Part shown: positions 1-64,000 of the stretch, in pieces
Layout: each line of letters opens with the position of its first letter
Numbering within the stretch: position 1 is the stretch's first letter
From: Pseudomonas fluorescens
Lineage (GTDB): Bacteria > Pseudomonadota > Gammaproteobacteria > Pseudomonadales > Pseudomonadaceae
Direction: 5' to 3'
NCBI RefSeq assembly: GCF_019212185.1
Contig: NZ_CP078138.1
Coordinates: 5,867,501-5,931,500 of the forward strand
DNA length: 64,000 nucleotides
Translations under genes and position numbers: made by a program
The notes under the pieces: model-generated
Databases searched by the model: none
Told to the model about the DNA's origin: nothing
What the model saw: only the letters and a program-made list of their open reading frames with translations

Positions 1-1102
1 CACCATCAACACGCACACCACCCGACCCCAACAAGTCGCGAGCGACTGCCGAGTTCTTCACCAATCCAGCCTGATTCAGCACGGCAGCAATCGGCATATC
101 CTCTGTAGCAGTCAGCTCGATCTCCGGCAGGTCATCCGGCAGCTCACCATCCTTCATGCGATTGCCGGCAGCACGGTGAGCATTGGCCGCAGCCTCTTCA
201 CCATGGAAACGCGCCACAATCTCTTCCGCCAGCTTGATCTTGACGTCACGCGGATTGGCCCCGGCCTCGACATCCGCACGCAACGCGTTGATCTCTTCCA
301 TGGAGCGGAAGCTGAGCAATTCGAAGTAACGCCACATCAGCGCATCCGGAATCGATACCAGCTTGCCGTACATGACACCCGGTGCCTCTTGGATGCCAAC
401 GTAGTTGCCCAGGGACTTGGACATCTTCTTCACGCCATCCAGACCTTCGAGCAACGGCATAGTCAGGATGCACTGAGCCTCCTGGCCGTAACTGCGCTGC
501 AGCTCACGCCCCATCAGCAGATTGAACTTCTGATCTGTGCCGCCCAACTCTACATCTGCACGCAAGGCTACCGAGTCGTAGCCCTGGACCAGCGGATAGA
601 GGAACTCATGAATGGCGATTGGCTGATTGGTCGAGTAGCGCTTGTCGAAGTCGTCGCGCTCAAGCATGCGAGCCACGGTGTACTGGGAAGTCAGACGAAT
701 GAAATCCGCCGGCCCCATCTGGTCCATCCAGGTGGAATTGAATGCGACCTCGGTCTTGGCCGGATCGAGGATCTTGAACACTTGGGTCTTGTAGGTCTCG
801 GCGTTTTCCAACACCTGCTCGCGGGTCAACGGCGGGCGAGTAGCACTCTTGCCGCTCGGATCACCGATCATCCCGGTGAAATCGCCAATCAGGAAAATCA
901 CCTGATGACCCAACTCCTGGAACTGACGCAGCTTGTTAATAAGCACCGTGTGCCCAAGGTGCAGATCGGGTGCCGTCGGATCGAAGCCAGCCTTGATACG
1001 CAGCGGCTGGCCACGCTTGAGCTTTTCGACAAGCTCGGACTCGACCAACAGTTCTTCCGCACCACGTTTAATCAGCGCTAGCTGCTCTTCAACCGACTTC
1101 AT
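1..1102 (-). CDS. tyrS: Tyrosyl-tRNA synthetase (3' end outside window)
   Basis: Class I aminoacyl-tRNA synthetase that charges tRNA-Tyr in the cytoplasm. The ATG is at 1102 on the minus strand. The protein starts [10 protein letters not shown] and carries the HLGH signature at about residues 48-51 and KMSKS further on. The last visible stretch ([21 protein letters not shown] region) is the beginning of the C-terminal S4 RNA-binding domain. About 367 codons are inside the window; the family has about 400, so only the extreme C-terminus is missing. It is divergent from the M23 peptidase gene, with 209 bp between them. Identification is secure. Confidence 0.97.
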
Positions 1103-1311
1103 AACAGACCCGCAAGGCTCAGATTCAAAGGGGACCAACCATACAAGATCGCGCACCAAATACAAGTTTTGCCCGGCGCACGGACAGCATTCCGCGAACA
1201 GAGCACTCGCGGCTTGCTTAAGAGATGATTTGGTTATATTTTATACAGTTATTTCATCTTCATCATGTCATTCATCTTTTCCATTTCATCTTTTCCAAAG
1301 TCAAATTACCT

Positions 1312-2730
1312 ATGACCACTGAACCGTCTAAAGCGCCACCGCTTTATCCGAAGACCCACCTGCTGGCCGCAAGTGGCATCGCCGCCCTGCTCAGCCTCGC
1401 GCTTCTGGTGTTTCCATCCAGTGACGTCGAAGCCAAAAAGACCACGCTGAGCCTGGAGCTGGAAAGCCCTGCCGAACAACTGACACAAGACCAAGACGCT
1501 GCCGACGCCGTTCAAGCCACAAACGAGCCGGTAGAGTCTCCCTTCGCGCAAATCGAAAACAGTGCCGACGACGTCCAGCAAACTGCGCAAGCAGCGCCTG
1601 CTCCAGTCGCTGAAGAGAAAAAGGCCGCGAACCATAGGGAAGTCATCGTTGCAAAGGGCGACACGCTGTCGACCCTGTTCGAGAAAGTCGGCCTGCCCTC
1701 CTCGGCAGTCAGCGAAATTCTCGCCAGCGACAAGCAAGCCAAGCAGTTCACCCAACTCAAACGCGGCCAGAAGCTCGAGTTTGAACTTGGCCCAGACGGC
1801 CAGTTGAACACCCTGCACAGCAAGATCAGCGACTTGGACAGCATCAGCCTGAGCAAGAACGCCAAGGGTTATGCTTTCACCCGCACAACCGCCAAGCCAA
1901 CCGTACGCACGGCCTATGTACATGGGGTTATCAACAGCTCGCTCTCGCAGTCCGCGGCGCGTGCCGGCCTTTCCCACAGCCTCACGATGGACATGGCCAG
2001 CGTGTTTGGTTACGACGTCGACTTCGCCCAGGATATTCGCCAGGGCGATGAGTTCGACGTGATCTACGAGCAGAAAGTGGTCAATGGCAAGGCGGTTGGC
2101 AACGGCCCGATCCTCTCGGCGCGCTTTACCAACCGCGGCAAAACCTACACCGCCGTGCGGTACACCAACAAGCAAGGCAACAGCAGCTACTACACCGCAG
2201 ATGGCAACAGCATGCGCAAGGCGTTCATCCGCACGCCGGTGGACTTCGCCCGTATCAGCTCGCGCTTCTCAATGGGGCGCAAGCATCCAATTCTGAACAA
2301 GATTCGCGCCCACAAAGGTGTTGACTACGCTGCGCCACGTGGCACACCGATCAAGGCGGCTGGCGACGGCAAAGTACTGCTGGCCGGCCGGCGTGGCGGC
2401 TATGGCAATACCGTTATCATCCAGCACGGCAACGCCTACCGCACTCTGTACGGGCATATGCAAGGCTTCGCCAAGGGCGTGAAAACCGGTGGCAGCGTCA
2501 AGCAGGGCCAGGTGATTGGCTACATCGGCACCACTGGTCTGTCGACCGGCCCGCACTTGCACTATGAGTTCCAGGTCAATGGCGTACACGTCGATCCGCT
2601 GGGCCAGAAGCTGCCGATGGCCGATCCGATTGCCAAGGGCGAGCGAGCACGCTTCCTGCAGCAGAGCCAGCCGCTGATGGCGCGCATGGATCAAGAGAAG
2701 GCCACGATGCTGGCTTCGAGCAAGCGCTAA
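1312..2730 (+). CDS. M23 family peptidoglycan metalloendopeptidase
   Basis: A 472-residue envelope protein predicted to cut peptide cross-links in peptidoglycan. A single hydrophobic segment near residues 14-33 is a signal anchor. It is followed by a low-complexity linker, an OapA/LysM-like domain (around REVIVAKGDTLSTLFEKVG), and a C-terminal M23 LytM domain. The zinc motifs are visible as HKGVDYA and GPHLHYEF, so the enzyme looks catalytically intact. I chose ATG 1312 over an in-frame start at 1225 because the extra 29 residues are a phenylalanine/histidine-rich AT-rich stretch typical of promoter DNA. anmK begins 3 nt downstream, so the two are probably co-transcribed. It resembles MepM of E. 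coli, but I do not assign that symbol. Confidence 0.9.
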   Translation: MTTEPSKAPPLYPKTHLLAASGIAALLSLALLVFPSSDVEAKKTTLSLELESPAEQLTQDQDAADAVQATNEPVESPFAQIENSADDVQQTAQAAPAPVAEEKKAANHREVIVAKGDTLSTLFEKVGLPSSAVSEILASDKQAKQFTQLKRGQKLEFELGPDGQLNTLHSKISDLDSISLSKNAKGYAFTRTTAKPTVRTAYVHGVINSSLSQSAARAGLSHSLTMDMASVFGYDVDFAQDIRQGDEFDVIYEQKVVNGKAVGNGPILSARFTNRGKTYTAVRYTNKQGNSSYYTADGNSMRKAFIRTPVDFARISSRFSMGRKHPILNKIRAHKGVDYAAPRGTPIKAAGDGKVLLAGRRGGYGNTVIIQHGNAYRTLYGHMQGFAKGVKTGGSVKQGQVIGYIGTTGLSTGPHLHYEFQVNGVHVDPLGQKLPMADPIAKGERARFLQQSQPLMARMDQEKATMLASSKR

Positions 2731-3825
<1,095 letters not shown>

Positions 3826-3838
3826 CGCCAGACAGCAA

Positions 3839-3870
3839 AACGCCGCAAGGCTCTGAAGCCATGCGGCGTT
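3839..3870 (-). terminator. Rho-independent terminator of erpA
   Basis: The arms AACGCCGCA (3839-3847) and TGCGGCGTT (3862-3870) are perfectly complementary. On the minus strand the stem is followed by a T-rich run, so it fits the 3' end of erpA. It sits between convergent anmK and erpA. Confidence 0.85.
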
Positions 3871-3897
3871 GAGTACAACTACGAGTGCGCGCGACGA

Positions 3898-4248
3898 TCA
3901 GATCGAGAACGAAGAGCCACAACCGCAAGTAGTGGTCGCATTAGGGTTCTTGATCACGAAACGCGAACCTTCCAGACCTTCCTGATAGTCCACCTCGGCA
4001 CCAGCCAGATACTGGTAGCTCATCGGATCGACAACCAGGCTGACACCCTCGCGCTCGACGATGGTGTCGTCATCGGCCACTTCCTCATCGAAAGTGAAGC
4101 CGTACTGAAATCCTGAACAACCGCCGCCCGTAACGAATACGCGCAGCTTCAAGCGATCATTACCCTCTTCATCGACCAGGCTCTTCACCTTGTGCGCGGC
4201 ACCGTGAGTGAATTGCAAAGCCGTGGGGGTGAAGGATTCGACGCTCAT
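3898..4248 (-). CDS. erpA: Iron-sulfur cluster insertion protein ErpA
   Basis: A-type carrier that delivers [4Fe-4S] clusters to apo-proteins, for example in isoprenoid synthesis and respiration. It has 116 residues. The three conserved cysteines are C44 ([11 protein letters not shown]) and C108/C110 in the C-terminal [12 protein letters not shown] 4248 is preceded on the minus strand by GGGAGA, a good ribosome binding site. It is a monocistronic gene with its own promoter and terminator. The relatives IscA and SufA belong to isc/suf operons, which are absent here, so the stand-alone position supports ErpA. Confidence 0.96.
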
Positions 4249-4295
4249 GCTGACTATCTCCCGGCGTTATGCCGCCATACTGCGTGATGACGCGC

Positions 4296-4325
4296 ATTAT
4301 CCGCTTCTCCCAGAAAAGCGGTCAA
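4296..4325 (-). promoter_or_regulatory. Sigma-70 promoter of erpA
   Basis: On the minus strand TTGACC (4325-4320) is separated by 18 nt from GATAAT (4301-4296). It points to erpA, whose start codon lies about 48 nt downstream of the -10 box. No IscR-type site could be assigned by eye. Confidence 0.6.
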
Positions 4326-4368
4326 CTATTGTTATGGTATAGCAATCAACATAATCATGCTGACAGAC

Positions 4369-4400
4369 AGCAAAAAGGCCCGTTCAAGGGCCTTTTTGCT
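4369..4400 (-). terminator. Rho-independent terminator of argC
   Basis: The arms AGCAAAAAGGCCC and GGGCCTTTTTGCT are perfectly complementary around a 6-nt loop. The terminator lies 15 nt beyond the argC stop and just upstream of the erpA promoter region. Its symmetry lets it work in both directions. Confidence 0.9.
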
Positions 4401-4414
4401 GTGAGCCACGTGGT

Positions 4415-5449
4415 TTAAGGCAACATACCCGCATGGGACAGACCCAAGCGCTCATCCAGGCCAAACATGATATTCAGGTTCTGTACAGCCTGACCCGACG
4501 CCCCCTTGACCAGGTTGTCGATCACCGACAAAACCACCACCAGATCGCCGTCCTGAGGACGGTGAACCGCAATACGGCAGACGTTGGCGCCGCGAACACT
4601 CCGAGTCTCCGGATGGCTACCAGCCGGCATGACGTCGACAAACGGCTCATTGGCATAGCGTTTCTCGAACAACGCCTGCAAATCAACAGAGCGATCAACG
4701 ACTGTCGCGTACAGCGTCGAGTGAATGCCACGAATCATCGGAGTCAGGTGCGGAACAAACGTCAGGCCAACTTCTTTACCGGCAGCGCGACGCAGCCCCT
4801 GGCGGATCTCCGGCAAGTGGCGATGACCTTTGACTGCATAGGCCTTCATGCTTTCTGACGTTTCGGAATACAGCGAACCTACGGCGGCGCCACGGCCAGC
4901 CCCGCTGACGCCGGACTTGCAGTCAGCGATCAGGCGCGAGGTGTCAGCCAGCCCGGCTTCGAGCAGCGGCAAGAAGCCCAGCTGGGTAGCAGTCGGATAG
5001 CAGCCCGGCACAGCAATCAGGCGTGCTTGCTTGATCTGTTCGCGATTGACTTCCGGCAAGCCATAAACCGCTTCCTCCAACAACTGCGGGGCACCGTGAG
5101 GCTGGTTGTACCACTTGGCCCACTCATCCGCGTCCTGCAAACGGAAGTCTGCCGACAGGTCGATGACCTTGGTCCCGGCCGCGAGCAACTCGCCCGCCAG
5201 GGCATGGGCAACGCCATGGGGGGTGGCAAAGAATACGACGTCACAGGCACCGAGCGTCTTGATGTCCGGAACGCTGAACGCCAGACCGTCGTAGTGGCCA
5301 CGCAGGTTGGGGTACATATCGGCAACGGCCATACCGGCCTCGGATCGGGAAGTGATCACCACCACTTCCGCTTGCGGATGCTGAGCCAACAAACGCAGCA
5401 ATTCGACACCGGTGTAACCCGTGCCGCCGACGATACCGACCTTGACCAT
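4415..5449 (-). CDS. argC: N-acetyl-gamma-glutamyl-phosphate reductase
   Basis: NADPH-dependent third step of arginine synthesis, reducing N-acetyl-glutamyl-phosphate to the semialdehyde. It has 344 residues and starts [14 protein letters not shown], the Rossmann glycine motif. The catalytic cysteine lies in [11 protein letters not shown] chose ATG 5449 rather than the in-frame start at 5521, because the extra N-terminus does not fit the family and would precede the nucleotide-binding strand. It is divergent from hemJ with a 135-bp gap. A terminator follows directly. Confidence 0.97.
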
Positions 5450-5584
5450 AAACCTGCCCTCAACGAACCCACTGGAAAGCCGTCGATAATAGGGCCCACC
5501 CAGCCCTGCGACAACCAGCAAGGTGACGTACGGAGGCTCAAGCCTCTACTATTCGGGCTACCGTGAACCTGGGAATAACCAAAA

Positions 5585-6016
5585 ATGCTCTATCTGTGGC
5601 TCAAAGCCTTTCATATCGTCAGCATCGTCTGCTGGTTTGCCGGCCTGTTTTACTTACCGCGTCTGTTCGTTTATCACGCTCAAAGCGAGGACAACACCAG
5701 CAAAGAGCGCTTCAGCCTGATGGAGCGCAAGTTGTATCGCGGCATCATGGGTCCTTCGATGATCGCAACGCTGATCTTTGGTGGCTGGCTGATCAGTCTC
5801 AATCCGAGCGCGTACTTCACTCAGGGTGGCTGGATGCACGCCAAGCTGACATTGGTGGTACTGCTGATCGGTTATCACCACATGTGCGGCGCGCAAGTGA
5901 AGCGCTTTGCCCGTGGCGAAAACACCCGCAGCCATGTCTTTTACCGCTGGTTCAATGAAGTCCCGGTTCTGATGTTGCTGGCTATCGTAATTTTGGTTGT
6001 CGTACGGCCGTTCTAA
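5585..6016 (+). CDS. hemJ: Protoporphyrinogen oxidase HemJ
   Basis: A small integral membrane protein (143 residues) of the HemJ/UPF0093 family that oxidises protoporphyrinogen IX to protoporphyrin IX in haem synthesis. The N-terminus MLYLWLKAFHIVS carries the conserved histidine, followed by WFAGLFYLPRLFVYH. Four hydrophobic segments can be seen, the last near the C-terminus. It is the first gene of a forward run that continues with the flavin oxidoreductase 34 nt downstream. Confidence 0.92.
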   Translation: MLYLWLKAFHIVSIVCWFAGLFYLPRLFVYHAQSEDNTSKERFSLMERKLYRGIMGPSMIATLIFGGWLISLNPSAYFTQGGWMHAKLTLVVLLIGYHHMCGAQVKRFARGENTRSHVFYRWFNEVPVLMLLAIVILVVVRPF

Positions 6017-6050
6017 TCTTACTGACTGAACTGACTCGGGGGTATTTCCA

Positions 6051-7019
6051 ATGTCGCTGCCCGCTTTGCTCGAACAACGCCTGCGCCTGCCCGTAGTGGC
6101 GGCGCCGATGTTCCTGATTTCCAATCCACAATTGGTGCTCGCCTGTTGCCGCAATGGCGTGGTCGGTAGTTTTCCGGCGCTGAATCAGCGCGAGAGCAGC
6201 GGCTTCAAAGCCTGGCTTGAAGAAATCGAGGAAGGGCTGGCGCTACTGGAAAACCCGGCACCCTATGCGGTGAACCTGATCGTGCATCAAAGTAATCCAC
6301 GGCTGGAGGCGGACCTGGCAATCTGCGTCGAGCACAAGGTGCCTATCGTGATTACCAGCCTGGGGGCTGTCAAAGAACTGGTGGACGCCGTTCATGGCTA
6401 TGGCGGCCTGGTGTTCCACGACGTGACGACGCGTCGCCATGCCGAAAAAGCCGCCGAAGCCGGTGTCGATGGACTGATCGCCGTCGCGGCGGGCGCCGGT
6501 GGACACGCTGGCACCTGGAGCCCCTTCTCGTTGATTGCCGAGATCCGCCAGTTCTTCGACAAAACCCTGTTGCTTGCCGGCTGTCTGAATCACGGCCATG
6601 AAATTCTCGCCGCACAATTGCTGGGCGCCGACCTGGCCTACTTTGGTACGCGCTTTATCGGCACCACCGAAAGTCACGCGCCTGACGCTTACAAAGAAAT
6701 GCTGCTGACATCGCGAGCCGCCGACATTGTGCATACTCCGGCGGTCTCCGGGGTACCCGCCAGTTTCATGCGCCAAAGCCTGCTCAATGCCGGCTTCGAT
6801 ATCGAAGCGCTGCAAGGCAAAGGTGAGATCAACTTTGGCGCCAAGCTCAAGCCAGTGAGCGATGAAGCCAAAGCCTGGAAAACCGTATGGTCGGCCGGAC
6901 AAGGCGTCGGCGAGATCAACGACTTGCCGAGCGTGGATGAGCTGATCGCCCGGCTGGACGCCGAATACCGCAATGCACAGCAAATTGCCGCTCAGTTGCC
7001 AAAACGCTGGCCACGCTGA
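6051..7019 (+). CDS. NAD(P)H-dependent flavin oxidoreductase (nitronate monooxygenase family)
   Basis: FMN-dependent TIM-barrel protein of 322 residues related to nitronate monooxygenase and enoyl reductase II. Visible family signatures are the N-terminal LPVVAAPMF strand and the phosphate-binding GAGGHAGTWSPF loop, followed by DLAYFGTRFIGTTES. The physiological substrate cannot be read from the sequence. A GG-rich site upstream of ATG 6051 supports the start. It is probably co-transcribed with hemJ. Confidence 0.85.
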   Translation: MSLPALLEQRLRLPVVAAPMFLISNPQLVLACCRNGVVGSFPALNQRESSGFKAWLEEIEEGLALLENPAPYAVNLIVHQSNPRLEADLAICVEHKVPIVITSLGAVKELVDAVHGYGGLVFHDVTTRRHAEKAAEAGVDGLIAVAAGAGGHAGTWSPFSLIAEIRQFFDKTLLLAGCLNHGHEILAAQLLGADLAYFGTRFIGTTESHAPDAYKEMLLTSRAADIVHTPAVSGVPASFMRQSLLNAGFDIEALQGKGEINFGAKLKPVSDEAKAWKTVWSAGQGVGEINDLPSVDELIARLDAEYRNAQQIAAQLPKRWPR

Positions 7020-7097
7020 TCCCCCCCTCGGGCCAGGCGAGCGAGCTGGTCCGGATTGGGCTTACTGCCCACCTATTCGCGACAAGGATGTACAACT

Positions 7098-8015
7098 ATG
7101 AGCGACGCCCGCTTCAAGATCGTCTTCGATGGAGCCCTGCAAAACGGAGTCGACATCACCACCGCCAAACTCAACTTGGCGCAGCTGTTCAAAAGCGATG
7201 TTGCAGCCATTGAACGACTCTTCAGCGGTAAACCCGTCGCCCTGAAACGCGATCTTACCCACGCAGATGCGCAAACCTATCTCAATGCTCTGATGAAAAC
7301 CGGCATTGAAGCGCGGATCGAAGCCGAGCCCTCGATCGAGCTCGACTTGAGTGAAGTTGTCGCCACCTGCACCACACCGACACCACCGACAAGCACTGAG
7401 AACCCATCACCCTACGCCCCTCCCCGATCGCTTGTGGGTGAAGTGAGCAGCGAATACTCCGAGCTCAAAGTACTCAGCGTTCAGGGACGAATCGGTCGCT
7501 TGCGCTACCTGGCCTGGTCACTTGCCGCACTTCTGGTCGTAGGTGGCGTCGCCGGCATCCTGGGATTGACTCTGCTGGCTGGCGATCAAATGGTGCTGGG
7601 CGCAATTGTTTGTGTCGCCGGGGTGCTGGCTTACTTCTACTTGAATATCACCATCAGTGTGCAGCGTTTGCACGACCTGGGCTGGTCGGGCTGGCTGTGG
7701 TTCCTGAATCTGGTGCCGGTGCTCGGCAGCCTGTTTCCTATCGCCCTGGCAGTGATTCCCGGGAATGCCGCGAGCAATCGCTACGGCGCGCCCCCACCCG
7801 CCAACAGCACCGCGGTCAAAGTGCTCTGCGCGCTGTGGCTGGTAGTGATCGCGCTGATGTTTGTCGGCGGGCTGGCTGGAGGCCTCTCCACGCTCACCGA
7901 AGAATATGAAAGTGCTGTGGGTAGCCGTTACGAAACCAGTGAAACAACTGACAGTGTTGAAACAGATGACGCGGCGCAACCGGCTCAGCCCCCTGTAGAC
8001 TATGAGAAAGAATAA
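7098..8015 (+). CDS. DUF805 membrane protein
   Basis: A protein of 305 residues with two parts. The N-terminal part (about 100 residues, beginning MSDARFKIVFDGAL) is soluble. The DUF805 part follows from about residue 130, with four hydrophobic segments and the typical LHDLGWSGWLW motif. The C-terminus is acidic and low in complexity. ATG 7098 is preferred over 7056 because AAGGA lies 7 nt upstream of it and the upstream extension looks non-coding. Function is unknown. It lies in a forward run of house-keeping genes without a clear partner. Confidence 0.82.
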   Translation: MSDARFKIVFDGALQNGVDITTAKLNLAQLFKSDVAAIERLFSGKPVALKRDLTHADAQTYLNALMKTGIEARIEAEPSIELDLSEVVATCTTPTPPTSTENPSPYAPPRSLVGEVSSEYSELKVLSVQGRIGRLRYLAWSLAALLVVGGVAGILGLTLLAGDQMVLGAIVCVAGVLAYFYLNITISVQRLHDLGWSGWLWFLNLVPVLGSLFPIALAVIPGNAASNRYGAPPPANSTAVKVLCALWLVVIALMFVGGLAGGLSTLTEEYESAVGSRYETSETTDSVETDDAAQPAQPPVDYEKE

Positions 8016-8077
8016 ACGCGCTCGTTTCCTGTGACCTCTCTGTCTACAGGTCCCGAGCCGTTGCGATGGAGAACCGC

Positions 8078-8866
8078 ATGACCCGTTACGCTCTGATCAC
8101 TGGTGCTTCAAGCGGCATCGGCCTGGCCATGGCCGAAGCACTGGCACGCCGAGGCCGCAGCCTGATACTGGTGGCTCGCCAACGTGATCAGCTGGAAAGC
8201 ATCGCCATCGAACTCACCCAACGCTTTGGCGTCGAGGTGTTGTTTCGAGCCTGCGACCTGGGCGAGCCATTGCGCCTGTCCGGATTTCTCCTCGAACTGG
8301 AAGAAGGCGAGCGGCAGATCGACCTACTGGTCAATTGCGCGGGAATGGGCACTTGCGGCCCCTTTCTGGCGCAGGACTGGATGACTGAGCAAGACCTGAT
8401 TGAGGTCAATGTCCTCGCTCTCACCCGACTGTGTCACGCGATTGGCAACAGCATGGCCCTACAGGGCGGCGGACAGATTCTCAATGTGGCCTCCGTGGCA
8501 GCCTTCCACCCCGGCCCCTGGATGAGCACTTACCATGCCAGCAAGGCGTACGTGCTGCACTTCTCGGAAGGCCTGCGGGTTGAGCTGAAAAAGTGCGCAG
8601 TCAAGGTTTCGGTGCTGTGTCCTGGACCGACCCGGACCGCATTCTTTCGCACCGCCCAGCTCGACGAAAGCAAACTGAACGCCAGCAATCGGTTGATGAG
8701 CTCCGAGGAAGTCGCGCTGTACACCGTACGAGCCCTGGAAAAAAATCGCGCCATCATCATCCCTGGACGGCGCAATCGCTGGCGTGCATTCCTGCCGCGC
8801 CTTGGCTCGCGCTGGCTGACACGCACCCTCGCCGGCATGTTCAACAAAGCTTATTGCCCGCGTTGA
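8078..8866 (+). CDS. Short-chain dehydrogenase/reductase
   Basis: Cytoplasmic NAD(P)-dependent oxidoreductase of 262 residues. The cofactor motif TGASSGIG is at residues 8-15, the NCAG strand follows, and the catalytic tyrosine and lysine are in YHASK after a serine in NVASV. The substrate is unknown. ATG 8078 is chosen because GGAGA sits just upstream, while the alternative ATG at 8066 overlaps that site. The HIT gene follows after 81 nt. Confidence 0.88.
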   Translation: MTRYALITGASSGIGLAMAEALARRGRSLILVARQRDQLESIAIELTQRFGVEVLFRACDLGEPLRLSGFLLELEEGERQIDLLVNCAGMGTCGPFLAQDWMTEQDLIEVNVLALTRLCHAIGNSMALQGGGQILNVASVAAFHPGPWMSTYHASKAYVLHFSEGLRVELKKCAVKVSVLCPGPTRTAFFRTAQLDESKLNASNRLMSSEEVALYTVRALEKNRAIIIPGRRNRWRAFLPRLGSRWLTRTLAGMFNKAYCPR

Positions 8867-8947
8867 GTGTGGCCAAAGCAAAAGGTTAGGCGCAGGGGTA
8901 TCCCCTTCAGTACACTCAGTGCGGCCCATCAACATGGAGAAATCGCT

Positions 8948-9286
8948 GTGGATACTCTGTTCACCAAGATCATCAACAGAGAAATACCTGCCAAGATCAT
9001 TTACGAGGATGACCAGGTTCTGGCCTTCCACGATATTGCCCCCCAGGCACCCGTGCATTTTCTGGTGATTCCGAAAAAGCCGGTCCGCACCCTCAACGAC
9101 CTGACCGAAGATGACAAAGCCCTGGCCGGGCATATTCTGTTCACCGCCCAACGCCTGGCCCTGGAGCTTGGTTGCGAAGAGGGCTTTCGGGTGGTGATGA
9201 ACTGCAACGAGTTGGGTGGACAGACCGTCTACCACATTCACATGCACGTTCTGGGTCAGCGCCAAATGAATTGGCCGCCGGGCTGA
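8948..9286 (+). CDS. HIT family purine nucleotide hydrolase/phosphoramidase
   Basis: A protein of 112 residues of the Hint branch of histidine-triad proteins. It contains the signature HIHMHVLG near the C-terminus and the VHFLVIPKKP core. The start is GTG 8948 (MDTLFTKIINREIPAKI), matching the family N-terminus. Longer in-frame starts would add about 27 unrelated residues. Hint proteins hydrolyse adenosine phosphoramidates; the cellular role is unclear. E. coli HinT is a reasonable functional analogue. Confidence 0.92.
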   Translation: MDTLFTKIINREIPAKIIYEDDQVLAFHDIAPQAPVHFLVIPKKPVRTLNDLTEDDKALAGHILFTAQRLALELGCEEGFRVVMNCNELGGQTVYHIHMHVLGQRQMNWPPG

Positions 9287-9427
9287 TTCACGCCGACGCG
9301 GATGCGGGTGGCAAAGGAATCTGCTCCTTCGCCTCCCCCTACTCTGCCGACGTGTGCAATGACCCAGCGCAAACCTTCCCCGGCCGATTGCGGTAAACTG
9401 GCCGCCGAGATTCTCCCGGAGGTCAGC

Positions 9428-10075
9428 ATGACAACCCAACGTCACTATTCGCCCATTGATCGCCTGTTGCTACAGGCTGATACCGCAATGCGCACGTTGC
9501 TGCCGTTCAGTGGCCAGCCTCACCGCCCGTCGCCGGCCATCCTGCAGCCCGAGACGAAACTGAGCGATGAGGACACTCGTCACGTCGCCGGCCTGATGCG
9601 GATCAACCATACCGGTGAAGTCTGCGCCCAGGCGCTGTACCAGGGCCAGGCGCTGACTGCCAAGCTGCCGCAAGTGCGAGCAGCAATGGAACATGCGGCG
9701 GAAGAAGAGATTGATCACCTGGTCTGGTGCGAACAGCGCATCAAGCAACTGGGCAGTCACACCAGCATTCTCAATCCGTTGTTCTACGGCATGTCGTTCG
9801 GCATCGGCGCGGTGGCCGGATTGATCAGCGACAAGGTCAGCCTGGGCTTCGTTGCCGCAACCGAGGATCAGGTGTGCAAACACTTGAACGAACATCTGGT
9901 GCAACTGCCCGCGGAAGACGAAAAGTCCCGGGCGATTCTCGAGCAAATGCGCATCGACGAAGAACAGCACGCTGAAAGTGCCCTGGATGCCGGTGGCTTC
10001 CGCTTTCCGGCGCCGGTCAAATTTGGTATGAGCCTGCTGGCCAAGGTCATGACCAAGAGCACCTACCGTATTTGA
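9428..10075 (+). CDS. coq7: 3-demethoxyubiquinol 3-hydroxylase (Coq7)
   Basis: Di-iron hydroxylase acting late in ubiquinone synthesis, peripheral to the inner membrane. It has 215 residues. The iron ligands lie in the repeated carboxylate pattern: E in [14 protein letters not shown] in the middle, and EEQHAE near the C-terminus. ATG 9428 follows GGAGGT with good spacing. A longer in-frame start at 9302 overlaps the region directly after the HIT gene and has no family match. A strong hairpin terminator follows. Confidence 0.96.
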
Positions 10076-10086
10076 TACGGAAACTG

Positions 10087-10117
10087 AAAAGGGCGCTGAA
10101 TCAGCGCCCTTTCTTTT
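10087..10117. terminator. Bidirectional terminator between coq7 and osmC-like gene
   Basis: The stem GGGCGCTGA (10091-10099) pairs with TCAGCGCCC (10101-10109). It is flanked by an A-run on the left and TTTCTTTTTT on the right, so it can serve the convergent genes on both sides. Confidence 0.9.
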
Positions 10118-10130
10118 TTGCCCTGTCGAC

Positions 10131-10553
10131 TCAGCCTAACTCGATGATTTCGTAATCGTGAGTAATGGCGACGCCCGCAGCACCCAGCATGATCGATGCA
10201 GAGCAGTACTTCTCTGCCGATAACTCGATGGCTCGTTTGACTTGGGCTTCCTTGAGGGCCCGCCCCTTGACCACGAAATGCATGTGGATCTTGGTAAAGA
10301 CCTTGGGATCTTCAGTCGCACGCTCGGCTTCGAGGAAGGCTTCGCAGCTTTCAACAGCCTGGCGCGACTTCTTCAGAATACTGACCACGTCGAAATTACT
10401 GCAACCGCCTACGCCGAGCAGGAGCATTTCCATCGGCCGAACACCCAGGTTGCGACCACCGGCCTCTGGCGGACCGTCCATGACCACGACGTGACCACTG
10501 CCGGATTCACCGAGGAACATGGCTTCGCCAGCCCATTGGATGCGTGCCTTCAT
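10131..10553 (-). CDS. OsmC family protein
   Basis: A protein of 140 residues of the OsmC/Ohr superfamily, whose members use a reactive cysteine against organic hydroperoxides. The start MKARIQWAGEAMFLGES and the LLGVGGCSNFDVVSILKK segment with its cysteine are characteristic of the YhfA-like branch. ATG 10553 follows GGAGACTC and gives the normal family length; longer in-frame extensions run back into the vfr promoter region. It is divergent from vfr. Substrate not known. Confidence 0.88.
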   Translation of the reverse strand: MKARIQWAGEAMFLGESGSGHVVVMDGPPEAGGRNLGVRPMEMLLLGVGGCSNFDVVSILKKSRQAVESCEAFLEAERATEDPKVFTKIHMHFVVKGRALKEAQVKRAIELSAEKYCSASIMLGAAGVAITHDYEIIELG

Positions 10554-10767
10554 CGCCGAGTCTCCACTGTAAAAAAAGGGTCGCCAGCTTAGCACAGCGT
10601 CAGCGATTGAAAGCGTGCCCCGTCGACTTGAGCCAGTAGCCTGCGTCATGGGTAAAATCTGCAATGACAACAGAGTGCGTCTGGTAAGCTGGCGCCAAAT
10701 CAATGACGCCAATCCATCGTCAACAAAAAATAGACACCTCACCGTGCAGTCTTTTCGGGATACAACC

Positions 10768-11412
10768 ATGGTTGCTATTGCCCCAACCCCAAAAATAAAG
10801 AATCTCGACAAACTGCTGACGCATTGCCAGCGCCGCCGGTATCAGGCCAAGAGCAATATCATTTGCGCCGGGGATCGTTCCGACACGCTGTTTTTCATTA
10901 TCAAAGGGTCGGTCACCATCCTGATCGAAGACGATGACGGGCGAGAAATGATCATTGCCTATCTCAACGCCGGGGATTTCTTTGGTGAACTGGGCCTGTT
11001 CGAACAAGCCGGTCAGGAGCAGGAACGCAGCGCCTGGGTTCGGGCCAAGGTCGAATGCGAAGTGGCCGAAATCAGTTACGGCAAATTTCGCGAACTGTCC
11101 CAACAGGATCCGGACATTCTCTACGTGCTCAGCGGCCAGATTGCCCAGCGCCTGCGCAACACCACCCGCAAGGTCGGCGACCTGGCGTTCTTCGACGTTA
11201 CTGGCCGGGTAGCGCGCTGTCTGCTGGAGTTGTGCAAACAACCTGACGCCATGACCCACCCCGACGGCATGCAAATAAAAGTCACCCGTCAGGAGATCGG
11301 GCGGATCGTCGGCTGCTCGCGGGAGATGGTCGGTCGCGTTCTCAAGGATCTGGAAGAACGCAACCTGGTAAACGTCAAAGGCAAGACCATGGTGGTGTTC
11401 GGCACCCGCTAG
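10768..11412 (+). CDS. vfr: cAMP-responsive transcription factor Vfr (Crp homologue)
   Basis: CRP/FNR-type regulator of 214 residues. The N-terminal cyclic-nucleotide domain contains GELGLFEQ and RSAWVRA, the cAMP phosphate-binding signature. A C-terminal helix-turn-helix contains [20 protein letters not shown]. In P. aeruginosa Vfr controls virulence and quorum sensing; in other pseudomonads its role is narrower. The start is ATG 10768 ([12 protein letters not shown]). The stop codon overlaps the stop of the convergent lipoate-ligase-like gene by sharing the palindrome CTAG. I could not find a convincing TGTGA-N6-TCACA site in its own promoter region. Confidence 0.96.
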
Positions 11413-12110
11413 ACAGCCATGACCTTAGCCAGCATCTCACGATACAAGGCATCCAGCCGCTCAATAGCCAGCGGGGCGGCAAATTGTTCATGCAGGGCGA
11501 TATGGCTTTGCGCACGTACTCGTTGATCGAGGCCGCAGGCTTCGTTAAAGCGATTCACCGCCTGCACCATCGACTCACGTTCGTCATCCAGCAGCAGCGC
11601 ACCGTGCACCAGGCCGACCGGTCGCTGACCACCCTTGCTTTGGCGCCAGCGTTGAGCGGTGCCGACCATCTTGCGACCATCCAGGTTGACGTTGAAACGC
11701 CCATCACAAAACGCTCCCTCGACTTCACCCAAGGAAGCATTGCCGCCCAGCTCTGTGAGCAGCGTGCAGATCGGATCGCACAGACGTCGATAACCTGTTT
11801 CGATACGCCCGTGATCCCCTTCGCTACGGGGCGGTGCGTAGACCAACGCAATGTTAACGGTCGCTGCCGATTGCGGCACAGGCTCACCGCCGGTTTCGCG
11901 CAACAATACCGGCCAACCATTTTCCGCCGAAGCCAGACAGGCCTCCTCGAATCCCGGCAGACGGCTCAAGCGCCGCGGCATGACCAGAGCACGATCACTG
12001 GGCTGCCAGAACAACAGGCCAAATTCCTGGTCGCCGGCACACACCGTAGCCAACAAATCCTGTTCAGCTTGCAGTCCCGCTTCGACGGTCAGGGCGATGG
12101 GTTGAGTCAT
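11409..12110 (-). CDS. Lipoate-protein ligase A family protein
   Basis: A protein of 233 residues with a biotin/lipoate ligase fold. The lipoate-binding lysine sits in the LplA-like motif [11 protein letters not shown], and a glycine-rich RETGGEPVP replaces the usual RRxSGGG loop. It may attach lipoate or octanoate to a lipoyl domain, but true substrate use is unproved. ATG 12110 was chosen because the upstream in-frame extension crosses the trpC terminator. Its 3' end overlaps vfr by 4 nt, tail to tail. Confidence 0.75.
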
Positions 12111-12136
12111 GGCAGTGCGGATCCTTGGCTGTGGAT

Positions 12137-12161
12137 ACAAAAAAGCCGGCATCGCCGGCTT
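12137..12161 (-). terminator. Terminator of the trpGDC operon
   Basis: The inverted repeat AAGCCGGC (12143-12150) / GCCGGCTT (12154-12161) is followed on the minus strand by a run of T residues. It lies 17 nt beyond the trpC stop. Confidence 0.85.
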
Positions 12162-12177
12162 CTTCATTGAATGTACA

Positions 12178-13014
12178 TCAGTCGAGTGTGGAACCACTGA
12201 CCGGTACGCCGCGTTCCGGGAAGAACAGGCGCTGCAGTTCTGCCCCCGGCTGTTCGGCACGCATGAACGCTTCGCCAACCAGGAACGAGTAAACCTCGCT
12301 GATTTCCATCAGCTCGACATCGGCACGGTTGAGGATGCCACTTTCAGTGATCACCAGGCGATCACGAGGAATGCGCGGCAGCAGATCGAGTGTGGTTTCC
12401 AGGCTGACGTCAAAGGTATGAAGGTTGCGGTTGTTGACCCCGACCAGAGGCGTGTCGAGGGTTTTCAGCGCCCGCTCAAGCTCATCTCCGTCGTGAACTT
12501 CAACCAGTACATCCAGGCCAACGCTCTTGGCAACGGCCGCGAGCTCAGCCATCTTCACGTCATCCAGTGCGGACACGATCAGCAGCACGCAATCAGCGCC
12601 CAGCGCACGGGCTTCGACGATCTGGTACGGATCGACCATGAAGTCCTTGCGGATCACCGGCAACGCACAGGCTGCGCGAGCCTGTTGCAGATAAATATCA
12701 GCGCCCTGGAAGTAGTCGACATCAGTCAGCACCGACAGGCAGGTCGCGCCGCCCTTCTCATAGCTACGGGCGATGTCGGCGGGTACGAAGTTTTCGCGAA
12801 TCACGCCCTTGCTCGGCGAGGCTTTCTTGATTTCGGCGATCACTGCCGGCTGCTTGCGCTTGGCCTGCTCAAGCAAAGCCTGGGCAAAACCACGAGGCGC
12901 GTCTGCCACCTTGGCCATGGCTTCCAGCTCGGCCAGGGTCACGCGAGCACTGCGCTCGGCCACCTCTTCAAATTTGCGGGCAAGAATCTTTTCCAGCACC
13001 GTCGGTACACTCAT
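12178..13014 (-). CDS. trpC: Indole-3-glycerol phosphate synthase
   Basis: TIM-barrel enzyme of 278 residues that closes the indole ring in tryptophan synthesis. Visible motifs are [11 protein letters not shown] (catalytic lysine region), [20 protein letters not shown] and VITESGI. It is a stand-alone TrpC, not fused to TrpF. The start ATG overlaps the trpD stop by 4 nt (ATGA), indicating translational coupling. Last gene of trpGDC. Confidence 0.98.
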
Positions 13015-14060
13015 GCCTCATTCTCCACTTTGAATACCGCGGTAAACGCGCCCAACTCTTCAAGTTTTTCACGTGCTAGGCCAGTGTGCAGCGCGTCATG
13101 CGCCAGGGCGACGCCTTCTTTGAGGCTGCTTGCATGATCCGCGGCGTAGAGCGCGGCACCCGCATTCAGCACGATCATTTCTGCAGCTTTCTGGCCGTTT
13201 TCGGTCTTGCGGCGCCCCAGCGCATCGCGGATCAGCTCAAGCGAGGCTGCCGGGCTTTCAACCGCCAGACCGTGCAAGCTCTGGCTCTTCATGCCCAGGT
13301 CTTCCGGCTCGACCCAATACTCGGTGATCTGGTCATCCTTCAACTCCGCGACAAAGGTCGGCGCAGCCAGGCTGAATTCATCCAGGCCGTCCTTGGAGTG
13401 CACCACCAGGACGTGTTTGCTACCCAAGCGTTGCAGGACTTCGGCCAATGGTCGGCACAAGGCCTGACTGAACACGCCGACAACCTGATGTTTCACACCG
13501 GCCGGATTCGTAAGCGGGCCGAGCATGTTGAACAGGGTACGCAAGCCCAGGTCACGGCGTGGGCCCGCCGCGTATTTCATCGCACTGTGGTGGGATTGGG
13601 CAAACATGAAACCAATACCAACGTTGTCGATGCAGCGTGCAACTTGTACTGGCGTCAGGTTCAGGTAAATCCCGGCCGCTTCCAGCAAGTCGGCGCTGCC
13701 ACTCTTGCCGGAGACTGCGCGGTTACCATGCTTGGCCACCGTGCAACCGGCTGCGGCGACGACAAATGACGAGGCGGTCGAGACGTTGAAGATGTTCGCG
13801 CCATCGCCGCCGGTGCCGACCACATCGACCACGCCGTTGAGGGTGTTCAACTCGACCTTGTCCGCCAGCTCACGCATGACCGATACGGCGCCGACAATTT
13901 CATCGATGCTCTCGCTCTTCATGCGCATGGCCATCATGAATGCGCCAATCTGCGCGTCCGTGCATTTGCCAGTCATGATTTCGCGCATCACATCGCGCAT
14001 TTCCTCAGTGCTCAGGTCCAGATGGCCGACGATACGGCTCAGGGCAGTCTTGATATCCAT
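13011..14060 (-). CDS. trpD: Anthranilate phosphoribosyltransferase
   Basis: Transfers phosphoribose from PRPP to anthranilate. It has 349 residues, and the signature [17 protein letters not shown] and the [18 protein letters not shown] loop are intact. The gene is separate from trpG, as usual in Pseudomonas, with a 9-nt gap between trpG stop and trpD start. It overlaps trpC by 4 nt. Confidence 0.98.
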
Positions 14061-14069
14061 GGAAAGTCC

Positions 14070-14663
14070 TTAGCGCGTGCCGCCGGTTTGTTTGAGGAAA
14101 TTGGCGAACAGTTCGTGGCCCTGCTCGGTGAGGATCGACTCAGGGTGGAACTGCACCCCTTCAATGTTCAGCGTTTTGTGGCGCAGGCCCATGATTTCGT
14201 CGACCGAGCCATCTTCGAGCTGAGTCCAGGCGGTCAGTTCCAGGCAATCGGGCAGGGTTTCGCGCTTGACGATCAGCGAGTGATAGCGGGTGACGGTCAA
14301 AGGATTGTTCAGTCCCTGGAACACGCCCTTGTCCTCATGAAATACCGGACTAGTCTTACCGTGCATCACTTGCCGGGCTCGCACGACATCGCCACCAAAG
14401 GCTTGTCCGATCGACTGATGTCCCAGGCAAACGCCGAGGATCGGCAGCTTGCCAGCGAAATACTTGATGGCCTCGATCGACACGCCGGCTTCGGTCGGCG
14501 TGCACGGGCCAGGGGACACCACAATGCGCTCGGGCTTGAGGGCTTCGATCTGGGCGATGGTCAGTTCATCGTTGCGCACGACCTTGACCTCGGAGCCTAG
14601 CTCGCCGAGGTATTGCACAACGTTGTAAGTAAAGGAGTCGTAGTTATCAATCATCAGCAACAT
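14070..14663 (-). CDS. trpG: Anthranilate synthase glutamine amidotransferase subunit
   Basis: Component II of anthranilate synthase, supplying ammonia from glutamine to TrpE. It has 197 residues and starts [14 protein letters not shown]. The catalytic cysteine is in LGVCLGHQ and the histidine/glutamate pair is in FHPESI. ATG 14663 is the only start that gives the canonical N-terminus. It is separated from trpE by estA and about 2.4 kb. A tryptophan-rich leader ORF lies 164 nt upstream. Confidence 0.97.
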
Positions 14664-14827
14664 GGGGGCAAACCTCTTGAATTCACTGACTTTCAAAACA
14701 GCCTTCGAATGATTGGCCCGCAGGATTGCAGCGCTCGTTTAGTGGCTGGAACAGCCAACAACAACGGCGGGGCTTACGGGCAAAGAAGGCAAACAGGTAC
14801 AGGTCCGGCCGGGCCGGCAGAGAATAT
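14664..14827 (-). promoter_or_regulatory. trpGDC leader with GC-rich hairpin (probable attenuator region)
   Basis: Between the leader ORF stop and trpG, minus-strand RNA begins with a very GC-rich palindrome (CCGGCC-C-GGCCGG, 14817-14805) placed 10 nt after the leader stop. The trpE leader has a GCCGG/CCGGC hairpin at nearly the same distance. A second short hairpin (TGGCT/AGCCA) follows. No classical long U-run could be found after the first hairpin, so its role as intrinsic terminator is unproved. Tryptophan attenuation of trpE and trpGDC has been reported in P. putida to my knowledge. Confidence 0.6.
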
Positions 14828-14914
14828 TCAGGCGCGCCAACGCCAACGGGCGTGTGCCTTGACGACTTGATCCAAGAGTTTGCTGACGATCAACACGGGG
14901 AAGGTCTCATTCAT
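14828..14914 (-). CDS. Putative tryptophan leader peptide (trpGDC)
   Basis: A 28-codon ORF on the minus strand (ATG 14914, TGA 14830-14828). It begins MNETFPVLIV and ends KAHARWRWRA, with two tryptophan codons (TGG CGT TGG) shortly before the stop. Its last 73 nt align without gaps, at about 75 % identity by eye, to the 3' end of gph, which ends ALARWRWRA just upstream of trpE. Location, tryptophan codons and the following hairpin make it a good leader-peptide candidate. It has no strong ribosome binding site, and its putative promoter places the transcript start only a few nt before the ATG. Confidence 0.7.
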   Translation of the reverse strand: MNETFPVLIVSKLLDQVVKAHARWRWRA

Positions 14915-14924
14915 ACGTTCAGGC

Positions 14925-14953
14925 ACAGTAACTTAGCTGAGCAGAGGGTGCAA
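14925..14953 (-). promoter_or_regulatory. Putative promoter of the trpGDC leader
   Basis: On the minus strand TTGCAC (14953-14948), a 17-nt spacer, then TACTGT (14930-14925). Spacing is ideal but each hexamer matches only about half of the sigma-70 consensus. It is divergent from estA. Confidence 0.4.
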
Positions 14954-15060
14954 TATGGCGTAGCAATAGCGGGAGATGCGGCCTTTAGCCATAGCAGAGG
15001 CGCAAAAGTTTTTGGTACTGTCGTTTTGTTCACTACAACAATAAATAAACGGACTTGATT

Positions 15061-16971
15061 ATGATCAGACAGACGCTGTTTGTACCGCTGGCAGCCAGCC
15101 TTCTCGCGCTGGCCTGCGCCCAGGCGATCGCTGCTCCGACACCTTATTCGAACTTCGTGGTCTTTGGAGACAGCCTCAACGACGCCGGCCAGTTTACTGA
15201 CCCGGGCGGTCCCGCAGGTGCCACCCAACGCTTCACCAACCGCGTTGGCCCCACCTACCGCGACGGTGCCGGGGAAGTCCGTTCTTCCAACTCGACACAG
15301 TTGCTGGGGGGGAAGCTGGGGTTTTCCGAAGACCAGACGGCTGCCTCGACCTCAGCCGTACGCGCCAACGAAGGCTTGGCGGACGGCAACAACTGGGCGG
15401 TCGGCGGCTATCGGACCGACCAGATCCTCGAGTCGATCACCACCACATCGGCCACCGGCGAACGTACGCGCGCCGGCTATCTGCCAAGCAACGGCCTGCG
15501 GGCCGACCCGAACGCACTGTATTACCTCTCCGGCGGCGGTAACGACTTTCTCCAAGGACGCATTCTCAACCTCGCCCAGGCTGACGCCGCTGCCGGCCGG
15601 CTGGTCGATAGCGTGCAGACCCTGCAACAGGCCGGTGCCAAATACATCATGGTCTGGCTATTGCCCGATATTGGCTTGACGCCAGCAATCAACGGCAGCC
15701 CGTTGCAAGGCTTCGTCTCCCAACTCAGCACCCAGTTCAACAGCGAACTGGTGCGGCAACTGCAGACCGTCAACGCCGAAGTCATTCCGCTGAACATCCC
15801 GGTGCTGCTCAACGAGGCCTTCGCCAATCCAGCGCAGTTCGGCCTGGCCACCGACCAGAACCTCACTGCCACCTGCTTTAGTGGCAGCGGCTGTACGGAA
15901 AACGCCCGCTACGGCATCAACAGCGCCACGCCCGATCCGACCAAGCTGATCTACAACGACTCGGTGCACCCTACCGAGGCCGGCCAACGACTGATTGCCG
16001 ATTACGCTTACTCGTTGCTGTCGGCACCGTGGGAAGCCTCGCTCCTCCCGGAAATGGCCCATGGCACCCTGCGCGCGCATCAGGATGAACTGCGCAATCA
16101 ATGGCAGGCCGACTGGGAAAACTGGCAAGGCGTCGGCCAATGGCGGGCGATTGTCGCCGGCGGCGGGCAGCACCTGGACTTTGATGGCCAGAACAGCGCC
16201 GTCAGCGGCGATGGCAGCGGCTATAACCTGAATATCGGCACCAGCTACCGCGTCAATGACGCCTGGCGTGTAGGTGTCGCGGCGGGCTTGTATCACCAGA
16301 CGCTGGAAGCCGGCAGCAACGATTCGGACTACAAGCTCAATACCTACATGGGCACCGCCTTCGCCCAGTACCAGCAAAATCGCTGGTGGGCCGATGGCGC
16401 CCTGACAGCTGGGCACCTGGATTACGACAGCCTCAAGCGCAAGTTCGACCTGGGCGTCAATGAGCGCGGCGAGAAAGGCGATACCAGCGGCACCGTGTTG
16501 GCGGCCAGTGGCCGGATCGGTTATGACATCGCGCAACAGGCCAGCAGCCCATGGCACCTGTCGCCGTTCGTCAGCGCCGACTTCGCCAAGGTCAAGGTCG
16601 ACGGCTACTCAGAGGATGGCAATGACGCGACCGCGCTGACCTACGACGACCAGACCCGCAACTCGCGCCGCTTGGGCATCGGCCTCCAGGGCAAATACCA
16701 GATCACCGCGCAAACTCAGGTGTATGGCGAGTACGCCCATGAGCGCGAGTACGAGGACGACACTCAAGAGGTGACGATGAACCTCAATACCCTGCCCGAC
16801 AACCGCTACACCCTCGAGGGCTACACCCCACAATCCCATATCAACCGCCTGAACCTGGGCGTCAGCCACAAGTTGACCGCCGACCTGGCGTTGCGCGCCG
16901 GGTACAACATCCGCAAGGATGATGACTTCACTCAACAAGGGGTGAACGTTGGCGTGGTGCTGGACTTCTAA
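15061..16971 (+). CDS. estA: Autotransporter esterase EstA (GDSL family)
   Basis: Outer-membrane esterase of 636 residues. A signal peptide (about residues 1-25) precedes the GDSL block [10 protein letters not shown] with nucleophile Ser38. The GGGND block and the DSVHPTE block with the catalytic Asp and His follow. The C-terminal 260 residues are a typical autotransporter beta-barrel ending in VVLDF, with a terminal phenylalanine. In P. aeruginosa EstA affects rhamnolipid production, motility and biofilm. ATG 15061 is preferred to a TTG two codons upstream. It sits alone between trpG and trpE, which are transcribed the other way. Confidence 0.95.
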
Positions 16972-16982
16972 ATCCGCGAGCG

Positions 16983-17020
16983 AAAAAAACGCTGCCCCCT
17001 CACAGGGACAGCGTTTTTTT
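16983..17020. terminator. Bidirectional terminator between estA and trpE
   Basis: AAAAAAACGCTG (16983-16994) and CAGCGTTTTTTT (17009-17020) form a perfect 12-bp stem with A and T tails. It serves convergent estA and trpE. Confidence 0.92.
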
Positions 17021-17043
17021 GGCGCTGAACCACAGCTACAGAT

Positions 17044-18525
17044 TCAATCCTGCGGCGTTTGCTCGGCCAGGGCGACTGCACGAAACATCGCGCGTCGCTT
17101 GTTCAGAGTCTCTTCCCACTCCAACACCGGCACCGAGTCGGCCACAATGCCGCCACCGGCCTGCACATGCAGCTCGCCGTCCTTGATCACCGCAGTGCGG
17201 ATCGCAATTGCTGTGTCCATGTTGCCGTTCCAGGCGAAGTAACCCACTGCCCCGCCATAGACACCGCGCTTGACCGGCTCCAGCTCGTCAATGATTTCCA
17301 TCGCGCGGATCTTCGGTGCGCCGGACAAGGTGCCCGCCGGCAGAATTGCCCGCAGCGCGTCCATCGCCGTCAGCCCGGCTTTCAGCTGACCGGTGACGTT
17401 GGAAACAATGTGCATGACGTTGGAGTAGCGCTCGATAACCATTTTTTCGGTGAGTTTCACCGAGCCGATTTCCGAGACCCGACCGGTATCGTTGCGCCCC
17501 AGGTCAATCAGCATCAAGTGCTCAGCAATTTCCTTGTCATCCGACAACAGGTCTTCTTCCAGCGCCCGGTCCGCCTCTTCGTTGGCGCCCCGTGGACGCG
17601 TCCCGGCAATCGGGCGCACCGTGATCAGGTTGTCTTCGACCCGCACCAGCACCTCTGGCGAACTGCCCACCACATGGAAGTCGCCAAAATTGAAGAAGTA
17701 CATATACGGCGTCGGGTTGAAGCAACGCAACGCGCGGTACAGATCGATCGGTGCCGCCTTGAAGTCGATGGACATCCGTTGCGACGGCACGACCTGCATG
17801 CAGTCGCCCGCCAGGATGTACTCCTTGATGGTGTCGACGGCGCGCTCGTAGTCGGCCTGGGTGAAGCTGGAACGGAATACCGGATCGGCGGCCTGCTGCT
17901 TGCTGAAATCCAGGCCACGGCGCGGTGTGATCGGCTGGCGCAGTTGTTCGAGCAGTTGCTCGAGACGCGCCTGGCCTTGTTCAAACGCGTTGTCCTGCGC
18001 CGGATCGGCCAAGACGATGGCGTGCATCTTGCCGGCCAGGTTGTCGAACACCACCACGGCGTCCGAGACCATCAACAGAATGTCCGGCACGCCCAATGGA
18101 TCAGGGTTCGGACATTTGCCCAGGCGTTTCTCTACGTAGCGTACGCAGTCGTAGCCGAAGTAGCCCACCAGGCCGCCGTTGAAACGCGGCAGGCCGGCGA
18201 TGGTCGGCACGTTGTAGCGCGCTTTGAAGTCTTCGACAAAGCTCAGCGGGTCTTCGACATCGTGGCTTTCGACCTCGACGCCATCCACCGTCACGCTGAC
18301 GTGATGGTCATGCACCCGCAGCACGGTGCGGCATGGCAGGCCAATGATCGAATAGCGGCCCCACTTTTCGCCGCCCTGCACCGACTCCAGCAGATAGGAG
18401 TTGGGCTGGTCAGCCAGTTTCAGGTAGATCGACAGCGGCGTGTCGAAGTCGGCAAGGGTTTCGCAGGCCAGCGGGATGCGGTTGTAGCCGGCAGCGGCCA
18501 AACGCAGGAATTCTTCGCGGATCAT
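17044..18525 (-). CDS. trpE: Anthranilate synthase component I
   Basis: Chorismate-utilising enzyme of 493 residues catalysing the first committed step of tryptophan synthesis together with TrpG. The feedback-inhibition segment [15 protein letters not shown] is near residue 45. The catalytic chorismate-binding core carries [18 protein letters not shown] and the C-terminal GGGIVADS block. ATG 18525 is preceded by GAGGCACCTC. gph lies 69 nt upstream on the same strand and probably belongs to the same transcript, so the end of gph and the short spacer act as trpE leader. trpE itself ends at a strong terminator. Confidence 0.98.
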
Positions 18526-18597
18526 GAGGTGCCTCGTGGCATGAGGAGCTAACGGTCAGGTATGCAAACGCGCCGGACAACCGGCAGGATCAAGTCA
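18526..18597 (-). promoter_or_regulatory. trpE leader segment with GCCGG hairpin
   Basis: The minus-strand spacer after the gph stop contains GCCGG-TTGT-CCGGC (18585-18572), 9 nt after the stop and followed by GCGTTTGC. The sequence CGCGCC in the last gph codons is complementary to GGCGCG overlapping the 3' arm of this hairpin, so two exclusive structures are possible. A weak T-run follows. I infer an attenuator fed by translation of the tryptophan-rich gph tail. Confidence 0.55.
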
Positions 18598-19413
18598 GGC
18601 GCGCCAACGCCAGCGGGCCAGGGCCTTGATGACTTTCATCCAGAGTTTGCGAGTGACCACCACGATGGCGTTTCCAGAAGGGGGTTGAACAGCGTCGGGC
18701 AACGTTATCCCAGCGGCTGAATCCAGGCAACCGGGAATTAGCTTGCGCAGATCGTCGATGACCAGCGCCGGCGACTCCTCGGCGATCGGCCGCCCGTGGT
18801 TGTAGCCGTAGCTCAGGGCCACGCACTTGACCCCGGCCGCCTTCGCCGCCAGCACATCGCTACGCGAATCGCCGACAAACAGCGACTGGGAAGCCGGTAC
18901 GTTGGCCATTTTCATCACAAAGAACAACGCCGCCGGATCCGGCTTTTTCTGCGGCAGGGTATCGCCGCCAATGATCCATTTGAAGTAGCGACCGATCTTC
19001 ATCTGATCCAGCAGCGGCGCGACGAAACGCTCCGGTTTGTTGGTGATCAGCGCCATTTCGACGCCCTGCTTGTGCAACCACTTGAGGGTGTCGCGCACGC
19101 CCGGGTAGACCACAGTCAATTCGTGGCCATCGGCGTAAGCCTCCATGAAGATTTCCAGCGCGTGCTCGGCCTCGGCATCATCCACGCCGCTGTGGTCGAT
19201 GGCGCCCGCCAACGCACGCCGAACCAGCACCGGCGCACCGTTGCCGACCCACTCGCGCACCGCATCCAGACCGGCACGTTGCCGGCCCAGCTTGAGCAGC
19301 ATGTTATCCACAGCCACTGCCAGATCCGGAACCGAGTCGATCAGCGTGCCATCCAGATCGAACATCACCAGACGCGGCAGTTGCCCCGGGAACAGCTGCT
19401 CAAAGCCACTCAT
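18595..19413 (-). CDS. gph: Phosphoglycolate phosphatase with tryptophan-rich tail
   Basis: HAD-family phosphatase of 272 residues that removes 2-phosphoglycolate. Motif I is [11 protein letters not shown], motif II/III includes [10 protein letters not shown], and motif IV is [16 protein letters not shown]. The HAD core ends near LRKLIPGC, about residue 225. A tail of about 45 residues not seen in E. coli Gph follows and ends [16 protein letters not shown], with three Trp codons. That ending matches the trpGDC leader peptide, so the tail probably serves trp attenuation rather than catalysis. The start ATG overlaps the rpe stop by 4 nt. Confidence 0.95.
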
Positions 19414-20084
19414 GGGCGAGCCAGCGCCAGTTCGGCACGCATTTTTTCAATCACTTCCTGATAGTTCGGGGCGTTGAAGATCGCCGAGCCGGCGACAAAG
19501 GTGTCAGCGCCGGCGGCGGCGATTTCACGGATGTTGTTGACGTTGACCCCGCCGTCGATTTCCAGGCGAATGTCACGCCCCGAGGCATCGATCAGCGCAC
19601 GTGCTTCACGCAGTTTGTCGAGGGTCGCGGGAATGAACTTCTGACCGCCGAAACCCGGGTTCACGCTCATCAGCAAGATCATGTCGACCTTGTCCATCAC
19701 ATACTTGAGCACGTCCAGCGGCGTCGCCGGGTTGAACACCAGGCCAGCCTTGCAGCCGCCTTCACGGATCATCTGCAGGGAGCGATCAACGTGAATGGTG
19801 GCATCCGGGTGGAAGGTGATGTAGGTCGCGCCCGCTTCAATGAAGTCGCCGACAATGCGATCAACCGGGGACACCATCAGGTGTGCGTCGATCGGTGCGG
19901 TCACGCCGTACTTGCGCAATGCCGAGCACACCATCGGGCCGATCGTCAGGTTAGGCACGTAGTGATTGTCCATGACATCGAAGTGCACGATGTCGGCACC
20001 CGCGGCCAGGACGTTGTCTACTTCCTCCCCCAAACGGGCGAAGTCGGCGGAGAGAATCGACGGAGCAATAGCGAAGGGCTGCAT
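19410..20084 (-). CDS. rpe: Ribulose-phosphate 3-epimerase
   Basis: TIM-barrel epimerase of 224 residues in the pentose phosphate pathway, interconverting ribulose-5-P and xylulose-5-P. It begins [44 protein letters not shown] and EIDGGVN are visible. ATG 20084 gives the canonical start; the in-frame extension to 20150 is unlikely. It overlaps gph by 4 nt and probably heads an rpe-gph-trpE transcript. Confidence 0.97.
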
Positions 20085-20229
20085 GACGCACCTTTTTTGA
20101 GCAGGATCACGATGGCGCGCATTGTATACCGCCAGCTTTGACCCGCGCACCGTGACAACGATGATCAGTGCGTCACGCGATAGATTTTCTCGAAATCAAT
20201 GGTGCTCTATCGATGCTGCTTAACGCCCT

Positions 20230-20317
20230 GTAGGAGCGAGCCTGCTCGCGATGGCGTTCGTTCAGTCGACCTTTACAGTGACTGTCAGTTCGTCATCGCG
20301 AGCAGGCTCGCTCCTAC
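20230..20317. repeat. REPIN: two inverted Pseudomonas REP sequences
   Basis: A perfect 24-nt inverted repeat, arms 20230-20253 and 20294-20317, begins GTAGGAGCGAGCCTGCTCGC. This is the well known REP core of fluorescent pseudomonads. The 40-nt spacer is unique. It fills the 247-bp gap between rpe and the 3' end of agtD. REP pairs are spread by RAYT transposases, none of which is in the window. Confidence 0.93.
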
Positions 20318-20331
20318 AGAGGCGGCGAAGA

Positions 20332-21156
20332 TTACACCTGTGCCGTACGCAGTTTCTCGCTACGACCACGCAACCATTCCAGGGTCAGCAGCAGGATCAC
20401 CGAGAAGGCAATCAGCAGGGTCGCGGCGGCGGCGATGGTCGGGCTGAGGTTTTCGCGGATGCCGCTGAACATCTGCCGTGGCAAGGTCGCCTGCTCGGGG
20501 CCGGCAAGGAACAGCGTCACCACCACTTCATCGAACGAAGTGGCGAAGGCGAACAGCGCGCCGGAAATGACTCCGGGGGCGATCAACGGCAGGGTCACCC
20601 GGCGGAAGGCGGTCAACGGCGAGGCGCCGAGGCTGGCCGCCGCACGCACCAGGTTGTGGTTGAAGCCCTGCAAGGTTGCCGACACGGTGATGATCACGAA
20701 CGGCACACCCAGCACCGCGTGCACCACAATCAGTGAGAAGAAGCTGTTGCCCAGGCCCAGCGGCGCAAAGAACAGGTAGCTGGCCACACCGATGATCACC
20801 ACCGGCACCACCATGGGCGAAATCACCAGTGCCATCACCAGCGGCTTGCCGGGGAAGTCGCCGCGGGTCAGGCCAATCGCCGCCAGCGTGCCGAAGACCA
20901 TGGCCAGCACGGTGGCTGCCGGCGCCACGATGATGCTGTTTTTGAGGGCGCGCATCCATTCCGCCGAGGCGAAGAAGTCCTGATACCAGTGCAGCGAGAA
21001 ACCCTGCAGCGGATAGACCAGAAAGCTCCCCGAGTTGAACGACAACGGCACGATCACCAACACCGGCAGGATCAGGAACAACAGGATCAGCCCGCAGAGA
21101 ATGCGCAAGCTGTAGAACCACACCCGCTCGACGGGCGACATATACGGACTCAGCAT
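20332..21156 (-). CDS. agtD: ABC transporter permease (PotI/AgtD type)
   Basis: Inner-membrane subunit of 274 residues with six hydrophobic segments and the EAA-loop region AAASLGASPLTAFRRVTLPLIAPG characteristic of polyamine-type importers. It is the last gene of a four-gene ABC operon (ATPase, binding protein, two permeases). The arrangement and its two-component neighbour match PA0603-PA0606 (agtABCD), the GABA/5-aminovalerate importer of P. aeruginosa, so the symbol rests on synteny. Polyamine transport is the main alternative. Confidence 0.85.
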   Translation of the reverse strand: MLSPYMSPVERVWFYSLRILCGLILLFLILPVLVIVPLSFNSGSFLVYPLQGFSLHWYQDFFASAEWMRALKNSIIVAPAATVLAMVFGTLAAIGLTRGDFPGKPLVMALVISPMVVPVVIIGVASYLFFAPLGLGNSFFSLIVVHAVLGVPFVIITVSATLQGFNHNLVRAAASLGASPLTAFRRVTLPLIAPGVISGALFAFATSFDEVVVTLFLAGPEQATLPRQMFSGIRENLSPTIAAAATLLIAFSVILLLTLEWLRGRSEKLRTAQV

Positions 21157-21169
21157 TTCGATTCTCCCT

Positions 21170-22417
21170 TTAGCTCAGGCGCAGGCGGCTCGCGCCCACC
21201 AGCCAGCTGTAAATCAGATAGAGCACGACGGTTGCCAGCAACAGCAGTCCGCCCAGCGCCGTGGCCATACCCCAGTTGATACTGGTGTTGGTGTAGAAGG
21301 CGACGAAGTAGCTGACCATCTGATCGTTCGGGCTGCCGAGCAGCGCCGGAGTGATGTAGTAACCAATGGCCAGGATGAACACCAACAGGCAACCGGCGCC
21401 GACACCGGCATAGGTTTGCGGGAAGTACACCCGCCAAAAGCTGGCGAATGGATGGCAACCTAGGGAAATCGCGGCTCGCATGTAAGTCGGCGAGATGCCT
21501 TTCATCACGCTGTAGATCGGCAGAATCATGAACGGCAGCAGGATGTGCACCATCGAGATGTAGACCCCGGTGCGGTTGAACACCAACTCCAGCGGCTTAT
21601 CGATGATGCCCATGGCCATCATCGCGCTGTTGATCAAGCCACCCGATTGCAGCAACACGATCCAGGCGGCCACACGCACCAGGATCGACGTCCAGAACGG
21701 CAGCAACACCAAAATCATCAACAGGTTGCTTTGGCGCGCCGGCAGATTGGCCAGCAGGTAGGCCAATGGATAGGCCAGCAGCAAGCAAATGGCCGTAATC
21801 ACTAGGCCCATCCAGAAGGTACGGGCAAAGATATCCAGGTAGATCGCCTGATCGGGGGTTGCCGGGGCGACTTCACCGAGATCGTCGATACGATGGTCAA
21901 CGGCCGCCAGCAGGTAATAAGGGGTGACGCTGCTGGTGTTGCGACGCACCGCTTGCCAGTACGCAGGGTCACCCCAGCGCTCATCCAGCGCTTCCATCGC
22001 GTCCTTATAAGAAGTCGGCTCAGTCTTGAATGGCAATGCGCGGGCGGTTTTGGTCAGCAGGCTGCGATAGCCGGCCAACTCCATGTTCAGGCGCTTGGAC
22101 AGATCGCCCAAGGTTTGATTCTTGCGGGCTTCGGCCAGATCTTCGCTGGCAGCCTTGTACACCGGATCAGCCGGCAGGCCACGGCCATCCCAGGCAGCGA
22201 TGGCCGCCACCGTACGCGGCATGCCGCCGACCACTTCCGGGTTACCGACGCTTTTGTAGAGCAGCGCCACGATGGGCACCAGAAACACCAGCAACAGAAA
22301 CAGCACCAGCGGCGCGATCAGGGCCTGGGCCTTCCAGCGGTTGACCCGCTCGGCACGCGCCAGGCGCTGCTTCAGGGTGCGATTGGTGCCCTCGTTCAAG
22401 GGAACGGCGATGGCCAT
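21170..22417 (-). CDS. agtC: ABC transporter permease (PotH/AgtC type)
   Basis: Inner-membrane permease of 415 residues, longer than a typical PotH (about 300) because a soluble insert of about 150 residues lies between the first membrane segment (residues 30-55) and the remaining five. The EAA loop reads RAAISLGCHPFASFWRVYFPQ. It is separated from agtD by 13 nt and from the binding-protein gene upstream by a 170-bp spacer with REP repeats. Symbol by synteny. Confidence 0.85.
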   Translation of the reverse strand: MAIAVPLNEGTNRTLKQRLARAERVNRWKAQALIAPLVLFLLLVFLVPIVALLYKSVGNPEVVGGMPRTVAAIAAWDGRGLPADPVYKAASEDLAEARKNQTLGDLSKRLNMELAGYRSLLTKTARALPFKTEPTSYKDAMEALDERWGDPAYWQAVRRNTSSVTPYYLLAAVDHRIDDLGEVAPATPDQAIYLDIFARTFWMGLVITAICLLLAYPLAYLLANLPARQSNLLMILVLLPFWTSILVRVAAWIVLLQSGGLINSAMMAMGIIDKPLELVFNRTGVYISMVHILLPFMILPIYSVMKGISPTYMRAAISLGCHPFASFWRVYFPQTYAGVGAGCLLVFILAIGYYITPALLGSPNDQMVSYFVAFYTNTSINWGMATALGGLLLLATVVLYLIYSWLVGASRLRLS

Positions 22418-22446
22418 GGCGAACTCCGAAAATCTTTGATCGTTGC

Positions 22447-22565
22447 AGGGGCGGCGAACCGCCCCGAACTTTTATAGGTGGGAGCGAGCGTGCTATCGAT
22501 GGTGACTGACAGCTCAGCATTGATGCTGACTGACATACCGCTATCCCGAGCAGGCTCGCTCCTAC
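22447..22565. repeat. Hairpin plus degenerate REPIN inside the agt operon
   Basis: GGGGCGG-CGAA-CCGCCCC (22447-22464) is a perfect 7-bp stem with a tetraloop. Next to it is a degenerate REP pair, arms about 22477-22501 and 22539-22565. The right arm carries the same GAGCAGGCTCGCTCCTAC as the REPIN at 20.3 kb. The block lies between the binding-protein gene and the first permease gene. Confidence 0.85.
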
Positions 22566-22587
22566 AGCGTAAGGCCGCGGTGCGGTC

Positions 22588-23628
22588 TTACTTGGCAGCC
22601 CACGAGTTGAAGCGCTGCTCCAGTTGCTCGCCGTTGTCAGCCCAGAAGCTGACGTCGATCTGCACCTGGTTGGCGATATTTTCCGGGGTGGTCGGCATGT
22701 CTTTCAGAATCTCCGCCGCCAACAGCGGGACGGCTTGGGTATTGGCCGGGCCGTAGGCGATGTTTTCCGAATAGGTTTTCTGCTGCTGCGGTTGTACCGA
22801 GTAGGCGATGAATTTCTTCGCCGCTTCAGCACGCTTGGCGTCCAGACCTTTCGGGATGGCCCATGCGTCGAAGTCGTAGATGCCGCCGTTCCACACGACT
22901 TTCAGGTTGGATTCTTTCTGTACCGCAGCGATGCGACCGTTGTAGGCCGAGCTCATGACCACGTCACCGGAGGCGAGGTATTGCGGCGGCTGCGCACCGG
23001 CTTCCCACCACTGGATGCTTGGCTTGAGTTCATCGAGCTTCTTGAAGGCGCGGTCCTGGCCATCTTTGCCGGCCAGCACTTTATAGACGTCTTTCGGCGC
23101 GACGCCGTCGGCCATCAGGGCGAATTCCAGGGTGTACTTGGCGCCTTTGCGCAGACCACGCTTGCCCGGGAAGTTTTTGGTGTCCCAGAAATCGGCCCAG
23201 CTGGTGGGTGCGGTTTTCAGCTTGTCAGCGTTGTAGGCGAGCACGGTCGACCATACGAAGAAGCCGACGCCGCACGGCTGGATGGCGCCCTTGACGTAAT
23301 CTTCGGTCTTGCCGAACAGCGCCGGGTCCAGTTGCTCGAACATGTCTTCATCGCAACCACGGGACAGTTCGGGCGATTCAACCTCTACCAGGTCCCAGGA
23401 CACACTCTTGGTGTCGACCATGGCCTTGATCTTGGCCATTTCACCGTTGTACTCGCCGGCGACGATCTTGCCGTTACCCGCCGCTTCCCACGGTGCATAG
23501 AAGGCCTTGACCTGGGCCGCCTTGTTCGCGCCGCCAAACGACACCACGGTCAGATCAGTGGCAGCCATTGCGTGTGCGGCGCCCATCATGCCCAGTGCCA
23601 AAGCGGTGAATTTCAGGGATTTCAACAT
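22588..23628 (-). CDS. agtB: Periplasmic binding protein of ABC importer (PotD/AgtB type)
   Basis: Extracellular solute-binding protein of 346 residues with a signal peptide (MLKSLKFTALALGMMGAAHAMA). The mature part begins TDLTVVSFGGANKAAQ, typical of the PotD/F family. It should bind a small amino-carboxylate or polyamine in the periplasm and deliver it to AgtCD. It is preceded by agtA with a 44-bp gap and followed by a REP/hairpin block that may stabilise its upstream mRNA. Ligand assignment is by synteny only. Confidence 0.87.
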   Translation of the reverse strand: MLKSLKFTALALGMMGAAHAMAATDLTVVSFGGANKAAQVKAFYAPWEAAGNGKIVAGEYNGEMAKIKAMVDTKSVSWDLVEVESPELSRGCDEDMFEQLDPALFGKTEDYVKGAIQPCGVGFFVWSTVLAYNADKLKTAPTSWADFWDTKNFPGKRGLRKGAKYTLEFALMADGVAPKDVYKVLAGKDGQDRAFKKLDELKPSIQWWEAGAQPPQYLASGDVVMSSAYNGRIAAVQKESNLKVVWNGGIYDFDAWAIPKGLDAKRAEAAKKFIAYSVQPQQQKTYSENIAYGPANTQAVPLLAAEILKDMPTTPENIANQVQIDVSFWADNGEQLEQRFNSWAAK

Positions 23629-23672
23629 TTATTGTTCTCTCCACGTGCGGGGTTGGTGAAGCAAGGGGGCGA

Positions 23673-24797
23673 TCAGTTCGCCTCTAGAAGTGGGTCGAGC
23701 GCGCGAACGTGTTCGACCTGCCAGCCAAGCGGAACCACGTCTCCGACGGCCAATGCCGGATCAAGCTCGGCAATTGGCTGTTTCACGAAGAAGTCGGTCT
23801 TGCCGCAGACTTCGAGGCGAACGCGAACGTGGTCGCCCAGATAGATGAATTCCGCCACCCGCCCGGAGAAACGGTTGGCACAGGACTCGCTGGAGCCGTT
23901 GAGACTTACGCGCTCCGGACGAATCGACAAGGTCACCGGCTCGCCGGTCTTGCCGACGTTCACCGCCAGCGCTTCAACCTTTTCCCCGCGCCCCAGTTCG
24001 ACCACGCAGCGGTCGCCGGTCTGGCTGTGCAGCCGGCCGTTGAGGCGGTTGTTTTCGCCAATGAAGTTGGCGACGAAGGTATTTTTCGGTTCTTCGTACA
24101 GCGTGCGCGGCGGGGCAATCTGCTGGATCTCGCCTTGGTGGAATACTGCCACCCGGTCGGACATGGTCAGGGCCTCGCCCTGGTCGTGGGTCACGTAGAC
24201 CACGGTCACGCCGAGGCGCTCGTGCAGGTGCTTGATCTCCATCTGCATGTGTTCACGCAGTTGTTTATCAAGGGCACCCAGGGGTTCGTCCATCAGCACC
24301 AATTGCGGCTCGAACACCAGGGCACGGGCCAGCGCCACACGCTGCTGTTGGCCACCGGAGAGTTGCGCCGGATACCGCTGGGCGAAGCTGTCCAGCTGAA
24401 CCATGCTCAGCACACGCTTGACCCGATCGCTGACGTCGCTTTTGTTCAGGCCGCGCACAGTCAGCGGGAACGCCAGGTTCTCCGCCACCGTCATGTGCGG
24501 GAACAAGGCGTAGTTCTGAAAGACCATGCCGATGTCTCGCTTGTGCGGCGGCACGTTGTTGATCGAGCGACCGGCCAGGAGGATCTCGCCGGCGGTCGGT
24601 GTTTCAAAACCGGCGAGCATCATCAGACTGGTGGTCTTGCCGGAGCCGGACGGCCCGAGCAAGGTGAGAAATTCGCCTTTGCGAATGTCCAGGTTGAGGT
24701 CTTTGACGATCAGGTTCTCGCCGTCGTAGCTCTTCTGCACGCCACGAAAGCTGACCAGCACATCATTGGTCCCCGCACTTGAATCGACCGCGCTCAT
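23673..24797 (-). CDS. agtA: ABC transporter ATP-binding protein (PotA/AgtA type)
   Basis: ATPase of 374 residues. Walker A is GPSGSGKTTSLMM, the signature is LSGGQQQRVALARAL, and Walker B is LVLMDEPLGALD, followed by the H-loop VTHDQGEA. A C-terminal TOBE-type regulatory domain follows from about residue 245. ATG 24797 lies downstream of AAAGG; a GTG two codons upstream is less likely. First gene of the agtABCD operon, 231 bp from the response regulator gene. Confidence 0.92.
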   Translation of the reverse strand: MSAVDSSAGTNDVLVSFRGVQKSYDGENLIVKDLNLDIRKGEFLTLLGPSGSGKTTSLMMLAGFETPTAGEILLAGRSINNVPPHKRDIGMVFQNYALFPHMTVAENLAFPLTVRGLNKSDVSDRVKRVLSMVQLDSFAQRYPAQLSGGQQQRVALARALVFEPQLVLMDEPLGALDKQLREHMQMEIKHLHERLGVTVVYVTHDQGEALTMSDRVAVFHQGEIQQIAPPRTLYEEPKNTFVANFIGENNRLNGRLHSQTGDRCVVELGRGEKVEALAVNVGKTGEPVTLSIRPERVSLNGSSESCANRFSGRVAEFIYLGDHVRVRLEVCGKTDFFVKQPIAELDPALAVGDVVPLGWQVEHVRALDPLLEAN

Positions 24798-24907
24798 ACC
24801 CACACCTTTATTGTTGATGACTGCCGTGGATTAAGCCTAGTGGCTACGCGCAGTCACGCAAATCGGGGCGCAGGAGAGAATCGCCTCAGCCGGATGGAAG
24901 GCCGGGG

Positions 24908-24923
24908 GTAGGGATTGCCCTAC
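24908..24923. promoter_or_regulatory. Candidate operator upstream of agtA
   Basis: GTAGGG-ATTG-CCCTAC is a perfect inverted repeat of 6-bp arms about 110 nt upstream of agtA. Size and symmetry suit a dimeric NarL-type regulator such as the adjacent AgtR. No protein-DNA evidence is available. Confidence 0.4.
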
Positions 24924-24970
24924 AAGGATGGCGCGTTTTGGCATGCTTTACGGCAGTTGGCCAGACACCT

Positions 24971-24985
24971 GCCGGAAGATCCGGC
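24971..24985 (-). terminator. Hairpin after agtR
   Basis: GCCGGA-AGA-TCCGGC is a perfect 6-bp stem about 45 nt beyond the agtR stop. No T-run follows on the minus strand, so termination is weak or Rho-assisted. Confidence 0.4.
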
Positions 24986-25028
24986 GACGGCGTCGGGCTG
25001 ACCTGTCGTAAATGGATATGTCGGTGGA

Positions 25029-25658
25029 TCAGAGCAGCTTGTGCTCCATCGCGTACTTCACGAGTTCCGCCAGCGAGGTGATGTTGAGCTTCTGCATCAG
25101 CCGCGCCTTGTGGGTACTGATGGTCTTGCTGCTCAAGGCCAGTTGTTGGGCAATATCGTTGACGTTGGCGCCCTGGGCCAGGCGCTCGAACACCGAGAAT
25201 TCACGCTCCGAGAGCAGCGAATGCAAGGGCCGCGAATCGGTCAGCCCGACCTCGAAGACCATGCGGTCGGCCAGGTCCGGGTCGATGTAGCGCCCACCGC
25301 CCGCCACTCGGCGAATCGCCGTCAGGAGCAATGAGGGGGCGCTGTCCTTGGTGGCATAGCCGGCAGCGCCAACCTTCAACGCCCGCGCCGCCATCTGCGC
25401 TTCGTCGTGCATCGACAACACCAGGATTGCCGGCGGGTTGTTCAGGGCGCGAATCCGCGGAATCGCCTCCAGGCCATTGACCCCTGGCATCGAGATGTCC
25501 AGCAACACCACTTCACAGGGCACATGGCGCAGGGTCTCCAGCAGTTGCTCGCCATTGCTCGCCTCTCCCACTACCTGCAGGTCCTTGGCCATGCCAATCA
25601 ACTGCTTGATGCCTTCGCGGACAATGGTGTGGTCTTCAGCTACCAGTACACGGATCAC
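25029..25658 (-). CDS. agtR: NarL/LuxR-type response regulator
   Basis: Two-domain regulator of 209 residues. The receiver has acidic VAEDHTIVREG, the phospho-acceptor aspartate in VVLLDISMPGV, and the conserved lysine in YATKDS. A C-terminal LuxR helix-turn-helix includes LSEREFSVFERLAQGANVND and LSSKTISTHKARLMQKL. GTG 25658 follows the strong site GGGGGAGAAG and is preferred to the TTG at 25673. It lies 18 nt downstream of the sensor kinase stop. The position next to agtABCD matches PA0601 (AgtR). Confidence 0.88.
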   Translation of the reverse strand: MIRVLVAEDHTIVREGIKQLIGMAKDLQVVGEASNGEQLLETLRHVPCEVVLLDISMPGVNGLEAIPRIRALNNPPAILVLSMHDEAQMAARALKVGAAGYATKDSAPSLLLTAIRRVAGGGRYIDPDLADRMVFEVGLTDSRPLHSLLSEREFSVFERLAQGANVNDIAQQLALSSKTISTHKARLMQKLNITSLAELVKYAMEHKLL

Positions 25659-25676
25659 AGACTTCTCCCCCAAAAC

Positions 25677-28079
25677 TCAGTTGCAGACTTCGCGCAACGG
25701 CACCCGCACCTTGAGCGAGGTGCCCTCTCCCGGCATGCTCTCGAGCACCAGCGTACCGCCCATGATCAACACTCGTTCACGCATGCCGACCAACCCGAAA
25801 GATGTCGGCCTACTCATTGATGCGACAAAACCGACGCCATCATCGCTGACCGTCAGGCATAACACATCGCTCTCAAGCGCCAGCGTCAGTTCCACAGTAT
25901 GCGCCTGGGCATGGCGCATGACATTGGTCAGGGCTTCCTGAAGGATCCGGAACAAGCCAATGGCCTTGGCGTCACTGAGTACCGGCAGGTTGTCCGGCAC
26001 CTGGACCAGGCACGGGATCTGGGTCCGCGCCTCGAAACGCCGCGCCTGCCACTCAATGGCGGAGGCTATACCGGCATCCAGAATCGGGGGACGCAACGCG
26101 CTAGCCACATCGCGCACCAACTGGAACAGCTGGGCGATCAGGCGCTTCATGCTGTTGAGCCGTTCACTCAGGCCCGGATCGAGCTCGGCGTAAGCCAGTT
26201 CGCACATCGACGTTTCAAGCTTGAGCACCGTCAGCATCTGACCCAACTCATCATGAACCTCCCTGGCAATACGTGCCTTTTCCTCTTCTCGCACGCTCTC
26301 CAGGTGCGCCGACAATTCACGTAATTGCTCGCGAGAGCTGGCCAGTTCCAGCTCGATTCGCTTGCTCTCGCTGATGTCCCAGACAATTCCGTCCCAGACG
26401 TAGGCGCCATCGTCGAGCTGACGGGTAATCGCCTTGATTTCCGCCCAGCGTTGTTGTCCCTGGCGCGTCAGGATTCGGCCTTGCCACGACCAGTCGCTGT
26501 CGGTGTCCAGCGCATGGTCCTGAGTCTGGTGATAGCTGGCCTTGTCGTCCGGATGCACCAGGCTGCGCAGCCCCATATCGCGATGGCTGAGGATGGTCGG
26601 CGAGTAACCCACCAGGCTCTCGCTGCCTTCACTGATGTAGGCAAAATCGATCTGTCCTGTCACTGGCGCCCGCTCAAGACGGAAGACCAAGCCTGGTACG
26701 TTGGCGGCAATCCCCTGCAAGCGTGCCTCGCTTTCACGCAAGGCGGCCAGGGCGCGACGGCGCTCGGTGACGTCATTGAGGTAGACCACCAGATACTCAC
26801 TGTCGCGAAAGCGCAGGAAGCTCAGGCTCACATCGGCCGGCAGGATGCTGCCGTCGGCGCGCACGCAGTTGGTCTCAAAGCTCTGCGGCCCCTCTTCGCT
26901 GGCCCGTGCGCGCTTCCACAGGCTCAGCCAACGGTCCATGTGCAGATTGGGCTCGAAATCAATCAAGGGCCGGTCGATCACCCCGCCCGGTACGTAGCCA
27001 AGCATGTCCTCGGCGGCGCGGTTGGCGTAGCGCACATGGCTGTCCCAATTGACCCAGAGAATCCCCACCGTGCTTTGATCGATGGAGAACTGCGTCAGGC
27101 GCAACGCCTCCTCGCTGGCGGTGCGCAGGGCAATGTCTTCGCGGGCGGCGAGCAGTCGCTGTTCCAGCACATGTTGCTGGCGGCGCTGCCAAATCACAAT
27201 GGCCATGGCACTGAGCATCAGCACCGCCAGCAGCAGGCAAAGGTTTTTCCAGAACACCGCAGACTCGGACAAGCGCGGGTATTTGGGTTGCAACCAACGC
27301 GCGTGCAACTGCTCCAGATCTTTGGCTGGGATGGCGTGCAGGGCACTCTCGATGATACCGGCCAGTTGCGGCCAGTCACGACGAGTGGCGACCCGCAGCA
27401 ACTGCGGCAGACCGATATCGCCAACCACCGCCAGCCCGGCAAATTCCGCTTCAGCGGACAAGCGACTCAGTTGCGCCTCGTCGATCACCGCGTAGCGCGC
27501 CTGCTGGCTCAGCAGCAGTTGCAAAGCCTGACGCTCCAGCGGCACACCTTGCAGATTGAGATGGGTGTAATTGCTGCGCAAATAGTCGGCGATTGCACTG
27601 GGCATGCGCACCGCGACACGGGTTTGCGGGTCAAGCTTCTCCAGGTCAACCGCACCCGCGCCTTTCTGCTGGCTGACCACCAATTGCGGCACGCGCATAT
27701 AAGGGTCGGTGAATTGCCACAAACGCAGGCCGGCGGGCGTCTGGGTCAGACCGGGAGCCAAATCGACCTCGCCCTCTCGCACCGCTTGTTCCAGTTGCGC
27801 CACATCCGGAAAGTTGCGCCAGCTCAGCTCAATCTTCAACGCGCTGGCCAGCCATTGCATCAATTCGACATTGGCCCCGGACAAGCGCTGCAAGCGCCGG
27901 TCGTACTGGGCGTAAGGGGCCTGCAGCACCACCCCCACCCGCAACTCGCTGTGCTGCGCCAGCCATTCGCGTTGTTCGCTGCTCAACTGCGCAACGCGCG
28001 CAGGTGGCGTGGAGACCGCCCACGCCATCAAGGGAAGGCAAAAACAGCCGATAACCAACAGGCAGCGAAGACGCTTCAT
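25677..28079 (-). CDS. agtS: Hybrid periplasmic-sensor histidine kinase (AgtS type)
   Basis: Inner-membrane kinase of 800 residues. In order: signal peptide, periplasmic SBP_bac_3 domain (about residues 40-260, starting SSEQREWLAQHSELRVGV), one membrane helix near 280-300, coiled coil, two PAS/PAC domains, a HisKA_3 box (RIAREVHDELGQML), and a HATPase end with FGLVGMRERV. It should bind an amino compound directly in the periplasm and phosphorylate AgtR. Start ATG 28079 gives the signal peptide MKRLRCLLVIGCFCL. Assignment to AgtS (PA0600) is by architecture and synteny. Confidence 0.87.
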   Translation of the reverse strand: MKRLRCLLVIGCFCLPLMAWAVSTPPARVAQLSSEQREWLAQHSELRVGVVLQAPYAQYDRRLQRLSGANVELMQWLASALKIELSWRNFPDVAQLEQAVREGEVDLAPGLTQTPAGLRLWQFTDPYMRVPQLVVSQQKGAGAVDLEKLDPQTRVAVRMPSAIADYLRSNYTHLNLQGVPLERQALQLLLSQQARYAVIDEAQLSRLSAEAEFAGLAVVGDIGLPQLLRVATRRDWPQLAGIIESALHAIPAKDLEQLHARWLQPKYPRLSESAVFWKNLCLLLAVLMLSAMAIVIWQRRQQHVLEQRLLAAREDIALRTASEEALRLTQFSIDQSTVGILWVNWDSHVRYANRAAEDMLGYVPGGVIDRPLIDFEPNLHMDRWLSLWKRARASEEGPQSFETNCVRADGSILPADVSLSFLRFRDSEYLVVYLNDVTERRRALAALRESEARLQGIAANVPGLVFRLERAPVTGQIDFAYISEGSESLVGYSPTILSHRDMGLRSLVHPDDKASYHQTQDHALDTDSDWSWQGRILTRQGQQRWAEIKAITRQLDDGAYVWDGIVWDISESKRIELELASSREQLRELSAHLESVREEEKARIAREVHDELGQMLTVLKLETSMCELAYAELDPGLSERLNSMKRLIAQLFQLVRDVASALRPPILDAGIASAIEWQARRFEARTQIPCLVQVPDNLPVLSDAKAIGLFRILQEALTNVMRHAQAHTVELTLALESDVLCLTVSDDGVGFVASMSRPTSFGLVGMRERVLIMGGTLVLESMPGEGTSLKVRVPLREVCN

Positions 28080-28153
28080 CCGAACTCTCACACACTGACA
28101 AATACTGACCAACCCATTAGGCTGCCGGGATTACTTCTGGCCTGGAATATCCG

Positions 28154-29131
28154 ATGCCCCCTGTCTACCGCACGGCACTGCCCGCATTGTGCCTGTCGCT
28201 GATATTGCCTTGCGCCCTTTCTGTGCAAGCCGCCGAACCGGCCCCCGCTTCCGTCGAGACACAACCCGAGCAACGCCAGGCTTTGTCGGAGCGTAGCCAG
28301 GAGGAAGCCGCAGCCCTGCAACGTACGGTCCCAGCCCAAGAGCAGCAACAGTTGCAGGTCGGCAGCGAAACCTTCCTCGCCCTGTGGAAGCCGGCCAACA
28401 CCAGTGAAGCCCAGGGCGTGGTGATTATCCTGCCTGGCAGCGGTGAAACAGCTGACTGGCCACAAGCAATTGCGCCCTTGCGCCAGAAATTGCCCGATGC
28501 CGACTGGGGCAGCCTGAGTCTCACTCTGCCCGACCTGCAAAGCAATGCCCCGGTGCCACGCATTCTCGACAGCACTCCAGCACCGCTGACCAGCGCAACA
28601 CCTGACAAGGATGCCAGTACCGCTGCGCCCATCGAGCAAGTGGCCGGCGGTGAGGACGAGGGGACTGATCACCCCGCAGCGCAAACCGCTGATGAGCTGA
28701 TCAATGCCGACGCGCAGCGCATCTATGCGCGCATTGACGCCGCCGTGGCCTTTGCCGAACAACAGAATGCTCGCAGTATCGTCCTTCTCGGACATGGCAC
28801 CGGGGCCTATTGGGCCGCACGTTACCTGAGTGAAAAACAGCCGGCGCAAGTGGCCAGGCTGGTAATGGTTGCGGCCCAGGTACCGCCCACACAGGCTAGC
28901 GGGCTGGCCGAGCTGACAGCCGGGTTGAAGTTGGCCACCCTGGACCTCTACTACAACGACAAACCGCTGCTGCAGCGTGCCGCCCAGGAACGCCAGCAGG
29001 CCAGCAAGCGCGTCAAGGAAGCGAACTTTCGCCAGGTGTCACTCAACGCCCTGCCCGGCAACAACGCTGCCGAACAGGAACAGTTGGTACGTCGGGTACG
29101 TGGCTGGCTCAGTCCACAAAAGTCGGAGTAA
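28154..29131 (+). CDS. DUF3530 family alpha/beta-hydrolase-like exported protein
   Basis: A protein of 325 residues with a signal peptide (cleavage near VQAAEP). A glutamine/glutamate-rich linker is followed by an alpha/beta-hydrolase-like core with GVVIILPGSGE and, later, LLGHGTGAYWA in place of a classical GxSxG nucleophile. The serine position reads HGT, so hydrolase activity is doubtful. It diverges from agtS and matches the position of PA0599. Function unknown. Confidence 0.75.
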   Translation: MPPVYRTALPALCLSLILPCALSVQAAEPAPASVETQPEQRQALSERSQEEAAALQRTVPAQEQQQLQVGSETFLALWKPANTSEAQGVVIILPGSGETADWPQAIAPLRQKLPDADWGSLSLTLPDLQSNAPVPRILDSTPAPLTSATPDKDASTAAPIEQVAGGEDEGTDHPAAQTADELINADAQRIYARIDAAVAFAEQQNARSIVLLGHGTGAYWAARYLSEKQPAQVARLVMVAAQVPPTQASGLAELTAGLKLATLDLYYNDKPLLQRAAQERQQASKRVKEANFRQVSLNALPGNNAAEQEQLVRRVRGWLSPQKSE

Positions 29132-29145
29132 AGATCCGCGCAGGC

Positions 29146-29913
29146 CTAGCGAAAATCCCGGCGCTGGCGAATCAGTGTGTAGGCGTTATGCAGCTCGCGG
29201 GTTTTTTCCGTGGCCTCACGCACCTGCGACGGCGAAGCGCCACTGCCGGCAATTTTGTCCGGATGATGGCGACTCAATAGACGGCGGTAGGCGCGTTTGA
29301 TCTGGCTAGGCTCACTGGTCACCGAGACACCCAGCATGCGCATCGCCTCCTGGTACGCTTCTCCACTGTTGGGCAAAGGTCGTTTGCGCGGCTCGTAATC
29401 ACTGGCCAGTGCCTGCACCTGCTCGGGCGTCCAGCCCAACCATTTGCCCCACTGGGCCAGCAACTCACGCTCCGCGCTGCCGCCACGTCCGTCTGCCCAG
29501 ACCATCCGCCAGCAAGCTCGCAACACCCCTTCAGCCGCATGGGGTTGCACACCTAATCGGCGCAAATAACCGCGCAAGCGATCATTTCCGGTCTTGCCGC
29601 GATTGAACGCAGCAATCGCCCGTTTCTGTGCAAAGTCATTCATCTCCAACGCGCGCATTTCCTGGCGCGCCTGATAGATATGACCATCCACCACCCGACC
29701 GTCACTCTTGGCCAAACGCCCGAGCAGCACAAACAACAGTTCGTCGTTGCGCAGCATCGGGCGTCCCCCCAAACGCTCACGCAGATGCCCAAGGCTTTGC
29801 AGTTGTAATCGGCGATCCAGCGCCTGGCCCAAGAGAGCGCCGAGCATGGCCCCCGGAATGCTGGCGATGGCAAAACCGGCTCCGGCTCCAATCAGAGTCC
29901 CTGGCCACAACAT
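29146..29913 (-). CDS. djlA: Co-chaperone DjlA-like J-domain protein
   Basis: A protein of 255 residues with an N-terminal glycine-rich membrane segment (LIGAGAGFAIASIPGAMLGALLG), a central TerB-like helical domain and a C-terminal J domain with the HPD motif in RHHPDK. This order is that of DjlA, which stimulates DnaK at the inner membrane. ATG 29913 is one nucleotide after the murU stop, so it is translated downstream of amgK-murU. The link to peptidoglycan recycling is positional only. Confidence 0.85.
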   Translation of the reverse strand: MLWPGTLIGAGAGFAIASIPGAMLGALLGQALDRRLQLQSLGHLRERLGGRPMLRNDELLFVLLGRLAKSDGRVVDGHIYQARQEMRALEMNDFAQKRAIAAFNRGKTGNDRLRGYLRRLGVQPHAAEGVLRACWRMVWADGRGGSAERELLAQWGKWLGWTPEQVQALASDYEPRKRPLPNSGEAYQEAMRMLGVSVTSEPSQIKRAYRRLLSRHHPDKIAGSGASPSQVREATEKTRELHNAYTLIRQRRDFR

Positions 29914-29914
29914 C

Positions 29915-31608
<1,694 letters not shown>

Positions 31609-31738
31609 TGCAAGGGTCTCCGACGGCGCTAGCCGTCAAGCGGGTCATGCTTTATTATCCAGCATCTTTTTCAGACCATCGAGAGGCGTGCGGCCCACAC
31701 CGCGGGCAGATGGCACGCAGGAAGCCCGGACTAATAAG

Positions 31739-34552
31739 ATGGCATTGAAATCCCCCGCGTTTCGTAAAAAATTTCCGTTGTTGGTCACCGGCAGTCTGCT
31801 GGCCCTGCAACCACTCGCCACTTCCTTCGTGGTCGCCGCGGAACAGTATGACTGCTCAGTCTCTGCTTCGGGTGCCTGGAATTGCGCACCGAAAGCCAAC
31901 GCCGCCCAACTGCCTCCTCGCCCGGTACACGATGCCAGCGCAGTCAGCTCGGAGAACGGATCGGCGACCGAGACCACTGTCGACAGCGATACCGCCGACA
32001 AGCCGGTACTGGTCACCGAGGCCAAGGGCCGCGGCCTGAAGTCACGCAGTGCCGACTACAGTCACCTCGACTGGGTCCCGCGTGAACAGCTCACCGCTGC
32101 GCAACTGGCCGAAACCGGTCCGTATTGCTCGGGTGCCTACGTCGAACCGACTCGTCCTGGCATGAATGACAAGACGAACAAAAGCGATGCGCCAACCTTT
32201 ATCGGTGCCAAGGCCTCTCGTTATCAGCAAGACCAGCAGATCGCCAGCCTCGCCGGTGACGTAGTCATGCGTCAGGGCAGCATGCAGGTCGAGGCCGACG
32301 AGGCCAATCTGTACCAGGCCGAGAACCGTGGCGAACTGAATGGCAACGTGCGAGTACGCGACAACGGTGCGCTGATCGTCGGCGATCACGCCGATGTACA
32401 GCTCGACACCGGTGAAGCCAAGGTCGACAACGCCGAATACGTGATGCACAAATCCCGTGTCCGCGGTAACGCGCTGTACGCCAAGCGTGCCGAGAACGCG
32501 ATCATCCGCCTCAAGGATGGTACGTACACCACGTGCGAGCCGAACAGCAACGCCTGGCAGCTCAAGGGCAACAACATCACCCTGAACCCGGCGACCGGTT
32601 TCGGCACCGCGACCAACGTGACACTGCGGGTCAAGGACATTCCGGTCCTGTACACCCCGTACATCTATTTCCCGATCGACGACCGTCGCCAGTCCGGCTT
32701 CCTGCCGCCGACCATCGGCAGCGGCAGCGATACCGGGATGCTGCTGGTCACTCCGTACTACTTCAACCTGGCGCCGAACTATGACGCCACGTTGTACCCG
32801 CGCTACATGAGCAAGCGCGGCCTGTTGATGGAAGGCGAATTCCGCTACCTGACCGAGTCCAGTGAAGGTCAGCTCGGTGCCGCCTACCTGAACGACGAAG
32901 ACGACGACCGCAAGCTGCAGTCCGACTACGAAAAAACCCGCTACATGTACAACTGGCAGCACAAGGGTGGCCTGGATTCGCGGGTCATGACCGAAGTCGA
33001 TTACACCAAGATCAGCGATCCTTACTACTTCCAGGATCTGCAGACCGATCAGTTGGGTGTGAAAAGCGTTTCCGATTTCGTCAACCAGCAAGGTGCCGTC
33101 AGCTACCGTGGCGACACCTACACGGCACGTATCAATGCCCAGGCCTTTGAATTGGCGTCGGTATCCAACCTCACACCGTACAACCGCTTGCCGCAGATCA
33201 CCTTCAACGGTTTCCTGCCACAAACGCCAGGCGGGCTGAACTTCGCCTACCAGACAGAACTGGTGCGCTTTGATCGGGATCTGCAGAACGGCGATTTCGT
33301 GGATGAAGATGGCGTTGCATCTCCACGCCTGGACAACAACATCCAGGGCCTGGCGCGCGCCACCGGTGATCGCCTGAACCTGGCGCCTACGGTCAGCTTG
33401 CCGCTTGATTGGACATACGGCTTCGTCAAGCCGCAGCTCAAATACCAATACACTCAGTACCAACTGGACCTGGACAGTATCGGCAAAACCCAGATTGCGG
33501 CTCAGAATGCGGATGCCGCCGCCAATGGGATTGACAACGTCAACGGCCAATTCGACAGCAACCAGAACCGTGCCGTGCCAATCGCCAGCATTGACAGCGG
33601 CCTGTACTTCGACCGCAATACCCAATGGTTCGGCAAGAACTACCGCCAGACCCTGGAACCCCGCCTGTTCTACCTCTACGTCCCGGAGAAGAACCAGGAA
33701 GACATTCCAGTATTCGACACCAGCGAATACACCTTCAACTACGCCTCGCTGTTTCGCGACAACCGCTTCTCGGGCTCCGACCGTGTCGGTGACGAGAACA
33801 AGCTATCGCTGGGCGTGACCAACCGCTGGATCGAAGACAACGGCTTCGAGCGTCAACGCATCAGCGTCGGCCAGGCCATGTACTTCAAGGATCGCGAAGT
33901 CCAATTGCCGGGTATCGATGCAAAAGACCGCAAAGACGCGCAAGCCAACGTCTCGCCTTATGCCCTGGAATACGAATACCGCTGGAACCGCGATTGGCGC
34001 ACTACCGCCGACTACAACTGGGACCCGGACAGCCACAGCCCTCGCTCGGGCAGTGCGATGTTCCACTACCAGCCTGAAGACAACCCGAACAAGGTTATCA
34101 ACGCCGGCTATCGCTATCGCAACGACCAGGTGATCTACAACCAGAACACCGGTAAATGGCAGTTTGGCGGCGACTATGGCACTCCGGGGCAGCCTGGCTA
34201 CGTGAAGGACTACTACAAGATCCAACAGCACGACTTCTCGGTCATCTGGCCTGTCGTGCCGCAATGGAACGCCATCAGCCGCTGGCAGTACGACTACAAC
34301 CGCAACCGTACGCTGGAAGCCTTCGGTGGTTTCGAATATGACAACTGCTGCTGGAAACTGCGCCTGATCAACCGTTACTGGGTTTCCTACGACGAATTCA
34401 GTCAGGAAGCCCCGCAAAACGAGAAAGGCGACCACGGCATTTTCCTCCAAATCGTTCTGAAAGGTCTCGGTGGCGTTGTTGGCACCAAAGTAGAGAGCTT
34501 CCTCGACAAAGGCATCCAAGGTTATCGTGAACGTGAAGACCAAGCTTTCTGA
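31739..34552 (+). CDS. lptD: LPS-assembly protein LptD
   Basis: Outer-membrane beta-barrel of 937 residues that inserts LPS into the outer leaflet with LptE. It has a signal peptide (to about VVAAEQYDC), a jellyroll LptD-N/OstA domain around residues 155-270 ([22 protein letters not shown]), and then the large barrel. The C-terminal [14 protein letters not shown] holds the conserved cysteine pair that forms disulfides with N-terminal cysteines (YDC...WNC). I chose ATG 31739 because it creates the signal peptide. It heads the lptD-surA-pdxA-rsmA-apaG-apaH operon. Confidence 0.97.
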
Positions 34553-35849
34553 TTGTCTGCGCCCGCTGATGCTGGGCGCGCTGTTCCTGAGTACCGCGGC
34601 CAGCGCCGCGGTGCAGTCCATCGACAAGGTCGTGGCCATCGTCGATAACGACGTCGTCATGCAAAGCCAACTGGACCAGCGGGTTCACGAAGTCCAGCAA
34701 ACCATCGCCAAGCGCGGCTCCGCCGTGCCACCGGCCAACGTGTTGGAGCAGCAGGTACTGGAACGCCTGATCGTTGAGAACCTGCAACTGCAGATCGGCG
34801 AACGTTCAGGTATCCGCATTACCGATGAAGAGCTGAACCAGGCGATTGGCACCATTGCCCAGCGCAACAACATGACCGTGGAGCAGTTCCGCGCCGCCCT
34901 GTCCCGCGACGGCCTGTCTTATGAAGACGCCCGCGATCAGGTTCGCCGTGAAATGATCATCAGCCGTGTGCGTCAACGCCGTGTGGCCGAGCGCATCCAG
35001 GTATCCGAGCAGGAAGTGAAGAACTTCCTCGCCTCGGACCTGGGCAAGATGCAACTCTCCGAAGAGCTGCACCTGGCCAATATCCTGATTCCTACTCCGG
35101 AAAGCGCTAACTCCGAAGCGATTCAGAGCGCCGCACGCAAGGCCATGGAAACCTACCAGAAGCTCAAGCAAGGCGCTGACTTCGCCCAAACCGCAATCGC
35201 CATCTCGGCCAGCGACAACGCCCTGGAAGGTGGTGACATGGGCTGGCGTAAAGCCGCGCAACTGCCACCTCCGTTCGACCGCGAGCTGAGCGCCATGGCC
35301 GTAGGCGATGTGACCCAGCCTGCGCGTACGCCTGGCGGCTTCATCATTCTCAAGCTGCTGGAAAAACGCGGCGGCGGCAATCAGGTACGTGACGAAGTCC
35401 ACGTCCGTCACATCCTGATCAAGCCAAGCGAAATCCGCAGCGAAGCCGAAACCAAGCGCCTGGCCGAGAAGCTCTACGAGCGTATTGAAGCGGGCGAAGA
35501 CTTTGCTGAACTGGCAAAAAGCTACTCGGAAGACCCGGGTTCGGCCCTTAACGGCGGCGACCTGAACTGGATCGACCCGAATGCGCTGGTTCCCGAGTTC
35601 CGCTCGGTCATGGACAAGACACCGCAAGGCACCCTGTCCAAACCGTTCAAGAGCCCTTACGGCTGGCACGTACTGGAAGTCCTTGGCCGTCGCGCCACCG
35701 ACAGCACCACCCAGGCTCGCGAACAACAGGCAATGACCGTGCTGCGTAACCGCAAGTACGACGAAGAGCTGCAAACCTGGCTGCGTCAGATCCGTGACGA
35801 AGCCTACGTTGAAATCAAACTCCCTGGCGTCGACCAGGCAGCGCAGTGA
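34527..35849 (+). CDS. surA: Periplasmic chaperone/peptidyl-prolyl isomerase SurA
   Basis: Folding factor of 440 residues for outer-membrane proteins, LptD among its clients. Signal peptide ([14 protein letters not shown]), SurA N-domain, and two parvulin domains near residues 180-280 ([13 protein letters not shown]) and 290-390 ([11 protein letters not shown]). The start is GTG 34527, 26 nt inside lptD, with AAGG upstream; a second GTG at 34533 is possible. The lptD-surA overlap fits coordinated production of a barrel and its chaperone. Confidence 0.96.
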
Positions 35850-36835
35850 AGCCCACACGCTTCGCGCTGACACCCGGTGAACCAGCCGGCATAGGTCCCG
35901 ACCTGTGCCTGCTGCTCGCCTCGCAAGCACAGCCACACCCCCTGATTGCCATTACCAGCCGCGACCTGCTCCTTGAGCGGGCCGCGCAACTGGGTGTGGC
36001 GGTTGATGTGATCAGCGTGACTCCCGACCAATGGCCGGATGCCCCGGCACCGGCCAACAGCCTGTATGTCTGGGATACGCCGCTCAATGCGCCGGTTACT
36101 GCCGGGCAACTGGACCCGGCCAACGCCGCCTTTGTCCTGGAAACCCTGACCCGTGCCGGCCAGGGCTGCATGAACGGCGACTTCGCCGGGATGATCACCG
36201 CGCCGGTGCACAAGGGTGTGATCAACGAATCCGGGATTGCCTTCTCCGGACACACCGAATTCCTCGCCGACCTGACCCACACTGCCCAAGTGGTGATGAT
36301 GCTTGCCACGCGCGGCCTGCGGGTCGCCCTGGTGACCACCCACCTGCCGCTGCGCGAGATTGCCGATGCAATCACCCCTGATCGCCTGGAGCGCGTGACG
36401 CGGATCCTGCACAGCGACCTGCAACAAAAGTTCGGCATTGCCCAGCCACGCATTCTCGTCTGCGGACTCAACCCGCATGCCGGTGAAGGCGGACACCTGG
36501 GCCATGAAGAAATCGATATCATCGAACCCACCCTTGAGCGTCTGCGTACCGAGGGCATGGACCTGCGTGGCCCCCTGCCCGCCGACACTCTGTTCACCCC
36601 CAAATATCTGGAACACTGCGACGCAGTGCTGGCGATGTACCACGACCAGGGCCTGCCCGTGCTGAAGTACAAAGGCTTCGGCGCGGCAGTCAACGTGACC
36701 CTTGGCTTGCCGATCATTCGCACCTCCGTCGACCATGGCACCGCCCTGGACCTGGCGGGCAGCGGGCGGATCGACACCGGCAGCCTGCAAGTCGCCCTGG
36801 AAACCGCCTATCAGATGGCCGAGACCCGTTTATGA
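35846..36835 (+). CDS. pdxA: 4-hydroxythreonine-4-phosphate dehydrogenase
   Basis: NAD-dependent step of pyridoxal phosphate synthesis, 329 residues. N-terminal [13 protein letters not shown], metal-binding histidines in SGHTEFLAD and [15 protein letters not shown] start overlapping the surA stop by 4 nt. The downstream rsmA overlaps it by 4 nt. Confidence 0.97.
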
Positions 36836-37650
36836 CCGAGCATTACCAACACCGCGCGCGCAAGCGCTTCGGCCAGAACTTCCTGCATGACGCCGGAGTC
36901 ATTGACCGCATCCTGCGCTCCATCCACGCCAAGGCCGACGACCGCCTGCTGGAAATCGGCCCGGGCCAGGGCGCACTGACCAAGGGTCTGCTCAACAGCG
37001 GCGCGCAGCTGGACGTCGTGGAGCTGGACAAGGATCTGATCCCGATCCTCAACGATCAGTTCGCGGGCAAGAGCAATTTCAACCTGCACCAGGGCGATGC
37101 GCTGAAGTTTGACTTCAACACCCTGAATGCCGCGCCGAACAGTCTGCGCGTAGTTGGTAACCTGCCCTACAACATCTCCACGCCGCTGATTTTCCACCTG
37201 CTGAACAACGCCGGGATCATCCGCGACATGCACTTCATGCTGCAGAAGGAAGTGGTCGAGCGCCTGGCGGCCGGTCCTGGTGGCGGTGATTGGGGCCGTT
37301 TGTCGATCATGGTTCAGTACCATTGCCGCGTGGAACACCTGTTCAACGTTGGCCCTGGCGCCTTCAATCCGCCGCCGAAAGTCGACTCGGCCATCGTGCG
37401 CCTGGTGCCCCATGCCGTCCTGCCACACCCCGCCAAGGATCACCGCCTGCTCGAGCGCGTCGTTCGCGAAGCCTTCAACCAGCGGCGCAAGACCCTGCGC
37501 AACACCCTCAAGGCCCTGTTGAGCAACGCTGAAATCGAAGCCGCCGGCGTCGATGGCGGCCTGCGTCCGGAACAACTCGACCTGGCGGCTTTCGTGCGCC
37601 TGGCCGATAAGCTCAGCGAGCAAGTCGCCGAGCAGCCTGCCGCTATCTGA
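36832..37650 (+). CDS. rsmA: 16S rRNA dimethyladenosine transferase (KsgA)
   Basis: SAM-dependent enzyme of 272 residues that dimethylates two adjacent adenines at the 3' end of 16S r[12 protein letters not shown] at the N-terminus, the SAM motif [10 protein letters not shown], and the catalytic NLPYNIS are visible. ATG overlaps the pdxA stop. A 125-bp gap follows before apaG. Loss of this gene confers kasugamycin resistance in many bacteria. Confidence 0.97.
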
Positions 37651-37775
37651 CCGGCTGCAAGCGTGATCGGGTAGGACACCAGCCCCTCAGTCTGGTTTAC
37701 TACCCGATACTTGGCCTAGACTGCTGCATATTCAGTCACGCCCCGCGTCCCGCTTTGCTTTTAAGGCCTTCTTGC

Positions 37776-38156
37776 ATGTCCGATCCTCGTTATCAGGTCG
37801 ACGTCAGCGTCGTCACCCGCTTTCTGGCAGAACAGTCGCAACCCGAGCAGAACCGTTTCGCCTTCGCCTACACCATTACCGTCCAGAACAACGGCTCGCT
37901 GCCGGCCAAACTGCTCTCGCGGCACTGGATCATCACCGACGGTGACGGGCATGTCGAAGAAGTGCGTGGCGCCGGCGTGGTCGGTCAGCAACCGCTGATC
38001 GCAGCCGGCCAGAGCCACACCTATAGTAGCGGCACCGTGATGACCACCCGTGTAGGCAATATGCAGGGCAGCTATCAGATGTGCGCCGAAGACGGTAAAC
38101 ACTTCGACGCCATCATCGCGCCCTTCCGCCTCGCGGTGCCTGGAGCCCTGCACTGA
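37776..38156 (+). CDS. apaG: Co2+/Mg2+ efflux-associated protein ApaG
   Basis: A beta-sandwich protein of 126 residues ([17 protein letters not shown]). The conserved YTITVQNNG and [12 protein letters not shown] segments are visible. Its biochemical role is not settled. ATG 37776 is preferred to an in-frame start 21 nt upstream. Its stop shares a base with the apaH ATG, indicating coupling. Confidence 0.95.
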
Positions 38157-39037
38157 TGGCGACGTATGCAGTTGGCGACCTGCAGGGCTGCCTGGAGCCG
38201 CTTCAATGCCTGCTCAAACAGGTGGCCTTCGCCCCGCAAACGGACCGCTTGTGGCTGGTCGGTGATCTGGTCAATCGTGGCCCGCAATCTTTGGAAACCC
38301 TGCGTTTTCTCTACAGCATCCGCCAGTCGCTGGTGTGCGTGCTGGGCAATCACGACCTGCACTTGTTGGCCGCTGGTCATAACATCGAACGCCTGAAGAA
38401 AAATGACACCTTGCGCGAAATCCTTGAAGCGCCCGACCGCAAGGAATTGCTCGACTGGCTGCGCCAGCAGAAGCTGATGCACTACGATGAAATTCGCGAC
38501 ATTGCTCTGGTGCATGCTGGCATCCCGCCGCAGTGGTCCTTGCGCAAGGCCCTGAAGTGCGCCGCCGAAGTCGAAGCAGCCTTGCGCGATGACAACCTCT
38601 TCACGCCCTATCTCGACGGCATGTACGGAAATGAGCCGGCAAAATGGAACAGCGACCTCAAGGGCGTAACTCGCCTGCGAGTGATCACCAACTATTTCAC
38701 TCGCATGCGCTTTTGCACCAGCGAAGGCAAGCTTGATCTCAAGGGCAAGGAAGGCGCCGACACCGCCCCACCCGGTTACGCCCCCTGGTTCAAGTACAAA
38801 GAGCGCAAGACCCGCGGCCTGAAGATCATTTTTGGTCACTGGGCAGCCCTCGAAGGCCAGTGCGACGAGCCCGGCATTATTGCCCTCGATACCGGATGCG
38901 TTTGGGGTGGTGCCATGACCCTGATGAACATTGACACTGGCGAACGCCTCAGCTGCAAATGCGATGAGCACGGCCACCTCGCGCTACCCGTCGCCTCACC
39001 TGCCCCCGAACCCCAGTCGGCCAGCGCCAAGCGCTAG
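38156..39037 (+). CDS. apaH: Symmetrical bis(5'-nucleosyl)-tetraphosphatase
   Basis: Metallophosphatase of 293 residues that degrades Ap4A and removes Ap4-type RNA caps. Metal ligands in [18 protein letters not shown] and [10 protein letters not shown], and histidines in LVHAGI and [10 protein letters not shown], are all present. Overlaps apaG by 1 nt (TGATG). Confidence 0.97.
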
Positions 39038-39070
39038 GCTGCACATTCAGTCTGTATCCAGGAACCCGCC

Positions 39071-39400
39071 ATGAGCGAATTCAAACGTATCCCCCCCGAA
39101 CAAGCCCAGGCCTTGCGCGCACAAGGTGCGGTAGTGGTTGACGTGCGCGACCCCGCGACCTTCGCCGCGCTGCACATCAGCGGCTCGAAACACCTGGACA
39201 ACCACTCCCTGCACGCCTTCATCACGGCCGCCGACCTTGATGCACCCACAGTGGTCGTCTGCTATCACGGCAACTCCAGCCAGGGCGCAGCAGCCTACCT
39301 GGTCAGCCAGGGTTTTTCTGACGTCTATAGCATGGACGGCGGCTTCGAACTGTGGCGTACGACTTACCCTTCGGAGACAGCGCAAGGCACCGCCGAATAA
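39071..39400 (+). CDS. glpE: Thiosulfate sulfurtransferase GlpE (rhodanese)
   Basis: Single-domain rhodanese of 109 residues transferring sulfane sulfur from thiosulfate to cyanide or thiols. The catalytic Cys64 lies in [15 protein letters not shown]25-like acidic helix [10 protein letters not shown] precedes it. Last gene of the run from lptD, 33 nt after apaH. A GCCCACG/CGTGGGC hairpin follows at 39418-39436. Confidence 0.95.
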
Positions 39401-39530
39401 TTTTTTTCAGCGCTCCGGCCCACGCCTGCCGTGGGCTGACGAACGGTAGCTCATAACAAATCGCGCATTGCCCCTTTACCTCCCGGATTACCAACTATCC
39501 TTAGCCACAGGCCATCCAAAACAGGGGAGA

Positions 39531-39630
39531 GCCGGTACACCGGCGAGCGGGTCATCGGGAGTAGCTTTCAGGGTTGATAGCTTTGAAGGTGTTCTGGGGG
39601 GATAAAAAACAGCCGATATTTCAGCTGTTT
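39531..39630 (+). promoter_or_regulatory. prkA upstream region with two hairpins
   Basis: The 286-bp gap between glpE and prkA holds GCCGGT-AC-ACCGGC (39531-39544) and a longer stem AAACAGC (39607-39613) / GCTGTTT (39624-39630) with flanking A-run. The second lies about 55 nt before the prkA ATG and could be a leader structure or a terminator. A CTATCCT box at 39495-39501 resembles an RpoS -10, weakly. Confidence 0.4.
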
Positions 39631-39686
39631 ACCAGCATCGACTGATTGATCCGACGTCGGCTCCACGTATCGAGCGAGGTGACGTC

Positions 39687-41609
39687 ATGAGTATCTTTAG
39701 CCACTTCCAACAACGCTTCGAGTCCACACGCCAGGAAGAATTCTCGCTGCAGGAGTACCTGGAACTCTGCAAAAAGGACCGCAGCGCTTACGTATCTGCC
39801 GCCGAACGTCTGCTGCTGGCAATCGGCGAGCCGGAATTGCTCGACACTTCGACCAATTCGAGGCTGTCGCGCATCTTCTCCAACAAGGTGATCCGCCGCT
39901 ACCCGGCCTTTGAAGACTTCCACGGGATGGAGGAATGCATCGATCAGATCGTCTCCTATTTCCGCCATGCCGCCCAAGGCCTGGAAGAGAAGAAGCAAAT
40001 TCTTTACCTGCTGGGCCCGGTGGGCGGCGGCAAGTCGTCCCTGGCCGAGAAGCTCAAACAGCTGATCGAGAAGGTGCCCTTCTACGCCATCAAGGGGTCT
40101 CCGGTATTCGAGTCGCCTCTGGGGCTGTTCAACGCCACCGAAGACGGCGCGATTCTGGAAGAAGACTTCGGCATCCCACGGCGCTACCTGAATACCATCA
40201 TGTCGCCTTGGGCCACCAAACGCCTGGCCGAATTTGGCGGTGATATCAGCCAGTTCCGAGTGGTCAAGCTGTACCCGTCGATCCTCAATCAGATCGCCGT
40301 AGCCAAGACCGAACCTGGTGACGAAAACAACCAGGACATCTCGGCGCTGGTGGGCAAGGTCGATATCCGCAAGCTCGAAGAATTCCCGCAAAACGATGCC
40401 GACGCCTACAGCTACTCGGGCGCCCTGTGCCGGGCCAACCAGGGCCTGATGGAATTCGTCGAAATGTTCAAGGCGCCCATCAAAGTCCTGCACCCACTGC
40501 TGACCGCTACCCAGGAAGGTAACTACAACAGCACTGAAGGTCTTGGGGCGATTCCGTTCACCGGGATCCTGCTGGCCCACTCCAACGAATCGGAGTGGCA
40601 CACCTTCCGCAACAACAAGAACAACGAAGCCTTTATCGACCGGATCTATATCGTCAAGGTGCCTTACTGCCTGCGCGTCAGCGATGAAGTGAAGATCTAC
40701 GACAAGCTGCTGTTCAACAGCTCCCTGGCCAAAGCCCATTGCGCGCCCGACACCCTGAAAATGCTCGCCCAGTTCACCGTGCTGTCGCGCCTCAAGGAGC
40801 CGGAGAACTCGAACATCTATTCAAAAATGCGCGTCTATGACGGCGAAAACCTCAAGGACACCGATCCGAAGGCCAAGTCGATTCAGGAGTACCGCGACAG
40901 TGCAGGTGTCGACGAGGGCATGAACGGTCTGTCGACCCGCTTTGCCTTCAAGATCCTGTCGAAAGTCTTCAACTTCGATCCACACGAAATCGCCGCCAAC
41001 CCGGTGCACTTGCTGTACGTGCTTGAACAACAGATCGAACAGGAGCAGTTCCAGGCAGAAACCCGCGAACGCTACCTGCGCTTCCTCAAGGAGTACCTCG
41101 CGCCGCGTTACATCGAGTTCATCGGCAAGGAAATCCAGACCGCGTACCTGGAATCCTACAGCGAGTACGGACAGAACATCTTCGACCGCTACGTGCTATA
41201 CGCCGACTTCTGGATTCAGGACCAGGAATACCGCGACCCGGAAACCGGCGAAATTCTCAACCGCGTAGCGCTCAACGAAGAACTGGAAAAAATCGAAAAA
41301 CCGGCGGGCATCAGCAATCCGAAGGATTTCCGCAACGAAATCGTCAACTTCGTCCTGCGCGCCCGCGCCAACAACAACGGCAAGAATCCGACCTGGCTCA
41401 GCTACGAGAAACTGCGAGTGGTCATCGAGAAGAAAATGTTCTCGAACACCGAGGACCTGCTGCCAGTCATCAGTTTCAACGCCAAGGCGAGCAAGGAGGA
41501 CCAACAAAAACACAACGATTTCGTTACCCGGATGGTCGAGCGTGGCTACACCGACAAACAGGTGCGGCTGTTGTCTGAATGGTATCTGAGGGTCCGGAAG
41601 TCGCAGTGA
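39687..41609 (+). CDS. prkA: PrkA family serine protein kinase
   Basis: A protein of 640 residues, with an AAA+ domain (Walker A GPVGGGKSSLAEKL near residue 110) and a C-terminal PrkA kinase-like domain. E. coli homologue YeaG acts in nitrogen starvation and stationary phase; B. subtilis PrkA acts in sporulation. Its substrates in Pseudomonas are unknown. It heads the conserved trio prkA-yeaH-spoVR. ATG 39687 has the purine-rich GAGGTGAC upstream. Confidence 0.95.
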   Translation: MSIFSHFQQRFESTRQEEFSLQEYLELCKKDRSAYVSAAERLLLAIGEPELLDTSTNSRLSRIFSNKVIRRYPAFEDFHGMEECIDQIVSYFRHAAQGLEEKKQILYLLGPVGGGKSSLAEKLKQLIEKVPFYAIKGSPVFESPLGLFNATEDGAILEEDFGIPRRYLNTIMSPWATKRLAEFGGDISQFRVVKLYPSILNQIAVAKTEPGDENNQDISALVGKVDIRKLEEFPQNDADAYSYSGALCRANQGLMEFVEMFKAPIKVLHPLLTATQEGNYNSTEGLGAIPFTGILLAHSNESEWHTFRNNKNNEAFIDRIYIVKVPYCLRVSDEVKIYDKLLFNSSLAKAHCAPDTLKMLAQFTVLSRLKEPENSNIYSKMRVYDGENLKDTDPKAKSIQEYRDSAGVDEGMNGLSTRFAFKILSKVFNFDPHEIAANPVHLLYVLEQQIEQEQFQAETRERYLRFLKEYLAPRYIEFIGKEIQTAYLESYSEYGQNIFDRYVLYADFWIQDQEYRDPETGEILNRVALNEELEKIEKPAGISNPKDFRNEIVNFVLRARANNNGKNPTWLSYEKLRVVIEKKMFSNTEDLLPVISFNAKASKEDQQKHNDFVTRMVERGYTDKQVRLLSEWYLRVRKSQ

Positions 41610-41631
41610 CGCGGCTGCAAGCTTCTAGCCA

Positions 41632-41679
41632 CAAGCTGCAAGGGAAAGCCGGTGACACGGCGCCTCCACTTGCAGCTTG
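41632..41679. repeat. Inverted repeat between prkA and yeaH
   Basis: CAAGCTGCAAG (41632-41642) and CTTGCAGCTTG (41669-41679) are perfectly complementary, with further imperfect GCTGCAAGCTT copies on the flanks. It resembles the small GCAAGCTT-type extragenic repeats of Pseudomonas and lies in the 103-bp spacer. Confidence 0.75.
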
Positions 41680-41712
41680 GCGCTTACGACTTGAAGCTCC
41701 CCGGAGGGGCCT

Positions 41713-42984
41713 ATGAGCTATGTGATCGACCGACGTCTCAATGGCAAGAACAAGAGCACGGTAAACCGTCAGCGTTTCCTGCGACGCTACCGTGACCACA
41801 TCAAAAAGGCCGTCGAAGAGGCGGTGAGCCGGCGCTCCATCACCGACATGGAGCATGGCGAACAGATCAGCATTCCCGGCCGCGACATTGACGAGCCAGT
41901 GCTTCATCACGGCCGCGGTGGCAAACAGACGGTGGTTCACCCTGGTAACAAGGAATTCACCAGTGGCGAACACATCGCCCGGCCACAGGGCGGAGGGGGC
42001 GGCAAGGGTCCGGGCAAGGCCGGCAACTCCGGCGAAGGCATGGATGAATTCGTCTTCCAGATTACCCAGGAGGAATTTCTCGAATTCATGTTCGAGGACC
42101 TCGAACTGCCGAACCTGGTCAAACGCAACCTGACCGGTACCGACACCTTCAAAACCGTACGCGCCGGGATCAGTAACGAGGGCAACCCGTCGCGGATCAA
42201 CATCATCCGCACCCTGCGTTCGGCCCATGCACGGCGTATCGCCCTGTCGGGCAGTAGCCGCGCAAAACTGCGCGATGCCAAAGAGGAACTGGCGCGACTC
42301 AAGCAGGAAGAACCGGACAACTTCGGCGATATCCAGGAAATCGAAGCAGAAATAGAACGCCTGAGCGCGCGCATTCACCGCGTCCCGTTTCTCGACACCT
42401 TTGACCTCAAGTACAACCTGCTGGTCAAGCAGCCCAACCCCAGCTCCAAGGCAGTAATGTTCTGCCTGATGGACGTTTCCGGCTCCATGACCCAGGCGAC
42501 CAAGGACATCGCCAAACGCTTCTTCATCCTGCTGTACCTGTTCCTGAAACGGAATTACGACAAGATCGACGTGGTCTTCATTCGCCACCACACCAGCGCC
42601 CGCGAAGTGGACGAGGAGGAGTTTTTCTACTCACGGGAAACCGGCGGCACCATCGTCTCCAGCGCCCTGAAGCTGATGCAGGAGATCATGGCCGAACGCT
42701 ACCCGAGCAACGACTGGAACATCTACGCTGCTCAGGCCTCGGACGGTGACAACTGGAACGATGACTCACCGATTTGCCGCGACATCCTGATCAACCAAAT
42801 CATGCCGTTCGTCCAGTACTACACTTACGTGGAGATTACCCCGCGCGAACATCAGGCGTTGTGGTACGAATACGAGCGAATCGCCGAAGCCTTTTCCGAC
42901 ACGTTTGCCCAGCAGCAGCTGGTTTCGGCCGGGGATATCTATCCGGTCTTCCGTGAACTCTTCCAGCGCAGGTTAGTGACATGA
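41713..42984 (+). CDS. yeaH: YeaH/YhbH family protein (DUF444)
   Basis: A protein of 423 residues with a glycine-rich linker around residue 95 and a von Willebrand A-like domain bearing [10 protein letters not shown], a DxSxS metal site. Genetically tied to prkA and spoVR in many proteobacteria, but its biochemistry is unknown. GGAGGG precedes ATG 41713. The stop overlaps the spoVR start by 4 nt. Confidence 0.92.
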
Positions 42985-44543
42985 CCGCCAAAGAGCAGAA
43001 GCGCCAACCCATTTCCACGGGCTCCGAATGGACATTCGAGCTCATCCAGGCCTACGACCGCGAAATCAGCCGTATCGCGGCCCGCTATGCGCTGGACACC
43101 TATCCCAACCAGATCGAGGTGATCACCGCCGAACAAATGATGGATGCCTACGCGTCCGTCGGCATGCCATTGGGCTACCACCACTGGTCCTACGGCAAAC
43201 ACTTCCTCAGCACCGAGAAATCCTACAGCCGCGGCCAAATGGGCCTGGCCTACGAAATCGTCATTAACTCCGACCCCTGCATCGCCTACCTGATGGAGGA
43301 GAACACCATTTGCATGCAGGCACTGGTCGTTGCCCATGCCTGCTACGGCCATAACAGCTTCTTCAAGGGAAATTACCTGTTCCGCACCTGGACCGACGCC
43401 AGTTCGATCATCGACTACCTGGTGTTTGCCAAGCAGTACATCATGCAGTGTGAGGAGCGCCACGGCATTGACGCCGTGGAGGACCTGTTGGACTCCTGCC
43501 ATGCCCTGATGAACTACGGCGTCGACCGCTACAAGCGCCCTTATCCGATTTCCGCCGAAGAAGAGCGGCGTCGACAGAAGGATCGCGAAGAGCACCTGCA
43601 AAAGCAGATCAACGATCTGTGGCGCACCATTCCCAAGGGAGCGGACAAGTACAACGAAAAAGACAACGCACGCTTTCCCGCCGAACCGCAGGAAAACATC
43701 CTCTACTTCATCGAAAAACACGCCCCCCTGCTGGAGCCCTGGCAGCGCGAAATCGTGCGCATCGTGCGCAAGATTGCCCAGTACTTCTATCCACAACGCC
43801 AAACCCAGGTCATGAACGAAGGCTGGGCCACGTTCTGGCACTACACCCTGATGAACGACCTGTACGACGAGGGCCTGGTGACCGACGGTTTCATGATGGA
43901 ATTCCTCACCTCCCACACCAGCGTGGTCTTCCAGCCAGGGTTCGACAGTCCGTACTACAGCGGCATCAACCCCTACACCCTCGGATTTGCCATGTACCGC
44001 GACATTCGGCGCATGTGTGAAGAACCCACCGAAGAGGATTACCGCTGGTTCCCGGAAATAGCCGGGACCGATTGGCTGTCAGCCATCAAGTTCGCCATGA
44101 GCAGCTTCAAGGATGAAAGCTTCATCCTGCAGTACCTGTCACCCAAGGTGATCCGCGACCTGAAGCTGTTCAGCATCCTTGATGACGATCAGAAGGACGA
44201 CCTGCTGGTGCCGGCAATCCACGACGAGGAAGGCTACCGGACCATTCGCGAAACCCTGGCGGCGCAATACAACCTGGGCAACCGCGAACCCAACGTGCAG
44301 ATCTACAGCATCGACCGCCGGGGCGATCGGTCGCTGACCCTGCGCCATCAACAACACGACCGCAAACCGCTGGGAGAATCCACCGAGGAAGTCCTCAAGC
44401 ACCTGCACCGTCTATGGGGTTTTGACATACACCTGGAAACTCTGCAGGGTGACCAGATCATGAAAACCCATCACGTTCCACCGAGGACCGAGCACGGCGA
44501 GAATGATTATGGCCGGCTCGACCTGGCCGTCATCCATCTTTGA
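42981..44543 (+). CDS. SpoVR family protein
   Basis: A protein of 520 residues of the SpoVR/YcgB family, starting [19 protein letters not shown]. Conserved histidine/glutamate-rich stretches include [19 protein letters not shown] and HTSVVFQPG. No enzymatic activity is established. Translationally coupled to yeaH (ATGA overlap). A strong hairpin follows immediately and abuts cca. Confidence 0.93.
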
Positions 44544-44552
44544 AATTGTCGA

Positions 44553-44606
44553 AACCTCCGTTAGCTCGACGCAAGGGTTATTCTGTCGAGCTAACGGAGG
44601 TTTTTT
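44553..44606 (+). terminator. Terminator-like hairpin holding the cca ribosome binding site
   Basis: Two perfect 18-nt arms, 44553-44570 and 44585-44602, with a 14-nt loop are followed by TTTTTT and then the cca ATG at 44607. The 3' arm contains GGAGG (44596-44600), which is the natural Shine-Dalgarno sequence of cca. In RNA read from spoVR the site would be buried, while RNA starting within or after the loop would expose it. Confidence 0.88.
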
Positions 44607-45836
44607 ATGCGGATTTATAAAGTCGGCGGCGCGGTCCGTGACCGCCTGCTCGGCCGGCCAGTCACCGACATCGACTGGGTCGTGGTCGGTGCCAGTACTG
44701 ACGAAATGCTCGCCAAGGGTTATCGCCCCGTGGGGTCCGACTTCCCGGTGTTCCTGCACCCGAAAACCGGAGAAGAGTACGCCCTGGCTCGCACCGAACG
44801 TAAAACAGGTCGTGGCTATGGCGGCTTTACCTTTCACGCCAGCCCGGAAGTCACCCTCGAAGAAGACCTCATCCGCCGCGACCTGACGATCAATGCCATG
44901 GCCGAGGACGATCATGGACAACTGACCGACCCTTACCATGGTCAGCGCGATCTCGAAGCTCGCCTGCTACGCCATGTTTCTCCGGCATTTGCCGAAGATC
45001 CACTGCGAGTCTTGCGCGTTGCCCGCTTCGCGGCTCGTTATGCCGAACTCGGCTTCAGCGTCGCTCCGGACACTCTTGCGCTGATGCGCCAACTGAGCGA
45101 ATCCGGCGAGCTGCAAGCCCTGACGGCCGAACGCAGCTGGAAGGAAATTTCCCGCGCGCTGATGGAAGATCAACCTCAGGTATTTATTCAGGTGCTGCAT
45201 GATTGCGGCGCGCTGAACGTGCTGATGCCGGAAGTCGATGCCCTGTTCGGCGTGCCGCAACCTGACGCCCATCACCCGGAAATCGACACGGGTGTGCATA
45301 CCCTCAGCGTGCTGCAGCAAGCCGCCTTGCACCAACAACCGCTGACGGTTCGCTGGGCCTGTCTGCTCCATGACTTGGGCAAGGGCCTGACTCCGCAAAG
45401 CGAATGGCCACGGCACATTGCCCACGAGCAAAAAGGCCTGAAACTGATCAAAGCCGTCAGCGAGCGCTTCAAGACCCCTCGTGACTGTCAGGAATTGGCA
45501 CTATTGGTTGGCGAATACCACACCCATGGGCACCGCGCCCTGGAGCTGAAGCCCTCGACCCTGCTAGAGCTGCTGCAAAGCTTTGACGTCTATCGCCGGC
45601 CGCAACGCTTTGAAGAGTTCATCGCTGCCTGTGAAATGGATGCGCGAGGCCGCAAAGGCCTGGAGCAGAGGAGTTACCCACAGGCGGACTACCTGCGGGG
45701 CGCGGCAGCGGCCGCTCGCAGCGTCGCGGTTCAGCCATTGCTGGCGCAAGGATTCAAGGGACCGGACCTGGGCGAGGCAATCAAGCGCGAACGCCTCAAG
45801 GCGCTGAAGGCTTACAAGCAGGCAAGCCTGGGTTGA
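44607..45836 (+). CDS. cca: CCA-adding tRNA nucleotidyltransferase
   Basis: Multifunctional enzyme of 409 residues that adds or repairs the CCA end of tRNAs. Nucleotidyltransferase head [13 protein letters not shown] and [18 protein letters not shown], then the HD phosphohydrolase domain ([12 protein letters not shown]) typical of the bacterial bifunctional form. ATG 44607 directly follows the T-tract of the upstream hairpin. Confidence 0.96.
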
Positions 45837-45872
45837 AGCCTATCGCGGGCAGACTGGAGCCGCCCGCGATAA

Positions 45873-46391
45873 TCAAAGCATGCTTGAAGGCGTCAGCGGC
45901 TCACCGCGCCAAGCGAAGGCAACCGGCGCCAGCACCTGGTCGATCTGCGCCTCTTCCCACAGGGTCGAAAAAGGCTTCTCGACACCCGGATGCACTCTGT
46001 CCGGGGCAACCAGTGACAAAGGCCACAGCACAAAGGCATTTTTCAGGATCTCTGCGCGTGGCAGCACCAGACCATCGAAGTTACCCACCAGATCGCCGTA
46101 CAACAGCACGTCGATGTCCAGCGGCAAGCCTTTACGGTCTGGCGCATAACGCCCGTTGTCCGCCTCGATGAACTTCAGACGGCGGTCCAGTTCTATCAGC
46201 GGCAGATCGGTAACCGCCGAGACCACAAAATTGTAGAACGGCCCGCTCTTGATTCCCACTGGCTGGCTTTCGAAGACTGGCGAACAACGCATCTCCCGCA
46301 AAAAGCCACTGAGTGCTTCCAGTCCAGCCTGCAAATGAGTTTCGCGCTCGACATTACTGCCGAGCCCGAGAAATACCTGAGTTAGCGACAT
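45873..46391 (-). CDS. folK: 2-amino-4-hydroxy-6-hydroxymethyldihydropteridine diphosphokinase
   Basis: Pyrophosphokinase of 172 residues in folate synthesis. FLGLGSNVERE at the start and GLPLDIDVLLYGD are the family marks. ATG 46391 is chosen; an upstream in-frame extension lies inside folB. It overlaps the folB stop by 10 nt. Confidence 0.95.
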   Translation of the reverse strand: MSLTQVFLGLGSNVERETHLQAGLEALSGFLREMRCSPVFESQPVGIKSGPFYNFVVSAVTDLPLIELDRRLKFIEADNGRYAPDRKGLPLDIDVLLYGDLVGNFDGLVLPRAEILKNAFVLWPLSLVAPDRVHPGVEKPFSTLWEEAQIDQVLAPVAFAWRGEPLTPSSML

Positions 46392-46735
46392 CCGCGCTCG
46401 ATCTCCACGCCTACACCGGTGGCAGCCGGGACGGCCCCTGGCTTGGTCAATTTGAGACGCAGCCAAGTGATCTTGAACTCACTCATCAATACCTGGGCGA
46501 GACGCTCGGCAAAGGTTTCCACCAACTGGAACTGCGCTTGCTCGGCAAAATCCTGAATGCGCGTCGACACACTGGCGTAATCGAGCGCCAGGGTTAGATC
46601 ATCCCCCGCTGCCGCAGGACGATTGTCCCAGGCAAAGCTCAGATCCAGACGCAGACACTGACGGATGCCACGCTCCCAGTCGTAGGCACCGATTACCGTG
46701 TCGACTTCCAGGCCCTCGATAAACACTCTGTCCAA
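46382..46735 (-). CDS. folB: Dihydroneopterin aldolase
   Basis: A protein of 117 residues converting dihydroneopterin to the hydroxymethyl-pterin used by FolK. The start is TTG 46735 ([16 protein letters not shown]): it has GGAGAA about 6 nt upstream, and the next upstream start gives an unrelated CCGEKC extension. IGAYDWERG carries the conserved residues. Divergent from plsY (75 bp). Confidence 0.94.
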
Positions 46736-46809
46736 GCACTTTTCTCCGCAGCACGACAAGGGCGCAATGCGCCGTTAGAATCAGGGCGTCCTCGCCCGGA
46801 ATAGTTAGC

Positions 46810-47379
46810 ATGTTTTGGTCACTGGCGATTTTCGCCTACCTGCTCGGCTCGCTGTCCTTCGCCATCTTGCTCAGCCGCCTGACCGGTAATCCCGATCCGC
46901 GAATGAGTGGTTCAGGCAACGCCGGTGCCACCAACATGTTACGCCTGGCCGGAAAAAAACTCGCCGTCCTGACATTGCTCGGTGATCTGTTCAAAGGTTT
47001 ACTGCCCGTGCTGCTTGCCGCATTGGCGGGTCTCCCGATCCAGCAACAAGGCTGGATCGGCGTCTGTGCCGTAATTGGCCACCTCTTCCCGCTGTACTTC
47101 CGCTTTCGCGGCGGAAAAGGCGTCGCGACCGCGGCCGGCATGCTGCTGGGCCTGTACCCACCGGCAGCACTTCTGGCCATCGGCGGCTGGCTGCTGACCT
47201 TCTACCTCACCCGCACCAGCTCCCTGGCAGCACTGATTGCCACCCCCCTGACCCTGCCACTGCTGGCTTGGCAGGAGCCGGCTGCACTGTTACCAATGAG
47301 CGTACTGACCGCACTGATCGTCTGGCGCCACCGCGGCAATCTACGTGACCTGTTTGCCGGGCGCGAACGGCATTTCTAA
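46810..47379 (+). CDS. plsY: Glycerol-3-phosphate acyltransferase PlsY
   Basis: Inner-membrane enzyme of 189 residues with about five hydrophobic segments that uses acyl-phosphate to acylate glycerol-3-phosphate. The motif [12 protein letters not shown] and [11 protein letters not shown] are intact. Convergent with tsaD, 16 bp apart. Confidence 0.95.
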
Positions 47380-47395
47380 CCACCGCAAGTAAACA

Positions 47396-48421
47396 TCACA
47401 GGGGTGACAACTGCTCCATCGGCCAGCGCGCCTGAACGCTGATCGCCAGGCTCTCGTGCTGCCCGGCTTGCAAGCGTTGGCAACCGGCAAAAGCGATCAT
47501 CGCGCCGTTATCGGTGCAGAACTCCGGCCTAGCGTAGTAAACGTCGCCCTTCATGCTACCCAGCATTTTCTCCAGGGAAACCCGCAACGCCTTGTTGGCA
47601 CTCACGCCACCGGCGATCACCAGCCGCTTCATACCGGCTTGCTTCAGCGCACGCTTGCACTTGACGGTCAAAGTCTCCACCACCGCATCCTGGAAGGCCA
47701 GCGCGATGTCGCTACGGGTTTGCTCGCTGTCGTCCCCAGCGCTGACGCATTGCTGCCAGGTATTCAGGGCAAAGGTTTTCAAGCCACTGAAACTGAATGC
47801 CAGACCAGGTCGATCACACATCGGACGCGGGAAGACAAAACGTCCTGCCACACCTTGCGCAGCCAGACGGGCGATTTCCGGACCGCCAGGGTAATTGAGC
47901 CCCATCATCTTCGCTGTTTTGTCGAATGCCTCACCCGCCGCATCGTCGAGGGTTTCCCCCAACAACGCGTATTGGCCGATACCATCGACCTGAACAAGCT
48001 GCGTATGACCGCCCGAGACCAACAAAGCGACGAACGGAAATTCCGGTGGCTGCGACTCCAGCATCGGCGCCAGCAAATGACCTTCCATGTGGTGCACGCC
48101 CAAGGCCGGAATGCCCCAGGCGAATGCCAGCGCCTGGGCGCAGGAAGCGCCTACCAGCAATGCCCCGACCAGGCCAGGACCCGCGGTATAGGCGATGGCG
48201 TCGATCTCGGTCGGCACACAGTCCGCTTCGGCCAACACCTGACGAATCAAGGGCAGCATGCGCTTGACGTGATCTCGCGAGGCCAGCTCCGGCACCACGC
48301 CACCATAGGCGCGATGCAAGTCGATCTGACTGAACAGTGCGTCAGCCAGCAGGCCTTTTTCACTGTCGTACAATGCGACGCCGGTTTCGTCGCAAGAGGT
48401 TTCTAATCCCAGTACTAGCAT
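47396..48421 (-). CDS. tsaD: tRNA threonylcarbamoyladenosine biosynthesis protein TsaD
   Basis: ASKHA-fold enzyme of 341 residues needed for the t6A modification of tRNAs reading ANN codons. [14 protein letters not shown] at the N-terminus and the metal histidines in [12 protein letters not shown] are present. Divergent from rpsU with a 199-bp gap. Confidence 0.97.
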
Positions 48422-48508
48422 GGGTTTGCGCCTTGTTTAGGCTAAATTCGAAGGCGCGCATAATAGTCTTCAAGGGATGCCCCGACCAGCGGTTTTCGAT
48501 CAGAGGCT

Positions 48509-48537
48509 TTGCATTCCGAGCGTTGAGGGGTTAACAT
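48509..48537 (+). promoter_or_regulatory. Sigma-70 promoter of rpsU
   Basis: TTGCAT (48509-48514), 17-nt spacer, TAACAT (48532-48537). It is followed by a GGGTT/AACCC repeat and an 80-nt leader before rpsU. It probably drives the macromolecular-synthesis cluster. Confidence 0.6.
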
Positions 48538-48620
48538 CCGCAACCCTTAAAAACCGACGTCTTCAAGTGCTCTTTTGCCGCGAGGATGTTGACCCCGGTA
48601 ATGAATGAAGGTAGCTCTGG

Positions 48621-48836
48621 ATGCCAGCCGTCAAAGTAAAAGAGAACGAACCCTTCGACGTAGCTCTGCGTCGTTTCAAGCGCTCCTGCGAAAAAGCCGG
48701 TGTACTGGCTGAAGTTCGTAGCCGCGAATTTTACGAGAAGCCAACTTCTGAGCGTAAGCGCAAAGCAGCAGCTGCTGTTAAGCGTCACGCCAAGAAAGTT
48801 CAGCGCGAACAGCGCCGCGCCGTTCGTCTGTACTAA
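48621..48836 (+). CDS. rpsU: 30S ribosomal protein bS21
   Basis: A basic protein of 71 residues, [19 protein letters not shown] to RRAVRLY, identical in style to Pseudomonas S21. It is the first gene of the rpsU-dnaG-rpoD cluster. A GC hairpin (AAGCCCGGC/GCCGGGCTT, 48866-48888) follows without a T-run, so it is likely leaky. Confidence 0.97.
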
Positions 48837-49322
48837 TCCACAGACGATCGTAGCAAGCTTCTGCCAAGCCCGGCCCTCAGCCGGGCTTATGGCATTTGCG
48901 GATATCGCTTGATGCTTCACTGTCGAAGCCGCACACGCGACCGAGACAAACCTGCTTCACACGTCAGACCTGGCTCTTTTGCCAGCCGTGCACGTCTCTT
49001 CTGACGAGCCTTCCAAGGCTACTGACGAGCACACCTTACTGATTCCTCTAACAGACGATCAGCCCAAGGCACCTGCTTGCGTGCCCGCTTTTGAGCTATC
49101 CGAGCCTGACTTTTGGCGCAACCGGACTCAGGGCAACACTTTCGAACAGTCGGATACTGATTGCTGCTAACGTCAGTGAATTTTCGGCAGATACACTCCC
49201 CAACAGCGAATACGCAGTCGATACCGGTCGAGTCGCCTCCTTGTCGCGCCTCGTAATCATGGCCGCATCAACGCGCCCTTCGCCTGGGCCCTACACTTAC
49301 CAGCAGTGATGACGAGAACGCC
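48837..49322 (+). other. 486-bp rpsU-dnaG spacer without convincing gene
   Basis: It contains the rpsU hairpin (48866-48888) and a small CTGGC/GCCAG hairpin (48970-48985). A 63-codon frame (48979-49170) begins at a TTG, lacks a ribosome binding site and has no family resemblance I can see. In P. aeruginosa a yqeY-like gene occupies this spot, to my memory; nothing like it is readable here. dnaG may have a promoter in this stretch. Confidence 0.5.
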
Positions 49323-51284
49323 ATGGCCGGGCTGATTCCCCAGAGCTTCATTGACGACCTTCTGAACCGCACCGACATCGTCGACGTGGTCAGCTCGCGC
49401 CTGCAAATGAAAAAAGCCGGCAAGAACTACACCGCCTGCTGCCCTTTCCATAAGGAAAAAACCCCGTCTTTCAGCGTCAGCCCGGACAAACAGTTCTATT
49501 ACTGCTTTGGCTGCGGCGCAGGCGGCAATGCCCTCGGCTTCATCATGGACCACGACAACCTGGATTTCCCCCAGGCCGTCGAGGAACTCGCCAAGGCCGC
49601 CGGCATGGAAATTCCCCGCGAGGAAAGCGGCCGCCCGCACAAGCCCCGGCAACCCACTGACTCGCCGCTGTATCCGCTGCTGGCCGCCGCTGCCGACTTT
49701 TACCGCCAGGCACTGAAAAGCCACCCGGCACGCAAAGCCGCCGTCGAATATTTGAAAGGCCGCGGCCTGACCGGCGAAATTGCCCGGGACTTCGGACTCG
49801 GCTTCGCCCCACCCGGCTGGGACAACCTGTTCAAACACCTGAGCAGCGACACGCTCCAGCAGAAAGCCATGATCGACGCAGGCCTGCTGATCGAGAACGC
49901 CGAAACCGGCAAGCGCTACGACCGCTTCCGCGACCGCGTGATGTTCCCGATCCGCGACAGCCGGGGCCGCATCATCGCCTTCGGCGGCCGAGTGCTTGGC
50001 GACGACAAGCCGAAGTACCTGAACTCACCGGAAACCCCGGTATTTCATAAAGGCCAGGAACTCTATGGCTTGTATGAGGCGCGCAAGAACAACCGCAACC
50101 TCGACGAAATCATCGTGGTCGAAGGCTACATGGACGTCATCGCCCTGGCCCAGCAAGGCCTGCGCAATGCGGTGGCAACGCTGGGCACCGCGACCAGCGA
50201 AGAGCACCTCAAGCGCCTGTTTCGAGTGGTACCCAACGTACTGTTCTGCTTTGACGGCGACCAGGCCGGCCGCAACGCGGCATGGCGCGCCCTGGAGTCG
50301 ACCCTCTCAAGCCTGCAGGACGGTAGACGCGCACGTTTTCTGTTCCTGCCTGAAGGCGAAGACCCGGACACCCTGGTTCGCTCAGAAGGCACCGATGCGT
50401 TCAAAGCAAGAATCAACCAGCACGCTCAGCCGCTGGCCGACTATTTCTTCCAGCAACTGATCGAAGAGTCCGACCCGCGCTCCCTCGAAGGCAAGGCCCA
50501 CATGGCCACCCTCGCTGCACCGCTGATCGACAAGGTACCGGGCGCCAATCTGCGCACGCTGATGCGCCAACGCCTGATGGAAATCACCGGCCTCAACAGC
50601 GAAACCGTCAGCCAACTGGTGCAAAGCGCCCCGCAAGAAGCACCACCGGCCTATGACCCAGGCATCGATTACGACGCCATGCCGGACTATTCGGACTACC
50701 ATCAACCGCAGGAAAGCTACGCCCCCCAACAGGAATGGACGCCGAAAAAATCGGGGGCTGGCGGCAAGAAATGGGACAACAAACCCTGGGACAAAAAAGG
50801 CAAGCGTGGCGGCGATCGCGATCAACCACGTGCCCCGCGCGTCCCGGCCGCCGTCGAACCTCCAACACTGGCAGCTTTGCGCACGCTACTGCATCACCCG
50901 CAACTGGCGGAAAAAGTCGAGGACGCCGGGCACTTCGCTGCCGAGGACCACTCCAATACTCAGTTGCTGGTCGCACTGCTTGAGGCCGTACAGAAGAATC
51001 CCAAGCTAAACTCATTTCAGCTGATTGCTCGCTGGCACGGGACCGAACAAGGTCGCTTGCTCAAGGCACTGGCTGAAAAGGAATGGCTGATCGAGGGGGA
51101 TAACCTTGAACGACAGTTTTTCGACACCATTACTAGCTTGTCAGCCCGCCAACGCGAGCGAAATCTGGAACAGTTGCTCAGGAAAGCCCGTCAAAGCGAG
51201 CTGAGCAGTGAAGAGAAAAATCAACTGCGCGACCTTCTAAGTCGCAATGTTTCCGCATCAAACCCGACCTCAACTGGCGCGTGA
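49323..51284 (+). CDS. dnaG: DNA primase
   Basis: Primase of 653 residues. CHC2 zinc finger (CPFHKEKTPSF and CFGCGAGG) at residues 40-65, RNA-polymerase domain with FGGRVLGDDKPKYLNSPET, TOPRIM (VVEGYMDVIAL, FDGDQAGRNA), then a variable proline-rich, charged linker (about residues 440-520) and the DnaB-binding C-terminus. Confidence 0.97.
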   Translation: MAGLIPQSFIDDLLNRTDIVDVVSSRLQMKKAGKNYTACCPFHKEKTPSFSVSPDKQFYYCFGCGAGGNALGFIMDHDNLDFPQAVEELAKAAGMEIPREESGRPHKPRQPTDSPLYPLLAAAADFYRQALKSHPARKAAVEYLKGRGLTGEIARDFGLGFAPPGWDNLFKHLSSDTLQQKAMIDAGLLIENAETGKRYDRFRDRVMFPIRDSRGRIIAFGGRVLGDDKPKYLNSPETPVFHKGQELYGLYEARKNNRNLDEIIVVEGYMDVIALAQQGLRNAVATLGTATSEEHLKRLFRVVPNVLFCFDGDQAGRNAAWRALESTLSSLQDGRRARFLFLPEGEDPDTLVRSEGTDAFKARINQHAQPLADYFFQQLIEESDPRSLEGKAHMATLAAPLIDKVPGANLRTLMRQRLMEITGLNSETVSQLVQSAPQEAPPAYDPGIDYDAMPDYSDYHQPQESYAPQQEWTPKKSGAGGKKWDNKPWDKKGKRGGDRDQPRAPRVPAAVEPPTLAALRTLLHHPQLAEKVEDAGHFAAEDHSNTQLLVALLEAVQKNPKLNSFQLIARWHGTEQGRLLKALAEKEWLIEGDNLERQFFDTITSLSARQRERNLEQLLRKARQSELSSEEKNQLRDLLSRNVSASNPTSTGA

Positions 51285-51298
51285 GGTCATAGCTCAGG

Positions 51299-51304
51299 TA
51301 TAAT
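51299..51304 (+). promoter_or_regulatory. Possible rpoD-proximal -10 box
   Basis: A perfect TATAAT lies 48 nt before the rpoD ATG. No good -35 sequence is found 16-18 nt upstream, so a separate rpoD promoter is only a suggestion. Confidence 0.3.
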
Positions 51305-51351
51305 CCTCGGCTTGTTTTTTGCCCGCCAAGACCTTCAGTGGATAGGGTGTT

Positions 51352-53199
<1,848 letters not shown>

Positions 53200-53203
53200 T
53201 CAC

Positions 53204-53230
53204 AAAACCCCCGGCCCTGCCGGGGGTTTT
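53204..53230 (+). terminator. Terminator of rpsU-dnaG-rpoD
   Basis: AAAACCCCCGGC (53204-53215) pairs perfectly with GCCGGGGGTTTT (53219-53230), loop of 3 nt. Confidence 0.93.
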
Positions 53231-53321
53231 GCTTTATGCAGATTAAATCCCCCCGCTATCGCTCCCGCTCCGCAGCCCGTCTACACTCGAAACATTCTCC
53301 CCGAGCCATAACGAGACCGTT

Positions 53322-56300
53322 ATGCCCAGACTCCCGGCCGCGCTATTACTGTCGCTGATGACCTGGACCGCAACGGCTGACGCGCTGACTCTGACTGATG
53401 AGGAACGTGGCTGGCTTGCGGCTCACCCCGAACTGCGCCTGGGTGTCGATGCGTCGTGGCCACCCTTTGAGTTTCGCGACGAACAGGGCCGCTACCAGGG
53501 GTTGGCAGCCGACTACATCAACATCGTGCGCGACCGTCTGGCTGTCAGGGTCACACCGGTCGAACCGGTCAGCTGGACCGAAGTACTGGACCAGGTCAAA
53601 CACGGCAAACTCGACCTGTTGCCCGGCATCATGTCGACTCCTGAGCGCCAGAACTACCTGTCGTTCACACGGCCCTACCTGGATTTCCCGATCGTGATCC
53701 TGGCCCACGTCGGAGGCGCCCAGCCGCGCACCATCGAGGATCTTTACGGCCTGAAGATTGCCGTGGTGGAGAACTACGCCCCCCACGAACTGCTACGCAC
53801 CCAGCACCCCGACCTCAACCTGGTACCGATGCCCAACGTCAGTTCTGCCTTGCAGTCACTGGCCACCGATGAGGTCGATGCGGTAGTGGGCGACCTGGCC
53901 TCCAGCGTCTGGAGCCTGCGCCAACTCAAGCTTGAAGGCCTCTACGTCAGTGGCGAAACGCCCTATCGCTACCAACTGGCAATGGCCGTGCCCAAGGACA
54001 ACAAGCTGCTGGTGAGCATCCTCGACAAGGTGCTGGCCGACATGAGCCCGGGCGAAATCAGCGCCATCCAGGAGCATTGGGTCGGCAACGTGCTGGATCA
54101 CCGCACGTTCTGGTCAGATTTGTTGGTCTACGGCCTGCCCGGAATACTATTGCTGGTTGGTGTGCTCGCCGTGGTCATCCGCATCAACCGGCGCCTGAGC
54201 TCGGAAATTTCGCGCCGGGTCGCGCTCGAGCAGGAACTGCGCAGCAGCGAATACCACTATCGCGGTCTGGTCGAAAGCTTGTCGGCGATTGCCTGGGAAG
54301 CCAACATCAATGACTTCACCTACAGCTACGTCTCGCCTCATGCTGAAGACCTGCTCGGCTATCCCCTATCGCACTGGCTGATTCCGGGATTCTGGCGCAA
54401 CATCATTCACCCTGCCGACCTCACCCGCGCCCAGACCTACTGCGAACTTGAAGTCCTTGCCGGACGCGACCATAGCCTCGATTACCGGGTCATCACAGCC
54501 GATGGCCGCTGCCTCTGGGTGCGCGACATTGTCAGCCTGATCGAGCACGGTCACGAGCCGGTGATGCGCGGACTGATGATCGACATCAGCGAAGCCAAGC
54601 ACACCGAGGAGGCCTTGCGCCTTTCCGAACAGAAGTTCGCCTCGGTCTTTCAACAGTGCCCGGACATTCTGGTGATTGCGCGCCTGTCCGATGGCTGCCT
54701 GCTGGAGGTCAACGAGGCATTCGAGGAGCAAATCGGCCTGAGCGCCGCGCAGGTGATCGGCCAGACTGCCACCGACCTGAACATCTGGGGCATCCCCGGC
54801 GTCGGTCCCGGGCTGCTGCAACGGTTACAGGCCGGCCCCATCCGCAACCTCGAGATGCCCTTTCGGCGCAGCAATGGCCAGGTGTTCACCGGACTGATCT
54901 CCGCCGAACCTTTCGAGCTCGACACCACCCCGGCACTGGTCGTGGTGGTCCGCGACATCACCCAACTCAAGGAAACCCAGAAACAGCTGCAAACCTCGGA
55001 AGAGAAGTTCGCCAAGGCGTTCCACGCTTCGCCAGACGGCCTGTTGCTATCACGGGTCAGTGATGGCCTGCTGATCGAGGTCAACGAGGGTTTCAGCCGC
55101 ATCACCGGCTTCAATAGCGCCATGTCGCTCGATCGCTCGACCCTGGACCTGGGGATCTGGGTCAATCTCAACGAGCGCCGGCAGATGCTTGACCTGCTCA
55201 AGCGTGACGGCTTTGTCCGCGACTTCAGCTGCCATATCCGCCGCAACGACGGCCGTATCCGCCTCTGCGAAATGTCCAGCCGGCCACTGCCCATTGGCGA
55301 TGAAGAATGCATGCTGACCATCGCCCGCGACATCACCGAGCGGCATTTGATGCAGGAAAAACTGCAGCAGGCAGCGACCGTATTCGAAAGCACCGCCGAG
55401 GGCGTGCTGATTACCGACACCCAACAGCACATCAGTGCCGTTAACCGCGCATTCACTGAAATTACCGGCTATAGCGAAACCGAGGCCCTCGGCCATACAC
55501 CACGGTTGTTGGCCTCCGGCCTGCACGACAGCGCCTTCTATGCAGCCATGTGGCACCAACTGACCGCCGAGGGCCATTGGCAAGGCGAAATCTCCAATCG
55601 GCGCAAGAACGGCGAGCTGTACCCCAGCTGGCTGACCATCAGCGCCGTGCGCAACAAGGACCGCTTCATTACCCACTTCGTCGCGGTGTTCGCTGATATT
55701 TCCAGCCTCAAGCACGCCCAGGCAAAACTCGACTACCAGGCCCACCACGATCCATTGACCGGCCTGCCCAACCGCACGCTGTTCGAAAGCCGCTTGCTGA
55801 CGGCCCTCAACAATCAGCGCGAACAGGGCGGCCAGGGCGCCGTGCTGTTCCTCGACCTGGACCGCTTCAAACACATCAACGACAGCCTCGGACACCCGGT
55901 CGGCGACCTTCTGTTGAAAGGCATCGCCGTGCGCCTCAAGGAACAGCTGCGCGATATCGATACCGTGGCACGCCTTGGCGGTGACGAATTCATCATCCTG
56001 TTACCCGGCCTGCAGCAATCCAGTGACGCCGAACACATTGCCAACAAGCTACTGAATTGCTTCGGTGCTCCATTCCAGGCCGGCGAACACGAATTCTTTA
56101 TCAGTGCCAGCATCGGCACCAGCCTCTATCCCAAGGACGGCAACGACGTCGCCACTCTGGTGAAGAATGCCGACGCCGCCATGTACCGTTCCAAGGCCAA
56201 GGGCCGCAACCGAGTCGAAAGCTACACCCGCGACCTCACCGCACAGGCCAGCGAGCGCATTGCCCTGGAGCATGAACTGCGCCGCGCCATTGAACGCAAC

Positions 56301-57065
56301 GAGCTGTCGCTGTACTACCAACCCAAGATCAGCCTGCACCACCCACGCCTGGTAGGCGCCGAAGCCCTGATCCGCTGGCGTCACCCGACCTTTGGCGACG
56401 TGCCACCCGAGCACTTCATCTCCCTCGCCGAAGAAAACGGCATGATTCTGCAGATAGGCGATTGGGTGCTGGAACAGGCCTGCCTGCAGATGCACGAGTG
56501 GAACAAGCGCTATGAAGGCTTCGGCTCGTTATCGGTCAACCTGGCCGGCGCCCAGCTACGCCAACCCACCCTGCTCGGGCGCATCGAACAACTGCTCAAG
56601 GAATACCGGCTCAAGCCCGACCTGCTGCAATTGGAGATCACCGAAAACTTCATCATGAGCCAGGCCGAAGAAGCCCTCGAGGTCCTGCATCAACTCAAAC
56701 GCCTGGGCGTGCAAATCGCTATCGACGACTTCGGCACCGGCTATTCCTCCCTCAGCTACCTCAAACGCCTGCCCCTGGATTACCTGAAAATCGACCAGTC
56801 ATTCGTCCGCGGCCTGCCGGACGACACCCACGACGTGGCGATCGTCCGTGCAATCATTGCCCTGGGACGCAGCATGCAATTCACCATCATCGCCGAAGGC
56901 GTCGAAACCCAGTCCCAGCAGCAATTCCTCGCCGGCGAAGGCTGCGAACAGATCCAGGGCTACATCGTCAGCCTGCCCCTGCCCGCCGACGAATTCGCCG
57001 CGACCTTTCTTCGTATCGCAGTTTCCGACTTTTCGGATAGCACAGCCGAGAAACCACCGTTATAA
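53322..57065 (+). CDS. rmcA: GGDEF/EAL c-di-GMP enzyme of the RmcA type
   Basis: Inner-membrane protein of 1247 residues. Signal peptide (1-20), periplasmic SBP_bac_3 domain (about 30-255), one membrane helix (268-290), four PAS domains (about 305-800), GGDEF domain with intact GGDEF at residues 886-890, and EAL domain with EAL at 1014-1016 and DFGTGYSSL intact. Length, order and position after rpoD match PA0575 (RmcA), a redox- and arginine-responsive protein that lowers c-di-GMP in P. aeruginosa. Both catalytic motifs are conserved, so activity may be switched rather than single. The stop lies 16 nt before the tRNA gene. Confidence 0.92.
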   Translation: MPRLPAALLLSLMTWTATADALTLTDEERGWLAAHPELRLGVDASWPPFEFRDEQGRYQGLAADYINIVRDRLAVRVTPVEPVSWTEVLDQVKHGKLDLLPGIMSTPERQNYLSFTRPYLDFPIVILAHVGGAQPRTIEDLYGLKIAVVENYAPHELLRTQHPDLNLVPMPNVSSALQSLATDEVDAVVGDLASSVWSLRQLKLEGLYVSGETPYRYQLAMAVPKDNKLLVSILDKVLADMSPGEISAIQEHWVGNVLDHRTFWSDLLVYGLPGILLLVGVLAVVIRINRRLSSEISRRVALEQELRSSEYHYRGLVESLSAIAWEANINDFTYSYVSPHAEDLLGYPLSHWLIPGFWRNIIHPADLTRAQTYCELEVLAGRDHSLDYRVITADGRCLWVRDIVSLIEHGHEPVMRGLMIDISEAKHTEEALRLSEQKFASVFQQCPDILVIARLSDGCLLEVNEAFEEQIGLSAAQVIGQTATDLNIWGIPGVGPGLLQRLQAGPIRNLEMPFRRSNGQVFTGLISAEPFELDTTPALVVVVRDITQLKETQKQLQTSEEKFAKAFHASPDGLLLSRVSDGLLIEVNEGFSRITGFNSAMSLDRSTLDLGIWVNLNERRQMLDLLKRDGFVRDFSCHIRRNDGRIRLCEMSSRPLPIGDEECMLTIARDITERHLMQEKLQQAATVFESTAEGVLITDTQQHISAVNRAFTEITGYSETEALGHTPRLLASGLHDSAFYAAMWHQLTAEGHWQGEISNRRKNGELYPSWLTISAVRNKDRFITHFVAVFADISSLKHAQAKLDYQAHHDPLTGLPNRTLFESRLLTALNNQREQGGQGAVLFLDLDRFKHINDSLGHPVGDLLLKGIAVRLKEQLRDIDTVARLGGDEFIILLPGLQQSSDAEHIANKLLNCFGAPFQAGEHEFFISASIGTSLYPKDGNDVATLVKNADAAMYRSKAKGRNRVESYTRDLTAQASERIALEHELRRAIERNELSLYYQPKISLHHPRLVGAEALIRWRHPTFGDVPPEHFISLAEENGMILQIGDWVLEQACLQMHEWNKRYEGFGSLSVNLAGAQLRQPTLLGRIEQLLKEYRLKPDLLQLEITENFIMSQAEEALEVLHQLKRLGVQIAIDDFGTGYSSLSYLKRLPLDYLKIDQSFVRGLPDDTHDVAIVRAIIALGRSMQFTIIAEGVETQSQQQFLAGEGCEQIQGYIVSLPLPADEFAATFLRIAVSDFSDSTAEKPPL

Positions 57066-57080
57066 TCCGCGGCCTACTGA

Positions 57081-57157
57081 GGGCCTATAGCTCAGTTGGT
57101 TAGAGCAGAGGACTCATAATCCTTTGGTCCACGGTTCAAGTCCGTGTGGGCCCACCA
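57081..57157 (+). tRNA. tRNA with CAU anticodon, probably tRNA-Ile2
   Basis: A 77-nt cloverleaf with encoded CCA. Acceptor GGGCCTA pairs with TGGGCCC, the anticodon loop is CTCATAA, and the T-loop is TTCAAGT. The anticodon CAU allows elongator Met or Ile2. C4-G69 and C5-G68 in the acceptor are pairs TilS recognises in E. coli tRNA-Ile2, and the overall sequence resembles ileX, so I favour Ile2 (lysidine-modified). Confidence 0.9.
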
Positions 57158-57162
57158 CCTTT

Positions 57163-57191
57163 GAAAAAGCCGCGCATTGCGCGGCTTTTTC
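57163..57191 (+). terminator. Terminator after tRNA
   Basis: GAAAAAGCCGCGC (57163-57175) and GCGCGGCTTTTTC (57179-57191) form a 13-bp stem with a 3-nt loop, 5 nt past the tRNA end. Confidence 0.93.
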
Positions 57192-57297
57192 GTGTCTGCT
57201 CGAAATGAAACTGGAGGTCCACGAGCAGTTCCTCGCAACAGCCTGGAGATCCGAATCGACGCCGAAATCAGACAGTGAGCCAAATAACCGAAATAAT

Positions 57298-57689
57298 CGG
57301 CTCACGGTTTTGCTGCGCAACTGCTCCCAGGGGCGTTAGCTGGGCATGCTCGACGCAGTCGGGCGCGATTCCGAGGAGCAGAGCAGTCTGGATGCCATGC
57401 TGCCGAACATCATCACCTCGCTGGCCAGACGCCTGGGTATTGTTGAAGCGGGTCGCACCAGCGCGCGCTCCGAGCAGGTCAAGGTGCTCAATCGACTTCT
57501 GGATGATCGTGAGAAAGGTTTAAAGAAGGTATCAGCGCGGCGCAATACCAAGCCGTGGCCAACGTTTCGAAAACCACCGCCACCGGTCATTTGAGCGAAC
57601 TTTTGCAGAAGCAGTGCCTCATACGGTTACCCGCTGGCGGGCGCAGCACCCGATATCAGATCAGTCGATCGGGGCTCGACGCCGAGTAG
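57298..57689 (+). pseudogene. Remnant of a DUF4172-Fic family gene
   Basis: A readable frame runs LLRNCSQGR, a TAG stop at 57337, then LGMLDAVGRDSEEQSSLD, which resembles the start of Fic proteins. NIITS then jumps to SLARRLGIVEAGRTSARSE, and from there directly to VLNRLLDDR. After a one-base frameshift near 57510 the text continues EGISAAQYQAVANVSK and GGRSTRYQI, the winged-helix end of Fic proteins. The HPFxDGNGR catalytic core is absent. So it has a nonsense change, at least two internal deletions and a frameshift. It lies beside the tRNA gene. Identification rests on recalled family sequence. Confidence 0.65.
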
Positions 57690-57862
57690 ACACCAGCAAC
57701 TTTTTCCCAAATTTGCGACCGCCCGACCATTCGTGCACGTTAGGGTTGGTCGCATCTGCAATGTTTTGTTAGATTCGGGCACAGCCCACACCGCAACACA
57801 TCAGCTTTCAGGAAACAAAAACAACCACGATCAGCCAGCCGTACAACTATCGGACACCGAAC

Positions 57863-58657
57863 ATGGATGCAGTTCAGGTACAGCCATTCGTTGACTCCAG
57901 ATTGAGTCATGCGCGTGATTTCAACGAGTGTCGCAACACCGAGTCCGGTGCGGTGTTCATTATTGCGTCCGGCAACTCGGCCAAAGACTTCCCGCTGGAA
58001 GACTTCGCCCACGTCCCGATGATTACCATGAACGGGGCGATTTCGCTGTTCAGTGGCACGGATATCAAGCCGTACTTCTACATCTGTACCGACATGAGCT
58101 TTCCCAGCCAGCAACCTGAGTTTTTCGAGCACGCGATGCGCATCAGCCAGCGGGTCGCGCTGTGGGCGGAGTTCGCTCGGCGCACCAACGCGCGGCCCAA
58201 AGGCCAGCTGTATACCCTCAAGCGCGCACCGAAACAGACTTGGCTCGACTACTTTTTCAGGAGCAACAAGAACCTGGTGCAGAGTCAGTCTTTGCTCGGG
58301 CACCGGGCGAAAAGCATCGGTTTCAGCAAGAACCTCAGCCAAGGCTTCTACGATGCCCGCACTGTCGCCTACCTGGCGCTGCAACTGACCTATCACCTGG
58401 GCTTCGACAAGGTCATCCTGGTGGGCGTCGACCTTGACCAGTCCAGCGGGCGTTTCTATGAAAAACCCGGCTCGGTGCTCTCCCCTTGCGGTCTCGACCA
58501 GCACTACCCCACGCGCATACTGCCTTCGCTGAAATTGATGAAGAAGAAAGTCATGGGCGAGCGCTTTGCGGTGTACAACCTGTCGCAGAACTCGCGTATT
58601 CCAACCACCATCATTCCGAAAATCGACTTGCAGGCGCTGCACACGCTGCTTGGCTGA
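57863..58657 (+). CDS. Putative LPS core biosynthesis protein (MptE/WaaZ-like)
   Basis: A protein of 264 residues. The N-terminal GAVFIIASGNSAKDFPLEDF, ITMNGAISLF and PYFYICTDMSF follow the pattern of DUF115/MptE-like and WaaZ-type proteins that act on LPS core or flagellin glycans. VILVGVDLD and RFYEKPGSVLS follow in the second half. No signal peptide or membrane segment is seen, so it should be cytoplasmic. It stands alone between the Fic relic and the Lrp gene, probably part of an accessory patch. Donor and acceptor are unknown. Confidence 0.5.
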   Translation: MDAVQVQPFVDSRLSHARDFNECRNTESGAVFIIASGNSAKDFPLEDFAHVPMITMNGAISLFSGTDIKPYFYICTDMSFPSQQPEFFEHAMRISQRVALWAEFARRTNARPKGQLYTLKRAPKQTWLDYFFRSNKNLVQSQSLLGHRAKSIGFSKNLSQGFYDARTVAYLALQLTYHLGFDKVILVGVDLDQSSGRFYEKPGSVLSPCGLDQHYPTRILPSLKLMKKKVMGERFAVYNLSQNSRIPTTIIPKIDLQALHTLLG

Positions 58658-58738
58658 AACCGCCGACAGACCCGCCATGACGCTGCCGGGGCAGGCATGT
58701 ACCATGCTCGTCCATCGCTACCCGTGTCGGAGAACACC

Positions 58739-59200
58739 TTGCCTGTCCCACGCCCGCCTGCGCTCGATGAGATCGACCGCCAACTGATTGCCGCCCTGCA
58801 AATCAACGCGCGCGAAAGCGTGGCCATGCTCGCCCGGCAATTGGGCATCGCCCGCACCACGGTGACCTCACGGCTGGCACGCCTGGAAAAAGCCAAGGTG
58901 ATCACCGGTTATGGCGTTCGTCTCGGCCAACGGGTCGTCGACGGCGGGTTGCAGGCTTACGTCGGCATCACCGTGCAGCCCCGTTCCGGCAAGGAAGTGC
59001 TGCGACGCCTAAGCAGCATGGCTCAGGTCCAGCAACTCTGTGCGGTGAGTGGCGAATTCGATTACGTGGCCTGGCTGCGCACTGACTCGCCCGAGCAACT
59101 CGACCAGTTGCTCGACCAGATTGGCAGTGTCGACGGCGTCGAGAAGACCACCACGTCGATCATCCTCAGCAGCAAGATCGATCGCGCACAACCAATCTGA
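58739..59200 (+). CDS. Lrp/AsnC family transcriptional regulator
   Basis: A protein of 153 residues with N-terminal HTH (DEIDRQLIAALQINARESVAML, ARTTVTSRLARLEKAKVI) and a C-terminal RAM ligand-binding domain (GLQAYVGITVQP, SGEFDYVAWL). TTG 58739 follows GGAG with about 6-nt spacing; GTG 58724 and ATG 58697 are alternatives. It precedes davBA and is a likely lysine-linked regulator of them, as in P. putida (inference). Confidence 0.85.
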   Translation: MPVPRPPALDEIDRQLIAALQINARESVAMLARQLGIARTTVTSRLARLEKAKVITGYGVRLGQRVVDGGLQAYVGITVQPRSGKEVLRRLSSMAQVQQLCAVSGEFDYVAWLRTDSPEQLDQLLDQIGSVDGVEKTTTSIILSSKIDRAQPI

Positions 59201-59299
59201 CCAAAATCTTCGTCAAAATGCATCACAGATATGCAAAACGACGACACTTTGCGTCTTATTAACGTGCGCTACGCTCCCTAGAATGGCGACAGTCTTTTC

Positions 59300-59306
59300 C
59301 TATACT
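59300..59306 (+). promoter_or_regulatory. RpoS-type -10 box upstream of davB
   Basis: CTATACT, an exact match to the sigma-S -10 consensus, lies 34 nt before the davB ATG. A TGCAT-N7-ATGCA repeat further upstream (about 59218-59234) is a candidate Lrp site. Confidence 0.4.
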
Positions 59307-59340
59307 CAGCCTCCCGTGCGAGTCGCCAGCAAGGTCAGCC

Positions 59341-61023
59341 ATGAACAAGAACAATCGCCATCCTGCAGACGGTAAGAAACCGATCACCATCTTCGGCCCG
59401 GACTTTCCCTTCGCCTTCGACGACTGGATCGAACACCCGGCCGGCCTGGGCAGCATCCCTGCGCACAACCATGGCGCCGAAGTGGCGATTGTCGGTGCCG
59501 GAATCGCGGGCCTGGTGGCCGCGTACGAGCTGATGAAACTAGGCTTGAAACCGGTCGTCTACGAAGCCTCGAAAATGGGCGGGCGTCTGCGCTCCCAGGC
59601 GTTTGAAGGGACCGAAGGCATCGTCGCCGAACTCGGTGGCATGCGTTTCCCGGTGTCGTCCACCGCCTTCTACCACTACGTCGACAAACTCGGTTTGCAA
59701 ACCAAGCCGTTCCCCAACCCACTGACCCCGGCGTCCGGCAGCACGGTGATCGACCTCGAAGGTCAGACCCACTACGCGCAGAAGCTTGCCGATCTGCCAG
59801 CGCTGTTCCAGGAAGTCGCCGACGCGTGGGCCGATGCCCTGGAGGACGGCTCGCGCTTTGGCGAGATCCAGCAGGCGATCCGCGACCGCGACGTACCGCG
59901 CCTCAAGGAGCTGTGGAACACCCTGGTGCCGCTGTGGGACGACCGCACCTTCTACGACTTCGTCGCCACCTCAAAAGCGTTCGCCAAGCTGTCGTTCCAT
60001 CACCGCGAAGTGTTCGGTCAGGTAGGCTTCGGCACCGGCGGCTGGGACTCGGACTTCCCCAACTCGATGCTGGAAATCTTCCGGGTGGTAATGACCAACT
60101 GCGATGACCACCAGCATCTGGTGGTCGGCGGCGTCGAGCAGGTGCCGCTGGGCATCTGGCGCCATGTGCCGCAGCGCTGCGCCCACTGGCCGGAAGGCAC
60201 CAGCCTCAGTTCGCTGCACAACGGCGCGCCACGCACCGGGGTCAAGCGCATCGCCCGCGCCGCCGATGGCCGCTTCAGTGTCACCGATAACTGGGGTGAC
60301 ACCCGCGAATACGCGGCTGTGCTGACCACCTGCCAGAGCTGGCTGCTGACCACCCAGATCGAGTGTGAAGAATCGCTGTTCTCGCAAAAGATGTGGATGG
60401 CCCTGGACCGCACCCGCTACATGCAATCGTCGAAGACCTTCGTCATGGTCGACCGGCCGTTCTGGAAAGACAAAGACCCGGAAACCGGCCGCGACCTGAT
60501 GAGCATGACCCTCACCGATCGCCTGACCCGTGGCACCTATCTGTTCGACAATGGTGACGACAAGCCTGGCGTCATCTGCCTGTCGTACTCATGGATGAGC
60601 GATGCCCTGAAAATGCTCCCGCAACCGATCGACAAGCGGGTGAAACTGGCGCTGGATGCCCTGAAGAAGATCTACCCGAAAGTCGACATCGCCGCGCGGA
60701 TCATCGGCGACCCGATTACCGTGTCCTGGGAAGCCGATCCGCATTTCCTCGGTGCATTCAAAGGCGCGCTGCCGGGCCACTACCGCTACAACCAGCGGAT
60801 GTATGCGCACTTCATGCAGCAGGACATGCCGGCCGAACAGCGCGGGATTTTTATTGCCGGCGACGACGTATCCTGGACCCCGGCCTGGGTCGAAGGCGCG
60901 GTACAGACCTCGCTCAACGCGGTGTGGGGCATCATGAACCACTTTGGCGGGCAGACCCATGCCGAGAACCCGGGACCGGGTGATGTATTCAACGAGATCG
61001 GTCCGATTGCACTGCCCGAGTAA
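59341..61023 (+). CDS. davB: L-lysine 2-monooxygenase
   Basis: Flavoprotein of 560 residues that oxidatively decarboxylates L-lysine to 5-aminovaleramide. The FAD motif VAIVGAGIAGLVAAYE is near residue 50, with the GGMRFPVSS and AGDDVSWTPAWVEGAVQTS segments typical of amine oxidases. The sequence closely follows DavB of P. putida as I know it. AAGG precedes ATG 59341. davA starts 12 nt downstream. Confidence 0.95.
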   Translation: MNKNNRHPADGKKPITIFGPDFPFAFDDWIEHPAGLGSIPAHNHGAEVAIVGAGIAGLVAAYELMKLGLKPVVYEASKMGGRLRSQAFEGTEGIVAELGGMRFPVSSTAFYHYVDKLGLQTKPFPNPLTPASGSTVIDLEGQTHYAQKLADLPALFQEVADAWADALEDGSRFGEIQQAIRDRDVPRLKELWNTLVPLWDDRTFYDFVATSKAFAKLSFHHREVFGQVGFGTGGWDSDFPNSMLEIFRVVMTNCDDHQHLVVGGVEQVPLGIWRHVPQRCAHWPEGTSLSSLHNGAPRTGVKRIARAADGRFSVTDNWGDTREYAAVLTTCQSWLLTTQIECEESLFSQKMWMALDRTRYMQSSKTFVMVDRPFWKDKDPETGRDLMSMTLTDRLTRGTYLFDNGDDKPGVICLSYSWMSDALKMLPQPIDKRVKLALDALKKIYPKVDIAARIIGDPITVSWEADPHFLGAFKGALPGHYRYNQRMYAHFMQQDMPAEQRGIFIAGDDVSWTPAWVEGAVQTSLNAVWGIMNHFGGQTHAENPGPGDVFNEIGPIALPE

Positions 61024-61035
61024 GAGGAGTCCGAA

Positions 61036-61830
61036 ATGCGCGTAGCCCTTTACCAATGCCCGCCGCTGCCGCTCGACGTCGCCGGCAATCTGCGACGCTT
61101 GAAGCAGGTTGCCAATGAAGCCAGCGGCGCCGATTTGCTGGTGTTGCCGGAAATGTTCCTGACCGGCTACAACATCGGCGCCGAAGCGGTGGGTGCATTG
61201 GCGGAGGTCAGCAACGGCGATTCCGCACAGCAGATCGCCAGCATCGCCAAGGCTGCCGGGATGGCCATTGTCTATGGCTATCCCGAACGTGCCGAGGACG
61301 GGCAGATCTACAACGCCGTGCAACTGATCGACGCGAAAGGCGAGCGCCTGTGCAACTACCGCAAGACGCACCTGTTTGGCGACCTCGATCAGTCGATGTT
61401 CAGCGCCGGGCAGGATCAGTTGCCGATTGTCCAGCTCAACGGCTGGAAGCTCGGCTTCCTGATCTGCTACGACCTCGAGTTCCCGGAAAATGCCCGGCGC
61501 CTGGCCCTGGCCGGAGCCGAGCTGATCCTGGTACCGACCGCCAACATGACGCCCTTTGACTTCATCGCCGACGTCACCGTGCGCTCGCGGGCCTACGAGA
61601 ATCAATGCTACGTGGCCTATGCCAATTACTGCGGCAGTGAGGAGCAAATTCACTACTGCGGTCAAAGCAGCATTGCCGCTCCGGATGGCAGCCGCATCGC
61701 CCAGGCCGGACTGGATGAAGCCCTGATCGTTGGCACCCTCGATCGGCCGTTGATGGTCAAATCACGCTCCGAAAACCGCTATTTCCTCGACCGGCGTCCC
61801 GAGCTGTACGGCGAGCCGGACAAGCACTGA
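61036..61830 (+). CDS. davA: 5-aminovaleramide amidase
   Basis: Nitrilase-superfamily amidase of 264 residues converting 5-aminovaleramide to 5-aminovalerate. Catalytic triad: Glu in LLVLPEMFLTGYN, Lys in NYRKTHLFG, and Cys in GFLICYDLEFPENARR. Operon partner of davB. The product is the probable substrate of the Agt importer encoded at 20-28 kb. Confidence 0.95.
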   Translation: MRVALYQCPPLPLDVAGNLRRLKQVANEASGADLLVLPEMFLTGYNIGAEAVGALAEVSNGDSAQQIASIAKAAGMAIVYGYPERAEDGQIYNAVQLIDAKGERLCNYRKTHLFGDLDQSMFSAGQDQLPIVQLNGWKLGFLICYDLEFPENARRLALAGAELILVPTANMTPFDFIADVTVRSRAYENQCYVAYANYCGSEEQIHYCGQSSIAAPDGSRIAQAGLDEALIVGTLDRPLMVKSRSENRYFLDRRPELYGEPDKH

Positions 61831-61846
61831 CCCGGGCTTTTCGCTA

Positions 61847-61882
61847 GCATGAGCACTTACCCAGTTGCGGAAGTGCTCATGC
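61847..61882. promoter_or_regulatory. Perfect inverted repeat across the pqqF start
   Basis: GCATGAGCACTT (61847-61858) and AAGTGCTCATGC (61871-61882) are perfect 12-bp arms around a 12-nt loop. The right arm contains the pqqF ATG (61879) and part of its GGAAG ribosome site, so pqqF initiation would be masked in the folded RNA, or the DNA palindrome could be an operator. Confidence 0.7.
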
Positions 61883-64000
61883 CTGCGCCGATCCACCTTC
61901 TCCCCCATAGCGAAACCCTGGCCAATGGCTTGCGGGTATCGCTTCGTCACGCCCCCGGCTTGCAACGCTGCGCCGCAGTCTTGCGTGTCGCTGCCGGCAG
62001 CCACGATGCACCCTCGGCCTGGCCAGGGCTGGCGCATTTTCTTGAGCACCTGTTGTTTCTCGGGACTGAACGCTTCCCCGCCGCTGACGGGTTGATGGCT
62101 TACGTGCAACGTCACGGTGGCCAATTGAACGCGCGGACCAACGATCGCCACACCGACTACTTCTTCGAGTTACCGCCGCAGACCTTTGCCGGCGGACTGG
62201 AGCGTTTGTGCGACATGCTGGCACACGCCCGCCTCGACCCCGAAGATCAACTGCGTGAGCGAGAAGTGCTGGAGGCGGAATTTATCGCCTGGTCGCGGGA
62301 TGCCACGGCCCAACAACGCCAGGCCTTGTTTGCCGGATTGGCGGAGGATCATCCACTGTGTGGCTTCCACGCCGGCAACCGGGACAGCCTGGCGGTCCAA
62401 CAGCCGCAGTTCCAACAGGCCCTGAACCACTGGTATCGACACTTTTACCAGACCGGGCAGATGACCCTGAGCCTGGTCGGCCCTCAGCCTGTGGATGAAT
62501 TGCGCCAACTGGCGCAAAGCCTCAGCGCCCCGCTCCCCAACGGTGAGCGCCAGGGGCAAACGCCTCCTCCAGCCTTGATGACGACGACCGAGCAGCATTA
62601 TCAACAGACTGACGGACACCGGCTCAATCTGCTGTTCGTCCTGCATGGGTTGCCGGACGGGGCCGAGCAGGCACTGGATTTCCTCTGCACCTGGCTCAAC
62701 GCCTCGAAGCCCGGTGGCCTGCTGGCCGAATTACGCAATCGTCAATGGGTCGACAGTCTGAGCGCCAACCCGCTATACCACTTTACCGGCCAAGCCTTGC
62801 TGCACGTTGAGTTTGATCTCAGTGACGCTGGCCGAAACCACACCGAGAGCATCCGTGATCTGCTCAACGATTGGCTGAGTTTTTTTGCCCGACAAGCGGA
62901 CTGGCCGGCGTTGCGCGAAGAGTACGCCCTGCTGCAACAGCGCAAGCGCCAATCAAGCAACGCCCTGGCCCTCGCCCGCCTGGACAACCAGGCGCTGCAG
63001 AGCTTCGCGCCCGAGAACCTGGTGCCAACGCTCAACACGATCGTGCAGCAACTCAATCCCGCACCTGTGGATAACCCGGCCAGCCAATGGCAGTTGCCGC
63101 CCCCCAATGGATTTCTGCGCAGCGCCGAAGAACCACCATCGGCCGGGCTGATTCGTGGGCAGACCAGCGCTCACCGCGGCCTGCGTACCTTCGCCCAGGA
63201 CCGAACCCGTGGCCGCCGCGAGCGTTCGTCCATGCAGTTCAGCCAGGCCCTGCCCGATAGCAGCGGCGAAGGCGCGCTGTGTCTAAGCTGGCATTTCGAT
63301 GCAGCGCCTGCGGGTGAGTTGCATGCCACCCTGGTACACAGCCTGCAGTCGCTGATCGAGGACGCGCGCCAGGCGGGCGTCGAGTTGTCGTTCAGCGAAA
63401 TCGGCAATCAATGGCAGCTGAAACTTAGCGGCTGGCTCGAACCGCTGCCGGCGATCCTCGAACAGGCACTCCAACGCCTGACAAGCCCCGACGCAGCATC
63501 CCGCTCAGCCGCTGCGACGCCCGTCCCGTTAATCGCGATTCGACAACTGCTCAAGGCGTTGCCACAGGTTTGCCTCGACGCCCCGGCCGCCCCCGCTCTC
63601 AATGATCTGCATTCATTCTGGGCCAGCGCACAGTGGCATGGCCTGGCGGCAGGCCTGCCCGCCAGCGTGCAAACGGTGGTGACCCGCGTGCTCGCTCGAG
63701 TGCCCGGGACACCCGCCAATGAGCTGCCTTCATCGATGTCGATTAACGGACAACGCCTGTGGAGTGAGTTTCCGGACCACGGCACCGAGCAGGCTATCCT
63801 GCTGTTTTGTCCCACACCTACTCAGTCATTGGCTGACGAAGCCGCCTGGCGAATGCTTGCCCACCTCTGTCAGACGCCCTACTACCAGCGCCTTCGCGTC
63901 GAGTTGCAACTGGGCTACGCAGTGTTCAGCGGGGTGCGGCAAATCAACGGCCAAACCGGACTGTTGTTCGGTGTGCAGTCGCCAAATGTCAGCGCAACTG
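61879..64000 (+). CDS. pqqF: PQQ biosynthesis metallopeptidase PqqF (3' end outside window)
   Basis: M16 zinc peptidase thought to help release the PQQ precursor from PqqA. It starts MPAPIHLLPHSETLANGLRV. The inverted zinc motif HFLEH is at residues 53-57, with the distal ligand Glu134 at the usual spacing. 707 codons are present without a stop and the family has about 800. Placement after davA matches P. putida, where pqqA follows. The start lies inside a perfect inverted repeat. Confidence 0.93.
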   Translation, partial: MPAPIHLLPHSETLANGLRVSLRHAPGLQRCAAVLRVAAGSHDAPSAWPGLAHFLEHLLFLGTERFPAADGLMAYVQRHGGQLNARTNDRHTDYFFELPPQTFAGGLERLCDMLAHARLDPEDQLREREVLEAEFIAWSRDATAQQRQALFAGLAEDHPLCGFHAGNRDSLAVQQPQFQQALNHWYRHFYQTGQMTLSLVGPQPVDELRQLAQSLSAPLPNGERQGQTPPPALMTTTEQHYQQTDGHRLNLLFVLHGLPDGAEQALDFLCTWLNASKPGGLLAELRNRQWVDSLSANPLYHFTGQALLHVEFDLSDAGRNHTESIRDLLNDWLSFFARQADWPALREEYALLQQRKRQSSNALALARLDNQALQSFAPENLVPTLNTIVQQLNPAPVDNPASQWQLPPPNGFLRSAEEPPSAGLIRGQTSAHRGLRTFAQDRTRGRRERSSMQFSQALPDSSGEGALCLSWHFDAAPAGELHATLVHSLQSLIEDARQAGVELSFSEIGNQWQLKLSGWLEPLPAILEQALQRLTSPDAASRSAAATPVPLIAIRQLLKALPQVCLDAPAAPALNDLHSFWASAQWHGLAAGLPASVQTVVTRVLARVPGTPANELPSSMSINGQRLWSEFPDHGTEQAILLFCPTPTQSLADEAAWRMLAHLCQTPYYQRLRVELQLGYAVFSGVRQINGQTGLLFGVQSPNVSAT

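Follow-up and report, generated by a model that had tools for sequence, protein, structure and literature searches.

Genes and features of the locus

The window, which is the whole stretch of 64,000 nt of Pseudomonas fluorescens DNA that was analysed, carries a trp operon in two parts. The minus strand holds gph first, followed by trpE and, beyond a gene of the plus strand, by trpG; two further frames after trpG were taken for trpD and trpC. The plus-strand gene that separates trpE from trpG encodes, by Pfam, a GDSL lipase-autotransporter, and among 52 split loci that were compared there were 44 in which the longest frame of the gap was a relative of it, always in antiparallel orientation. A short frame rich in tryptophan codons stands upstream of trpG, and a similar one in front of trpE forms the end of gph (Table 1).

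Table 1. Position of genes and leader elements in the window
Feature	Position	Strand	Remarks
trpG	14070..14663	-	GATase, PF00117, E 5e-64
trpG start region TTGCTGATGATTGA	14647..14660	-	partner of 14893..14880
GTTTGC after trpG H1	14789..14794	-	complementary to GCAAAC 14883..14878 in the leader
H1 of trpG leader (CCGGC ccg GCCGG)	14805..14817	-	10 nt after stop, without U-run
trpG leader ORF, likelier GTG start, 22 codons	14828..14896	-	(M)LIVSKLLDQVVKAHARWRWRA-stop
trpG leader codons 2-6 (TTGATCGTCAGCAA)	14880..14893	-	14-nt complementarity to first codons after trpG ATG
Putative ribosome-binding site GAGA	14905..14908	-	8 nt upstream of GTG
trpG-unit promoter, -10 TACTGT (predicted)	14925..14930	-	17-nt spacer
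trpG-unit promoter, -35 TTGCAC (predicted)	14948..14953	-	motif TTGMNH-N16-18-TAHDRT
GDSL lipase-autotransporter gene	15055..16971	+	Pfam; opposite strand, between trpE and trpG
trpE	17044..18525	-	PF00425 and PF04715
P1, 3' strand GTTTGC	18564..18569	-	long-range helix
H1 of trpE leader (GCCGG ttgt CCGGC)	18572..18585	-	9 nt after stop; 8 nt with flanking U-G pair
trpE leader, GTG start, 22 codons	18595..18663	-	in frame with gph, forms gph end
gph	18595..19413	-	Pfam HAD: PF13419 residues 16-199, PF13242 to residue 225
P1, 5' strand GCAAAC, in trpE leader	18645..18650	-	pairs with GTTTGC 18569..18564
Possible trpE promoter, -10 TAACGT	18702..18707	-	inside gph, by eye
Possible trpE promoter, -35 TTGCCT	18725..18730	-	inside gph, by eye

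Two related leaders in one genome

The sequence-only reading of this DNA had described a 28-codon minus-strand ORF upstream of trpG, an ungapped 73-nt match with about 55 identities between this ORF and the end of gph, a common ARWRWRA-stop ending and a GCCGG-type hairpin about 10 nt past each stop. All of these were recovered: the ATG frame is present (14914..14828) and reads MNETFPVLIVSKLLDQVVKAHARWRWRA-stop, the last 73 nt of the trpG leader and of gph are identical at 55 positions, both frames end in ARWRWRA-stop, and a GC hairpin (H1) begins 9-10 nt after each stop. When the leader region was used as a blastn query against its own genome, it found itself and the end of gph (56 nt, 86%, E 8e-10), and further copies were absent at E<=0.001. 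The pattern CGNTGGCGNTGGCGNNNNTGA occurred twice in the window and never in 100 shuffles of it; genome-wide it occurred four times, two of which are these leaders.

The shared origin proposed for the two leaders was also supported. Leader and hairpin together were more alike than shuffles in 45 of 45 genome pairs, and in a tree of the leaders (69 columns) the trpG copies lay on one side of a single branch that parts them from the trpE copies, with weak support (44). The promoter regions of the trpE and trpG units were no more alike than expected by chance (1/46 at p<=0.05 against shuffles), and the copy is therefore established for the leader and its hairpin only.

Start codon and promoters of the leaders

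The ATG at 14914, from which the sequence-only reading had started its 28 codons, is probably not the start of the trpG leader, and the GTG at 14896, which leaves 22 codons, is likelier. By pattern, this ATG was present in 33 of 64 trpG leader rows, and the other rows had ATA (7), AGA (2), ACA, GGA or a shifted GAA (2) at its position or had lost the context (18). Codon -22 of the trpG leader was GTG in 47 of 50 distinct leaders and TTG in one more, and a ribosome-site-like 4-mer was found in 50/50. These comparisons make it more likely that the trpG leader starts at the conserved GTG, served by the GAGA ribosome site. At trpE, codon -22 was GTG in 57 of 67 distinct leaders (39/44 of the gph-fused ones), and 54 of the 67 had a ribosome-site-like 4-mer. 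No Val codon besides GTG was used at codon -22 of the gph-fused leaders, and codon -20, when it was Val, was GTC, GTT or GTA and never GTG. Because codon -21 was GTG nearly as constantly as codon -22 (47/67; 33/44 of the gph-fused), the argument for the start codon is weaker at trpE and suggestive only.

The predicted trpG promoter (TTGCAC-N17-TACTGT) ends 28 nt upstream of the leader GTG, and the usual promoter spacing would put the ATG at 14914 no more than about 10 nt away from where the transcript begins. Of 61 distinct trpG leaders, 55 had the motif TTGMNH-N16-18-TAHDRT just upstream of the GTG. The best script match upstream of trpE was TTGCCT-N17-TAACGT in 28 of 93 sequences, TTGATT-N17-TAGTGT in 6 and TTGCCT-N17-TACTGT in 3, and the trpG promoter pattern fitted just 13 of the 93. 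A scan with a stricter consensus returned no promoter before the trpG leader and none before the trpE leader.

Leader presence and operon state in Pseudomonadaceae

TrpG was found in 292 of 298 genomes of the family, and 80 loci were picked by hand among the matches listed; 26 genomes from other genera, 2 from a DNA search for the QWWRFQ leader described below and 33 named loci (L033-L065) were added. The 142 records, less 6 duplicates, left 136 distinct Pseudomonadaceae loci. A further 47 named loci were used as outgroups, and those with trpE in view were read. Loci with a trpE-trpG gap under 300 nt were called joined, and 12 of the 136 loci with trpE out of view were excluded from the split and joined counts; nine of these 12 had an RWRW leader, two had the QWWRFQ type and one was cut off.

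The Trp codons named by the sequence-only reading are conserved: a WRWR leader preceded trpE in all 98 loci whose sequence included the start of this gene, as well as in 24 of 25 further trpE loci. Of the 65 split loci, 62 had an RWRW-type leader at trpG (61 found by script and L215, with ARWRWHA, by hand), and none of the 59 joined loci had one. The expected presence of the ORF in relatives thus held for these 62 loci and failed in three split and all 59 joined ones, and on the sequences compared this pattern of presence and absence by operon state is the informative result. The main scan of the joined loci covered the gap only; a wider scan, run on 46 of the 59 over 320 nt upstream of trpG and including the end of trpE, found two trpE-overlapping frames in all, neither of them leader-like, and L244 has a similar frame. 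The leader sets used for H1, P1, start codons, pairing, leader similarity and the leader tree were chosen by WRWR, so that the Trp counts in them (67/67 and 50/50) are true by construction and carry no information.

The three split exceptions differ from each other. L053 has another Trp-rich frame (MTCNVTTFFPQWWRFQ) before trpG; L222 has, by our own reading, a same-strand coding frame in the trpE-trpG gap; and in L223 neither trpG nor trpE was found to have a leader of the RWRW type. The Microbulbifer loci L098 and L108 likewise have a same-strand frame between the two genes, and their leader is at trpE only. Beyond Pseudomonadaceae, the gap of four split loci (L097, L099, L101 and L104) holds an opposite-strand frame, and neither gene has such a leader there; therefore, the rule that ties the leader to the split is shown for Pseudomonadaceae only. 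In the P. aeruginosa genus, G107 (gap 27) is without a trpG leader, and G154 (gap 447) and four loci with gaps of 16.7-19.2 kb have one.

On a tree built from TrpE, TrpG and Gph of 124 loci (quick trees with SH-aLRT only), well supported branches required at least 18 changes of the split state. Leader and split were concordant in 17 of 18 independent pairs and never opposite when L053 was scored as having a leader, and in 17 of 17 pairs when five long-branch rows were left out and L053 was scored as lacking it (sign test p about 1.5e-5). The order of genes is usually the sole basis for inferring that operons have split or joined; in this one family, a regulatory sensor co-varies with the operon state in at least 17 independent comparisons. 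The switching of Pseudomonas between the split and the joined state is thus a natural experiment on how regulation follows gene order, and since the sensor co-varies with this state, one can ask directly whether selection keeps regulation or co-transcription.

The trpE leader and the tail of gph

The gph frame was open into the trpE leader in 71 of 98 loci and not open in the other 27. The HAD match of Gph stops near residue 225, and the tail past it carries the trpE leader. Among 59 gph-fused sequences, amino-acid conservation was 0.68-0.72 for codons -40 to -21 and 0.95-1.0 for the codons after them, and constancy of codon choice was 0.93-0.94 across all of the last 40 gph codons vs 0.57-0.80 further upstream, as would be expected under a regulatory constraint on the DNA. 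WRWR-type leaders at trpE also occur outside the family, in Marinobacter, Microbulbifer and some other relatives.

The direction implied in the sequence-only reading, by which the trpG leader is a copy of the gph tail, is not supported by these data. With 27 of the 98 loci unfused and similar leaders at trpE outside the family, gph probably ran into a leader that was already there, and the trpE leader is probably older than its fusion with gph. The leader shows how a coding gene can end up terminating in a regulatory peptide.

Probable duplication and rejoining

The trpG copies have a signature of their own: codon -8 was His in 41 of 50 trpG leaders vs Leu in 63 of 67 trpE leaders. The counts of changes do not tell gain of the leader from its loss. 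As far as the leader sequences allow, a single duplication and later losses, possibly accompanied by interspecies transfer, is likely a better fit than repeated copying.

Remnants of a split-type region were sought by alignment in nine joined loci, those whose gaps reach at least 60 nt. In L034, L118, L124 and L128, 71-80 nt (82-90% identical) aligned with regions of split type up to the trpG start, and in L036, L190 and L146 the alignment up to the trpG start covered 31, 22 and 45 nt, respectively. All seven alignments were above 100 of 100 shuffles, so 7/9 of these loci retain remnants of a split-type region at trpG; the alignment of L054 was not above shuffles, and that of L144 was weak and away from the trpG start. 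Rejoining by deletion is thus visible in part, namely for those joined loci in which remnants were found.

Hairpin and helix after the leaders

H1 exceeded dinucleotide shuffles (p<=0.05) in 87 of the 88 distinct sequences at trpE and in all 61 at trpG. Its stem is GC-rich with 5-6 pairs (81/88 at trpE, 59/61 at trpG) and starts 9-12 nt past the stop codon (82/88 and 56/61). Pairing was kept while both sides of the stem differed between lineages, with variants such as GCCGG/CCGGC, GCCGC/GCGGC, GCCTGCG/CGCAGGC, GTTGT/ACAAC and TCTGGC/GCCAGA. The scripts for H1 and P1 choose the best stem and the stem lists thus lean to structure, for which reason the shuffle test is the fair one. RNAalifold on a MAFFT alignment did not recover H1 of the trpE set, in which the loop length varies. 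When the stop codon occupies the A site, the ribosome extends roughly 10 nt beyond that codon, and since H1 begins at 9-12 nt, a terminating ribosome would abut the hairpin.

At least 5 T among the 8 nt right after H1 were found in just 2 of 88 trpE and 2 of 61 trpG sequences, and at least 4 T in 8 followed H1 in 55/88 and 27/61. No hairpin with a U-run, as in an intrinsic terminator, was found before the first gene; a search for terminator-like sites gave none in 14600..15100 and two in 18450..18950, neither of which lies after the leader. Judged by its sequence, H1 is not a textbook intrinsic terminator. The 40 nt past H1 are 37% C and 17% G at trpG and 35% and 23% at trpE (raw composition, without a control). 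A search of Rfam with 14000..19500 of the window returned two unrelated sub-threshold matches at E<=1 and no relevant family, trp leaders included, and nine loci gave no match at the gathering score.

The long-range helix P1 was the best helix in 54 of 69 trpE cases by hand count, which is moderate support. A compensatory pair (GCAAGC/GCTTGC) was seen in L176 and L183, together with several G-U cases elsewhere. Swapping P1 partners between clades costs little (15.2 vs 14.6; shuffled 12.7), and the support is therefore mainly conservation with little covariation. A P1-like pairing over the trpG set was at shuffle level (own 12.0, shuffled 11.7). Two other candidates were rejected. Single folds had suggested that the segment following H1 pairs with the one preceding trpG, but this helix was at shuffle level (5/59 at p<=0.05); base pairing between the post-H1 tail and the gene starts scored lower than shuffles.

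The distance from the leader stop to trpE in six genomes of the P. aeruginosa genus was 116, 123, 213 and 213 nt in four and 75 and 71 nt in two; from this variable spacing, we argue that leader and hairpin are self-contained and that the distance to trpE matters little. Four of these six genomes (L201, L203, L204 and L206) have extra sequence between the trpE leader hairpin and the trpE start. GCGGGTA occurs twice, about 13 nt apart by eye, between leader and trpG in L046, L048, L184 and L186.

Proposed control and its alternatives

Taken together, the comparisons make it probable that each half of the trp operon has a Trp attenuator of its own, of which the trpE copy would be the older and the trpG copy would follow the split. 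Its parts would be a promoter, a 22-codon leader ending Arg-Trp-Arg-Trp-Arg-Ala-stop and a hairpin about 9-12 nt past the stop. The older trpE copy, read in this lineage as the tail of gph, was probably copied once before trpG when the operon broke, and the new copy would be kept where trpG needs its own transcription and gone where trpE and trpG are joined. With charged tRNA-Trp present, the ribosome would reach the stop and depart, H1 (and P1 in the trpE copy) would fold, and transcription would stop short of the structural gene; when Trp is scarce, the ribosome would stall at the two Trp codons, the folding would change and transcription would continue. The stop itself is probably a pause or a Rho-assisted termination, which we prefer to an intrinsic terminator because the U-run is missing. 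The C-rich, G-poor 40 nt past H1 and the premature 3' ends of P. aeruginosa trpGDC cited below are in line with this preference. TrpR and TRAP were each found in none of 12 genomes (the own genome, 8 of the genus and 3 of the order), in searches that included positive controls; passages of PMC4656820 ascribe trp repression in P. putida to TrpR.

A reading that goes further, and is less likely than not, is a Trp attenuator without an intrinsic terminator, in which the hairpin at the edge of the terminating ribosome would set the choice between pausing or Rho action and read-through, the whole being a portable module that is present where a transcription unit needs it, is lost on operon fusion and can be replaced by an unrelated Trp leader of the QWWRFQ type. 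A classical attenuator like trpL of E. coli, in which an intrinsic terminator, formed by H1 or by another hairpin, competes with an antiterminator, would account for the short leader, the two Trp codons, the GC hairpin, the long-range P1 of the trpE copy and the many sequences with at least 4 T in 8 after H1, but the near lack of stretches with at least 5 T, of terminator-like sites in place and of a relevant Rfam match makes it unlikely. Still less likely is translational attenuation at trpG, by which leader codons 2-6 mask the trpG start and ribosomes queued behind a Trp-stalled one set it free. The pairing ranks high at this locus (1 of 203 windows, and 2 of 399 by RNAduplex); the trpG start was the best of 151-481 windows for the 5' end of the leader in 19 of 44 distinct loci with 0/65 and 0/62 in trpE controls, and RNAduplex placed it in the top 2% in 24 of 48 with controls of 0/64 and 0/70. 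However, the pairing is limited to some clades, being weak or ordinary in L048, L051, L056, L158 and L177, and has no counterpart in the trpE copy; moreover, partners swapped between clades score nearly as high (24.75 vs 23.3), so that the signal may come from two conserved coding stretches. In the reading without an intrinsic terminator, the textbook combination of hairpin and U-run does not account for how the conserved attenuator would stop transcription.

With regard to origin, the similarity of the leaders could be coincidental, or the tail could be a functional part of Gph without a regulatory role, for which the single frame shared with gph in most loci might speak. We regard this as very improbable in view of the HAD match that ends before the tail, the codon choice that stays constant where the amino acids vary, the loci in which the leader is closed in the gph frame and the free-standing copy that tracks the operon split. 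It is somewhat unlikely that the trpG leader arose by many separate duplications or spread by horizontal transfer, rather than by a single duplication with repeated losses; the supported branches of the protein tree force many changes between split and joined, which by number may be gains as well as losses, but the His at codon -8 and the position of the trpG copies on one side of the leader tree count against repeated de novo copying, though not against transfer.

Relation to known systems

Olekhnovich and Gussin (2001, J Bacteriol 183:3256) reportedly described attenuation for both trpE and trpGDC of P. putida, and both the genes and the proposed control are alike here. The family-wide lockstep, the GTG start, the comparison of H1 and the capture by gph come from the present analysis. 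Essar, Eberly and Crawford (1990, J Bacteriol 172:867) are said to have noted that trp genes differ in position among fluorescent Pseudomonas, and that the 5' untranslated regions of trpE and trpGDC are similar in P. putida and P. aeruginosa, with an opposite-strand ORF between the genes. That study reportedly treated two species only and assigned no function, whereas the comparison here is family-wide. What is new is the lockstep of leader and operon split together with the anatomy of the leaders; attenuation itself is earlier knowledge.

The trpL attenuator of E. coli controls anthranilate synthase through a short leader, which carries two Trp codons towards its end, and a hairpin that follows this leader. 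The leaders described here share the short length, the two near-end Trp codons, the following hairpin and the anthranilate synthase target. Unlike trpL, they have no U-run and no Rfam match, their Trp codons are spaced (W-R-W), one of them is fused to the upstream gene and two copies are found per genome.

Passages of PMC8297930 report premature 3' ends of P. aeruginosa trpGDC that adjoin a possible GTG uORF and that exceed the threshold only in azithromycin-treated biofilms. This uORF probably corresponds to the trpG leader described here, GTG start included; those passages give no peptide, hairpin or link to tryptophan. A literature search, with most subscription papers outside its reach, found no account of the lockstep, the gph capture or the hairpin.

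A different tryptophan-rich leader before trpG

A Trp-rich frame ending in QWWRFQ-stop was observed before trpG in L053 (6665-6715), L061 (near 950), L197 and L198, in which the RWRWRA leader is missing. These loci belong to P. fulva and to genomes of two other genus codes (g5, g15). The exact pattern was found elsewhere in none of 59 genomes of the genus, and the pattern with one mismatch in none of 369 genomes of the class; a DNA search found the leader in 2 of 198 genomes of the family. The QWWRFQ leader looks like one attenuator swapped for another. In L053 and L061, a CGCTTCC/GGAAGCG hairpin lies across the stop codon of the QWWRFQ frame.
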